DNA of 64,000 nt from Aestuariispira ectoiniformans. Lineage in GTDB: Bacteria > Pseudomonadota > Alphaproteobacteria > UBA8366 > Aestuariispiraceae. The notes beneath the pieces are model-generated. The model did not search any database. It was not told the DNA's origin and worked only from the letters and a program-made list of their open reading frames with translations. The translations under genes were made by a program, and so were the position numbers. The stretch lies in NCBI RefSeq assembly GCF_025136295.1, contig NZ_CP062788.1, positions 3,303,588 to 3,367,587 of the forward strand. Reading direction: 5' to 3'. Below are positions 1 to 64,000 of this stretch, in pieces. The first letter of the stretch is position 1. Each line of letters begins with the position of its first letter.

Positions 1-114
1 GTGCCGACCGTCTATACCTGGATCGGCGGCCTGATGATCGCCGGCAGCGCCAGCTACATCGCCTGGCGGGAATCAAGGAAAGGCAGGCCGATCAATCAGC
101 CTGCCAAAACCTGA
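1..114 (+). CDS. EamA/DMT-family transporter, C-terminal end (partial)
   Basis: Frame 1 is open from the window edge to a TGA at 112-114. It encodes 37 residues: one hydrophobic helix (YTWIGGLMIAGSASYIAWRE) followed by a short basic tail. A last helix of the form TWxGxxxIxxSxxYIAxRE is how EamA (DUF6) drug/metabolite exporters usually end. The start lies outside the window, so length and substrate cannot be judged. It converges on the TPP-enzyme gene with only 13 bases between the stops. The family call is inferred from a single helix and is therefore moderate. Confidence 0.6.
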   Translation: MPTVYTWIGGLMIAGSASYIAWRESRKGRPINQPAKT

Positions 115-127
115 CATTATCAGCCCA

Positions 128-1795
128 TTACTTTTTCAACGCCCCATCTCGGATCTGGGATAATGACGCATGCGGGGTGAGCGCCTCCGGATCAACGCGG
201 ATTTCGATCAGCGCCGGTTTGCCTGACGCCTGACAACGCTTGAAGGCGTCGGCAAACTCTTCCGTTTTGGTGACAAGCTCTCCATGCGCGCCATAGGCCT
301 TGGCCAGTTCGTGGAAATCCGGATTGTTCAACTTTGTCCCGCTGACCCGGCCGGGATATTCCCGCTCCTGATGCATGCGGATGGTGCCATACATGCCGTT
401 ATTCACCACGATGAAGATGGCAGGCAGGTCATGCTGTATGGCGGTCGCCAGTTCCTGACCATGCATCATGTAACAACCGTCGCCTGAGAAGGCGACGACG
501 GTGCGGTCGGGATGCACCTTCTTGGCCGCCACCGCCGCAGGCACGCCATAGCCCATGGAGCCGCTGGTCGGGGCCAGACAGGTCCGGTATGTGCGATAGC
601 GGTAATATCGATGCAGCCAGATGGCGTAATTCCCCGCGCCGTTGCACAGGATCGCATCTTCCGGCAGATGACCGCGTAACCAGCCGATGATCTCCCCCAT
701 CTGCACGTCGCCGGGGGACTTCAGCGTCGGTTCGGAATGTTCGACAAAATCACCACGCCCTTCGATCCGGCTCACTTTCCAGCGTTCGTCATCGACCGGC
801 GCCAGCGCCCGCGCCGCCTTGGCAAAGGAGCGGCTGTCGGCGTTGATTGCCTGGGTCGTTGCATAGACCCGGTTCAACTCCGATGCATCGGGATAGACAT
901 GAACCAGCTTCTGTTTCGGCACGGGGATATCGAACAGGCTGTAACCGCTCGACGTCATTTCCCCCAGCCGGGCCCCCACCACAAGCAGCAGGTCCGCGTT
1001 TCTGATCCGATCCGCCAACTTCGGGTTAATGCCGATCCCCACATGGCCGACATAGCATGGGTGATTATTGTCGAAATAATCCTGACAACGGAAGGATGCC
1101 CCCACCGGCAGGCCGTTCGCCGCCGCAAAGGCCATCATATCGTCCCGCGCCTCAGCCGACCATCCGCCACCGCCGACAATCACCATCGGACGGGCGGCTT
1201 CAGCCAGACGCCCGCGCAATTCTTCCATAGCCTCGGCAGACGGTGCGGTGTCGATGCGTTTATAGGCGGGCGCATCCACCACATCCGCCTCTTCCGTCAG
1301 CATGTCCTCCGGCAGGGCCAGCACCACCGGCCCCGGACGGCCCGAGGTTGCCGTATGGAAGGCACGGTTCAGATATTCCGGGATGCGCGCCGGATCGTCG
1401 ATCTGCGCCACCCATTTTGCCATTTCACCGAACATTCGACGGTAATCAATCTCCTGGAAGGCCTCACGGTCCACCATGTCCCGCGCCACCTGCCCGATCA
1501 GCAGGATCATGGGCGTCGAATCCTGGTAGGCGATATGCACGCCCGCACTTGCATTGGTCGCGCCCGGCCCGCGCGTCACCATGCAGATGCCGGGTTTGCC
1601 GGTCAGCTTGCCATAGGCATCCGCCATCATTGCCGCCCCGCCTTCCTGACGGCAGGTCACATAGTCGATCCCGCTTTCATAAAGCGCATCCAGAACGGCC
1701 AGATAACTTTCCCCCGGCACGCCAAAGGCCGTATCCACCCCATGGATTTTCAAAGCATCGACCAGAATCTGGCCTCCCATACGCGGTTCCGACAT
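128..1795 (-). CDS. Thiamine pyrophosphate-dependent enzyme, acetolactate synthase large-subunit-like
   Basis: 555 residues with the three-domain layout of the acetolactate synthase/benzoylformate decarboxylase superfamily. The N-terminal Pyr domain carries the cofactor-activating glutamate in CRQEGGAAMMADAYG (E51). A central domain follows, then a C-terminal PP domain with the TPP/Mg motif, GDG (in VVAFSGDGCYMMHGQEL) to VVNN about 25 residues later. No regulatory small-subunit (ilvN) gene follows, so this is probably a catabolic paralogue and not the biosynthetic IlvB. Oxalyl-CoA or glyoxylate-type carboligases are alternatives I cannot exclude. ATG start at 1795 with a weak GGGTGATAAG ribosome site. 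A 15-base palindrome lies 49 bases upstream. Confidence 0.82.
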   Translation of the reverse strand: MSEPRMGGQILVDALKIHGVDTAFGVPGESYLAVLDALYESGIDYVTCRQEGGAAMMADAYGKLTGKPGICMVTRGPGATNASAGVHIAYQDSTPMILLIGQVARDMVDREAFQEIDYRRMFGEMAKWVAQIDDPARIPEYLNRAFHTATSGRPGPVVLALPEDMLTEEADVVDAPAYKRIDTAPSAEAMEELRGRLAEAARPMVIVGGGGWSAEARDDMMAFAAANGLPVGASFRCQDYFDNNHPCYVGHVGIGINPKLADRIRNADLLLVVGARLGEMTSSGYSLFDIPVPKQKLVHVYPDASELNRVYATTQAINADSRSFAKAARALAPVDDERWKVSRIEGRGDFVEHSEPTLKSPGDVQMGEIIGWLRGHLPEDAILCNGAGNYAIWLHRYYRYRTYRTCLAPTSGSMGYGVPAAVAAKKVHPDRTVVAFSGDGCYMMHGQELATAIQHDLPAIFIVVNNGMYGTIRMHQEREYPGRVSGTKLNNPDFHELAKAYGAHGELVTKTEEFADAFKRCQASGKPALIEIRVDPEALTPHASLSQIRDGALKK

Positions 1796-2163
1796 CTTAT
1801 CACCCGTTAAATATCTAATTATTCCAGTTCGTTGGCCCGGAACATTGTCCCAGACAATACAATTATGACGCTCATTTTTTTGGATACAACCCGCGAGCGT
1901 GAAATGCAGGCACAGAATGACGAACCATTATGTGCTTTGCTTTGTCTCAGGTCATGAAACGTCAACATTGTCGATTTTTTTTGCGAAATGCTATCTGCCC
2001 CGCCTCAAACGAAATTTTTGAAAAATCATTCACGCTGCAGCGCAACATTTCGATTAGATGCCTTGCTAATCCCGGCAGAGTTGTTTAGACAGCGCCCCGA
2101 CGGACCAACAAACACTATTATAATACCGTCACTTCCCGTCAAATAAACCGGAAGGATTAAAAA
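1796..2163. other. Divergent intergenic region (368 bases)
   Basis: No coding frame is credible here. It should hold the promoters of the leftward TPP enzyme and the rightward universal stress gene. On the plus strand a perfect TATAAT lies at 2119-2124, but no convincing -35 hexamer sits 16-18 bases upstream, so an activator-dependent promoter is possible. The only clear symmetry element is the palindrome at 1844-1858. Base composition is AT-rich compared with the flanking genes. Confidence 0.5.
1844..1858. promoter_or_regulatory. Palindrome upstream of the TPP enzyme (candidate operator)
   Basis: Perfect inverted repeat ATTGTC-CCA-GACAAT, 49 bases upstream of the TPP-enzyme start. The ATTGT/ACAAT half-sites resemble those bound by FCD-type GntR regulators. 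A GntR/FCD gene lies 4.3 kb away (6174-6869), but linking the two is speculation. Confidence 0.35.
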
Positions 2164-2598
2164 ATGTCTGACGTCTTTATCGTTGGCACCGATGCCAGCG
2201 AGGGCTCGGAACGGGCATTGGTATTTGCTTTGGAGAGGGCAAAGCTGACCAATGCGAAAATCGACCTCGTCCATGTTCTGGAATGGTCTCCCTACAGCTT
2301 TCTGACCCCGGACGAACTGGCGGAACGCCATGCACGCCGGACGGAGGAGCTGTCCCGCGCGGAAGCAATCACCAACCCGATCGTCGAACGCGTCAGGGCC
2401 GAGGGTATCGAATGCGAAGCCGTCATTCGGTACGGCCATGTGGCGGAGACGATCTGCAAACTGGCCGAAGAACTGGATGCAAAGCAAATCTTCGTCGGAC
2501 GGACCGGGGGGTCGTCCAATCTCACCAGCCGCCTTTTCGGCTCGGTTCAGATGGCTTTGGTTCAGGCGGCGCCCGTGGCCGTCACCGTGGTGCCGTAA
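2164..2598 (+). CDS. Universal stress protein (UspA family)
   Basis: 144 residues, the normal length of a single-domain Usp. The fold begins with the beta strand FIVGTDASEGSERAL, where the Asp is the usual nucleotide-contacting residue. It ends with the ATP-binding pattern G-2x-G-9x-G(S): VGRTGGSSNLTSRLFGS, then strand VAVTVVP. An ATP-binding cytoplasmic stress protein is therefore expected. It has a clear AAGGA site before ATG 2164. The alanine symporter begins only 56 bases downstream with no terminator between, so the two are probably co-transcribed. Confidence 0.9.
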   Translation: MSDVFIVGTDASEGSERALVFALERAKLTNAKIDLVHVLEWSPYSFLTPDELAERHARRTEELSRAEAITNPIVERVRAEGIECEAVIRYGHVAETICKLAEELDAKQIFVGRTGGSSNLTSRLFGSVQMALVQAAPVAVTVVP

Positions 2599-2654
2599 CG
2601 GCCACCTCCACCATACAGCCATCAGTACGAAGAAAGAGATAGGGGTATTTCTTT

Positions 2655-4175
2655 ATGACACGTTTTCTGGCACTGGCGCTGGCCATGCTTAGCATGGTGA
2701 CCGGCACCGCCGCCCATGCGCAGGAGCAGGGCATCGACGCCGCCATCAATGACTGGATTTCTCCGGTATCCAATGCCGTGGTCTCCGTCATCTTCTATTC
2801 CGTGCCGGTCGCCGGCACACAATTTCCGCTGATCGTCGGCTGGCTTGTCCTGGCCGCCACGGTCTTTACCCTTTACATGGGTTTCATCCAGTTCCGCGGG
2901 GTCGGTCACGCCATCGACCTGGTGCGCGGCAAATATTCCGACCCGGACGATGCCGGTGAGGTCTCTCATTTCCAGGCCCTGGCAACCGCTCTTTCCGGTA
3001 CGGTCGGCCTGGGCAATATCGCAGGCGTTGCCGTTGCGGTGACCATCGGTGGCGCGGGGGCCACCTTCTGGATGATCCTGGCGGGCCTGCTTGGCATGGC
3101 CTCCAAATTCACCGAATGCACGCTGGGTGTGAAATACCGCAACGAATATGAAGACGGCACTGTTTCCGGCGGTCCGATGTATTACCTGTCCAAAGGCCTG
3201 GCCGAACGGGGGAAAACCGGCCTGGGCAAGGTGCTCGCAGTGGGCTTTGCCATCTGCTGTATCGGCGGCGCAATGGGCGGCGGCAATATGTTCCAGGCAA
3301 ATCAGGCCTATCTGCAGTTCGTCAACGTGACCGGCGGCGAGGCAAGCCTGTTCTTCGGGCGCGGCTGGCTGTTCGGCCTGATCATGGCGGCTGTTGTCGG
3401 CCTGGTCATCATCGGCGGCCTCAAATCCATCGCACGCGTGACGGAAAAGATCGTCCCCTTCATGGGCGTTCTCTATGTGCTGGCAGCCGTAGTCATCATC
3501 GCCATGAACTTTGACCAGATCGGCGCTGCTTTCCATCAGATCATCGACGGCGCCTTCACCGGCGAAGGCATTGCCGGTGGCATGGTTGGCGCATTGATCC
3601 AGGGCTTCAAACGCGCCGCCTTCTCCAACGAGGCAGGCATCGGGTCGGCCGCCATCGCGCATTCCGCCGTCCGCACCAAGGAACCCGTGACCGAAGGCTT
3701 CGTCGGCCTGCTTGAACCCTTTGTCGACACTGTCGTCGTCTGCACCATGACGGCCCTCGTCATTGTGATCACCGGCGCATTGGGCACCGAAGGCGTGTCC
3801 GGCGTGGCGCTAACGTCGCTGGCCTTTGAAAGTGTAAATGGCTGGTTCCCGTATATCCTGGCACTGGCGGTCATTCTTTTCGCCTTCTCCACCATGATTT
3901 CCTGGTCCTACTACGGCCTGAAGGCCTGGACCTATCTGTTCGGGGAAACGAAAGGTTCCGCCCTTGTCTTCAAGCTGCTGTTCTGTATCTTCGTCGTGAT
4001 CGGCTCTTCCATGAGCCTGGGTCCGGTGATCGACTTTTCAGACAGCATGATTTTCGCCATGGGCATTTTCAACATCATCGGCCTCTATCTGCTGATGCCG
4101 GTGGTGAAGCGGGAACTGACCGGCTATATGCGCCGCGTCAAATCCGGTGAGATCAGGCAATACGCAAAAGCCTGA
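2655..4175 (+). CDS. Alanine/glycine:cation symporter (AGCS family)
   Basis: 506-residue inner-membrane carrier expected to import alanine or glycine with Na+ (or H+). An N-terminal hydrophobic segment ending AHAQEQ (about residues 1-24) looks like a cleavable signal, as in several proteobacterial AGCS proteins. The family signature region [18 protein letters not shown] is present at about 115-135, followed by about ten membrane helices and the conserved stretch [19 protein letters not shown] 2655 has an AGGGG site. It is followed by a strong terminator at 4199-4230 and probably forms a two-gene unit with the upstream stress protein. Confidence 0.92.
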
Positions 4176-4198
4176 GAGTAACGCCTTGATACAAAGGG

Positions 4199-4230
4199 AA
4201 AAGGCCCGAAACAATGTCGGGCCTTTTTTT
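4199..4230 (+). terminator. Rho-independent terminator after the AGCS gene
   Basis: AAAAGGCCCGA, a short loop and TCGGGCCTTTT form a GC-rich stem, followed by a run of eight T. It closes the usp-AGCS unit and lies just before the end of the convergent gene at 4247. Confidence 0.9.
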
Positions 4231-4246
4231 TATTGATTACTTGCAC

Positions 4247-4621
4247 CTAATGCGTCGTCGGCGCTTCATTGATGACAACCTGCGGCTCTGTATATTCCTC
4301 GTCAGGCTTCATATTCTGCTTTTCCAACAGCAGTACCTTGGGAATATGCATATGTGCGGCCAGTTCGTTATATTCTTCGATCAGCTCCGACGCTTTACGA
4401 TGAATCTGGCGCATATACCCCATGGGATTGCGCAGTTCCCAATGTTCCGGCGACCAGATCATGCGGCCCTTGGACTGCATATGCCTCAGATAGCTGGGTG
4501 ACGCCCAAATCTCGCCGGATTCCTGTGATTCATGGTAGAACCACAAGCCTTCCTCTTCCGCCTTTTTATACAGGGGCTCTAGGCTCATCATGATGGCTTG
4601 TGCCTGGATGTCCTTACTCAT
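4247..4621 (-). CDS. Conserved-looking hypothetical protein, 124 residues
   Basis: I do not recognise the family. ATG 4621 is chosen over an in-frame start 48 bases upstream because a good GGAGG site precedes it by the right distance. The product is a soluble, charged protein (MSKDIQAQAIMMSL...), rich in Trp, Tyr, Met and His: GLWFYHESQESGEIWASP, MIWSPEHWELRNPMGYM. A helical middle (IHRKASELIEEYNELAAHM) follows, then an acidic tail. There is no signal peptide or membrane segment. It stands alone between a terminator and the divergent caspase-like gene, so context gives no function. Confidence 0.7.
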   Translation of the reverse strand: MSKDIQAQAIMMSLEPLYKKAEEEGLWFYHESQESGEIWASPSYLRHMQSKGRMIWSPEHWELRNPMGYMRQIHRKASELIEEYNELAAHMHIPKVLLLEKQNMKPDEEYTEPQVVINEAPTTH

Positions 4622-4906
4622 GGCCGTCCTCCGCTGTTCATGCCGGAAACTATATTTTCGATTATCCAACGAAATGATTCACATGTAAATTCCATAGATC
4701 ACTACATATGTATTTTTTCGATACGCCTTCAAAATTAAGTCTCAGACCTAACGCAGTAACATCAGAGGCTAATCCTGCCCTACTACGAACGCAGTCATGT
4801 CGAAAATTCTCTCGCTCAATTGACTGCCAATCCTCTCATAGCCCTACCCTCCAAGGTCCGGTTCGGTTAAAATTGCGACCTTAAGTATTTTGTAACAGGT
4901 ACCATA

Positions 4907-6073
4907 ATGAAGCGTCTCATTCCGCTGTTTGTATCGACAGTCCTGGCAGCCACGCCCCTCACCGCACGGGCCGACCAGAACGGTGTCGCGGTGATCATCG
5001 GGAACGGGACATATGAAAACGGTATCCCCGGCGTGGATTTTGCCGATCGTGACGCAGAAGCAATGCACCGCTTCGTTGCCGATATCCTCGGATATCAGGA
5101 GCGCAATATCATTGATCTGCGCGATGCCGGGAAGGCCGAATTCGAAGCCATCTTCGGCAACGAGCGCAGCTATAAGGGCCAGGTTTGGCAGTATATCCGG
5201 CCCGATGGTTCATCAGACGTGACCGTCTTTTATTCGGGCCACGGCGCCCCCGGCCTCACCGATGGCCGCGGCTATCTGCTGCCGGTGGATGCCAATGCCG
5301 ACAAGGCGGAGATCAACGGTTACCCCATCGACCTTCTTTATAAAAATCTCGGCAGCCTGGATACCAGATCGGTTACCGTTTTCCTCGATTCATGCTTTTC
5401 CGGGGAAAGTGCCGGAGGGCCTTTGCTGAATGCGGCTTCTCCCGTTTTTGTCCGTCCGGCCCTGCCCGGCGCGGGTGATGGCATGACGGTGCTGACCGCC
5501 GCAACCGGTGAACAGCTCGCCTCCTGGGACCTGACGGCCCGCTACGGGTTGTTTACAAATCACTTGCTGGACGCGCTTTATGGTGCCGCCGACAGCAACG
5601 CCGATGGCAAGGTCACGGCCCGGGAAGCCAAGCTGTATCTGGACGACAAGATGACCTATGCCGCCCGCCGCAGTTATGGCAGAGAGCAGATTGCCTCCCT
5701 CTATGGTGATGGCGACACAATCCTGTCGCAGGCCTCTTACGGCGGAACCTTCGCCGAACGACCGGCATTGACGCCGTCACTGGCAAAGGTGGACCCGACA
5801 GAAGACAGTCAGGACATCCAGCCGGTGGAAACAGCCGTAACACCACTACCGCCGCCACAGCCCATCATTATCATCCGGGCTCCCGACAGGGACGCCGTTC
5901 CGGAGAAACGGGTAAAACAAGCCTGGAAACAACGACCTCCACGGTCAACAAAGGCCTGGCTCCCGAAGGATAAGAAAAAGAAATGGACCCCGCCGGGACA
6001 GCGTAAATCCGCCAAAAGACGGGATGACAAAAAGAAGCAAGGCTGGATACCGCCCGGCCTCCGGCGCGACTGA
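4907..6073 (+). CDS. Secreted caspase-like (peptidase C14) protein with EF-hand-type loop
   Basis: 388 residues. A signal peptide (residues 1-22, LTARA-DQ) points to export. The caspase-hemoglobinase fold follows, with catalytic His112 in FYSGHGAPG and Cys163 in VFLDSCFSG. At 229-240 the segment DSNADGKVTARE matches a 12-residue EF-hand calcium loop (acidic or polar ligands at 1, 3, 5 and 12), placed between the p20-like core and the end of the fold. The C-terminal 80 residues are Pro/Lys/Arg-rich and disordered, with two WxPPGxR units. Such metacaspase-like proteins cleave after basic residues in characterised cases. The substrate here is unknown. Calcium control is an inference from the loop. 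Confidence 0.82.
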   Translation: MKRLIPLFVSTVLAATPLTARADQNGVAVIIGNGTYENGIPGVDFADRDAEAMHRFVADILGYQERNIIDLRDAGKAEFEAIFGNERSYKGQVWQYIRPDGSSDVTVFYSGHGAPGLTDGRGYLLPVDANADKAEINGYPIDLLYKNLGSLDTRSVTVFLDSCFSGESAGGPLLNAASPVFVRPALPGAGDGMTVLTAATGEQLASWDLTARYGLFTNHLLDALYGAADSNADGKVTAREAKLYLDDKMTYAARRSYGREQIASLYGDGDTILSQASYGGTFAERPALTPSLAKVDPTEDSQDIQPVETAVTPLPPPQPIIIIRAPDRDAVPEKRVKQAWKQRPPRSTKAWLPKDKKKKWTPPGQRKSAKRRDDKKKQGWIPPGLRRD

Positions 6074-6105
6074 CCGGCATTTTTGCTGCGATGCGCATTT
6101 TTCTT

Positions 6106-6115
6106 TGTGATCACA
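6106..6115. promoter_or_regulatory. Short palindrome upstream of gntR
   Basis: TGTGATCACA is a perfect 10-base palindrome, 58 bases before the GntR start. It could be an autoregulatory site, but it is short enough to occur by chance. Confidence 0.25.
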
Positions 6116-6173
6116 TAGCAGCCGTTCTACATTGGCAGATATCTTTGTTAGTTTGCTTTGGAGAATATGCTTC

Positions 6174-6869
6174 ATGTCATCCCTGACGGATGCCATCCAA
6201 TTGATCAGCGGTAACCGCCCGGACCACCTTACGCTTCAGGAACAGGTCTACCAGCGCCTTCGGCTGGACATCATGACCGGGCGCTTCATTCCCGGCAAGT
6301 CGGTCACTATTCGTGGCCTGGCCGAAGAGCTGGGCACGAGCCCCATGCCGGTACGCGAAGCCCTGCGCCGCCTTGTGGCCGAACGGGCGCTGGCCCTGCT
6401 GCCGAACCGGCGCGTCGCGGTCCCGGAAATGACGGCAGAAAAATACCGCGAACTGGCGGACGCCCGTATCGCCCTGGAACCCCTGGCCGCACGCCGGGCG
6501 TTAGACCATCTGGACGACAAGATGCTGGAGCGGCTGCGCTTTATCGATTCGGAAGTGGATGAAGGCATCCGCCTGGACGATGTGGAACTTTACCTGCGGA
6601 AAAACATGGAGTTCCACTTCACGCTTTACCGGGCTGGCACCTCCGAAGTGATCATGCCATTGATCGAAAGCCTGTGGCTGCAGATCGGCCCCTTCCTGTA
6701 TCTGGCACAGAAGCGCACCGGCCTGGGCACGGTCGAAGACCAGCATCATGCGGCCCTGCGCGCCATTGAGGCCAAAGATGCCGATGCGCTGACAGAGGCG
6801 ATCCATCTCGACATCCTGGACGGCGTCAACCGCATGCCGGACAGCGAATTCGCCCAGAAGAGCGCCTGA
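6174..6869 (+). CDS. GntR-family transcriptional regulator, FCD (FadR-like) subfamily
   Basis: 231 residues from ATG 6174, chosen over an upstream in-frame start because GGAGA precedes it by 9 bases. The N-terminal winged helix shows the GntR pattern (YQRLRLDIMTGRFIPG, then EELGTSPMPVREALRRL). The C-terminal all-helical FCD domain has metal/ligand-type residues: Asp in LADARIALEP, His in NMEFHFTLY and His in EDQHHAAL. These regulators bind organic acids or amino acids and usually repress nearby catabolic genes. No obvious target operon is adjacent; a remote link to the TPP enzyme is possible. Confidence 0.88.
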   Translation: MSSLTDAIQLISGNRPDHLTLQEQVYQRLRLDIMTGRFIPGKSVTIRGLAEELGTSPMPVREALRRLVAERALALLPNRRVAVPEMTAEKYRELADARIALEPLAARRALDHLDDKMLERLRFIDSEVDEGIRLDDVELYLRKNMEFHFTLYRAGTSEVIMPLIESLWLQIGPFLYLAQKRTGLGTVEDQHHAALRAIEAKDADALTEAIHLDILDGVNRMPDSEFAQKSA

Positions 6870-6892
6870 CCCGATCAGGCATCAGGCAAAGG

Positions 6893-6916
6893 AAAAGGGC
6901 GGCCTGAAAGCCGCCC
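6893..6916 (-). terminator. Terminator of the chemoreceptor gene
   Basis: GGGCGGC-6-GCCGCCC hairpin, with a run of four T on the minus-strand side. It lies between convergent gntR and the chemoreceptor; read from the plus strand it lacks a proper T tract. Confidence 0.75.
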
Positions 6917-6939
6917 CTTCCCTCTCTCCCTCGTACAAC

Positions 6940-8946
6940 TCACGCAGCCTTGATATCGCTGATATAGCTGTTGATTTCCTGCTGCAGGCGATCCGACTGG
7001 CTGCGCAGCAGTTCCACGGCCTGTACCACGGAATTGGACGCGCTGCCGGTCTGTTCCGCCGCAGCCGCCACACCCTGGATATTGCTGGTAACCTCGTCCA
7101 CACCATGGGCGGCCTGGTCCACATTGCGTGAAATTTCATTGGTCGCCGCCAGTTGCTGCTCAACCGCCGCAGCGATGCTGCTGGAAATCTGATCGATTTC
7201 CGTGATGGTATTGACGATGCCTTCCATCGCCGAAACCGCCCCGGTAGTCTCGTTTTGAATGCCGCCGATCTGGCTGCTTATTTCATCCGTCGCCCGTGCT
7301 GTCTGCTGTGCGAGGCTTTTCACCTCTTCGGCAACGACTGCGAATCCCTTACCGGCATCACCGGCACGGGCGGCCTCGATCGTGGCATTCAGCGCCAGCA
7401 GGTTGGTTTGCTCGGCAATCTCGGTAATCAGGCCGACCACCTGTCCGATCTTTTGCGATGCTTCCGCCAGGGTCCTGACCGTATCGTTGGTGCGGCGCAC
7501 CTGGGATACCGCCTCGCTGGCAACTTCAGAGGCCTTGGCGACCTGACCACTGATTTCCGTGATTGAAGCACTCAATTCATCGGTTGCGGCGGCAACGGTC
7601 TGCACATTCGCCGAGGTTTCCTGGGAGGCCGAGGAGACCGCAGTGGACTGGCGGTCCGTTTCCGTGGCGGCAGAAGACATGATCCCGGAGGTTTCCTCCA
7701 TGGAGGCAAGCGCGCCCGTAACCTCGACAATGGCATCCTTGACGGAGTTGTCGAAACGCTGCGTGCGATCCTCCACGCGCTTCACGCGGGCCTCCCGCTC
7801 CGCCCGCTGACGTTCCTGTTCTTCTTCCAGCCGCCTGTTTTCAATCAGTTTGTCTTTGAATATCCGCATGGCCTGGGCCATACGCCCCACCTCATCCTTG
7901 CGGCTTTCCCCGTGAATATCGACCTCCAGGTTGCCTTCCGACAACGAGGCCATCCCGTTCGTCAGGGAAACAACCGGACGGCTGATCCCACGACCGATCA
8001 AGGTGGACAGCAGCAAAACAACGATGATCACCACCACGATGGTCACGGCACCGATGAGGTTAACCGTGCGGCTTGTCGCATTGAAGGCATCCAGCGCCGC
8101 CACATATGCCGCCTCGCTTTCGCCTACCAGTTTTTCAAGCCTCGGCTCGGCGACGGCGAATATCTCGCTCAACTTCGTTTCCTCTTCGACGATCGCCAAT
8201 CGTGCCGCCGCCAGTTTTTTGAAACCGTCGTGATAGGACTGCATAAGCTTGGTGATTTCCGCCTTCTCGGCATCGGGAATATCGGAGGCGACCAGTCCTT
8301 TGGTAAATTCCGAAAGCCGGTCATCCATCCGTCCGACATATTTATCCGCCAGCCGCAGAAGGAAATCCTTCTCATGGCGACGCATCATCAGCATGGTCAC
8401 CGTCAGGTTGTCTTTTTTATGCTTATTCAGACGGTCTTCCACGTCGTGAACGGCATCCCGCAACGTGCCCCGAAGGCCTTCTTCTTCGTTGAGCCCCATC
8501 GCCTGCCAGGATTTCACGATCTGCTGGAATTGCGTGACATAGTCGTCGAAAGACGTCTCGATCGCGCCAATTTCTGCAACGGCATTGGCTGTTTCCGCGT
8601 GAATTTGCGGGAAGTCGGACATCGCGCCTTCGTGGCTGCGCAGCAATGTTTCCAGTTCCCCCAACTCCTGATGGATTTTGTTGGAAATCTCGGTATGCGC
8701 GTTGGCGTACTTCATGTCCTTGCGCGCCAGAAAGTCTTTCTCGCGACGGCGTTCGTTCAAAAATTCATATTTGATCGACTGCGTGAGATTGCGTGCCTTG
8801 GTGTGCAGGCTAAGCTCGTCCTGCAAGCTGCCAAGCCGCATGGACCCAAAAAACACCACACCACCGATAAGCAGGAAACCAACCAGCGACAATATACCAA
8901 TCAGCATGATCTGTTGGGATATTCTCCAGTTTGCAAGAAACGACAT
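6940..8946 (-). CDS. Methyl-accepting chemotaxis protein with HBM-type sensor domain
   Basis: 668 residues. TM1 lies at about 12-35. A roughly 255-residue periplasmic helical region carries two copies of an RRxEKDFLxRxDxKY-like motif ([15 protein letters not shown] and [15 protein letters not shown]), characteristic of the helical bimodular (HBM) sensor. TM2 lies at about 294-317, followed by HAMP and a full signalling domain with the hairpin tip [21 protein letters not shown] receptors such as Pseudomonas McpS sense TCA intermediates or other organic acids, so a similar ligand is likely but unproven. No CheB/CheR-tethering pentapeptide is seen at the C-terminus (ISDIKAA). The start has an AGAGGT site. 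Confidence 0.9.
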
Positions 8947-9085
8947 CGTGACCTCTTTTCACATCCAGAAGCCCCCCCGGAACGCTGGACCGTCCAGCCA
9001 CGACAATCCACACGTCGCCCTAAGCAAACGTTTCGCGAAACTAGCCCCACGAGCCTTAAAATCCGCTTAACAGAATGCAATTCTT

Positions 9086-9115
9086 AAAAAAAAAAGGGAT
9101 GGCACAGGCCATCCC
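9086..9115 (-). terminator. Terminator of the aromatic aminotransferase gene
   Basis: GGGATGGC-ACAG-GCCATCCC stem (9096-9115), followed on the minus strand by a run of ten T. It ends the aminotransferase transcript. Confidence 0.9.
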
Positions 9116-9142
9116 CCTTACTCATCCAATCGGAAGCAACGA

Positions 9143-10330
9143 TCAGTCGCCGCAAACTTTCAAAAGCGCCTTTGCGAAATATTCCACCCGGTCTTCCGGC
9201 AGGCCCGCGATATTGATCCGACCATCATCCACCATATAGATGCCAAACTCCTCACGCAGGCGACGCACCTGATCCGATGTGGTTCCCATCAGGGAGAACA
9301 TACCCCGGTGCTCGGCAACAAAGTCGTATTTGTCGCTGTTGCTACCACGGCGCAATGCATCGGCCAGCCCCTGGCGCAGGGACAACATACGGTTCCGCAT
9401 CTCGTCCAGTTCCTTGCACCATGCGGCCTTAAGCGCCGGGTCGGTCAGGATCATACGCACTGCAGCCGCCCCATGATCCGGCGGCATGGAATAGGACCCG
9501 CGTGTGACCGAGGTCAACTGGCTCAGGCTGGCATTGGCCTGCTCCGCGCTGGCCCCCATCAGCATGGCACAGCCAACGCGATCCCGGTAAAGCCCGAAGT
9601 TCTTCGAACAGGACGCAGCCACCAGCATTTCCGGCACCCGTCCGGCCATCAGACGCAGGCCCGCCGCGTCCTCTTCCAGGCCATCTCCGAACCCCTGATA
9701 AGCAATATCGATAAAGGGCAGGAAGCCCCGTTCCACGGCGAGGTCCGCCAGAACCTGCCACTGGTCGATCGTAAGATTGGCCCCGGTCGGGTTATGGCAG
9801 CAACCATGCAGAAGCACCACATCGCCCGGCCCCGCCTGCTTTAACGCCTCGACCATCGCATCGAACCTGACGGATGCGCTGGCAGCATCGAAATAGGGAT
9901 AGGTTTTCGTTTTCAGCCCCGCATTGATCATGACCGGCCCATGGTTCGGCCATGTCGGATCGCTGAGCCACACAGTGGCATCCTTGTTCGCCCGGGCAAT
10001 CAACTCACCCAGGATACGCAAAGCACCACTGCCGCCGGGTGCCTGAACCGCACGAACACGTTCCGTAACCGTCGTTGCCCCGAACAGGAGGCCGACCATT
10101 GCCTCATTGAAACCGACATCGCCCAAAAGCCCCAGATAGGCCTTGCTGTCCTGTTCGATCCAAAGGCGTTTCTCCGCCTCCTTGACCGCGCGCAGAACCG
10201 GGGTCGCGCCTTTGTCGTCGCGATATACGCCCACACCCAGGTCAATCTTGTCCGGGCGCGTATCTTCCCGATAGGCCGCAATCAGGGCCAGAATTTTGTC
10301 ACCCGGCGCAGGCTTCAGCGTTTCAAACAT
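9143..10330 (-). CDS. Aromatic amino acid aminotransferase (class I PLP enzyme)
   Basis: 395 residues from ATG 10330, which has a GGGAGA site. The open frame extends far upstream, but that part runs through the tRNA gene and is not coding. The product is an aspartate aminotransferase-fold enzyme exchanging amino groups between aromatic (or aspartate) substrates and 2-oxoglutarate. It begins with the family pattern FETLKPAPGDKILALIAAYR. It contains LHGCCHNPTGANLT (PLP Asn region) and the Schiff-base lysine in AASCSKNFGLYRDRVG. The nearest named relatives would be TyrB/TatA; AspC activity cannot be excluded. It is monocistronic between two terminators. Confidence 0.9.
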   Translation of the reverse strand: MFETLKPAPGDKILALIAAYREDTRPDKIDLGVGVYRDDKGATPVLRAVKEAEKRLWIEQDSKAYLGLLGDVGFNEAMVGLLFGATTVTERVRAVQAPGGSGALRILGELIARANKDATVWLSDPTWPNHGPVMINAGLKTKTYPYFDAASASVRFDAMVEALKQAGPGDVVLLHGCCHNPTGANLTIDQWQVLADLAVERGFLPFIDIAYQGFGDGLEEDAAGLRLMAGRVPEMLVAASCSKNFGLYRDRVGCAMLMGASAEQANASLSQLTSVTRGSYSMPPDHGAAAVRMILTDPALKAAWCKELDEMRNRMLSLRQGLADALRRGSNSDKYDFVAEHRGMFSLMGTTSDQVRRLREEFGIYMVDDGRINIAGLPEDRVEYFAKALLKVCGD

Positions 10331-10435
10331 ATACTCGTCTCCCGCATTAACGCAGTTACTCTTCGCCCTGTTAAACACGGAATTAGTTGCAAAAGAAACA
10401 AAAAATTTATGGCGTGAAACGACCCCCTCGGGAGC

Positions 10436-10454
10436 ATTACCCGACAAGGGTAAT
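10436..10454. promoter_or_regulatory. Inverted repeat upstream of the aminotransferase
   Basis: ATTACCC-N5-GGGTAAT, perfect 7-base arms, 106 bases upstream of the aminotransferase start and after the tRNA terminator. It could be a regulator site for that gene. No regulator is assigned. Confidence 0.3.
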
Positions 10455-10491
10455 CGGCTATGCAGAACGGGGAAAATCGGGCCAGAAACGA

Positions 10492-10513
10492 CAAAACCGC
10501 CCCGAAGGGCGGT
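10492..10513 (-). terminator. Terminator of the tRNA-Glu gene
   Basis: ACCGCCC-CGAA-GGGCGGT stem with a stable tetraloop, followed on the minus strand by TTTT. It starts 13 bases after the CCA end of the tRNA. Confidence 0.88.
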
Positions 10514-10525
10514 CAAGTCGAGAAT

Positions 10526-10601
10526 TGGCGTCCCGTACGGGAGTCGAACCCGTGTTGCCGGCGTGAAAGGCCGGTGTCCTAGGCCTCTAGACGAACGGGA
10601 C
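10526..10601 (-). tRNA. tRNA-Glu (anticodon UUC)
   Basis: 76 nucleotides including an encoded CCA end (TGG at 10526-10528 on the plus strand). The acceptor arms GTCCCGT and ACGGGAC pair fully. The anticodon stem is CCGGC/GCCGG with loop CTTTCAC, giving anticodon TTC. The T arm contains GGGTTCGACTCCC. It reads both GAA and GAG codons. It is transcribed alone, with its own promoter (10629-10657) and terminator (10492-10513). Confidence 0.97.
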
Positions 10602-10628
10602 ATCGTCAGTGTCTCTCGGACGAGCGGG

Positions 10629-10657
10629 TTTCTACTGTCTCCCGCCCGACCTGACAA
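10629..10657 (-). promoter_or_regulatory. Promoter of tRNA-Glu
   Basis: On the minus strand TTGTCA (10657-10652) and TAGAAA (10634-10629) are 17 bases apart. The -10 element ends 28 bases before the mature tRNA, leaving a leader of about 20 bases. The spacing and position fit a housekeeping promoter. Confidence 0.65.
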
Positions 10658-10681
10658 GACCTATTTTTCACTTTTTTGAAA

Positions 10682-11707
10682 TTATTTATTCGCCACCTCG
10701 ATAAAGCGGCGGACATCCTCATCTTTCGTGCACCACGCCGTTACCAGACGATAGCAATCCGGCCCGCCCAACGGCCACTCATAGAAGGAAAATCCGGAAT
10801 CATTGAGACGCTTGGCGACCGGCCCGGGCAGGAAAACAAATACCTCATTGGCCTGCACGGGATAAAGCAGCCCGCCCTCGCCCAGATCCTTGAGCCCTTC
10901 GGCAAGTGCGGCTGCCATGGCGTTGGCGTGTCTGGCATTGCGCAGCCACAGATCATCGGTCAGATAGGCTTCCACCTGGGCGGACAGAAAGCGCATCTTC
11001 GAGAAGAGATGGCCACCGCGTTTCCGCCGGAAGCCCGCTTCTTTTGCTTTTTCCCTGTTGAATAGGATCACAACTTCCGCCGCCAGCGCACCGTTCTTGG
11101 TCGCGCCGAAGGACAGGACATCCACACCGGCCTTCCAGGTCATTTCCGCAGGGCTGCACCCCAGGCTGACCAGGGCATTGGTGAAACGCGCACCATCCAT
11201 ATGCACGGACAGGCCGTTTGCATGGGCAAGGTCGGCAATCGCCTTAACCTCATCCACAGAGTAGACGGTGCCGCATTCGGTCGCCTGGGTGATGGAAACG
11301 CAGGATGGCTGCACATGATGCACGACGCCCGTCCACCCGGCGTCCAGCACCTCCTGGATCGCCGCCGGTGTCAGTTTGGCATTCTCGCCCTTGATGGGCA
11401 CCAACTTCGCCCCGCCGGTCGCCATTTCCGGCGCCCCGCACTCATCCACGTTGATGTGGCTCTCCTCATGGCACAGTACCGCGCCGAAGGACGGCGTCAG
11501 AAGAGACAGGGACAGCACATTGGCAGCCGTGCCCGTGGCAACAGGAAAAATCTCAAGATCGCATTCGAAGATGTCCACGAGCTGCTGTTTCAGGCGTGCG
11601 GTGACGCTGTCCGCGCCATAAGGCATCTCGCCGCCCTGATTGACAGTCGCCAGATGCTGGACGATCTCCGGATTGGCAATCGTCGTGTTGTCCGAACAAA
11701 AATTCAT
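10682..11707 (-). CDS. ltaE: Low-specificity L-threonine aldolase
   Basis: 341 residues, the usual family length. This PLP fold-type I enzyme splits L-threonine or L-allo-threonine to glycine and acetaldehyde. Visible features are the N-terminal MNFCSDNTT, the glycine-rich PLP phosphate region VATGTAANVLSL, HEESHINVDECGAPE, the PLP-contacting HMDGARFTNAL and the Schiff-base lysine in SFGATKNGAL. Its ATG overlaps the stop of the upstream small membrane-protein gene by 4 bases (ATGA), so translation is probably coupled. The true substrate preference among beta-hydroxy amino acids is not visible. Confidence 0.9.
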   Translation of the reverse strand: MNFCSDNTTIANPEIVQHLATVNQGGEMPYGADSVTARLKQQLVDIFECDLEIFPVATGTAANVLSLSLLTPSFGAVLCHEESHINVDECGAPEMATGGAKLVPIKGENAKLTPAAIQEVLDAGWTGVVHHVQPSCVSITQATECGTVYSVDEVKAIADLAHANGLSVHMDGARFTNALVSLGCSPAEMTWKAGVDVLSFGATKNGALAAEVVILFNREKAKEAGFRRKRGGHLFSKMRFLSAQVEAYLTDDLWLRNARHANAMAAALAEGLKDLGEGGLLYPVQANEVFVFLPGPVAKRLNDSGFSFYEWPLGGPDCYRLVTAWCTKDEDVRRFIEVANK

Positions 11708-12057
11708 TCTGCGCCTCCCACCGGCTGTAACTTTACGGTCCCCAGGCTCTCGCCTGCGCCAAGATCGAGAACGAGAATCTCCTGCACGCCATCCTGTGTG
11801 CGATAACGCAGGGTCATCACCATTCCGGAGATATCGGTTTCCAGAATTTCCGCCCCTCTTGGCAAAGGCGCGGACATCGTCCCGAATGTTCTTGTTTTTG
11901 TAGGCTGTGTCTCCCCGGTCGAAATGACTGTTTTCGACGCGGACGTATCTTTGTCCGACAATTTGCCGACCTGGGATATCATACCGTAGACCAGAGCCAC
12001 CATTCCGGCCACGATCAATACGCCCATGAAGATGACAAGCGCCTTAATTCCTTGCAT
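11704..12057 (-). CDS. Small membrane protein, DUF6476-like
   Basis: 117 residues. One transmembrane helix near the N-terminus (ALVIFMGVLIVAGMVALVYGM, about 6-27) is followed by a polar linker and a compact strand-rich domain (RGAEILETDISGMVMTLRYR...EILVLDLGAGESLGTV). Small proteins of this design sit beside rluD and rpoH in many alphaproteobacteria; my recollection of the DUF6476 name is tentative. It overlaps ltaE by 4 bases and diverges from the pseudouridine synthase gene with only 32 bases between starts. The function is unknown. Confidence 0.75.
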   Translation of the reverse strand: MQGIKALVIFMGVLIVAGMVALVYGMISQVGKLSDKDTSASKTVISTGETQPTKTRTFGTMSAPLPRGAEILETDISGMVMTLRYRTQDGVQEILVLDLGAGESLGTVKLQPVGGAE

Positions 12058-12089
12058 TGCACATACCCGCCTTGTATAGGCCCTTCGCT

Positions 12090-13055
12090 ATGGATGAGGT
12101 TGAAACACAAACACTGACAGTCCCTGAGGACCACGCTGGCATGCGCCTGGACCGTTATCTGGTTCTGGCCCTGCCCGACCTGTCGCGCAACCGTATCCAG
12201 AAAATCATTTATGACGAAGGGGCCGAAGTTGACGGGCGGACGATAACGGACCCGTCACACAGGGTCAAACACGGACAGACGGTGGTGCTGACCATTGCTT
12301 CCGCCGAACCCCTGGATGTGGTCGCCCAGGAAATGGACCTCGATATCCATTATGAGGATGATCACCTGATCGTGGTCGACAAGCCCGCCGGGATGGTGGT
12401 CCACCCGGCCCCTGGCAATTACGAGGGTACGCTGGTCAATGGACTGCTGGCCCATTGCGGCGACAGCCTGTCCGGCATTGGCGGGGTGAAACGGCCCGGC
12501 ATCGTCCACCGGATCGACAAGGACACCAGCGGCCTGCTGGTCGTGGCAAAGACGGACGACGCCCATACAAGGCTTTGCGAGATGTTTTCGGTCCACCATA
12601 TCGAACGCGCCTATAAGGCAGTCGTCTGGGGCGTTCCAAACCCGAGCCGGGGCACCATCCAGGGCAATATCGGCCGCCACAAGGTCCAACGAAAAAAAAT
12701 GGCCGTGGTGAAAAGCGGCGGCAAACCGGCGGTGACCCATTACAAGATGGAACGCCAGTTCAAACTGGCGGCATCGCTTGTCGAATGCCGACTGGAGACC
12801 GGGCGCACCCATCAGATCCGCGTCCACATGACGCATATCGGCCATCCGCTGATCGGCGACCCCGTTTACGGCGGCCCGACCAAGGCCCGGATGAATGCCT
12901 TATCCAAATCGGCACAAATGTTTGTCCGTGATTTTAAACGCCAGGCCCTGCATGCGGCCGTGCTCGGATTCGAACATCCGATCACTGGCGAAAATCTGCG
13001 TTTCGAAAGCGATCTACCCAAAGATTTGAAAGACTTAATCTGTTCATTGGAATAA
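12090..13055 (+). CDS. rluD: RluA-family pseudouridine synthase (RluD-like)
   Basis: 321 residues from ATG 12090, preferred over a TTG 33 bases earlier that overlaps the start codon of the divergent gene. An N-terminal S4 RNA-binding domain (MRLDRYLVLALPDLSRNRIQ...VDG) precedes the catalytic domain, with the catalytic aspartate in GIVHRIDKDTSGLLVVAKT. ETGRTHQIRVHMTHIGHPLIGDPVYG is the typical family C-terminal stretch. RluD modifies helix 69 of 23S rRNA at three uridines and assists 50S maturation. Assignment to RluD over RluC rests on overall look and the rpoH neighbourhood. Confidence 0.87.
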   Translation: MDEVETQTLTVPEDHAGMRLDRYLVLALPDLSRNRIQKIIYDEGAEVDGRTITDPSHRVKHGQTVVLTIASAEPLDVVAQEMDLDIHYEDDHLIVVDKPAGMVVHPAPGNYEGTLVNGLLAHCGDSLSGIGGVKRPGIVHRIDKDTSGLLVVAKTDDAHTRLCEMFSVHHIERAYKAVVWGVPNPSRGTIQGNIGRHKVQRKKMAVVKSGGKPAVTHYKMERQFKLAASLVECRLETGRTHQIRVHMTHIGHPLIGDPVYGGPTKARMNALSKSAQMFVRDFKRQALHAAVLGFEHPITGENLRFESDLPKDLKDLICSLE

Positions 13056-13121
13056 ATTGAGTATATACTCTAATCCATTGAAGGACATAATTTCGCCACA
13101 TTTTAGAATGATCGTTCAGGT

Positions 13122-13150
13122 ATTGAAATTATGATCCCGCGCCCCAATAT
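13122..13150 (+). promoter_or_regulatory. Heat-shock (sigma-32) type promoter of rpoH
   Basis: ATTGAAA (13122-13128), 13 bases, then CCCCAATAT (13142-13150). This is close to the sigma-32 consensus CTTGAAA-N13-CCCCATNT and also to the alphaproteobacterial CTTG-N18-CYTATNT form. It lies 50 bases upstream of the rpoH start, pointing to positive autoregulation. Confidence 0.55.
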
Positions 13151-13200
13151 ATGTCCTATGATCGAACAGACCGATCACTCTACAGGGGAGATACAGCGTC

Positions 13201-14103
13201 ATGAGTTCTATGCCCAATCTGCCGGCCCTCACGCCTGAAGGTAACCTTCAGCGCTATCTGGATGACATCCGCAAGTTTCCAATGCTGGATCCGGATCAGG
13301 AATTCATGCTGGCCAAACGCTGGCGTGAACATGAGGACCGTGAAGCTGCCCATGAACTGGTAACAAGTCATTTGCGCCTGGTGGCAAAAATCGCGATGGG
13401 TTATCGCGGTTACGGCCTGCCGGTCGCCGAATTGATTTCGGAAGGCAACGTCGGGATGATGCAGGCGGTCAAACGTTTTGACCCCGACAAGGGCTTCCGC
13501 CTGGCAACCTATGCCATGTGGTGGATTCGCGCCTCCATTCAGGAATATATCCTGCATTCCTGGTCGCTTGTTAAAATCGGTACCACCGCCGCGCAGAAGA
13601 AACTGTTCTTCAACCTGCGCAAGATCAAAGGCCGCCTTCAGGCCTTTGAGGAAGGTGACCTGCACCCGGAAACGGTTGAAAAGATCGCCACCGAACTGGA
13701 CGTGCCGGAACAGGACGTCATCAATATGAACCGCCGTCTGGCAGGGTCCGACAACTCCCTGAACGCACCGTTGCGTGCCGATGGGGATGGTGATGGCGAA
13801 TGGCAGGACTGGCTGGAGGATGAATCCGACGACCAGGAATCCCTGCTTGCCGATTCCGAGGAATTGTCGATCCGCCGCGATATGCTGGCCGATGCCATGC
13901 AGTCCCTGAACGAGCGGGAACGTCACATCCTGAAGGAACGCCGCCTGTCCGACCCGGCCAAGACCCTTGAGGAATTGAGCCAGGAATACGACATCAGCCG
14001 CGAGCGCGTCCGTCAGATCGAGGTCCGTGCCTTTGAAAAGCTGCAAAAGGCCATGCGCAATGCTGCGGTTGAACGCAAACTGCCGCTCCAGGAAGGCGTC
14101 TGA
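13201..14103 (+). CDS. rpoH: RNA polymerase heat-shock sigma factor RpoH (sigma-32)
   Basis: 300 residues. Region 1.2/2 begins GNLQRYLDDIRKFPMLDPDQE. Region 2 holds the -10 recognition helix (KGFRLATYAMWWIRASIQEYI). The RpoH box QKKLFFNLRKIKGRL identifies this as sigma-32 and not RpoD. Region 4.2 ends with the helix-turn-helix YDISRERVRQIEVRAFEKLQ. GGGGAG lies before ATG 13201. It directs transcription of chaperone and protease genes after heat or envelope stress. It is monocistronic, with a heat-shock-like promoter upstream and a strong terminator behind. Some alphaproteobacteria carry a second rpoH; none is seen here. Confidence 0.97.
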   Translation: MSSMPNLPALTPEGNLQRYLDDIRKFPMLDPDQEFMLAKRWREHEDREAAHELVTSHLRLVAKIAMGYRGYGLPVAELISEGNVGMMQAVKRFDPDKGFRLATYAMWWIRASIQEYILHSWSLVKIGTTAAQKKLFFNLRKIKGRLQAFEEGDLHPETVEKIATELDVPEQDVINMNRRLAGSDNSLNAPLRADGDGDGEWQDWLEDESDDQESLLADSEELSIRRDMLADAMQSLNERERHILKERRLSDPAKTLEELSQEYDISRERVRQIEVRAFEKLQKAMRNAAVERKLPLQEGV

Positions 14104-14130
14104 GGCCTAAACACCCCCGCATAAGACAGA

Positions 14131-14158
14131 GAAAAGCCGGATGAATATTCATCCGGCT
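14131..14158 (-). terminator. 24-base palindrome, copy 1 (minus-strand terminator)
   Basis: A perfect palindrome with half-site AGCCGGATGAAT at 14135-14158. On the minus strand it is followed by TTTTC, so it would stop transcription of the leftward MFS gene. An identical palindrome recurs at 14309-14332. Confidence 0.65.
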
Positions 14159-14169
14159 CAGATTGATGA

Positions 14170-14200
14170 AAAACCCCCTGTTTTTTGAGCAGGGGGTTTT
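14170..14200 (+). terminator. Terminator of rpoH
   Basis: AAAACCCCCTG and CAGGGGGTTTT form an 11-base stem around a T-rich 9-base loop. The T-rich 3' arm and the A-rich 5' arm allow it to work in both directions between rpoH and the MFS gene. Confidence 0.8.
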
Positions 14201-14308
14201 CTCATGGTGGAAATTGGGCATTTGATTCCTGTTTGTTCACCCTTTGACTCTGGAACGTTCAGGGAATCTTGCTTGATTTTTTGACGCCTGACCTTTGTCA
14301 GCAGTCTG

Positions 14309-14337
14309 AGCCGGATGAATATTCATCCGGCTTTTTT
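14309..14337 (+). terminator. 24-base palindrome, copy 2 (plus-strand terminator)
   Basis: The same half-site AGCCGGATGAAT with its exact reverse complement, 174 bases from copy 1. Here it is followed by six T on the plus strand. Each copy therefore carries its T tract on the outward-facing strand, giving a paired bidirectional stop between the two convergent genes. Confidence 0.75.
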
Positions 14338-15733
14338 ATGGCCGCTCCCGCCCCCTGCTTTCATAAATTGCCGGGGACAGAGTTATTAAAGCTGAGGCCG
14401 CCAGAGTTATCCCCGATATAGCCATTAAAAACAGAAAGGCATGGTCCAAACCGCCCCGATCAACGCCTTCCGCCATCAGCAACACAACGATAATTGCCCC
14501 CACAGCCCCGCCAAGGCGCTGCAGGATATTCACCAATGTCGCCGCATCGCCCATTTCCTTCTGCGGAACAAACGCATAGGCCATCGTCATTGCTGGCATC
14601 TGCGCCAATGCCAGACCTGCACCACGCAGAAACAGCAATCCCCACGACAACGACCGGGACGGCGGCGTCTCGCCCATGAAGGGGATTATCGTCACGATCA
14701 AACAAAGAGCACCAGCGACGATAACGCGCCCTCCCCCATAGCGGTCCGTCAGCAATCCGCAGACAGGCAAAGCCAGCGCCGCGCCCAGCCCCATCATGAA
14801 CAACATCATTCCGGCAGCCATAACATCGTCCGAAACCACAAATTGGAAATAGAGGGGGAGCAAAAGCAAGCCTGCGAACATATTCGTTCCCGTCAGCCCC
14901 GCAACCGCAACAGCCGCACGAAACGTCCGCCCTTGCAGCAGCGCAAGATTCAACAGCGGCTCTCCAATTCGTGCTGTCCGCCATCCGAAGGCTGCAATCA
15001 ACGATACACCTGATGCCATCGCCAACACCACTGCCGGTCCGGCCATCGCAGCCTCCGTCGCCCCGATTAGAACAAGCGGCAACCCGGTTCCGATCATGAG
15101 CAGCCCGCACCAATCCAGCGACGCGGACCTGTCACCCTGCCCCGGCGGAATATGTCGAAGCGCCAGAACCAGGGCGATACAGCCAACGGGGATATTCATG
15201 GCAAATATCCAGCGCCACGACAGGGTGCCGAGAATGGTGCCACCGATCAAAGGTCCGATGGCCGGTCCCAAAGCCACGGCGAACCCCAGGGAGCCCATAA
15301 TTCGGCCTAGCTGGCGTGGCTCTGCGGCCTTTCCGATTACTGCCTGCCCCGCAGGCACAAGGACACCACCAGCAAGTCCCTGAAGCAATCGCGCAGCAAT
15401 CAATAGCCAAAGATTCGGGGCAAGAGCACAAAGGGCCGACGTCAGAACAAATCCCGCCAAGGCGGCAAGCCACACACGACCACATCCAAAACGGCGCACC
15501 AACCACCCTACGGCAGGCAGCGAGAAAGCCAGTGCCAGCAGATATCCCGTTATGACCCACTGGACCGACGACAATGATGTTCCAAAATCCTGCCGCAGGC
15601 TTTCTACAGCGAGATTGGCAACTGTGGAATCCAACATCGCCATGAAGGCACCGGCACCGCTGATAGCCGCAACCTTCCATAACCGGGCTGGAATAGGCGG
15701 TAATGCAGCCCGTTTTTCATCTGTCTGAGACAC
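14336..15733 (-). CDS. MFS drug-efflux transporter (DHA2/EmrB-QacA type)
   Basis: 465 residues with about 14 predicted membrane helices, as expected for DHA2 proton-driven exporters. Helix 1 carries AFMAMLDSTVANLAVESL, the LDxTVxNVAL motif of the family. RLLQGLAGGVLVPAG and LGPAIGPLIGG are the family motifs B and C. GTG start at 15733 with GAGGTG upstream. It diverges from a TetR gene across an 86-base gap containing a clean operator, so TetR-controlled export of a toxic compound is the simplest model. The substrate is unknown. Confidence 0.9.
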   Translation of the reverse strand: MSQTDEKRAALPPIPARLWKVAAISGAGAFMAMLDSTVANLAVESLRQDFGTSLSSVQWVITGYLLALAFSLPAVGWLVRRFGCGRVWLAALAGFVLTSALCALAPNLWLLIAARLLQGLAGGVLVPAGQAVIGKAAEPRQLGRIMGSLGFAVALGPAIGPLIGGTILGTLSWRWIFAMNIPVGCIALVLALRHIPPGQGDRSASLDWCGLLMIGTGLPLVLIGATEAAMAGPAVVLAMASGVSLIAAFGWRTARIGEPLLNLALLQGRTFRAAVAVAGLTGTNMFAGLLLLPLYFQFVVSDDVMAAGMMLFMMGLGAALALPVCGLLTDRYGGGRVIVAGALCLIVTIIPFMGETPPSRSLSWGLLFLRGAGLALAQMPAMTMAYAFVPQKEMGDAATLVNILQRLGGAVGAIIVVLLMAEGVDRGGLDHAFLFLMAISGITLAASALITLSPAIYESRGRERP

Positions 15734-15772
15734 CGGGGCACCTCATTGATTTATTTGAATAACATCTCTTAT

Positions 15773-15790
15773 ATGATACAATCGTATCAT
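15773..15790. promoter_or_regulatory. TetR operator between MFS and tetR
   Basis: Perfect inverted repeat ATGATAC-AATC-GTATCAT in the middle of the divergent promoter region. Its position suits simultaneous repression of both genes. Confidence 0.7.
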
Positions 15791-15819
15791 AAAAAACATC
15801 ACAGTCACAAGAGGCGCAG

Positions 15820-16443
15820 ATGCCCAAGATCGTCGACCATGACAAACGCCGCGAACAAATAATAGAAGGCCTGATACGGTTGATCGCCAGCCAGGGCATG
15901 CACCAAGCCAGCCTGCGTGCAGTGGCACAGGAGGCCGGCGTCTCTTTGCGGTCGGTACAGTATTATTTCGATGACAAGGCAGCATTGATGCAGGCGGCCC
16001 TGCACCATCTGGAAAAGGCCAGCCATGACCGCTGGGACGAACGATTGGCCGCACTCGCAACGCCATATTGCTTGCGGGACTATCTTCTCACCTTCATACG
16101 GGAAGCCCTTCCCAGCGACCCGGAAAGCCGCATCTTTCATCTGGTCTGGACATCTTTTGTGATCCTTGCGCAGACCGATACGACAATCGCAAAGCAGCCT
16201 TTTCTCGATGGGCCGAAACGCCTCATGCAGCAGATAGAACAGCGATTAACCCAGGGGCGCGAGAATGAAGAGATCAGCACCAGTATAAATCCGGCGTTTG
16301 AGGCAAAACGCCTTGTAGCCCTTTGCCACGGCCTGGGGACCAGTCTTCTAGTCGGCCTTTTTGATGCGGATGGAGCCGTCGCCCTGGCGACCCGTCATAT
16401 CGACGAATTGTTTCAGAGACAAAGCACCGAAAAAGGCAGCTAG
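15820..16443 (+). CDS. TetR-family repressor, probable regulator of the divergent MFS exporter
   Basis: 207 residues. The N-terminal TetR DNA-binding domain is clear (DKRREQIIEGLIRLIASQG, then LRAVAQEAGVSLRSVQYYFDDKAALM). The C-terminal ligand-binding part is helical and divergent. An AGAGG site precedes ATG 15820. Divergent placement with an exporter and a shared palindrome supports a classical efflux switch. Its 3' end overlaps the convergent membrane-protein gene by 4 bases. Confidence 0.9.
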   Translation: MPKIVDHDKRREQIIEGLIRLIASQGMHQASLRAVAQEAGVSLRSVQYYFDDKAALMQAALHHLEKASHDRWDERLAALATPYCLRDYLLTFIREALPSDPESRIFHLVWTSFVILAQTDTTIAKQPFLDGPKRLMQQIEQRLTQGRENEEISTSINPAFEAKRLVALCHGLGTSLLVGLFDADGAVALATRHIDELFQRQSTEKGS

Positions 16444-17063
16444 CCCGCCTTCTCCTGCTCTTCAGCCGGCATGTTTTCGGCCTTTTCCGCCTGACCTCCC
16501 GACTTGGCCTGTGCCTGTTTTTCCTTCAGGGCATCGCCACGGCGGACCGCCTCTGCGGCGGTGACCAGTTCAGTAGGAATTTCCGGCGCGTCTTCGCGCA
16601 CTTCCTTGCCCCACAATTTGACCAGATTCTGCTGGCGCTCAATTACAGTTTTCAGCTTGGCCTCGGAACTGACCTTCATATAGGAGGCGACCACCGGCGG
16701 AATGGAAAAATACAATCCCCACCCTGCCCCGGCGGCAGCGAACATAATGAACCAGTTCAGCGGATCGCCCAGCAGGGACATCGCCTTGGTCCAGGAGGAA
16801 TCGCCGCTGATCCACATCTCCAGGGCCACCATGAAACAGCCCGCGATATTCATATAACCGACAGTCAGGGTTGCATATTTCTGGGGCGCGCGGTCAACCA
16901 CGCGGGCGACAAGAGTCGGCATCATACCGGCGACGAAGATCACAACGGTTTCAGGGAACAGGATGACCAAAGCAATCGTAATCACAAGTGCAATCGTCAG
17001 ACGCGGCCAGACCGACGGCTTGCCCTTTGCGGTAGTCTTCTTTTTTTTGCCAGCTTTTGCCAT
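16440..17063 (-). CDS. Hypothetical membrane protein paired with the pseudokinase
   Basis: 207 residues, family not recognised. A lysine-rich N-terminus (KAGKKKKTTAKGK) is followed by three or four hydrophobic segments (about 22-42, 43-55, 68-88 and 103-125). A 75-residue charged, probably helical cytoplasmic tail ends in E/K/Q-rich sequence. It lies 21 bases downstream of the pseudokinase gene and is almost certainly co-transcribed with it, so a membrane complex of the two is a reasonable guess. Its stop overlaps the convergent tetR stop by 4 bases. Confidence 0.75.
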   Translation of the reverse strand: MAKAGKKKKTTAKGKPSVWPRLTIALVITIALVILFPETVVIFVAGMMPTLVARVVDRAPQKYATLTVGYMNIAGCFMVALEMWISGDSSWTKAMSLLGDPLNWFIMFAAAGAGWGLYFSIPPVVASYMKVSSEAKLKTVIERQQNLVKLWGKEVREDAPEIPTELVTAAEAVRRGDALKEKQAQAKSGGQAEKAENMPAEEQEKAG

Positions 17064-17084
17064 CGCTACTCGGACGCCTGTCTC

Positions 17085-19139
17085 TTAAATCAACTTGATC
17101 ATGGCCACGATCGTGACCGCAACCATTCCAATAATCCCGGCCAGGCCGGACGCAATCTGCCCTCCCCGCAACAAGGCCAGTTTCTTGCGGTCGCGAATAT
17201 CGCGATAGACCTTTGCCTGTATCCCCACCAGACGGGCAAAATCCAGGCAGGCGCGCTGGAACCCGTTTTCATCGGCCTGCAGTTCATCCCGGTTGTCGAT
17301 AATCGCCACCAGTTCCGCAAGACGACCGCTTTTGGTCGCCTTTTCAATACGATCCAGAATCTTTTTGCGGGTCTCGCGGGAATGGAACCGTTCAATAGCG
17401 GGCTTCAGCATGCTGGCCGCCGCCTGACACAGATTGGGGAAGCGCTGACGGGGCGCCAGGGAGTCATGCAGTTTTGCCAGAATGCTCAACTGTGCCAAAG
17501 CAGAGATATAGGGTGGATCGTTCAGGTCCATATCCCTGAATTCATCACTCATAGGGCGCTTGGAATGGATACTGATATAGGCCGCGATCTCCTTGTCCAC
17601 CAGAACATCCACATGCCCGCCCGACCGTTCTGCATAGCGCTCCAACGCATCCAGGAGATAGTCGATATTGGGAACATAGTCCCGATCAAACAGCGGCGAA
17701 CGGCAAGGCAACCAGTTGTTCAGGTCGTAGATCATCCGTTCCAGCCCCGCACCATAGCGGTTCTGGTTCATCAGATGCTTGCCCTTTTCCATCTTTGCCA
17801 GCAGGCGCAGGTCATCGGGGTCATTCTTGACCTGCATTTCCAGCCAATAGGGAATCAGCCCCATGGACAGGATGCGGCGGAAGGTCTGGCGCATAAAGTT
17901 ATCGCGGTTATTCAATGCCAGAACCCGGCAAACCCCCTCTACGGTTCCCGCATAGTCACGCAACTGGATCGGTCGTTCAGGGTCCAGGGAGATAAGCAGA
18001 CGACCAACGAAACGGTCTGCATTCTCCTGCCCTCCTTCATAACTGACGCCCTTGGCAACATTGACCGCCTCAACGCGATCCTCGTCTGCAAGACTGCGGC
18101 GCAGCCAGGTATCCAGCGTTCCTTCCTGCACCAGCGGCAAAATCTGATCCCAGTGCTGACCGAAAGTATGGGCTACTTCCCGCGCCATAAACAGATCACG
18201 GCCCGCAAATTTCAGGGCGCGGGACGCCTTTGGCGGCATGGCCTGCTGTTTCGGGGACAGACGGCGCCCGCCCAACCACATGCCCAGATCATCGACGGAC
18301 CATCGTTCCCGGGGGTCGTCGTTCAGCAAACCTCGCAGTGGCTCCATCATGGACAAGGAGACACGCGTCCCCTGCACCAGGGCTGAATAGCTGCCATAGG
18401 TCAGCTTGGCATGCAGCAGTTCTTCTTCGGTTTTGAAAGTCGATCCAGGGTCCCTGCCGGTCAGCAGGGCCAACATGGTAGCGCCCAGCGCATAAAGGTC
18501 ATCGGACGCCGATCCATGCCCCCGACCGCCGGGTGTACATTGGATCGCCTCGATGGTTGAACAGCTAGGAAGCTGTTGCATGCCAAAAGGCGTTGTATAG
18601 CATTCCCCAATCAGGATATCGGCCCGTTCGTCACTGTCATAAAACAGGTTATCCGGGCGAATCCGGCCGTGGTAGACGCCGATCGTGTGAAGTTCCCGCA
18701 GGATGGCGACCGCTGGCTCGACCAGCATCCGCGTGACCTGTTCCTCCAACAGCGCTTCATGCTTTTCCGCCGGGTTGACCAGGACCCGCTTGCCCATTGG
18801 GCATTCACAGACAATGATCGGAAAACGCTGTCCGGTCCCCGGCCACTCCAGCACATCCCAGTCCAATACGCGGACAAAGTTACGATGGTCCACACGATGC
18901 AGGGCGCTGATCGTATCCAAACGGGGCGGCAATTTCGGGTCGCAGAGATAGGCCATAAGCTTGCGTGTCGAATCGCGCTTATGACGCACATGGAAGGCTC
19001 TGGCAGGCGAAGAATCGTAATCAGGCAAAGGCTGCGACGTGTAGATGTCATATCGCCCTTTCAGGGAGATGACACCACCACCGCCTCCATTTTCCACCTG
19101 ATTGGGCGCCTCTTCGCCCCCCGCGATCTTAACCGCCAT
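17085..19139 (-). CDS. Predicted membrane-anchored serine/threonine pseudokinase
   Basis: 684 residues. Residues 28-290 look like a bacterial protein-kinase domain: a catalytic-loop equivalent GVYHGRIRPDNLF (155-166), the helix-F motif ASDDLYALG (211-219) and a C-lobe ending DDPRERWSVDDLGMWL. The catalytic Asp of HRD is replaced (H157-G158-R159), the DFG aspartate is missing (ADILIGE, 173-179) and no clear beta-3 AxK lysine is visible. A long helical region with no recognised domain follows (about 300-650). A final hydrophobic helix (about 662-684) anchors the C-terminus. Kinase fold is fairly sure; loss of activity is inferred from the missing residues. It leads a two-gene operon with the membrane protein downstream. 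Confidence 0.78.
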   Translation of the reverse strand: MAVKIAGGEEAPNQVENGGGGGVISLKGRYDIYTSQPLPDYDSSPARAFHVRHKRDSTRKLMAYLCDPKLPPRLDTISALHRVDHRNFVRVLDWDVLEWPGTGQRFPIIVCECPMGKRVLVNPAEKHEALLEEQVTRMLVEPAVAILRELHTIGVYHGRIRPDNLFYDSDERADILIGECYTTPFGMQQLPSCSTIEAIQCTPGGRGHGSASDDLYALGATMLALLTGRDPGSTFKTEEELLHAKLTYGSYSALVQGTRVSLSMMEPLRGLLNDDPRERWSVDDLGMWLGGRRLSPKQQAMPPKASRALKFAGRDLFMAREVAHTFGQHWDQILPLVQEGTLDTWLRRSLADEDRVEAVNVAKGVSYEGGQENADRFVGRLLISLDPERPIQLRDYAGTVEGVCRVLALNNRDNFMRQTFRRILSMGLIPYWLEMQVKNDPDDLRLLAKMEKGKHLMNQNRYGAGLERMIYDLNNWLPCRSPLFDRDYVPNIDYLLDALERYAERSGGHVDVLVDKEIAAYISIHSKRPMSDEFRDMDLNDPPYISALAQLSILAKLHDSLAPRQRFPNLCQAAASMLKPAIERFHSRETRKKILDRIEKATKSGRLAELVAIIDNRDELQADENGFQRACLDFARLVGIQAKVYRDIRDRKKLALLRGGQIASGLAGIIGMVAVTIVAMIKLI

Positions 19140-19241
19140 TTCGGCTCTTTGCCTCCGCCCGGCCCGTTATACAAATACTCAAGGCTAACAGTAGCATGAT
19201 TCTGAAGAAGACAACCTGCTTAGACGTGGTTGCCTCCAAGC

Positions 19242-19274
19242 AAAAAGCCCGCTGTCATCACAACAGCGGGCTTT
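19242..19274 (-). terminator. Terminator of the hisZ-purA operon
   Basis: AAAGCCCGCTGT and ACAGCGGGCTTT form a perfect 12-base stem with a 7-base loop, followed by T residues on the minus strand. It separates purA from the pseudokinase operon. Confidence 0.92.
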
Positions 19275-19296
19275 GCAAACGTCTATCCGAAAGGCC

Positions 19297-20592
19297 TTAG
19301 CCTTCGAAGGGATCGCGAACCAGAACCGTGTCTTCCCGTTCCGGGCTGGTGGACAGGATCGCCACCGGCGTTTCGATCAATTCTTCGACACGCCGGATAT
19401 ATTTGATTGCCTGTGCCGGCAATTCCGCCCAGGAACGCGCACCGAAAGTGCTTTCGCTCCAGCCGGGCATGGTTTCATAGATCGGCTCGACCTTGCGCTG
19501 CAGGCCGGTGGCTGCGGGCAGGTGGTCATATTCCTTACCGTCGATCTTGTAACCGGTGCAGATTTTGATTTCCTCAAAGCCGTCCAGCACGTCGAGCTTG
19601 GTCAGGGCAATACCGTCCATGCCCGCCACTTTGGCAGCCTGACGCACCATAACGGCGTCGAACCAGCCACAACGGCGCTTACGCCCGGTGACGGTGCCGA
19701 ATTCATGGCCGCGCTCGCCCAGTTTCTGACCAACGTCGTTATCCTGTTCAGTCGGGAACGGCCCCTCACCCACGCGGGTGGTATAGGCCTTGGTGATGCC
19801 CAGGATATAACCGGTATTGCGCGGGCCACAGCCTGCACCGGTTGCCGCCTGACCCGGAGCGGTGTTGGAGGAGGTCACGAACGGATAGGTGCCGTGGTCC
19901 ACGTCCAGCATCAGGCCCTGCGCGCCTTCGAACAGCACCCACTGGCCTTCCTGGCGCGCCTTGTCCAGAACCTTCCAGACCACACCGGCGTAAGGCAGGA
20001 CCTTCGGTGCGATATCGAGCAGTTCCTGGATCAGGGCCTCACGGTCCACTTCCGGCTCACCCAGGCCTTTCAGCAGCGGGTTGTGATGGGCCAGCAGGTG
20101 GTCGATCCGCTCTTCCAGCAGTTCGCGGTCCGCCAGATCGCAGACACGTACCGCACGGCGGGCAACCTTGTCTTCATAGGCCGGGCCGATGCCGCGACCG
20201 GTGGTGCCGATTTTTGCGTTACCGCCAGCGGCTTTTTCGCGCGCCAGATCAACATTGCGGTGAACCGGCAGGATCAGCGCGGCATTTTCCGCAACCATCA
20301 GGCTGTCAGGGGTGATTTCCACACCCTGCTCGCGGATGCGGTCAATTTCACCAATCAGCGCCCAGGGATCGACAACAACACCATTGCCGATCACCGACTT
20401 CTTGCCTTTCCGTACGATGCCGGAGGGCAGCAGGGACAGCTTGTAGACTTCCTTGTCGATCACCAGGGTATGACCGGCGTTATGACCGCCCTGGAAACGC
20501 ACCACCACATCGGCGCGTTCAGACAACCAGTCGACAATTTTGCCTTTGCCTTCATCGCCCCACTGGGAGCCTACAACGACAACGTTGGTCAT
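19297..20592 (-). CDS. purA: Adenylosuccinate synthetase
   Basis: 431 residues, standard length. It catalyses GTP-dependent joining of IMP and aspartate, the first committed step to AMP. The N-terminal GTP/IMP loop [15 protein letters not shown] and [10 protein letters not shown] (catalytic Asp and His) are intact, as are GIGPAYEDK and the IMP-site [11 protein letters not shown]. The start codon overlaps the hisZ stop by 4 bases (ATGA), so the two are translationally coupled. This order is common in alphaproteobacteria. Confidence 0.97.
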
Positions 20593-21743
20593 GCGCTTTC
20601 TTCCTTTTCAACCGCGACGATCTCGTCGCCCTTCACCATATGACTGCAGCGAAGCCGCCGCGCCTCTTCCGGTCCATCCACATCCGGGTCCAGCCCGGCC
20701 ACTGTGATCCAGCCGGCCACCCTTTCACGATGGGCAATCTCATCACTGACGCCGTAAGGCAGATACAAACGTGCGCGACGCTCCCGGGTCGGAACAGCAC
20801 GCAAAAGCGAATCCATATAGATGGAAAAGCCTGTCGCCGCCTCGTCCCCACCGGTGATATAGCGGCCGCCGCGCCCCAATTCGCCGCGCACGCCGCGGGC
20901 AAACAGGGTAAAACTCAGGCCCGTCTGGTATTCGAACCCACGACGTTCCACCGGATCAACGGTCACCATCAGGTCCGGCACCCACTGCCCCAGCAACGCC
21001 AGAACCGCACGCAGGCGATCACGTTCTGCGCTGGCCTCTTCCGGCAGGTCAAGACCATCCAGAACATTTAATGCCTTGGTTGCGCGGCCTTCCGCGCCCA
21101 TCAGAGAGCCGAAAATATCCGCGACCTTGCCACCCAAAGCCTTCACCTCGGCAGCGTCCTTGCGGTCCAGGGCGGACAACAAAGCTTCGGTTGTCTCCGC
21201 ATCCAAAGCGAGATCCGCAATCATCGAGCGAACGACCGTCGGCAGGCTGATATCGACAGATAACTCCTCAACCCCCAGTTTGGTCAGGGCATCCGCCGCC
21301 AGGGCGATAACCTCCGCATCGGCCTCGGGACGGTCGGCACCGATCAGCTCGACACCCGCCTGAACGAACTGGCGTTCGGGGCGAAGTTGACTGCCCTTCA
21401 CACGCAGGACCTGACCGCCATAGCTGAGGCGTAGCGGACGCGGCATTGCTGCCAGACGCGACGTGGCGATCCGGGCCACCTGGGGCGTCATATCGGCTCG
21501 CACGCCCATCATCCGCTGGCTGACCGGGTCCATCAGGCGGAAGGTATGCGGCGCCATCATCTGGCCCGCCCCGTCCAGCAGATTTTCCTCGAACTCCACC
21601 AGCGGCGGTTCAACGCGTTCATACCCACGGGAGGCAAAGGTCTCCAACAGACCGTCCATCACGGAAAACTCGTGGATGGCCTCCGGGGGAAGCAGATCGC
21701 GCAGGCCTTGCGGCAGCAGGGATTTCTTGACGCCTTGGGTCAT
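20589..21743 (-). CDS. hisZ: ATP phosphoribosyltransferase regulatory subunit
   Basis: 384 residues from ATG 21743; a GTG three codons earlier is possible. It is a class II aminoacyl-tRNA-synthetase-like fold related to His[15 protein letters not shown], then motif 2-like [20 protein letters not shown]. The HisRS anticodon-binding domain is absent. HisZ proteins form hetero-octamers with the short HisG and give it feedback control by histidine. Its presence implies a short-form HisG elsewhere. It is first in the hisZ-purA operon. Confidence 0.9.
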
Positions 21744-21898
21744 CGGAAACACACGCTTTCACTTTATGGACAGTCAGGCAGAATTTTTCGGCCATTTCGT
21801 ACACGCTTTGCCCCCAAGTCGCAAGTCCGCTGCGGCGCTTAAGCGTAGATAGTAGCTGTGTTCAATGGGGTCAAAGTGGTGAGATTGGGGAAAATCCC

Positions 21899-21930
21899 GT
21901 CACCCCTGCGAAGGCAGGGGTCCAAATTTC
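21899..21930 (+). repeat. Palindromic repeat, left copy flanking the GIY-YIG ORF
   Basis: Contains the hairpin ACCCCTGC-GAAG-GCAGGGGT within GTCACCCCTGCGAAGG.... It overlaps the last codon of the GIY-YIG ORF. The matching copy, in inverted orientation, is at 22240-22269. Confidence 0.7.
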
Positions 21931-22228
21931 AATGAAGCACCTCATCATAAAGATCCTGCCAAGCCGGGTTTGCCTTTTCTATCAAACGTATTTTCCAAGC
22001 TCTGCACCATCTTTTCAGACATTTTTCCCGAGTTATCGCCTCTAACATAGAAGCGTGAAACTCGGTATAAACCAAACGGTAGACTTTATAGCGCCGGGTG
22101 AAGCTTTGGACCTTTCCCTCGCGGTGTTCATTGACGCGCCGAATAATGTCGCTGGTCACCCCTACATATAAAGTGCCGTTCTTTTCACTTGCGAGAATAT
22201 AGACGCAGGGCTTCCGCACAACTTTCAC
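21929..22228 (-). CDS. GIY-YIG nuclease-family protein (UPF0213-like)
   Basis: 99 residues, a stand-alone GIY-YIG domain. CVYILASEKNGTLYVGVTSD holds the two signature strands (VYILA...LYVGVT) and IIRRVNEHREG the following Arg/His region. YRLVYTE and the Glu in ITREKCLKRW complete the active-site set. The start is GTG 22228 with a poor ribosome site. Small proteins of this kind are widespread, and their role is unclear. The ORF is framed within a few bases on both sides by inverted copies of one palindromic repeat, which hints that ORF and repeats travel together. The rest of the operon context is unrelated. Confidence 0.82.
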   Translation of the reverse strand: MKVVRKPCVYILASEKNGTLYVGVTSDIIRRVNEHREGKVQSFTRRYKVYRLVYTEFHASMLEAITREKCLKRWCRAWKIRLIEKANPAWQDLYDEVLH

Positions 22229-22239
22229 CTAACGCAGAC

Positions 22240-22269
22240 ATCTGGCCCCCTGCCTCCGCAGGGGTGACA
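22240..22269 (-). repeat. Palindromic repeat, right copy flanking the GIY-YIG ORF
   Basis: Read on the minus strand it shares GTCACCCCTGCG-AGGCAGGGG-CCA with the left copy, with a CCCCTGC/GCAGGGG stem. It ends 12 bases from the GIY-YIG start codon, so the two copies form terminal inverted repeats of a unit of about 370 bases. Confidence 0.7.
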
Positions 22270-22308
22270 TGGTTATGAAAAGTCGCGGCAAATATTTCAG
22301 ATACGCAC

Positions 22309-22335
22309 TAAAAAGGCCGACGAGACGTCGGCCTT
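22309..22335 (-). terminator. Terminator of the cysteine desulfurase/ferredoxin operon
   Basis: AAGGCCGACG-AGA-CGTCGGCCTT, a perfect 10-base stem, with T residues following on the minus strand. It closes the operon that ends with the ferredoxin. Confidence 0.9.
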
Positions 22336-22359
22336 GTCGTTCGCGGTATGTCTGTCCGA

Positions 22360-22674
22360 TCAGATATCTTCCGGCACGGTAAAGGAAATGCCGTCCATAT
22401 CCTCTGTCACGCGCAACTGGCAGGACAGGCGTGAGGTCGGCGTCAGGCCAAAGGCCAGGTCCAGCATGTCGGTTTCGTCTTCGCTGGGTTCGTCCAGTTT
22501 TGTATACCAGGCCGGGTCCACAACCAGATGGCAGGTTGCACAAGCAAGCGAGCCTTCGCAGGCCGCTTCGATATCGACGTCGTTCTCGATAGCAACTTCC
22601 ATCACAGAACGGCCGACTTCGGCATCGACTTCGGTACGGCTGCCATCGCGGCCAATGAAAGTAATCTTGGGCAT
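22360..22674 (-). CDS. 2Fe-2S ferredoxin, adrenodoxin/Fdx type
   Basis: 104 residues with the cluster ligands in CEGSLACATC (C-x5-C-x2-C) and a fourth Cys about 37 residues later in RLSCQLRV. The ubiquitin-like fold begins ITFIGRDGSRTEVDAEVG. Isc-type ferredoxins supply electrons for Fe-S cluster assembly. It is last in the operon after two cysteine desulfurase genes, which supports that role. A steroid- or P450-type electron carrier is the main alternative. Confidence 0.9.
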   Translation of the reverse strand: MPKITFIGRDGSRTEVDAEVGRSVMEVAIENDVDIEAACEGSLACATCHLVVDPAWYTKLDEPSEDETDMLDLAFGLTPTSRLSCQLRVTEDMDGISFTVPEDI

Positions 22675-22787
22675 TGCCTGATTAATCCCTAACCAATCAT
22701 CCTGAACCAGTGGGTCTCATGCCCATCTGTTTATTTCGCGCGGCTTTTCTAAAAGCCCTGTAAACTCCTGTCAAAGGAGAAAGCATC

Positions 22788-23960
22788 TCAGGCCCGCACC
22801 CGGGCGCATCGTTCGACCGCATCAATCAGTATCTGTGCTGCGCTCGATGCCTCCTCATCCGTCGTAAACCGACCGAAAGCCACCCGGATTGACGCGGCAA
22901 CCCGGCCCGGCGGCTGACCTATGGCCTCAAGGACATGGCTATAGCTGCCCGACCCGGAACTGCAGGCAGAACCACTGGATACGGACAACCCGTCCAGAGC
23001 CGCCAGAAGCTCCGCCCCCTCCATACCGGGGAAGGTCAGGTTGAGATTGGCCGCCAGACGACAGTCACGACTGCCATTGACCACCACCTGCGGTACAGCC
23101 GCCTCAACCCTGGTCAAAAAGTCGTCACGCATGGCAGAGAGACGCTCACTTTCCGACGCCATTTCAGCCAACGCGATCCGGCAGGCCTGTCCAAACCCCA
23201 CGCATAGAGGCGGTGCGAGCGTCCCGGACCGAAGGCCCTTTTCCTGACCGCCACCGTCCATCAACGCCTCGATTGGCACACGCGGACGGCGACGCACATA
23301 AAGTGCCCCGACCCCCTTGGGGCCGTAGAGCTTGTGACCGCTGATGCTGACCAGATCCAGGTTCAGCGCCTCCACGCCCAACGGGATTTTGCCAACCGCC
23401 TGGGCACAGTCACTGTGAAAGAGAACACCCTTGGCGCGCGCCATACGCCCGATTTCCGCCAGGGGCTGAATCACCCCGATTTCGTTATTGGCCGCCATGA
23501 CGGACACAAGGGCCGTCCGGTCATCCAATGTTTCATTCAACAGGTCCAGGTCGACAAGCCCGTCGGGTTTTACCGGCAGGACGATGACCTCGAACCCTTC
23601 TTCGATAAGGCGATTGGCGCTTTCCAGCACGCATTTATGTTCGGTGGCGAGTGTCACCACCTTGTCGCGGCCATCGCGTTTCCGCCGTGCCCGCGCCACA
23701 CCTTTGATGGCAAGGTTGTTCGATTCCGTCGCTCCGCTGGTAAAGATGATCTCCTTGCCCTTCGCACCAATGGCCGCCGCGACCTGATCGCGGGCCTTGT
23801 CCACGGCCTCCGCCGCATCCCAGCCATGGCGATGATCCGCACTGTGAGGATTGCCGAAATGTTCGGTGAACCAGGGCAGCATCGCATCGACCACCCGGGG
23901 ATCGGTCGGTGTCGTTGCCTGATAGTCCAGGTAGATCGGTGCAACGGGACGGTTAAGCAT
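22788..23960 (-). CDS. Cysteine desulfurase (group I, second copy of the tandem)
   Basis: 390 residues from ATG 23960; a TTG 9 bases upstream is less likely. This PLP enzyme takes sulfur from cysteine as a persulfide. PLP-lysine in SGHKLYGPKG, substrate region TSGATESNNLAI, and the mobile-loop catalytic Cys in SSGSACSSGSGSYSHVLEA. It is a clear paralogue of the next upstream gene. It may serve Fe-S assembly or another sulfur acceptor such as tRNA thiolation. No iscU, nifU or suf scaffold gene is in the window. Confidence 0.88.
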   Translation of the reverse strand: MLNRPVAPIYLDYQATTPTDPRVVDAMLPWFTEHFGNPHSADHRHGWDAAEAVDKARDQVAAAIGAKGKEIIFTSGATESNNLAIKGVARARRKRDGRDKVVTLATEHKCVLESANRLIEEGFEVIVLPVKPDGLVDLDLLNETLDDRTALVSVMAANNEIGVIQPLAEIGRMARAKGVLFHSDCAQAVGKIPLGVEALNLDLVSISGHKLYGPKGVGALYVRRRPRVPIEALMDGGGQEKGLRSGTLAPPLCVGFGQACRIALAEMASESERLSAMRDDFLTRVEAAVPQVVVNGSRDCRLAANLNLTFPGMEGAELLAALDGLSVSSGSACSSGSGSYSHVLEAIGQPPGRVAASIRVAFGRFTTDEEASSAAQILIDAVERCARVRA

Positions 23961-24025
23961 CTGCGCCAAGTCTCGCTAATTCTTGAACTTTATCTGGATT
24001 ATATATGCGCCTGATGGCCTCGGGA

Positions 24026-25141
24026 TCAACCGGTCGCCGCGACCTGACGGCCCGCAAAGGCGACATATGCCTCCACAAAGCGGTCAATATCCGCCTCTGT
24101 CGTCGCCCATCCCAGACTGACCCGGATCGAGGAGCCGGCGATCTCATCGCCGTAACCCATGGCCGAAACAACCTGGCTGCGCTTCACCTTGCCCGATGAA
24201 CAGGCGGAACCGGCGCTGATTGCAATTCCCGCCAAATCCATGGCCATGACCTGGGTTTCAGACCCCACCCCCGGCAAGGCCAGACATGTGACGGTGCCCA
24301 CGCGTTCCGCGCCGTCGCCAATCACCACCACCTGCGGCAGGGCTTTGCTAACCGCCGTTTCAAGCCGGTCGCGCAAGTCTTTGTAGTGGGATTGTTTCTC
24401 GATCTCTTCCAAGGCGATTTCCGCCGCAACACCAAATCCAACGCAACCGGCCACATTTTCGGTACCCGACCGCCGTCCCTTCTCCTGACCGCCACCGTGA
24501 ATCAGGGAACGAATATGATGCTTTGGGTTAACAACCAGTGCCCCGATTCCTTTCGGGCCGCCAATTTTATGGCCTGACAAACTGAGCAGGTCGAGGCCAC
24601 TTTCATCAAAATCCAGCGGCAATTTTCCTGCTGCCTGGACCGCATCGCAATGCAGGACAGCGTCATACTCCCGGGCGAGCGCAATAATCTCCGCCATCGG
24701 CTGGATCACGCCCGTCTCATTATTGACCAGCATGACCGAGACTAGCGCCTGTCGGTCATTCGGCTTTTCCAGCAACGCCCTTAGCGCATCCAGATCCAGC
24801 AAACCTGTTGAAGTCACCGGAATCCGTTCCGCCTCCAGCGCCTCGATCACAGAAGGGTGTTCCACCGAAGAGGTGAGGACACGCATCGGCCTGTCCCAGC
24901 CGCGCAGGGCAATATTGTTGGCTTCGGTTGCCCCGCTGGTAAAGACCACATTGGGGGCAATGGTACCCACCATCCGCGCCACCTGGGCACGGGCGTCTTC
25001 CACAGCACGACGCGCCTGACGCCCGGCGGTATGGACCGAGGACGGGTTACCCGGCAAGGCCATGGCCTCAGTAACGGCGGCGATCACCTCCGGGCGAGCC
25101 GGCGCCGTTGCATTGTAATCAAGATAGACAGGCTCGCGCAT
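24026..25141 (-). CDS. Cysteine desulfurase (group I, first copy of the tandem)
   Basis: 371 residues. The N-terminus YLDYNATAPARPEV is typical of NifS/IscS. It carries TSGATEANNIAL, PLP-lysine in LSGHKIGGPKG, GGGQEKGRRSGTENV and catalytic Cys in ISAGSACSSGKVKRS. It follows iscR by 40 bases and precedes the second desulfurase by 65 bases, in the order iscR, desulfurase, desulfurase, ferredoxin. IscR control is therefore likely. Which of the two is the main Fe-S sulfur donor cannot be told from sequence. Confidence 0.9.
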   Translation of the reverse strand: MREPVYLDYNATAPARPEVIAAVTEAMALPGNPSSVHTAGRQARRAVEDARAQVARMVGTIAPNVVFTSGATEANNIALRGWDRPMRVLTSSVEHPSVIEALEAERIPVTSTGLLDLDALRALLEKPNDRQALVSVMLVNNETGVIQPMAEIIALAREYDAVLHCDAVQAAGKLPLDFDESGLDLLSLSGHKIGGPKGIGALVVNPKHHIRSLIHGGGQEKGRRSGTENVAGCVGFGVAAEIALEEIEKQSHYKDLRDRLETAVSKALPQVVVIGDGAERVGTVTCLALPGVGSETQVMAMDLAGIAISAGSACSSGKVKRSQVVSAMGYGDEIAGSSIRVSLGWATTEADIDRFVEAYVAFAGRQVAATG

Positions 25142-25181
25142 AGATAACCGTTACAACCCTTATACTCGCATCCAGTTACAA

Positions 25182-25664
25182 TCAGTCGCTCGCCATGGCT
25201 TTCTGACGCGGATGGGGCAAACCGCCCTGCATCAAATAGCCGGACCGGCCCAGAACCTTCCGGTTCACCACATCGGCCAAAGTCACCGAGCTCAGGAACA
25301 GATGAATATGATTACTCAGCTCTTCCCACAAGTCATGAGTGATGCAACGGGCACCACAAGGCATACAGCCCTTCGAGGCACCGGGTTCACAGCGCACCGC
25401 CGTGATCCGTTCATCAACCGCGGCAATCACGTCCGAAACCCGGATATCATCGATCGGGCGGGCAAAGATATAACCACCGCCCGGACCTCGCACGCTTTTT
25501 ACAAGGCCACCCCGACGCAGCATGGCAAAGAGCTGCTCCAGGTAAGACAATGAAATATCCTGCTGCTTTGCGATTTCCGCCAACGTCATCGGCTTTCCAT
25601 CGCTCCGGGAAGCCATGTCCGCCATGGCCATCACCGCATAACGTCCTTTTGTACTTAAACGCAC
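25182..25664 (-). CDS. iscR: Rrf2-family Fe-S cluster regulator IscR
   Basis: 160 residues from GTG 25664, giving the canonical start MRLSTKGRYAVMAMADMA. The winged-helix region includes AEIAKQQDISLSYLEQLF and VRGPGGGYIFAR. The cluster ligands fit IscR: Cys in VRCEPG, Cys in KGCMPCG and Cys plus His in ARCITHDLW; one extra Cys is present. With a [2Fe-2S] cluster, IscR represses isc genes. It heads the desulfurase/ferredoxin genes, and a perfect palindrome lies 17 bases upstream of its start codon. Confidence 0.93.
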   Translation of the reverse strand: MRLSTKGRYAVMAMADMASRSDGKPMTLAEIAKQQDISLSYLEQLFAMLRRGGLVKSVRGPGGGYIFARPIDDIRVSDVIAAVDERITAVRCEPGASKGCMPCGARCITHDLWEELSNHIHLFLSSVTLADVVNRKVLGRSGYLMQGGLPHPRQKAMASD

Positions 25665-25681
25665 GGTTCTTCTACCTAAAA

Positions 25682-25700
25682 GTTGTCATCAAATGACAAC
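25682..25700. promoter_or_regulatory. Palindrome upstream of iscR (candidate autoregulatory site)
   Basis: GTTGTCAT-CAA-ATGACAAC, perfect 8-base arms, immediately upstream of the iscR start. Its position overlaps where the promoter or early leader must be, as expected for negative autoregulation by IscR. Confidence 0.55.
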
Positions 25701-25752
25701 GACCGGGTATACCGCTTTGTCCATTTTTGTTCAGGAAACGCGATAAAGCGCC

Positions 25753-25782
25753 CAAAGCAAAAAACCCATATCCTTTGCTTTG
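25753..25782 (-). other. AT-rich inverted repeat between cysE and iscR
   Basis: CAAAGCAAA and TTTGCTTTG arms with a 12-base loop, about 100 bases after the cysE stop. It could be a weak terminator of cysE. It is poor in GC and lacks a clear T run. Confidence 0.3.
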
Positions 25783-25878
25783 TTATTACCGTATCGGGTT
25801 GATTGTCTTCAACAGGAAACCGGCTTTCGGCCAAGAAATCCGCCCAGTTTTTGACCTAGAGCAATTCCTCGGAGACTA

Positions 25879-26640
25879 TCAGGCCCGACCGCTGCTTGCC
25901 TTATCGCCAGCCTCGGATTTTCCCTTGCTGTCATATGACAGGCCGGACGAGCGCCCTTCCGCGTCCTGCAACCGGCCCTCCAGATCCTGAATACGCGCGT
26001 TGAGAGTGGAAACATGCTCCATCAACCCATCAATTGCACGGGCAACGGGATCAGGCAGGTCACCCAAAGGCGTACCATATGGCGCGAAATTGTCCTGCGT
26101 GCGGCTGGCCCGCGAAACGATCTTCGCCGGAATACCTACGACGGTTGCCCGTGAGGGGACATCCTTGATCACCACCGCATTGGCGCCAACGCGGGCACAT
26201 TCACCCACCGTGATCGGCCCCAGAATCTGTGCGCCGGAACCGACGATCACATTGTTTTCAAGGGTCGGGTGACGCTTGGTGCAACGTTGTTCATGGGAAT
26301 TTTCCGCCGGAGACACACCACCCAACGTCACATCGTGATACAGCGTGACATTGTTGCCGATCTCGGCGGTTTCCCCAATCACGACACCCATGCCATGGTC
26401 GATAAAGAACCCCTGCCCGATCGTCGCACCGGGATGGATTTCGATACCGGTCAGCCAGCGCGCCATTTGCGAGATGAAACGCGGAAGCAGACGCCAGCCG
26501 CGCTGCCACATCTTGTTTGAAAGGCGATAGACGACAATCGCATGGAACGCAGGATAACAGAGCACAATCTCAAGCCGGGAACGCGCAGCGGGGTCGCGTT
26601 CGATCATGCCATCGATTTCACGGACTAGTTTTTCAAACAT
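25879..26640 (-). CDS. cysE: Serine O-acetyltransferase
   Basis: 253 residues. Left-handed beta-helix hexapeptide repeats run from [19 protein letters not shown] to [23 protein letters not shown]. The catalytic His-containing [16 protein letters not shown] and the acyl-CoA-contacting VTLGG and CTKRHPTL are intact. It acetylates serine, the first step to cysteine. The 50-residue C-terminal tail (coiled coil [16 protein letters not shown] plus polar end) lacks a terminal Ile, which mediates CysK docking in E. coli CysE. Placement upstream of iscR and two cysteine desulfurases links cysteine supply to sulfur mobilisation. Confidence 0.95.
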
Positions 26641-26681
26641 ATCCTGGCCCTTCCTGATCCATTCTCTTGGGCATGGACGCT

Positions 26682-26719
26682 TACCAAATATTGACAGAAC
26701 AGGTGTTTGGTACTTATCT
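26682..26719 (+). promoter_or_regulatory. Candidate promoter of the hydrolase gene, overlapped by an inverted repeat
   Basis: TTGACA (26691-26696), 17 bases, TTATCT (26714-26719). The -35 and spacer lie inside an inverted repeat with arms TACCAAA (26682-26688) and TTTGGTA (26706-26712), which could be an operator. The leader to ATG 26879 would be about 150 bases. Confidence 0.4.
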
Positions 26720-26878
26720 CACCAGAATTCCGTCAAGGCGACGCGCGTCGTCCAGAATGCTTAGATATAAGTGACCTGGATTCCACGTCAAGCCACCGTT
26801 GCGGATTTCAGCGTTTCCACAGGGGAAAAATACTCAAGTTTTCTCTCCTTATTATTAGCCTAGGATCAAGGATAACCG

Positions 26879-27550
26879 ATGCCAGAAGTGATCATCAACG
26901 GGCCGGAAGGCCGCTTGGAAGGCCGTTATACTCCCGGCAAAACCAGTGACGCACCGATCGCCCTGTTCCTGCATCCGCATCCCCAGCATGGCGGCAGCAT
27001 GAACAACAAGGTGGTCTATGCCTTGTATCACTCTTTCGTGCGGCGCGGTTTTGCCTGCCTGCGTTTCAACTTCCGCGGCGTCGGCCGCAGCCAGGGCGAA
27101 TACGCCAAGGGCGAAGGTGAATTGTCAGATGCGGCTTCGGCTCTGGATTGGCTGCAGACGCAAAATGAAAATGCCAGCCAGTGCTGGATTGCCGGTTTTT
27201 CCTTCGGGGCCTGGATCGGTATGCAGTTGCTGATGCGCCGTCCGGAAATCTCCGGCTTCATTTCCGTCGCACCGCCGGCCAACCTCTATGATTTCAGCTT
27301 CCTGGCCCCCTGCCCCTCGTCCGGCCTGATGATCCAGGGCGACCAGGACCAGATCGTACCGAAGGATTCCGTCCTGAAGCTGACCGAGAAACTGAACCAG
27401 CAAAAAGGCATCGAAATCGACACCCGTGTCATTGAGGGCGCGGATCATTTCTTCTCCGGCAAGCTGGACCTGGTTACCGAACACGTCCACAACTACATGG
27501 ACGAACACGGCCCCAGCCGCGAAGCACCGATCGCCCTGGAAGAAGAATAA
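26879..27550 (+). CDS. Alpha/beta hydrolase (COG2945-like)
   Basis: 223 residues. Nucleophile serine is in WIAGFSFGAWIG (G-x-S-x-G), acid in IQGDQDQIVP and histidine in EGADHFFSG. The oxyanion region is LFLHPHPQHGGSMNNKV. Small cytoplasmic hydrolases of this group are widespread and uncharacterised as to substrate. In alphaproteobacteria they often lie beside isc/suf genes, as here (cysE and iscR are divergent). AAGGA precedes the ATG. It converges on anmK with only 3 bases between stops. Confidence 0.88.
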   Translation: MPEVIINGPEGRLEGRYTPGKTSDAPIALFLHPHPQHGGSMNNKVVYALYHSFVRRGFACLRFNFRGVGRSQGEYAKGEGELSDAASALDWLQTQNENASQCWIAGFSFGAWIGMQLLMRRPEISGFISVAPPANLYDFSFLAPCPSSGLMIQGDQDQIVPKDSVLKLTEKLNQQKGIEIDTRVIEGADHFFSGKLDLVTEHVHNYMDEHGPSREAPIALEEE

Positions 27551-27553
27551 ATT

Positions 27554-28651
27554 CTAAGGCTTTTCAGCTTTGGCAAGGCGCCCCCCGGTCAACGGCCTGG
27601 GGGCGCCCGTCGTTTTGGGGAAGGTAATCGGCAATTGCCGTCTTGTCCGGGCCGCCAGAAATCCAAAGGCCTGCGCCTCCAGCGCATCCCCGTCCATATC
27701 GTGGTCCTCCACCGGCACAACATCCGCCTGCAACCGCTCCCGAAGGCGCCGCATCAGTGTCTTGTTGTGTCGTCCGCCGCCGCAGACCAGCCACTGTGAA
27801 ACCTCTTCCGGCAGGTGATATTTGGCGCGGGAGACAGCCTCGACCGTGAAGGCCGTCAAAGTGGCCGCGCCGTCCTCTGTGGACAGCAGGCTGACGGCCT
27901 CTCCCGACAAGCTGCCGCGATCCAGGGATTTCGGCGGCTTTCGGTCAAAATAGGCATTATCCATCAGCCGCCCCAGAATTCCGGAATTGACCCGGCCATG
28001 CGCCGCAGTTGCCCCATCAAGGTCCACGCCGTGACCTGTGCGCGCCAGCAGGAAATCATCAATCAGGGCATTGCCCGGCCCCGTGTCGAAGGCAACGAGC
28101 TCTCCGTCACTGCCGATAAACGTCACGTTCGCCACACCCCCGACATTCAAGAAACAGGCAGGCTTGGGCAGATGGTCGGCCAGGGCCTTGTGAAAGATCG
28201 GCACCAGCGGCGCACCCTCCCCACCTGCGGCAACGTCATTGGTGCGGAAATCGTAGACCACATCAATGCCCGTTTCCCGCGCGAGCCGTTCCCCATCCCC
28301 GATCTGCCACGTGAAGCGGACCGCCGGATCATGAGCAATGGTATGGCCGTGAAACCCAATGGCCTGAATATCACGTGCCGCCAGATTTTCCTGGGCCAGC
28401 AGTTGCCGGACGGCCTGACAATGGAAGGCGGTCAGGTCCTGTTCGACCGCACTGATCACGTCGCTGCCCCTGGTCAGGCCCAGAATGGCGCGCAGACGTT
28501 CGCGAAACGCCTCGTCATAGGGAGTTGTCAGACAGCCGCCGAATTCGGTGACCGTCTCGCCATCCGTTCTGATCAGGGCTGCGTCCACCCCGTCCATAGA
28601 GGTGCCGCTCATCAATCCGATGAACCAGTGCTGGTCGTTCGATGTTGCCAT
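27554..28651 (-). CDS. anmK: Anhydro-N-acetylmuramic acid kinase
   Basis: 365 residues from ATG 28651, chosen because AGGA lies just before it; upstream in-frame starts lack a site. It cleaves and phosphorylates 1,6-anhydroMurNAc to MurNAc-6-P in peptidoglycan recycling. Family motifs: GLMSGTSMDGVDAALI (ATP loop), FLNVGGVANVTFIG, AFDTGPGNALIDD and LVCGGGRHN. It is divergent from tyrS; this anmK/tyrS head-to-head pairing is common in alphaproteobacteria. MurQ and other recycling enzymes are not in the window. Confidence 0.95.
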   Translation of the reverse strand: MATSNDQHWFIGLMSGTSMDGVDAALIRTDGETVTEFGGCLTTPYDEAFRERLRAILGLTRGSDVISAVEQDLTAFHCQAVRQLLAQENLAARDIQAIGFHGHTIAHDPAVRFTWQIGDGERLARETGIDVVYDFRTNDVAAGGEGAPLVPIFHKALADHLPKPACFLNVGGVANVTFIGSDGELVAFDTGPGNALIDDFLLARTGHGVDLDGATAAHGRVNSGILGRLMDNAYFDRKPPKSLDRGSLSGEAVSLLSTEDGAATLTAFTVEAVSRAKYHLPEEVSQWLVCGGGRHNKTLMRRLRERLQADVVPVEDHDMDGDALEAQAFGFLAARTRRQLPITFPKTTGAPRPLTGGRLAKAEKP

Positions 28652-28754
28652 AGTATCCTGCATTGCCGCGTCGTGAGTTACGTGATAAGTCCACCGGACT
28701 CTCCCGAAATTCAACCCTAATACAACTGATTCTAAAGAGAACTGGAAGAGACTT

Positions 28755-30008
28755 ATGAGCGCACCCCATTCGGACTTCATCAAGACCGTAACCGAGCGCG
28801 GGTTCATGCATCAATGCACGGACCTGGACGCGCTGGACGACTTGGCCGCGAAGGGGACCATCAGCGCCTATATCGGCTTTGATGCCACGGCGGACTCGCT
28901 GCATGCGGGATCGCTGGTGCCCATCATGCTTCTGCGCACCCTGCAGAAATGCGGGCACAAACCCATCGTCCTGATGGGTGGCGGCACGACCCGGATTGGC
29001 GACCCCAGCGGCAAGGATGAACAGCGCAAGATGCTGACGGACGATGACATCGCCCGCAACATGGATGGCATCAAACGGGTCTTTTCCAAGTATCTGACCT
29101 TCGGCGACGGCCCGACGGACGCGGTTATGGTGAATAACGCCGACTGGCTGAACGATATCAACTATATCGACTTCCTGCGCGACGTCGGACGGCATTTCTC
29201 CATCAACCGCATGCTGAGCTTTGATTCCGTCAAGCTGCGCCTGGATCGTGAACAGCCGCTGAGCTTCCTGGAATTCAACTACATGATCCTGCAGGCCTAT
29301 GACTTCATGCAGTTGGGCCGCAGCCATAATGTCAGCCTGCAGATGGGTGGCTCCGACCAGTGGGGCAATATCGTCAACGGGATCGAATTGACCCGCCGGG
29401 TGGACGAGCGCCAGGTCTATGGCCTGACGGTGCCCCTGATGACGACCGCCTCCGGCATCAAGATGGGCAAGACCCATGGCGGTGCGATCTGGCTGAATGA
29501 AGAGCGCCTGTCGGCTTATGACTACTGGCAGTACTGGCGTAACACGGAAGATGCCGATGTTGGCCGCTTCCTGAAACTGTTCACTGAATTGCCGCTGGAC
29601 GAGATCGCACGTCTTGAAGCCCTGGAAGGCGCGGACATCAACGAGGCAAAGAAAGTCCTCGCGCATGAAGCCACCAAACTCTGCCATGGTGAAGAGGCCG
29701 CAGTCGCAGCAGCGGCAACCGCCCAGAAGACCTTTGAGCAGGGCGGCTTCGGTGATGATCTGCCCACCGCCGATATTCCCAAGGGGGAACTGGAAAGCGG
29801 CATCGGCATCCTTGAGGTACTGTGCCGGGTCGGCTTGACGGCCACCAACGGCGAGGCACGCCGCTTTGTTCAGCAGGGCGCGGTCAAGGTTAACGATGCC
29901 AAGTCAGATGATGCCCGCAGGCAGTTAACGGCTGCGGACCTGAACAGCGATGGCCTGATCAAACTGTCGGTTGGCAAAAAGAAACACGGCCTCGTTCGGG
30001 CGGTCTAA
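28755..30008 (+). CDS. tyrS: Tyrosyl-tRNA synthetase
   Basis: 417 residues, TyrRS class Ic. The tyrosine pocket is [18 protein letters not shown], where the class I HIGH-equivalent is HAGS. The [12 protein letters not shown] and [10 protein letters not shown] motifs follow. The KMSKS-equivalent is [10 protein letters not shown]-terminal S4-type RNA-binding domain spans about 350-417 ([18 protein letters not shown]). GGAAGAG lies before the ATG. A strong terminator follows that is embedded in the convergent gene. Confidence 0.96.
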
Positions 30009-30026
30009 ACAGGCCGAACGTCAGAC

Positions 30027-33000
30027 CTAGCGTTGACCGCCTTCAAGCGGGGGAGGAGTTTTTTCTCCCCCGTTTTTTGTTTCCTCATCGTTCACGCCCG
30101 GATTATTGGGGAAGATATCAAACAGCCGACGCAACGCCCCCGGGGTAAGCGCAGAAAGCGGATTCACCTGCACCTGCGGGTCATCCAGCGGCCCCGACAC
30201 GGAATAATTCGCACCGAAAAGACCGCCATCCTCGCCGCCAGTCAGCAGCCACCCGACAAGAGGAATGGCACCAATTGCCCGATTGATCGCATAAGCCGGA
30301 ACAACCGTCCCCCTGGCATTCACCCGGTCGTGTTTGATGTCATAGACACCGGACATGGAAACGCCAATCGAATTGCCAAAGACCCTGGCTTTGTTCAGCG
30401 TCAATTCGCTTCCCTTGAGGCTATAGTCAGCCTGGAAATTACTGAACGGCAACCCTTTGCTGGTCAGGGAATTCAGCGTACCGGTCAGCGACATGAACTC
30501 CAGGACCTTTGCCATGGCCGGGGCTTTGACCAGCACGAAATCGTCCATCTTCACCTTGCCGGCCAGCGGCGCGTCCTTGGTCGGACGCAGCCCCTGGATT
30601 GTCATTCGACCACCCTCGATACCGTCAAAAGCATCAATGCTGCGAAGGGCGGACCCCGCATTATCCAAAGTGCCGCTCAGGACATAGCCCTGATCGCCCA
30701 GCCCGTAGCGGATGGCAATCGGCGATCCGTCCTTGGCCTGTGCCGCAAGGTCCAAATATTGAACACTGTCCCCGTCATGATTCAGTGACAGTTTCATATC
30801 CAGCAAACGACGCGCCGGACCTGCGGTAATGACGCCAAAGCGACTGTTCAGGACAAAGGGAACGCCTGACGCGTCTTCGGCTTCATCGCCACCACCATCG
30901 ATGCCGGACTCAATCATGTCCACGAGGCCGGACACGTCGAAATAGTCGCCATGCAGGTTGATTACATATTTTCCGTCATCGCCTTCCCGAACCGCGCTGC
31001 CGCCGATTTCAGCGCCATTCAACTGCATGTCCTCGATCAGGACCTGTCGGATGGTTTCCTGGTCTGCTTCCAGGGCCGCACTACCCTTGAAGGACAAAGT
31101 GTCGGACTTGAAGGAAATAGGCTGGACCTTAAGTGGTGCTCCTTCCGACCATTCAGCAGAAAGTGCAAGTTCCGCGGGGAATGTGCGCGGTTTCATCCAG
31201 TTCAACGGCGGGGCAAGCAACCCCGCTCCCGTCAGGTCCGCCGTCAGGTCCAACTGGTTGTGACCATCACGATACTCCCTGCTCTCCAGGCTCACGTCCG
31301 TATCGCCGTCCAGATAGGGGATCAGGTTATAACCGATCTCTGCCAGTTTACTTTCGTTCAGCGTTCCCTGAACGGCCAGGCGCTTGCGCAGCGGCTCATC
31401 CTTGGAAAAGTTTTCTTCCCAACTGGCAATCAGAGGAACACCGGCAACCAGCACCTCGCCATCAACCTGGAAACCGTCATTATTCACCGACATTTCCAAG
31501 GCTTTGCCCCGCGCGGACAAGTCCTTGAAGGCGTTTTGCATCACAAGGTCGGTCAGCTGTGCATCCACCTGTACCTGAACCTGTTCGGCCTTAAGGTCGT
31601 TCAACAGCGGAAATTTGAATTGGGCATGCCCCTTCGCACCGCCGCTGAGAGTTGCCGGATCAAAGCCGATATCCGACACCAGCCTCAACGGCTCGTGGTC
31701 GACCAGTTCCAACGCATCGCGGAAAGGACCGTCCATGTCCAGGCCAACGTCGATCCAGTCGTCGGTCCCGATGCCGGTGATCTTGATTTTACCACCTTCG
31801 ATATTGATATCGCCAACCTGCCCCCCACGCACATCAATGTCGAACCAGTCCGTACCGTATCTGGCAAAACCGGAGACATTGGTTGCAGGCGGCAGAGGGC
31901 GGAAATAGTTCACCACCCCCTTATCCAGGGTGATCTCGCCGCCCATATCACGCATGACGAAATCGCCATCCGGGCCCAGGGTCCCATCCATATTGAAAGT
32001 GGCCTTGGAAACCGGGCCTTCGGTGATGTTCTTGACGACCCAGACACGGGCATCCTTGCCCAGTTCCGGCGGCCAGTATTTATCCAGATGGGCCATGTTG
32101 AAATCCGTCAGTTCCGCACTGACAGACAAACGACGCTGCCCCTCTTCCATGTCTGTCTCGGCCCCCGCAACCAACAACCCTTCCGGCAGGTCCAGGCGCA
32201 GCTTACTGACTTCTATACGGTCAAATGCATCGGAAAACCGGGCCTCGACGGAGAAACCGTTGTGGGCAATTGCCTCGGAATATATCTCCGGCAGATTGAT
32301 ACTGCCGGAATCACTGACGAGTGAGAGCCGCCCCTCGTCAAGCGAGACACGGGACAGGTCACCGCGAACCAGGTTTCCGCTAACCGATATGTCTGCAGTC
32401 AGGTCCCCTGACAGGGCGGTTCCCCTTGCCAGCAGTGGCGACAATTTCGCCCATTTGGCCGGCGAGAACTTCGAAATCGACACCTGAGACTGGAAAGCCC
32501 CGGTCTCGCTGTCGATTGTAACGCCGTTGCCATGGATCACGCCCAAGTCATCACTGGACATATCCACGCGCCAGTTCAACGGCATACCATCCTGGCGGAC
32601 GGACAACTGGCCGGAAAGCGCAATCCGTTCCTTGTCCATGTCCCCCGGATCGAATTCCGGCACCAGTCCCTGCAACAGCCCCAGATGAAAACCTGGGCTT
32701 TCAAAGGTCACGACGCCGGTTTCACTGGCAAAGGGCTTGGCGGCATTGATTTCCACCGCACCGGTATAGCTCCCCTGCGCGACCTGCCCCAGAACCGACA
32801 CTTCCACGCCTTCGCTGTCACGCAGCAAATCGAAGGAAAAATTGTCCATTCGCCAGTTCTTGCCGGAGTGGTAATCGCGAAAACCACCCGAGGCATTGTA
32901 AATGCTCAAACGGGTCAGGTATCCCAGCACGTGGTCACGCTTTGGCGGGCGGATAAACGTATTGAGGTCGGACAACACTTCGTCGAGAGGCGTCATCCCG

Positions 33001-33455
33001 TCGTCCAGAGCCTCGTCAGAGGCAGTGGCAGAGGGTGCAAGGGTCAACCCGAACGCCCCGCTGGGCATGCGGCGCATCGCAATTTTAGGGCGCAGGATTT
33101 CCAGTGTCGTCGGTGCGACAATCCCCTGCGTCAGGGCACGAAGCGACAGATTGAAAGACACTTCCGGCAAACGGGCAACCGGCCGTTTGGAGGCTTCCGC
33201 CGATGCGACAACGACATTTCGCGCAACAATATCAACGGCGCGCTCCCAACCGCCCCAGGTCAGGACTGTATCCTCGATCTTGACGTTGACCGGCGATTCC
33301 GGACTGTTGATTGCGTCTTCGACATAGGGTGTCAGGAAGGAAATATCGATCGGCCCGGCGGACAATCGCCACACTCCGACGCCGATAATAACCGCTACCC
33401 CTGCAACAAGACCGGCAAGGACCTCAAAAGCGATTCGAAAAGAACGTCGGACCAA
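30027..33455 (-). CDS. Large AsmA/YhdP-type protein (DUF3971 and AsmA-like C-terminal region)
   Basis: 1142 residues. One N-terminal transmembrane helix (VLAGLVAGVAVIIGVGVWRL, about 11-31) is followed by a very long periplasmic, beta-rich body. It ends in the AsmA-like C-terminal pattern RGTVVPAYAINRAIGAIPLVGWLLTGG... then DDPQVQVNPLSALTPGALRRLFD. Members of this superfamily (YhdP, TamB, AsmA) form rods that carry phospholipids across the periplasm or aid outer-membrane integrity. The start is a TTG with an AGGAAAG site. Its last 15 codons overlap the tyrS terminator on the other strand. It is divergent from glnE. Confidence 0.87.
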   Translation of the reverse strand: MVRRSFRIAFEVLAGLVAGVAVIIGVGVWRLSAGPIDISFLTPYVEDAINSPESPVNVKIEDTVLTWGGWERAVDIVARNVVVASAEASKRPVARLPEVSFNLSLRALTQGIVAPTTLEILRPKIAMRRMPSGAFGLTLAPSATASDEALDDGMTPLDEVLSDLNTFIRPPKRDHVLGYLTRLSIYNASGGFRDYHSGKNWRMDNFSFDLLRDSEGVEVSVLGQVAQGSYTGAVEINAAKPFASETGVVTFESPGFHLGLLQGLVPEFDPGDMDKERIALSGQLSVRQDGMPLNWRVDMSSDDLGVIHGNGVTIDSETGAFQSQVSISKFSPAKWAKLSPLLARGTALSGDLTADISVSGNLVRGDLSRVSLDEGRLSLVSDSGSINLPEIYSEAIAHNGFSVEARFSDAFDRIEVSKLRLDLPEGLLVAGAETDMEEGQRRLSVSAELTDFNMAHLDKYWPPELGKDARVWVVKNITEGPVSKATFNMDGTLGPDGDFVMRDMGGEITLDKGVVNYFRPLPPATNVSGFARYGTDWFDIDVRGGQVGDINIEGGKIKITGIGTDDWIDVGLDMDGPFRDALELVDHEPLRLVSDIGFDPATLSGGAKGHAQFKFPLLNDLKAEQVQVQVDAQLTDLVMQNAFKDLSARGKALEMSVNNDGFQVDGEVLVAGVPLIASWEENFSKDEPLRKRLAVQGTLNESKLAEIGYNLIPYLDGDTDVSLESREYRDGHNQLDLTADLTGAGLLAPPLNWMKPRTFPAELALSAEWSEGAPLKVQPISFKSDTLSFKGSAALEADQETIRQVLIEDMQLNGAEIGGSAVREGDDGKYVINLHGDYFDVSGLVDMIESGIDGGGDEAEDASGVPFVLNSRFGVITAGPARRLLDMKLSLNHDGDSVQYLDLAAQAKDGSPIAIRYGLGDQGYVLSGTLDNAGSALRSIDAFDGIEGGRMTIQGLRPTKDAPLAGKVKMDDFVLVKAPAMAKVLEFMSLTGTLNSLTSKGLPFSNFQADYSLKGSELTLNKARVFGNSIGVSMSGVYDIKHDRVNARGTVVPAYAINRAIGAIPLVGWLLTGGEDGGLFGANYSVSGPLDDPQVQVNPLSALTPGALRRLFDIFPNNPGVNDEETKNGGEKTPPPLEGGQR
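30048..30078 (+). terminator. Terminator of tyrS inside the opposing gene
   Basis: CGGGGGAG and CTCCCCCG stem followed by six T. The hairpin encodes part of the Pro-rich C-terminus (KTPPPLEGG) of the AsmA-like protein on the other strand. Confidence 0.85.
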
Positions 33456-33544
33456 CGGTTTGAACTTTCCTTACAAGACAAATTGGGCTTTGATGGCCGT
33501 CACAACATGTAAAGTCATTCTGCCCATCAGGTACTTATAGTTAT

Positions 33545-36500
33545 ATGGATGCGTTCCTATCACAGGTCGACCCCGACAAGCTTCCGATACCCGCCGACGA
33601 GAACCGGGCTGAAATCGGGTTGGAGCGTTTTCTGGAAGCCGCAGCATCTGATCAAGAACTAAACCGATTCATCAACGATCTTGCAACCCATGATGTTGGT
33701 TCACGCCTGCTAAAAGGGCTTTTCGGAAACAGCCCCTTTCTCAGCCAATGCCTGATTCGTGAACCCGGCTTTATCCGCGAGATAGTGGAGGACGGCCTGG
33801 ACAAGGCTTTTGAGGGTCTGGTTGACGGTTTGAAGACACTGGTCGGCGAGGTTCTTGGCGAAAACGACCTGATGAAGGCATTGCGGGTCAGCAAACGGCG
33901 GGCCGCTGCCCTGATTGCGATTGGTGACATCACCGGCCTGTGGCCCCTTTTGAAGGTGACCGGCGCCCTCAGCGCCATTGCCGACAACAGCCTGAATGCC
34001 GCCGCAGCCCACGTTCTGAGGCAGATGGCGAAATCAAATCTCCTGCGCCTGCGTCACGAAGACGATCCCTGCCGGGACAGCGGCTATACCATCCTTGGAA
34101 TGGGTAAACTCGGGTCGCGCGAGTTGAACTATTCCAGCGACGTGGACCTGATTGTGCTCTACGACCTGAACAAGGTAGACAGCGACGACCCGGATGCCCT
34201 GCGTCAGGGCTTTGTGCGCGCCACGCGGGATCTGATGCGGATCATGGATAGCCGCACCGCCGATGGTTATGTTTTCCGCACCGATCTGCGCCTGCGGCCC
34301 GACCCCGGCGCAACCCCGCTGGCGCTCTCTGTTGTGGCGGCGGAAACCTATTACGAAAGCCTGGGGCAGAACTGGGAACGCGCGGCCATGATCAAGGCCC
34401 GCGCCGTCGCGGGTGACCTGGAGACAGGTCAGGCCTTCCTGAAACATATCGTTCCCTTCATCTGGCGCAAACATCTGGACTTTGCCGCCATCGACGACAT
34501 CCATTCCATCAAGCGGCAGATCAACGCCTATCGCGGCGGCGGTGAAGTTGCGATCAACGGTCACGACATAAAAATCGGCCGGGGCGGTATCCGCGAAATC
34601 GAGTTCTATGCCCAGACCCAGCAATTGATCTGGGGCGGGCGTCTGCCCGACCTTCGCATCCGCCAGACCCAGCAGGCGCTCACCGCCCTGCACCGCCATG
34701 ATCAGGTCAGCAAGGACGCCCTGAAAACCCTGTGCGATGCCTATATCTTCCTGCGGACGCTGGAACATCGCCTACAGATGATCGACGACAAACAGACCCA
34801 GAAACTGCCGACCAGCGACGAAGAGATCGCCAAACTTGGCATGTTCATGGGCTATCGTTCCGAAGACAAATTCAGGGCGGACCTTCTGCATCACCTGAAT
34901 CAGGTTGAAGACCTCTATGGCCGCCTGTTCGAAGAGGCTCCGGCGCTGGGCGGTTCCGGTTCTCTGGTCTTCACCGGCTCCGAAGATGACCCCGACACCC
35001 TGAAAACCCTGGCAGGCATGGGGTTCCGCGAGACATCCCGCGTGGCCAGCGTCATCCGCACCTGGCATCATGGACGCTATCGCGCAACGCGTACCACCCG
35101 CTCGCGCCAGCTCCTGACCGAATTGATGCCGAGATTGCTTGAGGCCCTGTCGCAGACCACCAATCCGGATGAGGCCTTCATTCGGTTTGATACCTTCCTG
35201 TCCGGCCTGCCCGCAGGGGTACAGCTATTTTCGCTGTTCCATTCCAATCCACCGCTGATGGACCTGGTCGCGGAGATCATGGGCGACGCCCCGCGATTGT
35301 CAGCATGGCTGTCCAAGCGCCCGATCCTGCTGGATTCCGTGTTGACCGCCGATTTCCTGAACGCAGAAGCAAATGCACAGGAAATGCAGGAGCAATTGGC
35401 AGGGATGCTCAAACTTGCCGACGATTATCAGGACGCCCTCGATATCACCCGGCAATGGACCAGCGACGAAAAGTTCAAATACAGTGTGCAGCTTTTGTTG
35501 GGGCGTTCCGACGGGGAAAGCATCGGCCCGGCCCTGTCGAGCGTGGCCGAGACCGCAATCAGCCAGTTATTGCCCAGAACATCCGCAGAATTCGAAGAGG
35601 CCCATGGCACCTTCCCCGGCGGCGGCCTCGCCATCATCGCCTTCGGCAAGCTGGGTGGACGGGAACTGTTGCCCGGTTCGGACCTGGATCTGGTTTACGT
35701 CTATGACAACAACGGCGCAGACACGTCCGATGGTGAAAAGCCGCTGATGCCCGCCGTCTATTTCATTCGGCTGTGCCAACGCATCGGTACGGCCATCAAT
35801 GCCCAGACCAGCGAAGGCCGCCTTTACGATATCGACAACCGCCTGCGCCCGGCTGGCAAAGCAGGCGCGCTTGCCACGCAACTGGATACTTTCCAGAAGT
35901 ATTACGACCTCGACAACGGTGGTGAGGCCTGGGTGTGGGAACATATGGCCCTGACGCGGGCACGTGTGATTTACGGCCCGCCTGCCCTTTGCCAAAAACT
36001 TGAGAAGGCAATCCACCGCCTCCTTACCCAAAAGCGGGATGCGGCCAAGGTGATCCGCGAAATCGCCTCCATGCGTGAGCGTATCGCCCGGCAATATCCC
36101 GGCAATTCCCCCTGGGAGATCAAACACCGCCCCGGCGGCCTCGTGGATGTCGAATTCATCGCGCAGTATCTGCAATTGATCCATGCCCACGACCATCCGG
36201 ATATTCTGTCGCAGAACACCGGCACGGCCCTGAAGAAGGCGCGCGACCTGGGTTTGCTGGACGCCGTATTGGCGGACAGCCTGCTGGCGGCATTGGACCT
36301 GTGGCGTCGGTTGCAGGCACTGCTGCGGTTGACGGTCACCGAAAAATTCGACGAGGACAAGGCCCCTGAGGGCCAGAAACGTGCCTTGACGCGCGCCTCC
36401 GGCGCAGAGACCTTTGACGCCCTGAAGGCGGAAATGGACCATGCGGCCCATGACGTTCGCGCAATTTTCACCAACCTGATCTTTGACCCGGCCAAGGCTG

Positions 36501-36553
36501 CGGACAAGGCCGAAGAAACCGGGCTGGATCAGACAAAAGACGAAAACGGATAA
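33545..36553 (+). CDS. glnE: Bifunctional glutamine synthetase adenylyltransferase/adenylyl-removing enzyme
   Basis: 1002 residues with two nucleotidyltransferase domains. The N-terminal deadenylylation half has GMGKLGSRELNYSSDVDLIV (about 182-201). The C-terminal adenylylation half has AFGKLGGRELLPGSDLDLVY (about 699-718). Each GSD/SSDxD pair supplies the metal-binding aspartates. PII-controlled GlnE switches glutamine synthetase off when nitrogen is plentiful. Helical linker and C-terminal domains are complete. ATG 33545 has only a distant AGG. It probably leads an operon with bcp 15 bases downstream. Confidence 0.96.
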   Translation: MDAFLSQVDPDKLPIPADENRAEIGLERFLEAAASDQELNRFINDLATHDVGSRLLKGLFGNSPFLSQCLIREPGFIREIVEDGLDKAFEGLVDGLKTLVGEVLGENDLMKALRVSKRRAAALIAIGDITGLWPLLKVTGALSAIADNSLNAAAAHVLRQMAKSNLLRLRHEDDPCRDSGYTILGMGKLGSRELNYSSDVDLIVLYDLNKVDSDDPDALRQGFVRATRDLMRIMDSRTADGYVFRTDLRLRPDPGATPLALSVVAAETYYESLGQNWERAAMIKARAVAGDLETGQAFLKHIVPFIWRKHLDFAAIDDIHSIKRQINAYRGGGEVAINGHDIKIGRGGIREIEFYAQTQQLIWGGRLPDLRIRQTQQALTALHRHDQVSKDALKTLCDAYIFLRTLEHRLQMIDDKQTQKLPTSDEEIAKLGMFMGYRSEDKFRADLLHHLNQVEDLYGRLFEEAPALGGSGSLVFTGSEDDPDTLKTLAGMGFRETSRVASVIRTWHHGRYRATRTTRSRQLLTELMPRLLEALSQTTNPDEAFIRFDTFLSGLPAGVQLFSLFHSNPPLMDLVAEIMGDAPRLSAWLSKRPILLDSVLTADFLNAEANAQEMQEQLAGMLKLADDYQDALDITRQWTSDEKFKYSVQLLLGRSDGESIGPALSSVAETAISQLLPRTSAEFEEAHGTFPGGGLAIIAFGKLGGRELLPGSDLDLVYVYDNNGADTSDGEKPLMPAVYFIRLCQRIGTAINAQTSEGRLYDIDNRLRPAGKAGALATQLDTFQKYYDLDNGGEAWVWEHMALTRARVIYGPPALCQKLEKAIHRLLTQKRDAAKVIREIASMRERIARQYPGNSPWEIKHRPGGLVDVEFIAQYLQLIHAHDHPDILSQNTGTALKKARDLGLLDAVLADSLLAALDLWRRLQALLRLTVTEKFDEDKAPEGQKRALTRASGAETFDALKAEMDHAAHDVRAIFTNLIFDPAKAADKAEETGLDQTKDENG

Positions 36554-36568
36554 TCGAAGGAGAGATTT

Positions 36569-37033
36569 ATGGCTTTGGAAGCAGGCACCGATGCCCCCGA
36601 CTTCACCCAACCGACCGATGGCGGGCAGACGCTGACCCTGTCGTCGCTCAGGGGCAAACCGGTGATCCTTTATTTCTACCCCAAGGACGACACCCCCGGC
36701 TGCACCAAGGAAGCATGCGGCTTCCGCGACCTGATGCCCGATTTCTCCGCCGCCGATGCCGTCATTCTCGGGGTCTCCAAGGATACCGTTGCCAAGCATG
36801 ACAAATTCAAGGCCAAGCACGAGCTTCCCTTCACACTGGTCAGTGACGAAGACGGCTCCATCTGCGAAGCTTATGAGACCTGGGTTGAGAAAAACATGTA
36901 TGGCCGAAAATACATGGGGATCGAACGCGCTACATTTTTGATCGACAGCAATGGTAAAATTGCCCGTATCTGGCGTAAGGTTAAAGTCAAAGGCCATGTG
37001 GAGGAAGTTCTGGAGGCCGTGAAGGCGCTCTAG
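36569..37033 (+). CDS. bcp: Thioredoxin-dependent thiol peroxidase (BCP/PrxQ)
   Basis: 154 residues. The peroxidatic cysteine lies in YPKDDTPGCTKEACGFRD (PxxxTxxC), and a second Cys five residues on is the usual resolving residue of atypical 2-Cys PrxQ. It removes H2O2 and organic hydroperoxides in the cytoplasm with thioredoxin. There is an excellent AAGGAGAG site. It sits between glnE and the degenerate receiver gene, with short gaps and no terminator, suggesting one transcript. Confidence 0.95.
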   Translation: MALEAGTDAPDFTQPTDGGQTLTLSSLRGKPVILYFYPKDDTPGCTKEACGFRDLMPDFSAADAVILGVSKDTVAKHDKFKAKHELPFTLVSDEDGSICEAYETWVEKNMYGRKYMGIERATFLIDSNGKIARIWRKVKVKGHVEEVLEAVKAL

Positions 37034-37069
37034 GCCGAAACCGGGGTAAATACCGGAAAGGGAGAAAGT

Positions 37070-37840
37070 ATGTCTGCGTCTATTGCATCCTACGATGACC
37101 AGGTCGAAGCAGAATATCTGGAGGAAACGTCGGATATCCTGAATGAAATCGAGGTCATTGCCGAACAGCTTGCCATCGGCTCCGATGAGGGCCGCCGCCG
37201 GTTTGAAATCCTGCTGGGCAAACTGGGCAGCCTTTGTATCACCGGGCGGCATACACGCTATTCCCTTTTGAACGTGACCATGCACCGCCTGGTCAACTAT
37301 CTGGAAGGCATGGACAAGCCGAACGAAGGCCAGATTCAGGATATCAGCATTTATGCCGATACCATGCGCGGCATTATCGACGGCACCATCAGCCACGACG
37401 GTTGGGATTTCAGCGAGTTCGTGCGTTCCCTGCCGGTCCGCCGTCCGTTGGAACTGGAAGACCTGGAACATCTGGATGTGGAGGTCATGGTGGTTGAAGG
37501 CCGCCGAAGCGCCGCCCGTATCTTCGAACGCGAGCTGCAGGCTTGCGGCTACAGCGTGGTCTGGGTTCGTAACCCGCTGGAGGCAATTTCTCTGGCGGTC
37601 AAGACCAAGCCCGACCTGATCCTGGCGTCTGCGGAGCTGGACGAATTGCCCGGCGTGGACCTTGCCTGTGCCCTGGCTGCAATGCCGTCGACAAAGGGTA
37701 TCCCCTTTGCGCTTCTGACCAGCTATGACAAGGACAGTCCGCGCCTGAAAGACCTGCCATCAGAAGCAGCGGTCCTCAACAAAGGCTCACGCTTTGGCGA
37801 TGAACTGGCAGATGTGCTGGAGCGGTTCAAGATCACATGA
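37070..37840 (+). CDS. Helical domain plus degenerate receiver (pseudo-receiver) protein
   Basis: 256 residues. Residues 1-130 are helical, similar in outline to a histidine-phosphotransfer or coiled dimerisation domain, without a clear phospho-histidine motif. Residues 136-256 follow a CheY-like receiver plan: VEVMVVEGRRSAARIFEREL, PDLILASAELDELPGVDL, PFALLTSYDKD and VLNKGSRF. The phospho-acceptor position is Ser187 in place of Asp, and one acidic-pocket residue is Gly144. Thr217 and Lys238 remain. Phosphorylation-independent signalling is inferred. Its stop overlaps the DUF455 start by 4 bases, a strong hint of a shared function. GGGAGAAAG site. Confidence 0.75.
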   Translation: MSASIASYDDQVEAEYLEETSDILNEIEVIAEQLAIGSDEGRRRFEILLGKLGSLCITGRHTRYSLLNVTMHRLVNYLEGMDKPNEGQIQDISIYADTMRGIIDGTISHDGWDFSEFVRSLPVRRPLELEDLEHLDVEVMVVEGRRSAARIFERELQACGYSVVWVRNPLEAISLAVKTKPDLILASAELDELPGVDLACALAAMPSTKGIPFALLTSYDKDSPRLKDLPSEAAVLNKGSRFGDELADVLERFKIT

Positions 37841-38628
37841 CCCTGGTCGATGCCGCTATCTCCGCCCTGGGCACGGCCAATGCCCGGGACAAAGCCGAAC
37901 TCAGCCGCCACCTGGCGGCTGAGTGGTTTTCGGGCACAATCAAAGAGATCGGCTCAGGCACGCCGCCGGACCGTCCTGCCCGCCCGGAAAAGCCTGAACT
38001 GAAACTGCCCCGCGACGTGCCAAAACGTAAAATCACCGCCGCCCCGGAAGGGCGTATTCCCCTGCTGCATGCACTCGCCCATATCGAGTTGAATGCCATT
38101 GATCTGGCCTGGGATATCGCCGCCCGCTTTACCGGGCAAGGCCTGCCCCGCGCCTTCTTTGATGACTGGGTGCGTGTTGCCGATGATGAGGCCCGGCATT
38201 TCCTTATGCTGGACGACATCCTGCATGAAATGGGTGCTTACTATGGCGCTCTGACCGCCCATGACGGATTGTGGCAGGCCTCCACGGCAACGGCCCACGA
38301 TCTGTTGGCCCGCCTTGCCGTAGTGCCCTTGGTTCTGGAAGCGCGCGGACTGGACGTGACGCCCGCCATGATCAAAAAACTGCAGTCAGTAGGCGACGAA
38401 ACCAGCGCGGAGGCTCTGCAGGTGATCCACGACGATGAGATCACCCATGTGGCGGCGGGCAAGCGCTGGTTCGATTATATCTGCGAAAATGAAGGCCTGC
38501 CCAAGGTGGAAACCTGGCAGGCGCTGGTCCAGAAACATTTCAAGGGCGTCCTGAAGCGGCCCTTTAACGTGGTCAGCCGTGAACGTGCCGGGTTTGCCGC
38601 CGCATTTTACGACCCGATCGCGCATTAG
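37837..38628 (+). CDS. DUF455 family ferritin-like protein
   Basis: 263 residues of the DUF455 (COG2833) family. The helical core has carboxylate/His pairs suited to a di-metal site: HALAHIELNAIDLAWD, VADDEARHFLMLDDIL and IHDDEITHVAAGKRWFD. A Pro/Lys-rich linker (about 45-65) precedes the core. Some relatives act as tRNA- or small-molecule-modifying iron oxygenases, but no function is established for this group to my knowledge. The ATGA overlap with the pseudo-receiver indicates coupled translation. It converges on the Lrp gene. Confidence 0.82.
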   Translation: MTLVDAAISALGTANARDKAELSRHLAAEWFSGTIKEIGSGTPPDRPARPEKPELKLPRDVPKRKITAAPEGRIPLLHALAHIELNAIDLAWDIAARFTGQGLPRAFFDDWVRVADDEARHFLMLDDILHEMGAYYGALTAHDGLWQASTATAHDLLARLAVVPLVLEARGLDVTPAMIKKLQSVGDETSAEALQVIHDDEITHVAAGKRWFDYICENEGLPKVETWQALVQKHFKGVLKRPFNVVSRERAGFAAAFYDPIAH

Positions 38629-38636
38629 GCAGATCA

Positions 38637-39113
38637 TCAGAAGTCCAGTGGTGCGTTATCAGTGACTTCCTTCATGACGAAAAAGGTTCGTGTCTGGCGC
38701 ACACCGGGGAGCGCGATCAGCTGTTCGCCATGCAGTTTATTGAAATCGGCCATGTCGCGAACACGGATTTTCAGGACATAGTCAAAGTCCCCCGCCACCA
38801 GATGGCAGTCCAGAACGAAAGCAAGCTTGCGGATTGCCTCTTCGAAAGCCGCAAAGCTTTCCGGTGTCGATCGATCCAGCACAACCCCCACCATCACCAA
38901 CGCCCCGCGGGAAACTTTGTCAGGCGCGATTTCTGCCCGCACCGATTTGACAAAACCTTCGTCGAATAATCTCTGAGTCCGCCTGTGACAGGTCGCCGGG
39001 CTGACATTGACGGCTTTCGCCAATTCGGCATTGGAAAGGCGGCCATCCTTTTGCAACAGCCTTAGGATACGCCGATCAATGCGATCCAATTCATGAACGG
39101 AAATTTCTTCCAT
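38637..39113 (-). CDS. Lrp/AsnC-family regulator, probable regulator of ACC deaminase
   Basis: 158 residues. N-terminal helix-turn-helix (IDRRILRLLQKDGRLSNAELAKAVNVSPATCHRRTQRL) followed by the RAM/AsnC effector domain (LDCHLVAGDFDYVLKIRVRDMADF). The gene is divergent from acdS with 140 bases between. The same arrangement with the Lrp-type regulator AcdR is known from Pseudomonas, Burkholderia and Azospirillum, where it activates acdS when ACC is present. The name acdR is likely, though not proven. ATG 39113 lacks a strong ribosome site. Confidence 0.88.
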   Translation of the reverse strand: MEEISVHELDRIDRRILRLLQKDGRLSNAELAKAVNVSPATCHRRTQRLFDEGFVKSVRAEIAPDKVSRGALVMVGVVLDRSTPESFAAFEEAIRKLAFVLDCHLVAGDFDYVLKIRVRDMADFNKLHGEQLIALPGVRQTRTFFVMKEVTDNAPLDF

Positions 39114-39174
39114 AATTTACCAATATTCCGAAAGAAGAGCTAAATATTTTCCTCCATATATAACATCAGCAATC

Positions 39175-39190
39175 ATTTATGCCTATAAAT
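39175..39190. promoter_or_regulatory. AT-rich inverted repeat in the acdR-acdS promoter region
   Basis: ATTTAT-GCCT-ATAAAT lies 63 bases upstream of acdS and 61 bases from the regulator start. The AT-rich 16-base symmetric form suits an Lrp-family site. Confidence 0.4.
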
Positions 39191-39253
39191 TAGAAAGCAC
39201 CTTTCCGGGTTGATTCGCTAGCATCAGATCATTGAAAACAGGGAGACACCCCG

Positions 39254-40267
39254 ATGCTGGAAAAATTCGAACGCTATCCCCTCACCTTCGGCCCGACGCC
39301 TATTGAAAAGCTTCCGCGCCTATCTGAGGCCCTGGGCGATAAGGTGGAAATCTATGCGAAACGGGAGGACTGTAACTCCGGTCTGGCCTTTGGCGGGAAT
39401 AAAGTGCGAAAGCTGGAATATATCGTGCCGGACGCTATCGCCTCCGGTGCCGATACGCTGGTCTCCATCGGCGGCGTACAATCCAACCATACAAGACAGG
39501 TCGCTGCCGTCGCGGCCAAAATCGGCATGAAATGCCGTCTGGTCCAGGAAAGCTGGGTTCCCTTTGAAGATGCGGTTTATGACCGGGTCGGCAATATCCT
39601 GATGAGCCGTGTGATGGGCGCGCAAAGCGAGATTGTCCCCGATGGCTTCGACATCGGTATCCGGGAGAGCTGGGAACGCACCCTGCAGGCGGTGCGTGAC
39701 GAAGGCGGCAAGCCTTATGGCATTCCGGCTGGGGCGTCGGTCCATAAATATGGCGGATTGGGCTTTGTCGGCTTTGCAGAGGAAGTCCGCGCCCAGGAAG
39801 CGGAAATGGGGATTAAATTCGACTATGTCATTGTCTGCACCGTGACCGGTTCCACCCATGCAGGGATGCTTGTTGGCTTCGCCAAAGACGGGCGCGCGAA
39901 CAAGGTGATCGGAATCGACGCTTCCGGTACCATCGACCAGACCCGCAATCAGGTCATGGAAATTGCCCGCAATACCGCCGACCTGGTGGAACTGGGCCGG
40001 GAGATCACCCTGGACGATCTGACCCTGATTCCGGACTATGCCTATCCGGCCTACGGCATCCCGTCGGCGGAAACCAACGATGCCATTCGCCTGGCGGCCC
40101 GCAACGAGGGCATGATGACTGATCCGGTCTATGAAGGGAAATCAATGCAGGGCATGATCGATTTGATCCGTAAGGATTATTTCCCGGCAGGGTCCAAGGT
40201 CCTCTACGCCCATCTGGGCGGCGTGCCTGCGATCAATGCCTATAGCTATATCTATCGGAACGGCTGA
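39254..40267 (+). CDS. acdS: 1-aminocyclopropane-1-carboxylate (ACC) deaminase
   Basis: 337 residues, the exact family length. PLP-lysine is Lys50 in [11 protein letters not shown]; the catalytic Ser is in [13 protein letters not shown]. Tyr293-Glu294 in DPVYEGKSM and Leu321 in YAHLGGVPA are the residues that separate true ACC deaminases from D-cysteine desulfhydrases, where Glu and Leu are replaced. It splits ACC, the ethylene precursor, to 2-oxobutyrate and ammonia. GGGAGA site before the ATG. The divergent Lrp gene is the expected activator. D-cysteine side activity is possible. Confidence 0.93.
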
Positions 40268-40293
40268 TTTCACACCTTTCCAGAGGCCGGGGG

Positions 40294-40893
40294 TTAATCA
40301 CTTCCGACCCTTTCAAAGACCAGATTCATCGCAACCGTCGTCGTGCGTTTGACGCCGGACAGGCCCAGCATCTCCACCATGCCACCCAGGCCCGTCGATT
40401 TGCCTAACTCATCCAGGTCCACCGTCGCGCGATCATTGCTGGTGACCAGCACCCGGTCGGCCGTCTGCTTTTCAACTCGCAAGCGGGTACTCACAGCCTT
40501 GGGAATTCCGGACAGAACGACCACCCCGGAAACAGGCATGGTCAGGCTTTCGCCGGGTTTGAGGGCATCAACTTTCTCACGGTCGACCATGGTCCGTAAA
40601 ACCGCAGTCGGTTGCGCCAGGTTGAATGCGCCCCGGACAAGATCCGGGCTTCCAATGTCGATCAGGCTTTGCGCCGATTGGGCATCAACATGCACCTCCA
40701 CGGCACCATTGGAGGCGACCTTACCCGACAAAAGGCGAACCTGCTCCACCTCCCCCGCCTGGCCGTTCAGGATCGACCCTACAGCGATGGTGGATTGCGG
40801 TACTTCAAGCCTCCACGGAACATCATCGGCCAAAGCCGGTGAAAGCATGAATGCCCAAAGGGAAAAGCCCAGGGCCGGAAAAATCCGTTTCAT
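40294..40893 (-). CDS. Exported YceI-like protein
   Basis: 199 residues from ATG 40893 (a TTG precedes it directly). A signal peptide ends about residue 23 (MLSPALA-DD). The mature part is beta-rich and follows the YceI lipocalin-like plan: WRLEVPQSTIAVGSILNG, a middle strand set with NLAQPTAVLRTMVDR, and ending TTVAMNLVFERV. YceI folds bind isoprenoid-like lipids or amphiphiles. No lipid-binding residues can be assigned. It converges on acdS; no operon partner is obvious. Confidence 0.72.
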   Translation of the reverse strand: MKRIFPALGFSLWAFMLSPALADDVPWRLEVPQSTIAVGSILNGQAGEVEQVRLLSGKVASNGAVEVHVDAQSAQSLIDIGSPDLVRGAFNLAQPTAVLRTMVDREKVDALKPGESLTMPVSGVVVLSGIPKAVSTRLRVEKQTADRVLVTSNDRATVDLDELGKSTGLGGMVEMLGLSGVKRTTTVAMNLVFERVGSD

Positions 40894-40956
40894 CAATTGG
40901 CACCACCAATGTCAAACTTCTCATCGCCACCATACAAATCGAGGAAGATGGTTGTT

Positions 40957-41553
40957 TTATGGCAGAGATTTTGCCGGACCCGCCGCTGCCACGGCAGCCG
41001 CCTTTACCGCAGACACGACCTCAGCAACCATATCGTCGTTGCCATTGACCTGCACGGCACGAGCCATGGTCAGCCCCCCGATCAGCCCGGTTAGCAACGC
41101 CCAGGCCCGTTGTCGGCGCACAACCGGATCATCGCCGTCCAGGCCATCGGCAACAAGGTCGACAATCCGGTCCATTTTACTCTGATATAGGGTCCTGACC
41201 TCATCGGATGCGCGCACCACATCGGGCGACATCGATGTCATCGCACAGACGCATTCCGGATTGCCGCGATGAGCCGCCCCCAGGTAATAGTCGGCAAAGG
41301 CCGAAACCCAGTCTGCACCGTGATCTCTCTGGAACAGCGGGATTCTTGAGATCGTCTGCTCCAACCCCTGCTCCAGTGCATTTAGAAAAGCCCCATCCTT
41401 GGACCCCAGATGGGCGTAGAAGGCCCCAGAGGTCACCCCTGCTCCGCGGGCAATCCCATCAACGCCAACCCCGTCAAACCCGTGATGGCGAAAATTACGC
41501 CCGGCCGCGTCGAGTATCGCGTCCCGGGTCATTTCCTTTTTACTTTTGGCCAT
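40957..41553 (-). CDS. TetR-family repressor
   Basis: 198 residues. TetR HTH: TRDAILDAAGRNFRHHGFDG, then VDGIARGAGVTSGAFYAHLGSKDGAFL. The C-terminus resembles the TetR_C subgroup with a Cys-rich patch (NPECVCAMTSM). The gene is divergent from a Tat-exported protein. The 108-base gap contains two near-identical palindromes, one next to each start, so this repressor probably controls both genes. GAGGATG site before ATG 41553. Confidence 0.9.
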   Translation of the reverse strand: MAKSKKEMTRDAILDAAGRNFRHHGFDGVGVDGIARGAGVTSGAFYAHLGSKDGAFLNALEQGLEQTISRIPLFQRDHGADWVSAFADYYLGAAHRGNPECVCAMTSMSPDVVRASDEVRTLYQSKMDRIVDLVADGLDGDDPVVRRQRAWALLTGLIGGLTMARAVQVNGNDDMVAEVVSAVKAAAVAAAGPAKSLP

Positions 41554-41573
41554 AGCATCCTCAACCCAACAAT

Positions 41574-41587
41574 ATAACGACCGTTAT
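41574..41587. promoter_or_regulatory. TetR operator 1
   Basis: ATAACGACCGTTAT within a 20-base near-perfect palindrome at 41571-41590, 18 bases upstream of the tetR start. Confidence 0.75.
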
Positions 41588-41626
41588 ATTTTCATTGACA
41601 GCAACATTCAAGTCATGTTCAAAAAT

Positions 41627-41640
41627 ATAACGATCGTTAT
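41627..41640. promoter_or_regulatory. TetR operator 2
   Basis: ATAACGATCGTTAT, differing from operator 1 at one base, 21 bases upstream of the Tat-exported protein gene. The two centres are 53 bases apart, about five helical turns. Confidence 0.75.
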
Positions 41641-41661
41641 TTTTTATTCAGGAGAGACGAT

Positions 41662-42450
41662 ATGAGAAAAGACAGCCAACCGTTATCGCCCCACGACCAG
41701 CACGCTACCAGCCGCAGGACGGCCCTGAAACTGGGCGCAGCCGGTGCAGCCTCGCTTCTATTAACCCGCTTTCCGGCATTTGCCGGTACTACCATTCAAA
41801 CAGGAGAAGACCCCATGCAACCCGGCGCTTTCGTCTACACCGAACTGCAAATCACCGTGCCCTTTTCCAAAGTGCCCTGGAACGACATCAATACCGCCAT
41901 CAAGGCACAACCGGGTTTTCTTAACAAAACCTGGTTCTCCGGCCTGGGCAACCAATCGGCAGGGGGCATTTATGCCTTTGATACAGTTGAAAACGCCCAG
42001 AAATTTGTCACCGATTATTTCCCACGCGAAGCCCGTAATTTCGGTGTCGCCCAGACGACGCGCGTCTTCGACGCAGCCGCTACCGCCGATGCCAGCCTGG
42101 ATATGAACTCGGTCCATTACGGCCCGCAGGAGAATAATCCCCATCCCAAAGCATTCGTTTATACCGAAGTCCAGGTCAGCGTTCCCTTTGAGCAGGCACC
42201 CTGGCAGGACCGCAACCCTGTCCTGCGTCAACAGCCAGGCCTCTTGTCCAAAACCTGGCTGAGTGGCCTTCATACTCATACTGTGGGTGGTGTAGACGCC
42301 TTCGACAGCATTGCGAACGCCAGAGCCTTCGCCATTGATGATTTTCCCAAAACCGCCAAGGCAATGAATGCGGCCTATTACACCCGCATTTTCGATGCCA
42401 GTGTCACCGAGGACGCCAGCATCGCCATGAACTCCCCCTACTATCTTTAA
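41662..42450 (+). CDS. Tat-exported protein with two tandem YdhR-like (dimeric alpha/beta barrel) domains
   Basis: 262 residues. The N-terminus has a twin-arginine signal (TSRRTALKLGAAGAASLLL, with R18-R19) and cleavage near AFA-GT (about 42). The mature protein is an internal duplication of about 97 residues. Copy 1 (about 56-153) starts GAFVYTELQITVPFSKVPWN and copy 2 (about 164-262) starts KAFVYTEVQVSVPFEQAPWQ. Both go through PG-L-KTW-SGL, a GG--AFD segment, and end RxFDA...DAS--MNS. The strand order resembles YdhR/ABM-type small monooxygenase-like proteins. Export of such a protein by Tat suggests a folded or cofactor-bound state. It is controlled by the divergent TetR, and the enzyme activity is unknown. 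Confidence 0.78.
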   Translation: MRKDSQPLSPHDQHATSRRTALKLGAAGAASLLLTRFPAFAGTTIQTGEDPMQPGAFVYTELQITVPFSKVPWNDINTAIKAQPGFLNKTWFSGLGNQSAGGIYAFDTVENAQKFVTDYFPREARNFGVAQTTRVFDAAATADASLDMNSVHYGPQENNPHPKAFVYTEVQVSVPFEQAPWQDRNPVLRQQPGLLSKTWLSGLHTHTVGGVDAFDSIANARAFAIDDFPKTAKAMNAAYYTRIFDASVTEDASIAMNSPYYL

Positions 42451-42459
42451 TCATCAAAG

Positions 42460-42486
42460 AAATGGCCGGGACAAGCCCGGCCATTT
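42460..42486 (+). terminator. Terminator of the Tat-exported protein gene
   Basis: AAATGGCCGGG-ACAAG-CCCGGCCATTT, a perfect 11-base stem. A run of seven T follows after six bases. Confidence 0.82.
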
Positions 42487-42530
42487 CCTCATTTTTTTGA
42501 CAGGAAAATAACATCCCGATATGTCACCCC

Positions 42531-43328
42531 CTACAAATGGCGGTCAAGAATGGACTGATAGGTGCCGTCCGCCACCATGCCGTCAAAGGCGTTCTGTAGC
42601 CGCGAAACGGTTTCGTCAGGTGTCGCCAGGCTGAGTGCAAGATAGTAGGTATATTTGCCTGACAGCAAAACCAGCTTCTCAAATCTGTCGACGGGAATTT
42701 TCTGTTGCCGCAATGCGTAAGCGACCTCCAACGGCAGGAAGGAGGCAACATCGACACGCCCATGCAACAACATCTTGAGTTTGGACTCTACGGAACTGGT
42801 GACGTAAATGTCCTGGGGATCGACATATCCCCCTTCCAGCAGAAGCTGATGGTTCGCCGATTCCTGTATCACAACGATGGAATGGCCCCTCAAATCCTTC
42901 AGGCTGCGGATCGAAACCGCATCATTGCCCGCCAGCCGGTACAGCCATTGCTCCCGCCGGTATAGCGGCCCGACCCATTTAAACAAATGCTCCCTGTCTT
43001 CCGTCCTGGTCGTGGTCAACAGCAAGACAGGCTTGTCCCCCTGCGCCAATAGATAGGCACGCTTCCAGGGCAGCAGTTTGATCTTCCCGCCTTGAGGCTG
43101 AATATTCGCGCGGTCGAGGAGTTCGCGCACAACGTCGACGGTAAATCCCTCCGCCCTGCCGTTTACGACATAATTAAAGGGCGGTAACTCCTCCATCAGT
43201 ACGTCCATATCGGACGCTCTGGCTTGGCACCAGATTGCCAAAGTCAGACAGAAAGGAACCAGAAGACACTTACAATAGTGTCCGACCTTTCCTTTCGCGG
43301 ATTTGCCTATCAAATACCTGACTGGCAT
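42531..43328 (-). CDS. Periplasmic solute-binding protein (SBP family 3), orphan
   Basis: 265 residues. A long N-terminal signal region has its hydrophobic core at about 20-35 (LLVPFCLTLAIWCQARA-SD). The mature part follows the amino-acid-binding family 3 plan: DVLMEELPPFNYVVNGRAEGFTVDVVREL, LPWKRAYLLAQ, DLRGHSIVVIQ and GRVDVASFLPLEVAYAL. No permease or ATPase gene is adjacent. It shares the PWKRAY motif with the SBP at 44507, so the two are probably paralogues. Orphan SBPs of this type can feed sensors or shared permeases. Confidence 0.82.
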   Translation of the reverse strand: MPVRYLIGKSAKGKVGHYCKCLLVPFCLTLAIWCQARASDMDVLMEELPPFNYVVNGRAEGFTVDVVRELLDRANIQPQGGKIKLLPWKRAYLLAQGDKPVLLLTTTRTEDREHLFKWVGPLYRREQWLYRLAGNDAVSIRSLKDLRGHSIVVIQESANHQLLLEGGYVDPQDIYVTSSVESKLKMLLHGRVDVASFLPLEVAYALRQQKIPVDRFEKLVLLSGKYTYYLALSLATPDETVSRLQNAFDGMVADGTYQSILDRHL

Positions 43329-43516
43329 TTCGCCTTCACCACCAACCGATAGGACCGTTAGTTCATCGAAAATACGCTATGGATTGTTAACGCTTCATAT
43401 AGATACGGGACACAGTCAAAATATTTTCCCGATGGTATCAAGTTTCCTCAATATCCCCAAAGTTCTATTCCAAACAGGAAATAGTCATCGAACGATTTTA
43501 CGGATATCACCACCCT

Positions 43517-44440
43517 ATGACAGAAATCGCCCTTGAGACAAATGACAGCAATGATGAAAAGCTGGGACGGCTGCTCCTGCTGCTGACCCCTGCCTTCATG
43601 TGCGCCAACATGCTGATGGCGCGGGCCAGTGCGGACCTGTTCCCGCCAGTGGCCCTTGCCTTCTGGCGTTGGGCCATTGCCTTTCTGGTCTTGTCGCTGT
43701 TCATCGGACCCCGTCTTTGGCGCGCGCGTCGCCATATGCTGCGTGAGTGGAAAGACCTGGCTGTTCTGGGCGGGTTGGGCATGGGGATTTGCGGTGCCTT
43801 TGTCTACATCGGCGCGGATAGCACATCAGCCACCAATATCGGCCTGATCTATTCCGCCTCCCCCCTGATAATTATCCTGTTGTCACGGCTGTTTTACGGT
43901 GAACGCCTCTCGGGACGCCAGAACCTTGGTGTCTTTATGGGATTGCTTGGTGTATTGGCCATCATTGCGCGGGGCGATCCGATGAGCCTCCTGCGCCTGC
44001 AATTCACCACCGGCGATCTTTGGATCATCAGCGCCACCACCGGCTGGGCAGTCTATTCGGTTCTCATGCGCCATCGGCCAAGCGCCATGGACATGGGAAC
44101 CCGCTTTGGCGCGATAATCCTGTTCGGTGTCCTGACGTTATCGCCCTTTATGCTGTGGGAGGGCATTGCCGTAGAGGCTCCGACCCTGACCTGGAAAACC
44201 GCCGGGACTGTCGCCTTCCTGGCCCTGATCGCAGGCCTTGCCGCCTATGGTTGCTATGCCAAACTGCAGCGCCTCATGGGGGCATCCAAGGCAAGCCTCG
44301 TGCTTTACATGGTGCCGATCTACAACACGGCGCTCGCCTATTTGTTGTTGGGTGAAACACTGCAGGACTATCACTGGATCGGCGCGGCGCTGGTGTTGCC
44401 GGGCCTGTGGCTGGCGACCCGCAAGCCAAAAGCAAGCTAG
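43517..44440 (+). CDS. EamA/DMT-family transporter
   Basis: 307 residues, ten predicted helices in two EamA repeats. Repeat 1 begins LLLLLTPAFMCANMLMARASADLFPPVALAFWRW and repeat 2 begins GDLWIISATTGWAVYSVLM. The C-terminus has the usual LLGETLQDYHWIGAALVLPGLWLATR. It is an inner-membrane exporter or importer of small metabolites or amino acids. The substrate is not predictable. It is flanked on both sides by orphan solute-binding protein genes. Confidence 0.9.
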   Translation: MTEIALETNDSNDEKLGRLLLLLTPAFMCANMLMARASADLFPPVALAFWRWAIAFLVLSLFIGPRLWRARRHMLREWKDLAVLGGLGMGICGAFVYIGADSTSATNIGLIYSASPLIIILLSRLFYGERLSGRQNLGVFMGLLGVLAIIARGDPMSLLRLQFTTGDLWIISATTGWAVYSVLMRHRPSAMDMGTRFGAIILFGVLTLSPFMLWEGIAVEAPTLTWKTAGTVAFLALIAGLAAYGCYAKLQRLMGASKASLVLYMVPIYNTALAYLLLGETLQDYHWIGAALVLPGLWLATRKPKAS

Positions 44441-44506
44441 CGGCCGGTTAAATCACTTCTTAACCAATCCCGGCTATCATCCCTGTATCAGTATGGGGAA
44501 ATAGGT

Positions 44507-45280
44507 ATGAATTTTGTTCTGCGGCGGATTGTATGGCCTCTGGTCATTTCAATATTACCTTTTATTGCAATGGCCCGCGCCGATGATGCCGTACGCCTGA
44601 CAAATGGCGAATGGCCGCCCTATTTTTCGGAAGAGATGAAAAACGGCGGACTTGGCTCTCAAATTGTCCGCGAAGCCTTCGAACTGGCGGGCAAGACCGT
44701 CGAATACGGCTATTACCCTTGGAAACGGGCCTATGTTCTGGCGGAGACCGGCCATTGGGATGGCTCGGTCCTGTGGGGGTGGTCCGAGGAACGGCAGAAG
44801 GCCTTCTATATCAGCGACCCGGTGTTCGAAGCCCGCGAGGTCTTTTTCTATCGTCGGGACGAGACATTCGACTGGGACAAGCTGGACGATCTGCACGATC
44901 TGAGGATTGCCGGTAACGTTGGATATTTCTACGGCCCCGATTTTCATGCCGCCGCAGATGCCGAGGTTTTCAAGCTGGATCTTGCGACCAGCGCCGTCAC
45001 CAGCATCAAGAAGCTGCTCGCCGGTCGGGTGGATGCCTATATTGACGACGAAATTGTCGGGTTACATGTCCTGCACAGCCAATTCGGCCCCGACCAGGCT
45101 GCGAAAATCACTGTCCACCCCAAAGCCGTCTGGGTGACACCTCTCTATCTGCTGTTATCGCGCAAGAAAGAATCCAATGCGGAAACGATCAAGGCCTTTA
45201 ACCTGGGCCTGAGACGCCTGCGCCAGTCCGGTCGCTATTATCAATTGCTGGCCCAGGCGACCAACCCCAACGGCAGCTAG
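44507..45280 (+). CDS. Periplasmic solute-binding protein (SBP family 3), orphan
   Basis: 257 residues. The signal peptide ends about residue 25 (FIAMARA-DD). The mature part contains LTNGEWPPYFSEEMKNGGLGSQIVREAFE, YYPWKRAYVLAE and AGRVDAYIDDEIVGLHVL, a family 3 binding-protein layout. TAGG precedes ATG 44507. No permease genes are nearby; the adjacent downstream gene is the convergent BtuC-like permease, whose stop overlaps this one by 4 bases. It resembles the SBP at 42531-43328 across the DMT gene. Confidence 0.82.
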   Translation: MNFVLRRIVWPLVISILPFIAMARADDAVRLTNGEWPPYFSEEMKNGGLGSQIVREAFELAGKTVEYGYYPWKRAYVLAETGHWDGSVLWGWSEERQKAFYISDPVFEAREVFFYRRDETFDWDKLDDLHDLRIAGNVGYFYGPDFHAAADAEVFKLDLATSAVTSIKKLLAGRVDAYIDDEIVGLHVLHSQFGPDQAAKITVHPKAVWVTPLYLLLSRKKESNAETIKAFNLGLRRLRQSGRYYQLLAQATNPNGS

Positions 45281-46329
45281 TTTCCACGCCGCATCATCCA
45301 CATGAAAAAGACACTTCCCAAGGCTGCGGTGATAATCCCGATCGGCAGTTCCTGGGGCGCCAGCGTCACCCGTGCGAGTACATCCACCCAAACCAGGAAT
45401 ATTCCGCCAATCAGGGCGCAGGCGGGCAGCAGGCGACGGTTGTCACCGCCAACGACCATCCGCACAATATGGGGAACCATCAGGCCGACAAAGCCGATTG
45501 CGCCCGTCAGCGCCACCAGCACACCCGCCATCAGGGCGCAGACCACGAATAGGGAAATGCGGAAACGGTTGACGTCCACGCCCAGCGATACCGCCGTCTC
45601 CTCCCCCATCAAAAGCGCATTCATCCGATGCCCCTGCAAATAAAGCCAGGCAATACCACCAAAGACCGCTGCCGCTGGAATCCAGAGTTGATCCCATCGC
45701 GCCAATCCCAACCCGCCCAGCATCCAGAAGACCACAGAATGGGCGGCCCGCTGGTCGCCCAGAAAGATCAGAAAATTGGTTCCTGCCATAAGGGCAAAGG
45801 ACACCGCAACGCCCGCCAGCACAAGGCGCTCCGGCGCCAGTGTTCTTTGTCTTTGTGTCAGCCCCAAAAGCAGGGCAAGCGACAATAATGCCCCCAGGAA
45901 TGCCGCAATCGGCAGGGAATAAATCCCGGCGAAATCCCCCAGATGAACAATAACCGCCACCGCCCCCAGGGCAGCACCGGACGACACGCCGAAAAGATAG
46001 GGGTCTGCCAGCGGGTTGCGGGTTGCGGCCTGAAGCGCGCTCCCCACAACGGACAATCCCGCCCCGACCAGAAAACCCAGGATTACGCGCGGGAAACGCA
46101 AATCCCAGATAATCCGGTCCCGGCCCTGGCTCCAGTTCATTTCAATCCAGTCCGGAAAGGCTTTATGCAGGGCCACCTTCCATGCCGTTTCCATCGGGAT
46201 CGGGACCGGCCCCGCCGTCACCGCAAATCCGGCAGACAGCAACAACAGCCCGGCCAGAACTAACAGCAAAAGCCGGTAACTGCGCCGATACTGAAAGCGC
46301 CCCATAACGGAACCTGCGCCGGATGCCAT
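45277..46329 (-). CDS. FecCD/BtuC-type ABC transporter permease
   Basis: 350 residues from ATG 46329, which overlaps the upstream stop as TGATG, a layout for re-initiation; MGRF at 46305 is an alternative. About nine or ten helices. Family motifs: LRFPRVILGFLVGAGLSVVGSALQAATRNPLADPYLFGVSSGAALGA region (RxPR...GxxLAxxGxxxQxxxRNPLA) and ALTGAIGFVGLMVPHIVR. It works with the binding protein and ATPase upstream in the same operon. Riboswitch control points to a corrinoid substrate over a siderophore. Confidence 0.92.
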   Translation of the reverse strand: MASGAGSVMGRFQYRRSYRLLLLVLAGLLLLSAGFAVTAGPVPIPMETAWKVALHKAFPDWIEMNWSQGRDRIIWDLRFPRVILGFLVGAGLSVVGSALQAATRNPLADPYLFGVSSGAALGAVAVIVHLGDFAGIYSLPIAAFLGALLSLALLLGLTQRQRTLAPERLVLAGVAVSFALMAGTNFLIFLGDQRAAHSVVFWMLGGLGLARWDQLWIPAAAVFGGIAWLYLQGHRMNALLMGEETAVSLGVDVNRFRISLFVVCALMAGVLVALTGAIGFVGLMVPHIVRMVVGGDNRRLLPACALIGGIFLVWVDVLARVTLAPQELPIGIITAALGSVFFMWMMRRGN

Positions 46330-47294
46330 CAGCCAGATGCACCTTTCAGCGCCGCAGCCAGTTTTTCCACAGCCTCGATATTTGCAGGCCCCGGCGTGAT
46401 TTCCGCATATTTCAGCCGCAGATAGCGTTTGTTCTTCACCGCATCGGTAACCGACATGGCGGGATGTCCTTCCAGGAATGACCAAAGGTCCTGCCAATGG
46501 GTCTCGTTCTGGTAATCCACGAGAATGATGAACTCGGGGTTACGATCCGCAACCGTTTCCCAGTTCACCCGCCCCCAGCTTGTTTCCACATCATCCATCA
46601 CATTTCTGCCGCCCGCCGCTTCGATCATCGCCGTGGGCATGGCGAATTTGCCGGCGGTAAATGGCTTTTCCTCTCCGGAATCATACAGAAAAACACGGGG
46701 TGCCAAGCCACCGACCCTGGCCGCCTTGACCGCGTCAATCCGCTCCCTCCAGCCATCGACCAGCGCCTGTGCCTGTTCCCCCCGGCCAAAGATTTTGCCG
46801 ATATTCAGGACATCGGTATACATGGTGTCCATGCTCACGCGAGGGCGGTTTTTATCCAGATGGATGCAGCTTTCCGTCAGTTCATAGACCGGGATGCCAA
46901 AGGTTCCCAGGGTATCCGGCGTCACTGGCCCGCCGGGCTTCATGCCATAGTTCCAACCGGCGAAGAAGAAATCCGGATTTACGCTTAACAGGGCTTCCAC
47001 GTTGGGGGTTTTCGGGGCCAGTTCCGGCAGTGTGCCCATGGCCGCCTTGAAACTTTCAGTCATCTTGTACCAGCCGGTAATCCCCGTCAGACCAGCCATA
47101 TGATCCTGCAGGCCCAGGGCAAACATCATCTCTGACATATTCAGGTCGTGGGAAATGGCACGCGTGGGGGCCCGGTCGAATGTCACGGTGCGACCGCAGC
47201 TTTCCACCGACACAGGAAAGCCGCTTGCCAGGGCCGGGCCTGCGGCAAGGCACGATAAAAATCCTGCAGACAGCAGGGCATGAAGCTTTTTCAT
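46329..47294 (-). CDS. BtuF/FecB-like ABC transporter substrate-binding protein
   Basis: 321 residues. Signal peptide 1-23 (AAGPALA-SG). Class III periplasmic binding protein with a helix backbone: VSVESCGRTVTFDRAPTRAISHDLNMSEMMFALGLQDHMAG, then LLSVNPDFFFAGWNYG and a C-terminal lobe ending YLRLKYAEITPGPANIEAVEKLA. This group binds corrinoids or metal chelates. Ligand residues cannot be assigned by eye. The start overlaps the ATPase stop by 4 bases and the stop overlaps the permease start, so all three genes are coupled. Confidence 0.9.
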   Translation of the reverse strand: MKKLHALLSAGFLSCLAAGPALASGFPVSVESCGRTVTFDRAPTRAISHDLNMSEMMFALGLQDHMAGLTGITGWYKMTESFKAAMGTLPELAPKTPNVEALLSVNPDFFFAGWNYGMKPGGPVTPDTLGTFGIPVYELTESCIHLDKNRPRVSMDTMYTDVLNIGKIFGRGEQAQALVDGWRERIDAVKAARVGGLAPRVFLYDSGEEKPFTAGKFAMPTAMIEAAGGRNVMDDVETSWGRVNWETVADRNPEFIILVDYQNETHWQDLWSFLEGHPAMSVTDAVKNKRYLRLKYAEITPGPANIEAVEKLAAALKGASG

Positions 47295-48142
47295 AGGGTC
47301 TGATCCTCTTTCGGAGACAGGATATGGTGATAGGTAATACGCGGGCGCGCATGTATCGGATGACTGTCCAGCATGACGTCTACGGCGAAGACATCCGACA
47401 GGTTTTCCCGCGTCAGAACATCCTGCGGTGAACCATCGGCCACAACAGCACCTTTCGACATCAGTAGAAGCCGGTCGAAATAGGCAGCGGCCAAGTTCAG
47501 GTCATGAATGGTGGAAATCAGGGTAACGCCCAACCGGCTGACCAGAGACAGCACATCCAACTGGTATCGGATATCCAGATGATTGGTAGGTTCGTCCAGG
47601 ATCAGCAACCGCGGTTCCTGCACCAGGGCACGGGCCACCATAACACGCTGCTTCTCGCCTCCGGACAAGCTGGCGAACTGTCGCTTTTCCAGATGCATCA
47701 ACCCCAGTTGATCCAGGGCGTTCCGGGCAATCTGAACGTCGGTATGCGTGTTGCGCTGAAAGCCTTTCTTATGAGGCACGCGCCCCATCTGCACCACCTG
47801 ACGAACGGTGAAGGCAAAATCGGCCGGATATTCCTGCAGGACAGCCGCCACACTTCGGGCGATCGCCGCAGGCGGTTGCTTCCAGATATCCTTGCCGTCG
47901 ATCAGGACACGGCCACCACCCGGTTTTTGAAACCTGTAGAGGCATTTCAACAGCGACGACTTGCCCGCGCCATTCGGGCCAATAATGCCGATCCGTTCCC
48001 CGGCGGAAATCTCCAGCGAGATGTTACGCAGGATTTCCACCTCACACTGCGGGGCAGTCAGGGTCAGCCCTTCGATTGCAACAGCCGCCGACTGGCCGGG
48101 TGTAGCGATGACATCGGCACGGTTATAGCTTTCCGGGCGCAT
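47291..48142 (-). CDS. ABC transporter ATP-binding protein (BtuD/FecE type)
   Basis: 283 residues from ATG 48142, which has GGGGAGA at ideal spacing; a TTG at 48166 is less likely. Walker A GPNGAGKSSLLK, signature LSGGEKQRVMVARAL, Walker B LLILDEPTNHLD and the switch His in STIHDLNLAA are all intact. It powers uptake through the downstream permease. It is the first gene after the cobalamin riboswitch, so the operon should be repressed when cobalamin is abundant. Confidence 0.93.
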   Translation of the reverse strand: MRPESYNRADVIATPGQSAAVAIEGLTLTAPQCEVEILRNISLEISAGERIGIIGPNGAGKSSLLKCLYRFQKPGGGRVLIDGKDIWKQPPAAIARSVAAVLQEYPADFAFTVRQVVQMGRVPHKKGFQRNTHTDVQIARNALDQLGLMHLEKRQFASLSGGEKQRVMVARALVQEPRLLILDEPTNHLDIRYQLDVLSLVSRLGVTLISTIHDLNLAAAYFDRLLLMSKGAVVADGSPQDVLTRENLSDVFAVDVMLDSHPIHARPRITYHHILSPKEDQTL

Positions 48143-48277
48143 CCGGGTCTCCCCAGAACGGGGCAAAACCCAGGCGCGTCAAAGGCCTGTTCTGTAAGGA
48201 AAAATTCTGGCTTGTGGTATCAGGCCGCATAATCCCTCCCCGGCGCACCCCGTCCGGACAATGGTTGAACACATGCG

Positions 48278-48450
48278 TCTGGCAGGTCTCCTGGCTTGCG
48301 GGTCAGCGGGCTGGACGGCGCCTTCCCGGTATTCCCGGTGGCATCTTGCCGTCCGCCCTCACCGCTTACAGTTGCGGGGGCAGCCATGGCCTTGGCCCTT
48401 CGAGAGAGCCGCACCATGTTCCCGTTTTCATCCCGATATGGGAACCAAAC
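48278..48450 (-). promoter_or_regulatory. Cobalamin (adenosylcobalamin) riboswitch
   Basis: On the minus strand the conserved elements occur in order: GGTTCCCATATCGGGATGAA, then GGGAACATGGTGCGGC near 48400-48422, the B12 box CTGCCCCCGCAACTGTAA (48383-48366) and the closing CCAGGAGACCTGCC (48294-48281). This matches the class I aptamer. The aptamer ends about 136 bases before the ABC ATPase start, leaving room for an expression platform. A TTGACG at 48489-48484 may be the -35 of its promoter. Confidence 0.95.
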
Positions 48451-48519
48451 GCGACGCGCACGCTAGTGCAAAGCAGTTGCAACCGTCAACGGAAAACAAA
48501 TGCGGGTAGCGTTTTTGTT

Positions 48520-49296
48520 TTAAAAAATCAGGGAAAGACCGGCCACAGCCATCACAACCCCGGCAATTCTGCCAATTACGTCCCCGGCAGGAAGAAGTTT
48601 TTCAACGAAGACATAGGCCGTAATCAGGCCAACCCAGATCAGGTTCATAACACCTGCCGTGAACAACAGGAGCATCAGCGCCCAGCAACAGCCAAGACAT
48701 AATGCCCCGTGCTCCAGCCCCATGAGGAAAGCCCCCGCCCGGCCCGGACGCCAGTGAAACAGGAAAAGGGACATCGGTGACCGGCATTTACTCAGGCAGG
48801 CATCCTTGAAGGGCAACCACTGGTAAATTCCCGCTGCGACAAGCAAAACACCGCTGAAAACACCGCTCTTCGATACCAGCATGGGGGACAGCAACGTAGC
48901 CGATTGCAGCCCCGCCTGCATCAGCACCGCCAAGGCGCTGAACCCTGTCCAGACGGCGAGATAACCAGCCGTGAATAACCAGAATGCCAACCGATGACGG
49001 CCTTCGCCCACCCGCTTTTTCGCCATCGCGCGGTACAGCATGATGGCGGGGGCTGCACTGGGCAGCATCATCCCCACCATCATGACCGTCCACATCAGAA
49101 AGGCCACTGTCAGGCTTGCCGCGGACCAGGGCGAATTCATCGCCATGGGCGTGGCTTTCATGATCGCCATATCATCGGCCATACGCGCGGCATCAAACCC
49201 GAGGTAAGCCCAGGACAATGCCGCCACGCCCAACAATCCAGCCAAAGGGGCCAGTTCATGGGCGCGGGGCATGCGCATGAGGCGAGAACCCGCCAT
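48520..49296 (-). CDS. DUF2182 membrane protein
   Basis: 258 residues with about seven membrane helices. The family hallmark is present: FLMWTVMMVGMMLPSAAPAIMLY, AGYLAVWTGFSALAVLMQ, then a Cys-containing loop WLPFKDACLSKCRSPMSLF and the helix FLMGLEHGALCLGCCWALMLLLF. DUF2182 proteins are predicted metal-binding membrane proteins and nearly always sit beside DUF1326, as here with a 13-base gap. Conserved His, Cys and Met residues hint at copper or another soft metal, which is inference. It is the second gene of the pair, and the riboswitch starts 70 bases later. Confidence 0.87.
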   Translation of the reverse strand: MAGSRLMRMPRAHELAPLAGLLGVAALSWAYLGFDAARMADDMAIMKATPMAMNSPWSAASLTVAFLMWTVMMVGMMLPSAAPAIMLYRAMAKKRVGEGRHRLAFWLFTAGYLAVWTGFSALAVLMQAGLQSATLLSPMLVSKSGVFSGVLLVAAGIYQWLPFKDACLSKCRSPMSLFLFHWRPGRAGAFLMGLEHGALCLGCCWALMLLLFTAGVMNLIWVGLITAYVFVEKLLPAGDVIGRIAGVVMAVAGLSLIF

Positions 49297-49309
49297 CTTT
49301 CATCCCTTT

Positions 49310-49924
49310 TTAATTGGCCCAGCTAAAGGTCGAGAAATGCCCATTGCGCGTCCCGGTGGCATCCGACCAATCAATGCCAAAGACATTGAATTTGGACTTT
49401 GTTGCCCGGGCTATCGCCAGGTCCGGTGACACCGGATGACTGGTATTGGTCAGCATGACCGGCTTTCCTTCGCGGGATACGCTGGGAATGCCCTCTGCGA
49501 CATGGTCGACCAGGTCGCCCGCCTTGACGGTGGCCTTCATGTCATCCTGCTCATAACTGACCGAACAGCGTTCTACGCCGACAACCTCGCCGACCAGCGG
49601 CACCAATGCCTCCATCGGCCCACCGACCGCACCCGTGGCAATCTGGCTGATCGCGTCGGCCTGCGCATCACTGGCCCCGGAATCAATAATCAGGCCTGCC
49701 CTGATATTTCCCTGATCCATCGGTCCGGGTGATTCCAGTACAATCACAAAGGAGATACCGGCAAGATCGGTCCCATCCTTGCTGCCTTCATCGATATGCA
49801 GGGCGATTGCCGCCTTGCATACTCCTTCGCTTGGTTCAGCCGACAGGTTGGACGTGATGCAAGGACAGATAAACTCGCAACTGCAGGTTTCCATATACTG
49901 TCCCTTGATATTCCATTTGCTCAT
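49310..49924 (-). CDS. DUF1326 protein
   Basis: 204 residues. The N-terminus KGQYMETCSCEFICPCITSN has the paired CxC and CPC motif typical of DUF1326, followed by a beta-rich body (GISFVIVLESPGPMDQGNIRAGLIID) and a C-terminal RATKSKFNVFGIDWSDATGTRNGHFSTFSWAN. No signal peptide. A thiol-metal role is plausible from the Cys cluster, but the function is unknown. AGGAGGG before ATG 49924. It is divergent from a MocR regulator, which may control this pair. Confidence 0.9.
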   Translation of the reverse strand: MSKWNIKGQYMETCSCEFICPCITSNLSAEPSEGVCKAAIALHIDEGSKDGTDLAGISFVIVLESPGPMDQGNIRAGLIIDSGASDAQADAISQIATGAVGGPMEALVPLVGEVVGVERCSVSYEQDDMKATVKAGDLVDHVAEGIPSVSREGKPVMLTNTSHPVSPDLAIARATKSKFNVFGIDWSDATGTRNGHFSTFSWAN

Positions 49925-49945
49925 TATTCCCTCCTCACTCTATGT

Positions 49946-50017
49946 CCGGTATAGTGCCTGACAGTCGGGCAAACAGACATGGACAGTTGTTTGAAGGATT
50001 GCCGGTACTGTACCGGC
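49946..50017. promoter_or_regulatory. Candidate MocR sites between DUF1326 and mocR
   Basis: A perfect palindrome GCCGGTAC-T-GTACCGGC lies at 50001-50017. A related half, CCGGTATAGTGCC, lies at 49946-49958, 56 bases away and in the same orientation as CCGGTACTGTACC (50002-50014). Direct repeats spaced by whole helical turns are usual for MocR-type regulators. Confidence 0.5.
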
Positions 50018-50057
50018 CCCGCGACCGGCACGGTTTTGCCACCGGAAAGGAGGCCCG

Positions 50058-51473
50058 ATGCCTCTGGTAACACTTCGCCGAAATACCGCTCGCCCCCTTG
50101 TCGACCAGATTGTCGAGGGCATCATTCGCGCAATAGACGGCCATGATGTCAGGCCGGGAGCCAAGCTGCCCTCTATTCGCAATTTCGCCAAAGACCATGG
50201 CGTTAGCCGGTTTACAGTAGTAGACGCCTATGACCGGTTGGTCGCACAAGGCTACCTGTCTTCACGTCGGGGGTCGGGTTTCTACGCAATCGACCCGCAT
50301 CCGCATCATTCAATTCCGGATCAGGGCGTAAATTACCGCAACAATGAAGAGGTCGTCTGGCTGATCCGCCGATTGCTGGATTCCGGTCACGACCTGACCC
50401 TGGTCGGCGGCCCGTGGTTGCCCAGAAGCTGGTTGGATGAAGCCGCCCTTCGCAAGGGATTGCGTCATTTGGCCGGACAGGATGGTGATCATATTCTGGA
50501 TTATGGGCACCCGGCGGGATTTGGGCCGTTGCGCGAACAGATCGCAGAAGTTCTGCTGCCCGAAATCGGGATAAAAGCCTCGCCGTCCCAAATTCTGCTG
50601 ACCACCGGGGCAAGCCAGGCGCTGGACCTAGTCATCCGTCACCTTTTAAAGCCTGGCGATGCCGTCCTCGTGGACGATCCGGGATATTACAATCTGTTTG
50701 GAAACCTGCGTGCTAGTGGCATCCGGCTTATCAGTGTTCCGCGAGGTCTGAAAGGCCCGGATGTGGACGTTCTGGAAGCCAAGGCAGCGGAAACACACCC
50801 AAAACTCTATTTCACCCAGTCCGTTCTGCAAAACCCCACGGGGACCAGCATGTCGCCCGCCGTCACGCACCGCGTCCTGCAGGCGGCAGTCAACCATGAC
50901 TTCCTCGTGGTTGAAGACGATATCTTCAGCGACCTGAGCCTGGAAAACATTCCCCGGCTTGCCACGCTGGACCAACTCTCCCGCGTGATCTATCTGCGCA
51001 GTTTTTCCAAGACCCTGTCCGGCAGCCTGCGTGTCGGTTTTATCGCCTCCAGCCCGCTTTTGATCCAAAGCCTGACCGAAACAAAGATGGTAACCAGCAT
51101 CACCACATCATTGCTGGCGGAGAAACTGATCCATCAAATGCTGACCGACGGCCATTACCGCAAGCTTACCGCCCGACTGCGCACCAAAATCGGTGACGCC
51201 AACAGCCGCCTGCATGATGCCTTCGACAAAATCGGGATCACCACAATCGCGCCGGACAATCCATCCATGTTCCTCTGGGGCCGCTATCGCGATATCGAGG
51301 ACTCGCTGCCGATCGCGGAACACGCCAGCCACGAGGGTCTCTTACTCGCCCCCGGCACCGTCTTCCGCCCCAGCCTGCAACCGTCGCCCTGGATGCGTTT
51401 CAATGTGGCCGTCTGCGACAATCCAGGGGTCTTGAAGAAGTTGAAGTTCCTCCCCGACACCCTACGACGGTGA
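50058..51473 (+). CDS. MocR/PdxR-type regulator (GntR HTH fused to aminotransferase domain)
   Basis: 471 residues. The N-terminal GntR winged helix (LVDQIVEGIIRAIDGHDVRPGAKLPSIRNFAKDHGVSRFTVVDAYDRL) occupies about 1-80. A fold-type I aminotransferase-like domain (about 100-471) has LTTGASQALDLVIRHLLKPGD, NPTGTSM and the PLP-lysine in LRSFSKTLSGSLRVGF. Such proteins use PLP as effector and often regulate the divergent neighbour, here the DUF1326/DUF2182 pair. AAAGGAGG is a near-perfect ribosome site. Confidence 0.93.
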   Translation: MPLVTLRRNTARPLVDQIVEGIIRAIDGHDVRPGAKLPSIRNFAKDHGVSRFTVVDAYDRLVAQGYLSSRRGSGFYAIDPHPHHSIPDQGVNYRNNEEVVWLIRRLLDSGHDLTLVGGPWLPRSWLDEAALRKGLRHLAGQDGDHILDYGHPAGFGPLREQIAEVLLPEIGIKASPSQILLTTGASQALDLVIRHLLKPGDAVLVDDPGYYNLFGNLRASGIRLISVPRGLKGPDVDVLEAKAAETHPKLYFTQSVLQNPTGTSMSPAVTHRVLQAAVNHDFLVVEDDIFSDLSLENIPRLATLDQLSRVIYLRSFSKTLSGSLRVGFIASSPLLIQSLTETKMVTSITTSLLAEKLIHQMLTDGHYRKLTARLRTKIGDANSRLHDAFDKIGITTIAPDNPSMFLWGRYRDIEDSLPIAEHASHEGLLLAPGTVFRPSLQPSPWMRFNVAVCDNPGVLKKLKFLPDTLRR

Positions 51474-51479
51474 TCAACA

Positions 51480-51516
51480 AAAAGCCCACCGTCCAATAAC
51501 GAACGGTGGGCTTTTT
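51480..51516. terminator. Bidirectional terminator between mocR and prfB
   Basis: AAAAGCCCACCGT and ACGGTGGGCTTTT, a perfect 13-base stem, with A-rich and T-rich flanks on both sides. It serves both convergent genes. Confidence 0.92.
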
Positions 51517-51548
51517 ATCTGTTTCCGCCGGGGTTCAGCCGGGCTTGA

Positions 51549-52679
51549 TCAGTCGATATCCTCGACTGCCTCCCCCTTACCGCCTTCGACCTTCTGTGCA
51601 AGAGCCGCTTCCAGATAGGCATCCAGGTCGCCGTCCAGCACGCCCTGGGCGTTGCCTTTTTCAACGCCGGTGCGCAGGTCCTTGACCATCTGATAGGGAT
51701 GCAGGACGTAGGAGCGGATCTGGTGTCCCCAGCCAATTTCCGTCTTGGCCTCATATTCGCCCTGGGCTTCGGCCTCACGGATTTTCAACTCTCGCTCATA
51801 CAGACGCGCCTGCAGCATTTTCATGGCCGTCGCACGGTTTTTATGCTGGGAACGGTCATTCTGACACTGAACCACAATACCGGTGGGTTCGTGGGTGATA
51901 CGGACCGCACTGTCGGTCCGGTTGACGTGCTGACCACCCGCACCGGAGGCGCGGTAGGTATCCACCCGGATATCCTTATCCTGGATATCCACGTCGATAT
52001 TGTCGTCCACTTCCGGATAGACCGTCACGGAGGAGAAACTGGTGTGGCGACGGGCCTGGCTGTCGAAGGGCGAAATGCGGACCAGACGATGCACACCATT
52101 TTCGGTCTTCAGCCAGCCATAGGCGTTGTGTCCGGAAATCTTGAGTGTGGTGGATTTGATCCCCGCCTCTTCCCCCGGGCTTTCTTCCAGAATCTCGGTT
52201 TTATAGCCACGGGAATCCGCCCAGCGCATATACATCCGCAACAGCATACTGGCCCAGTCCTGGGACTCCGTCCCGCCAGCGCCCGCGTGGACTTCCAGGA
52301 AGCAGTCATTGGCGTCGGCCTCACCGGACAGCAGGCTTTCAAGCTGCAGCTTGGCAGCTTTTTCCTGCAGACCTTCGATCGTGCTTTCCGCTTCCGCGAT
52401 CATATCCTGATCGTCTTCCATCTCCGCCAGTTCGATCAACTCGATACTGTCGGCGAGGGTCTGCTGCATGTCTTTATAACCGCCGAGGGAGGAATCGAGG
52501 GCCGCCCTTTCGCGCATGATTTTCTGCGCCTCGGTCGAATCATTCCACAGGTCCGGGTCTTCCACCCGCGCGTTCAGCTCCAGCAGGCGCTTTTCCGAAA
52601 CTTCCAGGTCAATATGCTTCGCCAGCAGTTCCAAAGACTGCTGGATATCATCAACCATGGACTGAACTTCCGCGCGCAC
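51549..52679 (-). CDS. prfB: Peptide chain release factor 2
   Basis: 376 residues from GTG 52679, with AAGGAGG upstream. The tripeptide anticodon SPF lies in [15 protein letters not shown] and the catalytic GGQ in [19 protein letters not shown]2 ends translation at UGA and UAA. The reading frame is continuous from the start; there is no in-frame UGA or programmed +1 frameshift signal near codon 25, unlike E. coli. It follows mrcA on the same strand after 139 bases. Confidence 0.96.
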
Positions 52680-52818
52680 GGGCCTGCCTCCTTACCTGTA
52701 CCCGCGGCATCAGAAAGCATGGCGGGCGTCAAATCATTGTCATCTTTGGACTTGGATGTACGCGAAGGAAGCCGCCCATGCAAGTAGGCAGCGCATGGGC
52801 GTATATCCGTCCGTCGAA

Positions 52819-55329
52819 TTAATAGAGGCCGCGGCGACTGCCGGTCTGGCCACGCAAGGGCCGGCCTTCCTCACCGTCACCGGTCAGATCGACATCACTG
52901 CCATCGATAATCGTCGCCGATCCGTTGGGCTTCGGTTCCGTACCCGGCTTGAAGGCCTCGACAATCACCTTGTTGCTGCCGGGACCGGCCAGTTTCCCTG
53001 TCTCGGCGTCAATACGAACCATCTGGATGCCCGGCGGTGTCCGGAACGGAATGGACGGCTGATCTTTCAGGGCCTCGGTGAAGAAAGCCTTGATCACGGG
53101 AGCCGCAACGGAAGAGCCGGTTTCCTGCCCGCCCCAGGGCTGACGCCCCAGCGAAATCGGATTGTCAAAGCCCACATAGGTCCCTACCACAAGGTCCGGG
53201 GTGACCCCCATGAACCAGGCGTCCCGGCTGTCATTGGTGGTACCGGTCTTACCGGCAAGCGGCCGACCGAGTGACCGCAGGCGACGACCCGTTCCGCGCT
53301 TAACAACGCCTTCCATCATGGTGATGACCTGATAGGTGCTGGCGGAATCTGCAATCTGCTTGCGGACATCCGGCAGGACCGGCACGTCCTGCCCGTTATA
53401 GGCGACATTCTGACAGCCAATGCAGGGACGCTCGTCATGTTTGAAAATGGTCTTGCCATGGCGGTCCTGGATCTGGTCGACCAGGGTCGCGGTCAGTTCC
53501 TTACCCCCATTGTCGATCATACCATAGGCGGCCACCATATCGATCAGCCTCACCTCACCAGCACCCAATGAATAGGAAAGCTGGGGCGGCATATTTTCAA
53601 TCAGATGGAAGCGGCGCGCCGTAGCCGCCACCTTCTCAATCCCCACGGCCTTGGCGAGACGGACGGTCATCAGGTTACGTGATTTCTCAATCCCGATACG
53701 CATCGGGCTGGGGCCATAGAATTTTTTGGAATAGTTGGCGGGCTTCCATTTCGGCAGCCCCGGCCCCTGATCCATAACAAACGGCGCGTCCAAAATCATG
53801 GTCGCGGGCGTAAAGCCGTTTTCCAGTGCAGTCAGATAGACGAAGGGTTTGAAGGAAGACCCCGGCTGACGCTTTGCCTGGGTTGCGCGGTTGAACTGGC
53901 TGCGTTCATAGGACCAGCCGCCAACCATCGCCAGCACCCGGCCCGTATGCGGGTCCATCGCCAAAATCGCGCCGTTCACTTCCGGCACCTGACGCAGGGC
54001 ATAGGTTCCTTCCGGATATTCAATGGGGTCCGCGCCCTTTTTGGGCGGCGGGCCAAGTTTGACCGGTTCCACCAGCACCACGTCACCGACCGAAAGCGCA
54101 TCCGATACATGCTTCAAGCTGCTGCCAACGCGCTGGTTCTTTTTCGGCTTGCGGGCCCAACGCATCTCCGCGAAGGGAATGGTACCAACCGATTCATCGG
54201 CCAGGCCGATTTCCGCCTTGGCATTATGGACCTTCAGCACAACGGCCAAAGACCAGCCCCGCACGCCCTTGGGCATGGGAACCTCACGCAAGGCATCGAT
54301 CCAGTTACCGTCAGTCTCAATCGTGGTCACCGGCCCCCGGAAACCGTGGCGGCGGTCATATTGTTCCAACCCCTGACGCAGGGCATGGATGGCCATGGTC
54401 TGCAATTTCGGGCTGATGGTCGTACGCACGGACAGCCCGCCTTCGGTCACCCCGTCCGGACCATAGCGGTCAGTCAGTTCCCGGCGCACCTCTTCCACAA
54501 AATAGTTGGCGTCGTTGAAATAGGAATAAGAGCCGGTCAGGCTGGTATTCAACGCAACCACCTTCAATGGCTGCATCCGCGCCTCACCGGCCTCCGCACG
54601 CGTGATGAAACCTTCTTCGGCCATGCGGTCGATCACCCAGTTACGGCGTGCGATTGCCTCGTCATGCCGGCGGATCGGGTGGTAATTCGATGGCGCCTTG
54701 GGCAATGCGGCCAGATAGGCCGACTCCGCAATGGTCAACTCGTCCAGCGACTTGCCAAAATAGTTCAACGCCGCTGCCGCAACACCGAAGGAGCCATACC
54801 CGAGGTAAATCTCGTTGGCGTAAAGCTCCATGATCCGATCTTTGCTGAGCGCGCTCTCGATCCGGAAGGCCAGAATCGCCTCCTTGATCTTACGGTCCAG
54901 CGTCGCCTCATTGGTCAGCAGAAAGTTCTTCGCCACCTGCTGGGTAATGGTGGAGGCACCGATCAGGCGGCGGCCTTTCACGTAGTAGACGATATTGGTC
55001 GCAACCGCACGCGCCAGCGCAATGGGGTCCACGCCATGGTGCCGGTAGAAATTCTGGTCCTCGGCCGCCACAAAGGCATTGGTCACCCGCCGGGGGATGG
55101 CCGAAATCGGAACAAAAACGCGCTTTTCGCGGGCATATTCGGCGATCAACTGGCCGTCACCTGCATGCACACGGGTCACGGTCGGCGGGTTATAATCCGC
55201 CAATTGCTTATAATCCGGCAGTTCGCGCCCGTAGTGCCACAGCAAATAGACGCCGCCTGCGGCGCCGACAATTGCGAAAAGGATTATGATGGAAAACAGA
55301 TAAAGGAAGAACTTCAACAATAACCGCAT
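52819..55329 (-). CDS. mrcA: Penicillin-binding protein 1A (bifunctional class A PBP)
   Basis: 836 residues. Membrane anchor at about 6-30. The GT51 glycosyltransferase domain has AFVAAEDQNFYRHHGVD (catalytic Glu) and GASTITQQVAKNFLL. An OB-like insert (about 330-425) follows, typical of PBP1A. The transpeptidase domain has SxxK in PGSSFKPFVYL, SxN in IEKSRNLMTVRL and KTGT in LAGKTGTTNDSRDAWFMG. It makes and crosslinks peptidoglycan at the inner membrane. Its closeness to prfB and amiC is a common alphaproteobacterial neighbourhood. Confidence 0.96.
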   Translation of the reverse strand: MRLLLKFFLYLFSIIILFAIVGAAGGVYLLWHYGRELPDYKQLADYNPPTVTRVHAGDGQLIAEYAREKRVFVPISAIPRRVTNAFVAAEDQNFYRHHGVDPIALARAVATNIVYYVKGRRLIGASTITQQVAKNFLLTNEATLDRKIKEAILAFRIESALSKDRIMELYANEIYLGYGSFGVAAAALNYFGKSLDELTIAESAYLAALPKAPSNYHPIRRHDEAIARRNWVIDRMAEEGFITRAEAGEARMQPLKVVALNTSLTGSYSYFNDANYFVEEVRRELTDRYGPDGVTEGGLSVRTTISPKLQTMAIHALRQGLEQYDRRHGFRGPVTTIETDGNWIDALREVPMPKGVRGWSLAVVLKVHNAKAEIGLADESVGTIPFAEMRWARKPKKNQRVGSSLKHVSDALSVGDVVLVEPVKLGPPPKKGADPIEYPEGTYALRQVPEVNGAILAMDPHTGRVLAMVGGWSYERSQFNRATQAKRQPGSSFKPFVYLTALENGFTPATMILDAPFVMDQGPGLPKWKPANYSKKFYGPSPMRIGIEKSRNLMTVRLAKAVGIEKVAATARRFHLIENMPPQLSYSLGAGEVRLIDMVAAYGMIDNGGKELTATLVDQIQDRHGKTIFKHDERPCIGCQNVAYNGQDVPVLPDVRKQIADSASTYQVITMMEGVVKRGTGRRLRSLGRPLAGKTGTTNDSRDAWFMGVTPDLVVGTYVGFDNPISLGRQPWGGQETGSSVAAPVIKAFFTEALKDQPSIPFRTPPGIQMVRIDAETGKLAGPGSNKVIVEAFKPGTEPKPNGSATIIDGSDVDLTGDGEEGRPLRGQTGSRRGLY

Positions 55330-55457
55330 TTGTGCGCGCTTTTCTAATCACTAACCGACTTATAGTTATGCCATTAATGAAAGACTGTGACCAGTTTATG
55401 GCACCGAAAATTCCCAAGTGACGCCAAAATGCTACATTACTGAAATCTGTTTGACGC

Positions 55458-55486
55458 TTGACCCGCCGGAATTATCAATTCTAACT
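55458..55486 (+). promoter_or_regulatory. Candidate promoter of the GGDEF gene
   Basis: TTGACC (55458-55463), 17 bases, CTAACT (55481-55486), about 75 bases upstream of the start. The -10 match is imperfect. Confidence 0.35.
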
Positions 55487-55559
55487 AGGCCCGTGGGTAG
55501 GAGCGGTAAGAACCGCAAACAGAGCAAAGACAACTAGCTGAAATCGGTTACAGCTTCTT

Positions 55560-56753
55560 ATGGGCGCCAGTCATCTCATCTCACTAAACATTGCCGTGTT
55601 GGGCTTTATCGGGGCCGTTCTGTTTGTATTGTGGAACCACGACAAACGCCAGAAAACGGCCCTGTACTGGGCCGTTGCGCTGACCCTTGTGGCAATACAC
55701 TGGGTGGTAAACCTGTATCGGGGAGAATGGTCCGATACGCTTGTCGTTCTGCTTAACAACCCCCTTGTAAGCCTTGCTGTATCACTGACAGTTTGTGCAA
55801 CCTACATACGGGTGGACAGGCAACCGCCATGGGCATTGCTTGCAGTCGGCTGGTTCGCAACAATCCTGCCGTTATGCTGGTACCAGCTTGTTACCCCTCA
55901 TACCGGCGTTCGCATACTGATCGTCTCGACATCTTACGTTCTGCATTTCGTCTGGGCTGGTTTTATCTCGCTAAGGTATGGGCCACACCGCCATAATGCG
56001 GATATCCTGATGAGCCTGTGTCTCGTCGCTCTGGCCTTTCTTTGTGCAATGCGGGTGGGGTTTCTTATCCATGCCGGAATCCCGAACGCATTGGACCATC
56101 GCGATCCTTTTGTCGCCTCGATAATTCTGGTCGCGATCCCCAGTGTTTTTGTCGGATGTGGTCTTTTTGTCGTTCTGGCCATCGGCCTTGACCTGATGGA
56201 AGAACTCCGCAACGTGGCGGAACGGGATCCCCTGACAAATACCCTGAACCGCCGGGGTTTCATGGCTCGCGCAAATCAGGAACTGCAGCGCGCCCAACGC
56301 CACAACCGTCCGCTGGCAATGATTGCCGGGGACCTTGATTTCTTCAAGCAGGTAAATGACAGATTCGGTCATGCCGCAGGCGACCAGGCAATCGTCACCT
56401 TTGCGGATATTCTGCAAGCAGCCTGCCGGGAAATTGACATTGTCGGGCGACTGGGCGGTGAGGAATTTTTTGTCCTGCTGCCCGACACCAAAGACGAACA
56501 GGCCCGTGATATTGCCGAACGTGTCCGTGCGTTATACGAAGGCGCGAAATTCGACGATGGTTTGATAAATCACACGCTGACGGCCAGTTTTGGTGTCGCC
56601 GAAATGCGCACGAGTGATCAGGAAGTCGGTCAATTGTTGAGTCGCGCCGACAAGGCCCTCTATCAGGCCAAGGAAAACGGTCGAAATCAGGTGATCGTGG
56701 CGAAGAAAACACAGCCCGAGATGGTCACCAACAAGGCCCTTTCCGTCGCCTGA
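55560..56753 (+). CDS. Membrane-bound diguanylate cyclase
   Basis: 397 residues. About six or seven helices fill residues 5-215. The GGDEF domain (about 220-385) starts RDPLTNTLNRRGF, has the metal/substrate Asp in AGDLDFFKQVND and the active loop GGEEF at 299-303. An RxxD product-inhibition site (R290-E-I-D293) sits exactly five residues upstream, so feedback by c-di-GMP is expected. It is intact and probably active. The start has no strong ribosome site. It stands alone between mrcA and the proline dehydrogenase gene. Confidence 0.93.
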   Translation: MGASHLISLNIAVLGFIGAVLFVLWNHDKRQKTALYWAVALTLVAIHWVVNLYRGEWSDTLVVLLNNPLVSLAVSLTVCATYIRVDRQPPWALLAVGWFATILPLCWYQLVTPHTGVRILIVSTSYVLHFVWAGFISLRYGPHRHNADILMSLCLVALAFLCAMRVGFLIHAGIPNALDHRDPFVASIILVAIPSVFVGCGLFVVLAIGLDLMEELRNVAERDPLTNTLNRRGFMARANQELQRAQRHNRPLAMIAGDLDFFKQVNDRFGHAAGDQAIVTFADILQAACREIDIVGRLGGEEFFVLLPDTKDEQARDIAERVRALYEGAKFDDGLINHTLTASFGVAEMRTSDQEVGQLLSRADKALYQAKENGRNQVIVAKKTQPEMVTNKALSVA

Positions 56754-56762
56754 CCAGCCCTG

Positions 56763-57719
56763 TCACCGCCCGATCAGCCCGCGCAGCAGCAGGAATAAAC
56801 TGCGCGGGTTTTCGCCGATCCGGCGCATCGCATAAGGCCACCAGTCCTCTCCAAAAGGCAGATAGAGCCGGATGGCTTCCCCGCTGGCGGCCAGCTGACG
56901 CGCCACGTCGTCGCGTGCGCCATAGAGCATCTCAAATCCGTAATCGCCCTGCCGCCAGCCATTCTCCCGTGCACATTCGATGGCATAGGCGTGAAGGCGA
57001 TGGTCATGGGTGGCGAAAACAGGACTGAAACCGCTCTTACGCGCTTTGCTGCTCAGCATCAGGTCAATCAGCGATCGGTAATTCTCCTTGATTTCGCCTT
57101 GGCTGACGTAGCCAATATCCGGCCCCGCAACAAAGGCCCCCTTCACCAGTCTCACGGTGGCCCCCTGCCCTATCATCGCCTCCACGTCCCTACGGCTGCG
57201 TTTGAGGTAGGCCTGCAGGGTAAGCGCCATTTGGCGGCCCTGTGCGGTCAACCGGTCATGCAGGGCAATCGTCCTCTCTGTGACGCTGGAATCTTCCATG
57301 TCCAACATCAGGCAGTGGGAACCAGCCCCGCCCTGAATCGTTTCCGACATATGATCCGCCAGTCGCTCAATCCTTTCGCAACCGGCATCCCAGTCGATGG
57401 AACAACCCAGTTGTGTGGGGTCGACAGAAACGTGAACATCCAGGCCGTTCGCGGCAAAGGCCTCGATCACAGCCCGCTTCGCATCCAGATTTTCCCGAAC
57501 CTTATCTTCGGTATCGACATATTCCCCCAGATAGAAGGCTGAACAGTCTATCCCTTCCGCCTTCAGTCGCTTGGCGCAGCGGACCGCCGACATTACGTCG
57601 TCCCCCGCGACATAGCGGCGGGCCAACCCCGATGTCGACCGACGTCCCTGCATCACCCTTTTACATCGATTCGATCTCGCCAATGCGATCATTGTCGCCT
57701 GCCAGAGCTGCCGGTACAT
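56763..57719 (-). CDS. Proline dehydrogenase (monofunctional, FAD-dependent)
   Basis: 318 residues, the size of the short bacterial PRODH barrel. GSHCLMLDMEDSSVTERT, VRLVKGAFVAGPDIGY (FAD lysine region) and VFATHDHRLHAYA mark successive strands. The substrate-binding Arg pair is in LPFGEDWWPYAMRRIGENP, the family signature. It oxidises proline to pyrroline-5-carboxylate and passes electrons to quinone. A GGAGG site supports ATG 57719. No P5C dehydrogenase is adjacent. It is divergent from an AraC regulator, a likely controller. Confidence 0.92.
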   Translation of the reverse strand: MYRQLWQATMIALARSNRCKRVMQGRRSTSGLARRYVAGDDVMSAVRCAKRLKAEGIDCSAFYLGEYVDTEDKVRENLDAKRAVIEAFAANGLDVHVSVDPTQLGCSIDWDAGCERIERLADHMSETIQGGAGSHCLMLDMEDSSVTERTIALHDRLTAQGRQMALTLQAYLKRSRRDVEAMIGQGATVRLVKGAFVAGPDIGYVSQGEIKENYRSLIDLMLSSKARKSGFSPVFATHDHRLHAYAIECARENGWRQGDYGFEMLYGARDDVARQLAASGEAIRLYLPFGEDWWPYAMRRIGENPRSLFLLLRGLIGR

Positions 57720-57859
57720 TGGATGCCTCCTTACCTGTCGTCACATCTCAGGCAGCATTCACTAGGCAAGGAAGGGCGTGCCGTCTTGAACGATATTGCC
57801 TCCGACGCCTGCAAAGGCGTAAAACCAGGCATTATCGCCAGCCCCTTGAGAGCATGCCT

Positions 57860-58684
57860 ATGTCAGACATGGAATTCAGACGTCCAGCGAACCTGCCCTA
57901 TCTGGAATGCCGTTATGCGCATGACAGCAAGGCCCGCTATGGCGCACATTCCCATCTGACCGTATCCCTCGGCATCGTGGAATCAGGTGAATCCATCGTC
58001 ACTGTGGAGCAGGACGCCTTTCACGTCCAGGCAGGCCAAGTGGTCCTGTTCGACGCCGGACAGGTACACGCCTGCAACCCGGCCCCCGACCAGACCTGGA
58101 GCTATCACATGCTCTATTTCGATAAGTCCTGGTGGGTTGCTATCATGCGTGAACTGACCGGCGGGGACTGCGCCAACGTCACCACGGCACACCCAGACTG
58201 TGAGCCGCAATTGGTCCAGGATTTAATTGAGATAAACAAGGCCCTGATCACAGCCCCGGATGAAAGAATGGCAGAGCTGGAACTGAACCTGATCAGCCTT
58301 CTCAATCGGCTGGCCTCCTGCCTCCAATCGCAGAATGCTCCCCTGCACAGGCAACCATCGCCACCCGCATGGTTTGATGAAGTCAGGGATATTCTGGAGA
58401 CACGATATAGAGAACCCGTCACTCTGGAAGACCTGTGCCGCCGGGCGAAAGTAACCAAGGGCCCCTTAATACGGCAGTTCAAACGCCATGCAGGCCTCAC
58501 GCCCTATGCCTTTTTGCAGAATGTCCGCATCACTCATGCCAGAGAGCGATTGGCCGAAGGGGCCGTCATCGCCGATGTCGCACAGGAATTGGGTTTTTCC
58601 GATCAGAGCCACCTGAACAGGCTTTTCAAGCGGCTGGTGGCCAGCACGCCCGGTCACTATCGTAACGACCTGGCCCGTGCTTGA
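57860..58684 (+). CDS. AraC-family transcriptional regulator
   Basis: 274 residues from ATG 57860, placed by a GAGAG site; an ATG two codons earlier is too close to it. An N-terminal cupin (HSHLTVSLGIVESGESIVTVEQDAFHVQAGQVVLFDAGQVHAC) binds an effector. Two C-terminal helix-turn-helix units follow (VTLEDLCRRAKVTKGPLIRQFKRHAGLTPYAFL and IADVAQELGFSDQSHLNRLFKR), with PGHYR at the end. It probably activates the divergent proline dehydrogenase; an amino-acid effector is inferred. Confidence 0.88.
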   Translation: MSDMEFRRPANLPYLECRYAHDSKARYGAHSHLTVSLGIVESGESIVTVEQDAFHVQAGQVVLFDAGQVHACNPAPDQTWSYHMLYFDKSWWVAIMRELTGGDCANVTTAHPDCEPQLVQDLIEINKALITAPDERMAELELNLISLLNRLASCLQSQNAPLHRQPSPPAWFDEVRDILETRYREPVTLEDLCRRAKVTKGPLIRQFKRHAGLTPYAFLQNVRITHARERLAEGAVIADVAQELGFSDQSHLNRLFKRLVASTPGHYRNDLARA

Positions 58685-58691
58685 CGGAACC

Positions 58692-59909
58692 TCAGGAACG
58701 GCTGAGCCGCTGTTGCCGGTCAAAGAAGGCATCGACTGCCCGCAACAACGCCGTACCGATACGCTTGTGCTGTGCCGGGCTGTTCAGCAGTTTTTCATCC
58801 TTGCGGTTCGACAGGTATCCCATCTCGATCAAAACCGACGGCACGGTTGGTGATTTCAACACGGCAAAACCTGCGAAGCGATGGGTATTGCGCAACAGGG
58901 CGATTTCCTTGCCCAGGTCTTTCACTGCCATTTCCGCGAAATGCCAGCTTTGTTCCATGGTGGCCCGCTGTTCAAAGTCCAGCAGGGTACGTGCGACAAC
59001 CTTGTCATACCCTTTCAGGTCAACGCCGACGATCAGGTCGGACTTGTTTTCATTGGCCGCCAGTTTCGCCGCCTCCACGTCCGAGGCCTTTTCCGACAAC
59101 GTATAGATGGACGCGCCGCGCACGCTCTTTCGTTCGATCTTGTCCGCATGAAGCGAGATAAAGAGGCTGGCCTTCGAATCTTCGGCAATCTGATAGCGTT
59201 TGCGAAGCGGGATGTAGAAATCCTTGTCCCGCGTCAGCAACACACGGTAACGGCCTGATGCCTCAAGCTTTTTTTTCACCGCCTTGGCAACCGCCAGCGT
59301 CACTTTCTTCTCATATGTCCCACGGCCGCCGATCGCACCCGGGTCCGGGCCGCCGTGACCGGGGTCGATAACCACCAGCGGTTTCTGCTGCACGGATGGT
59401 GCGGGCGTCGCGACCTCTGCAGCCGGATCAACATCGTCCAGTTTCGCCACGTAAGTGGACCAGCTTTTGGAACTGACCTTGCGGTTACTGCCCGCAAAGG
59501 CGTCTGCGGTAACCGGCTTGAGATCAAGCACCAGTCGTGCGCCGCTATCGCCTTTCGGCGGCAGGAAGAAGTGCTTTTGAATAGAAACGGCCTTTTGCGC
59601 GTCGATAACGATTCGGCTGACACCGGGCCTGAAAAGGCCATAGCGATAGCCTTTGACCAGCCCCGTTCCCTTGCCGTCATGCCCTTTCCAGTCAAGTTCC
59701 GGCATGTCGATCACCACGCGGTACGGGTTGGCAAGGGTAAAGACCTGATAGGCGGTTACCTTGTCCATTTCCACCACGAAACGGGTGTAGTCGCTATGTG
59801 CGCCGATTCGAACATCCTTCACCTGGCCGACCGGCGCCGCGGCAACGGTAAATCCCGCCATTGCCCAGACAATCAACGCAATCAGACCAGTCAAGAGCTG
59901 TCGCAACAT
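58692..59909 (-). CDS. amiC: N-acetylmuramoyl-L-alanine amidase (AmiC-like)
   Basis: 405 residues from ATG 59909, which is preceded by AGAGG at good spacing; upstream in-frame starts lack a site. Signal peptide (about 1-24, GFTVAAA-PV). An AMIN domain (about 28-130) directs the enzyme to the septum. The Amidase_3 domain starts VVIDPGHGGPDPGAIG and its zinc ligands and catalytic residues are His in DPGHGG, Glu in GTYEKKVTL, His in SLHADK and Glu in VLIEMGYLSN. It splits septal peptidoglycan during cell separation. It is divergent from rne over a long gap, a common alphaproteobacterial arrangement. Confidence 0.93.
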   Translation of the reverse strand: MLRQLLTGLIALIVWAMAGFTVAAAPVGQVKDVRIGAHSDYTRFVVEMDKVTAYQVFTLANPYRVVIDMPELDWKGHDGKGTGLVKGYRYGLFRPGVSRIVIDAQKAVSIQKHFFLPPKGDSGARLVLDLKPVTADAFAGSNRKVSSKSWSTYVAKLDDVDPAAEVATPAPSVQQKPLVVIDPGHGGPDPGAIGGRGTYEKKVTLAVAKAVKKKLEASGRYRVLLTRDKDFYIPLRKRYQIAEDSKASLFISLHADKIERKSVRGASIYTLSEKASDVEAAKLAANENKSDLIVGVDLKGYDKVVARTLLDFEQRATMEQSWHFAEMAVKDLGKEIALLRNTHRFAGFAVLKSPTVPSVLIEMGYLSNRKDEKLLNSPAQHKRIGTALLRAVDAFFDRQQRLSRS

Positions 59910-60595
59910 CCAAAGACCTCTGCTCATATGGCCACAGACATTAGTAGCTTTAACCATACGGAACACTATATATACCACAAATGTAGGGCAACAGCCCATT
60001 TCCAAGAATTCAAACTCCGACCGGTACAGGGCGTAAATGTGGCAATCTTTCAATCTCTTTGCGGTTCCTATCAAAAAAAAACTTCTGAAACACGAAAAGC
60101 GATTGTTATTTCCCGGCGGACAGGATTAATTAAGGGTTGCGAAAGAAGGTTTCGTATCGGGGAAACTGTTTGCATTCCCTCCACTTGCCAATCCCCGGCA
60201 GGACGAATGTGACGTTTCTCTGAAGACGACGGTGTTTTCACTTTTCCGTCCGGACGGCCGGTATTCAAGCCAGGCGCCGCGGACGAAAACGCCAAACTCA
60301 GGAACCGGACCGCATATGGGACATCCAGGCGGGACGGACAGTTTTTTAATCAGACTGATCAGGACATCTGTACAGTTTATGTTGGTAACGAGAAGTCAGA
60401 TAAACCGAAAGGCCGAGGCGTTGGCCGCCGTGGCGCAAGTTGCGCCGGCGCGTCACACTGTTGTCCGTCGTGTATTAGCGCGGCGGGCAAACAGTTTGCC
60501 CGGTTTCCGGTTGCTTGACTTCGCAGCACATAGAAACCCTGACGGGTTTGCTGCTGGGCTGCAGCAGTGGACCGCACAGGGCGGAGAGTATTTGT
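59910..60595. other. Long amiC-rne intergenic region (686 bases)
   Basis: No convincing gene. The right half is the likely rne leader with several stable hairpins (listed separately). The left half is AT-richer and should hold the divergent promoters; I could not identify clear -35/-10 pairs. Short reading frames here lack ribosome sites and recognisable products. Confidence 0.6.
60432..60567 (+). promoter_or_regulatory. Structured 5' leader of rne
   Basis: Four successive inverted repeats precede the start codon: GGCGCAA-G-TTGCGCC (60432-60446), CGGGCAAAC-A-GTTTGCCCG (60484-60502), AAACCC-TGAC-GGGTTT (60534-60549) and CTGCTG-GGCTG-CAGCAG (60551-60567). RNase E autoregulates through its long structured 5' UTR in gammaproteobacteria. 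The same role here is inferred. Confidence 0.5.
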
Positions 60596-63265
60596 ATGGC
60601 GAAGAGAATGTTAATCGATTCGACCCACCCGGAAGAAACGCGGGTGACGGTCGTAAGTGGCAACCGGCTTGAGGAATTCGATTACGAAACAGCGACAAAG
60701 AAGCAACTGAAAGGCAATATCTACCTGGCGAAAGTCACGCGGGTAGAGCCTTCGCTGCAAGCCGCCTTTGTCGAATACGGCGGGAACCGTCATGGCTTCC
60801 TCGCCTTTAGTGAAATTCACCCGGACTATTATCGCATCCCCGTTTCCGATCGTGACGATCTGGTCGACGAAGACCAGGACGACGACAACGATCACGACAA
60901 TGACGCCCCCCAGGAAGGCGAGAGCGTCGAGGAACTGGGCGGTGACGAAGGTGCCGAAGAGGCCGAACAGGTCAAACGCCGCCCGCGTCTGAAACGTCAG
61001 TATAAAATCCAGGAAGTCATCAAACGGCGCCAGGTTCTGCTGGTTCAGGTGGTCAAGGAAGAACGCGGCAACAAAGGGGCCGCGCTGACGACCTATCTGT
61101 CACTGGCTGGCCGCTATTGCGTGTTGATGCCCAACACCTCCCGCGGGGGTGGCGTCAGCCGTAAGATCACCAATGTCCAGGACCGCAAGCGCCTAAAGAA
61201 AATCCTGGCGGAAATGTCCGTGCCGGAAGGCATGGCCGTGATCCTGCGCACCGCAGGGGCCGAACGGTCAAAGGCAGAAATCCGCCGCGACTTCGATTAT
61301 ATCTTCAAACTGTGGGACCATATCCGGACCCGTACGCTGGAATCGACCGCGCCCGCGCTGATCAACGAGGAAGCCAATTTGATCAAGCGCGCCCTGCGTG
61401 ACCTTTACGCCAAGGACATGGAAGAGATTCTTGTTGCCGGTGACGAAGGCTATCGCACGGCCAAGGATTTCATGAAATCCCTGATCCCCAGCCACGCCAA
61501 GAAGGTTCAGCGCTACAGGGACAATCAGGGTATCCCCCTGTTCCAGCGCTATCAGGTTGAAAACCAGTTGGCGGCGATCCACGACCCGACCGTACTGCTT
61601 CGTTCCGGCGGCTCCATTGTGATCCACCAGACAGAGGCCCTGGTCTCCATCGACGTGAACTCCGGCAAAGCCACGCGGGAGCGCCATATCGAGGAAACCG
61701 CGCTGAAGACCAACCTGGAAGCGGCAGAGGAAATCGCCCGCCAGCTTCGCCTGCGCGACATGGCCGGTCTGATCGTGATCGACTTTATCGATATGGACGA
61801 TCAGCGCAACGACCAGGCGGTCGAACGCAAGCTGAAGGAAACGCTGAAAAAAGACCGCGCCCGCATCCAGGTCGGCCGGATCAGCCCCTTCGGCCTGTTG
61901 GAAATGTCCCGCCAGCGTCTGCGCCCCAGCATCCTGGAAGCCATTACCCAGCCCTGCCCCAACTGTGGCGGCACGGGGTATATCCAGTCGACCGAATCGG
62001 CGGCACTCAGCGTATTGCGCAACATCGAGGAAGAAGGCCTGCGCCGTCGTTCCTCCGAAGTGACCGTGCGCATCAATCCGGATGTGGCCATGTATATCAT
62101 GAACCACAAACGCCAGACGCTGAACGAGATGGAACGCAACTGCGAATTCCATGTTGTTCTGCAGATTGACGACAAGCTGCTGCCCGCCCAGTTCGAAATG
62201 ACCCGGATCGGCAAGAGCGACGAAGATCAGCAGGCACAGCCTGTTGAAGCGCAGCCCGTACCGGTCAGCCCGCAGGCTGAGGAAGAAAGCGGGGAAAGCC
62301 GCAGCAAGAAGCGCCGCCGTCGTCGTCGTGGCAAGAAACGCGGTGACGAAGCCCAGGCTGCCCAGCAGGAAGAGACCACCCAGGTTTCCGAAGAGCCGGG
62401 CGAGGAAAATGAAGCCATCGCCGCTGACGACAGCGAAGACGATAGCCAGAAGAAGCGCCGCAAGCGCGGCCGCCGTGGCGGTCGCCGTCGTGGCCGTGGC
62501 CGTCGTGGTGACGAGATGGATCAGGAAACCGGCGGCGAACAGCAGCAGGCTCAACCGGCCGATCAGGGCGGAGAAGAACAGCCGCAGGTAACCGACGGTG
62601 ACAAAGGCGAAGCACAGCCGGAAGCGGCACAGGCCGAAACCGGCGACGAAGGCCAGAAGCCGCGCCGTCCGCGTCGCCAGCGTCGTCCCCGCAAGGCAGA
62701 ACAGTCAGGTGAAGCCCAGGTGGCAGAACCCGCTCAGGCCGCCGCAGCCGAAACTACAACAGCAGACGTTGTGACGATCCCCATAGAGGTTCGTGACCAG
62801 GCTGCTGACAGCCCGCAGGCGGACAACGCTGCCAAGGCCCCCGAAAGCGGTGAAAATGCGGCGAATGCTCCGGCGGAAGCCGCGGCTGACCCGGCACCGG
62901 CAGAGGCCAAGGAAGAAGCCAAACCCGCCAAAAAGACGCGGGCTAAGAAAACCCGGGCGAAGAAGGCAACGGCCAAGAAGACGACCGCTAAGAAAACCCG
63001 GGCGAAGAAAGCTTCTGCCAAGAAAGCGGCTGCAGCAAAACCGGCCGCCAAAGCCCAGGAAGCGGCCAAGGAACCCGCAGCAGCCGCTGAAAGCAGGCAG
63101 CCGAAGACGGTTTCCGAACCTGCGGCCAGCCAACCGGCAGCCCCGGCACCGCAGCCGCAACCGGCTGCCAAGCCGGAACCGGCCCCCGCCCCGCAACAGC
63201 AGGCGGAGGAAGCCCCCAAAGGGCCGAAACGAAAGGGCTGGTGGAGCAAGGTTCTCGGTAGCTAA
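60596..63265 (+). CDS. rne: Ribonuclease E
   Basis: 889 residues from ATG 60596 with GGAGAG upstream. The S1 domain (about 35-140) is split by an acidic insert of about 45 residues (DEDQDDDNDHDND...). The 5'-sensor and DNase I-like part hold the catalytic aspartates, D in SIDVNSGKA and D in VIDFIDMDDQRND. The Zn-link CPNCGGTGY joins subunits. From about 545 the scaffold arm is disordered. It has Arg blocks (KKRRRRRRGKKRG, RGRRGGRRRGRGRRG), a Lys/Ala/Thr tract like histone H1 (about 805-845) and ends KGWWSKVLGS. The GWW tail matches the PNPase-binding end of Caulobacter RNase E, so a degradosome is expected. Confidence 0.95.
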   Translation: MAKRMLIDSTHPEETRVTVVSGNRLEEFDYETATKKQLKGNIYLAKVTRVEPSLQAAFVEYGGNRHGFLAFSEIHPDYYRIPVSDRDDLVDEDQDDDNDHDNDAPQEGESVEELGGDEGAEEAEQVKRRPRLKRQYKIQEVIKRRQVLLVQVVKEERGNKGAALTTYLSLAGRYCVLMPNTSRGGGVSRKITNVQDRKRLKKILAEMSVPEGMAVILRTAGAERSKAEIRRDFDYIFKLWDHIRTRTLESTAPALINEEANLIKRALRDLYAKDMEEILVAGDEGYRTAKDFMKSLIPSHAKKVQRYRDNQGIPLFQRYQVENQLAAIHDPTVLLRSGGSIVIHQTEALVSIDVNSGKATRERHIEETALKTNLEAAEEIARQLRLRDMAGLIVIDFIDMDDQRNDQAVERKLKETLKKDRARIQVGRISPFGLLEMSRQRLRPSILEAITQPCPNCGGTGYIQSTESAALSVLRNIEEEGLRRRSSEVTVRINPDVAMYIMNHKRQTLNEMERNCEFHVVLQIDDKLLPAQFEMTRIGKSDEDQQAQPVEAQPVPVSPQAEEESGESRSKKRRRRRRGKKRGDEAQAAQQEETTQVSEEPGEENEAIAADDSEDDSQKKRRKRGRRGGRRRGRGRRGDEMDQETGGEQQQAQPADQGGEEQPQVTDGDKGEAQPEAAQAETGDEGQKPRRPRRQRRPRKAEQSGEAQVAEPAQAAAAETTTADVVTIPIEVRDQAADSPQADNAAKAPESGENAANAPAEAAADPAPAEAKEEAKPAKKTRAKKTRAKKATAKKTTAKKTRAKKASAKKAAAAKPAAKAQEAAKEPAAAAESRQPKTVSEPAASQPAAPAPQPQPAAKPEPAPAPQQQAEEAPKGPKRKGWWSKVLGS

Positions 63266-63285
63266 AGCCGATATCACCAAGCATT

Positions 63286-63315
63286 AAAAAGGGAGGGCTT
63301 CGGCTCTCCCTTTTT
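63286..63315 (+). terminator. Terminator of rne
   Basis: A 13-base stem with one G-U pair is capped by a TTCG tetraloop; the 3' arm ends in five T. Starts 20 bases after the rne stop. Confidence 0.93.
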
Positions 63316-63462
63316 GCTTTGAATGAGTAGGCGACACAAACATTCCTTCCGGGCAGGCAAGACAAAACTACATAGCTGGCTACCAAAAAATATAAAAGAC
63401 TGCTACTATAACCGGCATTGCATAAACCTCACTCTCGGGAGGGGGATTTCCCTGCTGCTGCA

Positions 63463-64000
63463 ATGAGTTCGGGACAGTCGAAATGCTGCGTCTGCCTGAA
63501 GTCGATTGAACCGGGGGCCAAGAAGTGTACTGAATGCGGCTCCTATCAGGATTGGACGCGATATATCTTCCGCTATACCTCTTTGGCCACGGCGCTTCTG
63601 GGGGTAATCCCCGTTATCACTATCGCCGCCTCACTTTATCAGATCGCCTTTGCCGAAAAATCAGCAGACATCCGCGTAGCGCTTGTCCGGTGCGACGCCC
63701 AACAGCTTGATATCGGCATCACCAATGTGGGCGAAGTGCCCGCCATCATCTCACAAGTCAGTTTCGCCTCACCGGATACACCTGTTACCGGCACATTGCC
63801 GGTGATCAGGCGCATGGATGCGGATCAGGCGGCAAGTTTTCTGGTGGACCCTAAGGATGGCGCCAGGGTTGTTTCCTACCGGCCCTACATCGGCAATACG
63901 CCGACCCGATTCCCCGTAGCCCCGTCGGACGGCGGGCAGTGTAATTATCACATTACGGTGGAAAGTCTTCAGTTCGACCTCACGACCAAACATCAGGAGG
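63463..64000 (+). CDS. Zinc-ribbon membrane protein (partial at right edge)
   Basis: ATG 63463 opens a frame that runs to the window end without a stop (179 codons). A Cys4 zinc ribbon comes first: CCVCLKSIEPGAKKCTECG (CxxC...CxxC). One transmembrane helix follows (about 38-63, TSLATALLGVIPVITIAASLYQIAF), then a probable extracytoplasmic beta-rich domain (VALVRCDAQQLDIGITNVGEVPAIIS...). The family is not recognised. The GGGAGGGGGA upstream is rather distant. The C-terminus lies outside the window. Confidence 0.72.
   Translation, partial: MSSGQSKCCVCLKSIEPGAKKCTECGSYQDWTRYIFRYTSLATALLGVIPVITIAASLYQIAFAEKSADIRVALVRCDAQQLDIGITNVGEVPAIISQVSFASPDTPVTGTLPVIRRMDADQAASFLVDPKDGARVVSYRPYIGNTPTRFPVAPSDGGQCNYHITVESLQFDLTTKHQE

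Follow-up and report, generated by a model that had tools for sequence, protein, structure and literature searches.

In this study, we describe a pair of neighbouring genes in Alphaproteobacteria, one encoding a membrane-anchored protein with a degenerate kinase domain and the other a small membrane protein, and the partnership of the two genes, as judged from comparative genomics, is well supported. The pair was examined in a stretch of 64,000 nucleotides from Aestuariispira ectoiniformans (NZ_CP062788.1, 3,303,588 to 3,367,587), hereafter the window, in whose coordinates all positions are given. Both open reading frames (ORFs) lie where a first-pass annotation of the sequence had placed them, on the minus strand, with 684 and 207 residues, the membrane ORF following 21 bases downstream of the pseudokinase ORF (Table 1).

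Table 1. Features of the gene pair in the window and the basis of each assignment
Feature	Position	Strand	Basis
Pseudokinase protein with C-terminal membrane anchor, 684 aa	17085..19139	-	ORF; homologues in 131/385 class genomes
Kinase-fold domain, residues 20-292	18264..19082	-	AlphaFold model, VIA fold match, residue counts
Kinase-domain landmarks: HGR 157-159, N164, G178-E179-C180, D214, R279-W280, short alphaC 74-80
All-helical domain, residues 300-650	17190..18242	-	Model and conservation
C-terminal helix 651-683 with membrane segment	17091..17189	-	Model and homologue hydropathy
Partner membrane protein, 207 aa	16440..17063	-	ORF; family adjoins 139/148 full-length kinase ORFs; model
Partner helix, residues 126-151, after last membrane segment; candidate docking helix	16611..16688	-	Conservation, weak couplings
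Hairpin resembling an intrinsic terminator, in the gap from purA to the pseudokinase gene	19242..19274	-	Read from sequence; also in scan list

Distribution and genomic setting of the gene pair

A profile of the kinase protein, at a cut-off of E 1e-10, was positive in 131 of the 385 alphaproteobacterial genomes sampled, and a profile of the membrane protein, at a cut-off of E 0.01, in 137 of them. The first-pass annotation had proposed that the pseudokinase is anchored in the membrane and has a membrane protein as its dedicated partner, and had counted homologues lacking an accompanying membrane gene as evidence against this; the membrane gene was present in all 131 kinase-positive genomes, and both this co-occurrence and the adjacency reported below speak for the proposal. 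The association is shared by descent, so that its Fisher p overstates independence. Six genomes matched the membrane profile only, four of them marginally (E > 0.003) and two clearly (G070 and G084), the last two being incomplete assemblies (completeness 84% and 75%). Of 148 full-length kinase ORFs, which are not all independent since named and unnamed loci partly overlap, 139 have the membrane gene next to them, and the gap between the two genes, as measured from mechanical ORF starts, has a median of 7.5 bases in 138 pairs and is no longer than 30 in 120. The nine non-adjacent cases comprise one locus where the following gene resembles a diverged partner by eye (L159), two whose partner lies elsewhere in the genome on a different contig (L202 in G255 and L215 in G339), four partnerless second kinase copies whose genomes carry a pair at another locus (L150, L152, L154 and L156), and two with no recognised partner adjoining within the locus stretch, which alone was searched (L087 and L094). 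Each of the four partnerless copies adjoins a small conserved gene that looks glyoxalase-family-like by eye. Variation in copy number was also observed, with four membrane-gene matches against one pseudokinase match per genome in G052 and G184, and a tandem kinase-membrane-kinase-membrane arrangement at one locus (L160 in G170).

The usual gene order in relatives, counted over 27 loci and the window, some of them incomplete at the ends and some without hisZ, is hisZ, purA, the pseudokinase gene and the membrane gene, followed by convergent rpoH and a gene that we take to be rluD; hisZ was named from Pfam and the Azospirillum annotation, and purA and rpoH from the Azospirillum annotation. In the window, the pseudokinase gene starts 157 bases past purA, with the terminator-like hairpin lying in between, the terminator scan being weak on its own, with 5 sites found where shuffled sequences led one to expect 3.0. 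Between the pair and rpoH, Pfam identifies in the window a TetR regulator and an MFS transporter (14336-16443), and the end of the TetR ORF was observed to overlap the end of the membrane gene by four bases. Among 136 loci, a count in which named and unnamed loci partly overlap and some stretches are cut, purA and/or rpoH occurred within the stretch in 107 (67 with both, 23 with purA only and 17 with rpoH only) and neither in 29, and the two genes remain together at loci outside the purA-rpoH site. The gene is on large secondary replicons of Azospirillum in NZ_CP029356.1, NZ_CP029830.1, NC_016585.1, NC_013855.1 and NZ_CP054621.1; it adjoins hisZ, purA and rpoH in A. thermophilum, and a sensor histidine kinase instead of these in A. 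ramasamyi. At five loci (L112, L113, L114, L191 and L199), perhaps representing few independent events, genes resembling those of Tad pili (TadE/TadG) by eye follow the membrane gene on the same strand.

Kinase fold and catalytic residues

Pfam Pkinase matched the window protein with E 7.2e-07 and 29.3 bits, slightly below its cut-off of 31.7, and matched all 19 family members tested at E up to 0.1, and the family profile matched solved kinases with E 2.9e-13. The comparison with kinase folds that the first-pass annotation had suggested bore out its reading, as an AlphaFold model built from 48 sequences (mean pLDDT 90.8) displays a bilobal kinase fold over residues 20-291, with a short alphaC helix. 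Among solved structures, these residues matched WNK3 best (VIA Z 24.1, rmsd 2.7, 254 aligned), followed by WNK1 (Z 23.8) and ASK1 (Z 22.9); since WNK3 is ahead of ASK1 by only 1.2 Z, the ranking among kinases has little meaning. On the evidence of this predicted structure, the protein has a protein kinase-like fold. A defence-system identity was considered and rejected, the PADLOC matches to MkoA, mad6 and PD-T4-6 all falling inside the kinase domain of the window protein (residues 77-286), and the NCBIfam models LanL and MAD6 scored far under their cut-offs against it.

Residues were counted over 151 distinct full-length homologues. The window protein carries HGR at 157-159 and SDDLYALG at 212-219, as first noticed, and the degeneracy proved to be family-wide: just 2 of the 151 have D in the HRD Asp column (R159 in the window), and K occurs in 2 at column 65, that of the VAIK Lys (L65 in the window, followed by C66, a Cys in 95). 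The HRD His is kept as H157 in 148 and is followed by R in 110 and by G in 33, the catalytic-loop region reading mostly HR[A/N/S/G] and the VAIK region A-L-V-C. The loop Asn N164 is present in 145, the residue before it (163) is acidic in only 76, and further conserved positions are the helix-F Asp D214 (150), R279 (150), W280 (148), G178 (147) and an E or D at column 179 (135). No conserved Lys was found in the glycine-loop columns listed for these homologues. It is clear from these alignments that the catalytic Asp and the ATP-binding Lys have been lost, and their disappearance while H157, D214, R279 and W280 are kept indicates that catalysis has probably been lost and that the fold is under strong selection. 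Both position 66 and position 180 are Cys in 76 of the 151 homologues.

The position of the DFG motif depends on the alignment. In the HMMER rows, the DFG Asp of MAPKAPK3 and that of twitchin fall on E179, and the Gly of the titin motif on G178; against bacterial kinases, four of five hhalign runs set G178 on the DFG Gly, with the hydrophobic residue 176 at the place of the Asp, and the fifth gave no sensible alignment of the DFG segment. The balance of alignments favours a loss of the DFG Asp in the family, and the earlier remark that there is no DFG aspartate is correct for the window sequence, with the conserved acid E/D179 close by and lying on the Asp in some alignments. A joint loss of N164 and of this acid gave a Fisher p of 0.016 in sequences that are few and related, and we place no weight on it. 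An ATP site kept intact through alternative residues appears unlikely.

Helical domain, membrane anchor and partner protein

The roughly 350 unrecognised helical residues and the C-terminal membrane helix described in the first-pass annotation are borne out by the model and the family searches. Apart from a few short strands, residues 300-650 or so are modelled as all helical, and neither Pfam nor NCBIfam gave a family over this region of the window protein; among 19 family members, non-kinase family matches each occurred in a single member, at E 0.01 or worse. The domain harbours conserved motifs at 463-481 (GxGxERxxYxxN...PCxS) and 515-520 (DRHIAA). In a sample of 398 genomes of the phylum, which includes members of the class itself, the profile of the domain found 16, all belonging to this class, and of the 15 besides the window's genome, 10 were kinase-positive in the 385-genome search and the remaining five lay outside that search. 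An armadillo identity of the domain (E from 8.6e-06) was rejected, as one stretch of 24-27 residues was matched to every repeat and no single armadillo repeat was significant, and the likeness to E. coli YegI over the non-kinase part reached an hhalign probability of about 5%, no more than chance. In the model, the membrane segment lies within a long helix spanning 651-683, and hydropathy detected a C-terminal segment in 7 of 9 homologues.

The partner protein was modelled with a pLDDT of 89.1 and shows a conserved Q144..L147..W151-G152, with W151 in 131 and G152 in 128 of 133 sequences. From its charges and the model we infer that it has four hydrophobic helices and that its two termini lie in the cytoplasm, a topology to be read beside a hydropathy scan of the partners in which each sequence shows just 1 to 3 segments. 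Family matches of the partner were weak and confined to one or two members (best E 0.0044 in Pfam and 0.0011 in NCBIfam), no match to the PDB was obtained by sequence, and fold searches returned nothing convincing (best Foldseek E 0.9, best VIA Z 5.0), which does not imply a new fold.

Coupling between the two proteins was estimated as mutual information with average-product correction over 113 paired sequences (effective number 94). The best inter-protein coupling stood at 6.0 sd, compared with an average of 4.6 for the best values of six permutations. The pairs kinase 633-partner 143 and 640-136 are within the ten highest and fit an antiparallel register, in which the kinase helix preceding the anchor would lie on the partner helix past the last membrane segment, with shuffled-partner P of 0.044 for the top 10 and 0.064 for the top 20. 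This helix pair has the most cells above 3 sd (8 of 775), the rate of high cells is greater in several helix pairs, and their number is greater in other blocks of the matrix, the block in question ranking in the top 0.7 to 1.5%. The couplings are therefore no more than suggestive of packing between the two helices.

Proposed role, rival explanations and significance

We consider it fairly probable that the two genes form a module whose products make up a scaffold complex of the inner membrane, built on the pseudokinase and probably without phosphorylating activity, which holds or gates a client. The larger protein would be a pseudokinase held by its C-terminal membrane helix, in which the kinase fold is kept and phosphate transfer is most likely absent, since the catalytic Asp and the ATP-binding Lys are gone. 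The kinase fold, the conserved activation-segment motif and the helical domain would together form a docking platform; the last, probably cytoplasmic, helix of the partner may pack on the helix just before the pseudokinase anchor, and the complex would hold or gate its client where the inner membrane faces the cytoplasm. Against this scaffold stand the persistence in most members of N164 and of an acid at 179, which goes beyond the needs of a bare scaffold, the weakness of the coupling signal between the two proteins, and the eight kinase ORFs without a recognised adjoining partner. The conservation of Asn164, and perhaps that of the nearby acid E/D179, invites the speculation that a nucleotide or Mg2+ might still bind and switch the pseudokinase. 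A bolder version, which we put forward tentatively as the less probable one, is that of an undescribed core inner-membrane machine, in which the pseudokinase, often the only Hanks-type fold of the cell, would act as a nucleotide-sensing switch coupled to the membrane partner, itself lacking a recognised fold match; the pair is kept in complete genomes down to about 1.4 Mb.

Another nucleotide chemistry on the kinase fold, like the AMPylation of SelO or the glutamylation of SidJ, is improbable in our estimation. A group of polar residues surrounding the former active site is conserved together with N164 (R73 in 143, R161 in 128, Q189 in 139, E194 in 141 and R206 in 138 of the 151 homologues), which would suit such a reaction, but the VAIK Lys lost here is kept in SelO and SidJ, according to a table in a 2025 review (PMC12599244). 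The variable residue 163, acidic in about half of the homologues, likewise argues against it. We give still less credit to an atypical but active protein kinase, in which a Lys from elsewhere, in the manner of WNK, and the acid at 179 would restore ATP and metal binding. WNK kinases do without the usual Lys, WNK3 and WNK1 are the best structural matches, and N164, the acid at 179 and the HMMER rows on MAPKAPK3 and twitchin are in its favour; however, WNK kinases are active with their HRD Asp, which is almost absent from this family, the glycine-loop columns listed offer no conserved Lys, hhalign and the titin row leave a hydrophobic residue at the place of the DFG Asp, and the short alphaC and the narrow lead of WNK3 over ASK1 weaken the comparison further.

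Pseudokinases commonly serve as allosteric partners of active kinases, and the allosteric role suggested in the first-pass annotation could be so understood, the pseudokinase steering a cognate Hanks kinase. We searched with the Pfam Pkinase cut-off in 41 kinase-positive genomes, chosen for completeness and not at random. Another match over the cut-off was found in 17, but none outside the pseudokinase genes in 24 (11 of 18 and 13 of 23), including the window's complete genome; six of these 24 had a sub-cut-off match (G048, G073, G075, G145, G147 and G303), and 18 of the 41 had no other match even at E 0.001. Some of the pseudokinases escape the Pkinase search, and strongly diverged kinases could go undetected in the same way. 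Since 24 of the 41 lack another match over the cut-off, steering a Hanks kinase is disfavoured as a shared role, and we regard it as very improbable. Equally slight is the chance that the pair serves its neighbours in purine synthesis or heat shock, which the frequent nearness of purA and rpoH would suggest, but which the hairpin after purA in the window, the convergent rpoH and the survival of the pair outside this site speak against.

With reference to known pseudokinases, the same review (PMC12599244) lists five bacterial families that are wholly pseudokinase and two with many pseudokinases, and our comparison relies on the motifs printed there, those of GLW, DLHK and ActPs3 among them. The published classification defines ActPs1-3, CP1 and DYD by sequence constraints specific to each family. 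By sequence, the present family does not match any published family with comparable printed motifs. The closest functional analogy is EssB/YukC of type VII secretion, likewise a membrane-anchored bacterial pseudokinase with a non-catalytic role, though a Firmicutes protein with motifs LDMR, Ytfvlapd and TRG (PMC12599244), whereas the protein described here has a 350-residue helical domain and its own partner, and no T7SS gene was noticed in passing. The MviN/ActPs3 pseudokinase domain is likewise membrane-tethered, but is mainly actinobacterial with motifs VALT, Lsidhpsr and Y-- (PMC12599244), and the loop His and Asn are kept here. In the GLW family, GLW replaces HRD and LLLL/W replaces the Lys, a feature absent here, where His and mostly Arg or Gly open the loop and A-L-V-C takes the place of the Lys. 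DLHK pseudokinases are also proteobacterial, with the loop Asn kept and a loop Arg present, yet as there described they retain the HRD Asp and have no membrane regions (PMC12599244), unlike the present family. Among the open-access papers covered, we found none recognisable as dealing with this pseudokinase family, in keeping with its earlier proposal as a candidate for an undescribed system.

In two annotated Azospirillum records, the label serine/threonine protein kinase is given to the pseudokinase, the gene after it being called hypothetical, and through this annotation phosphosignalling may be credited to genomes that have no other Pfam Hanks-type kinase. A pseudokinase with one partner, found across the class and in small genomes, offers a tractable case of a kinase fold without catalysis. 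The pair points to an unstudied core membrane function in many alphaproteobacteria.
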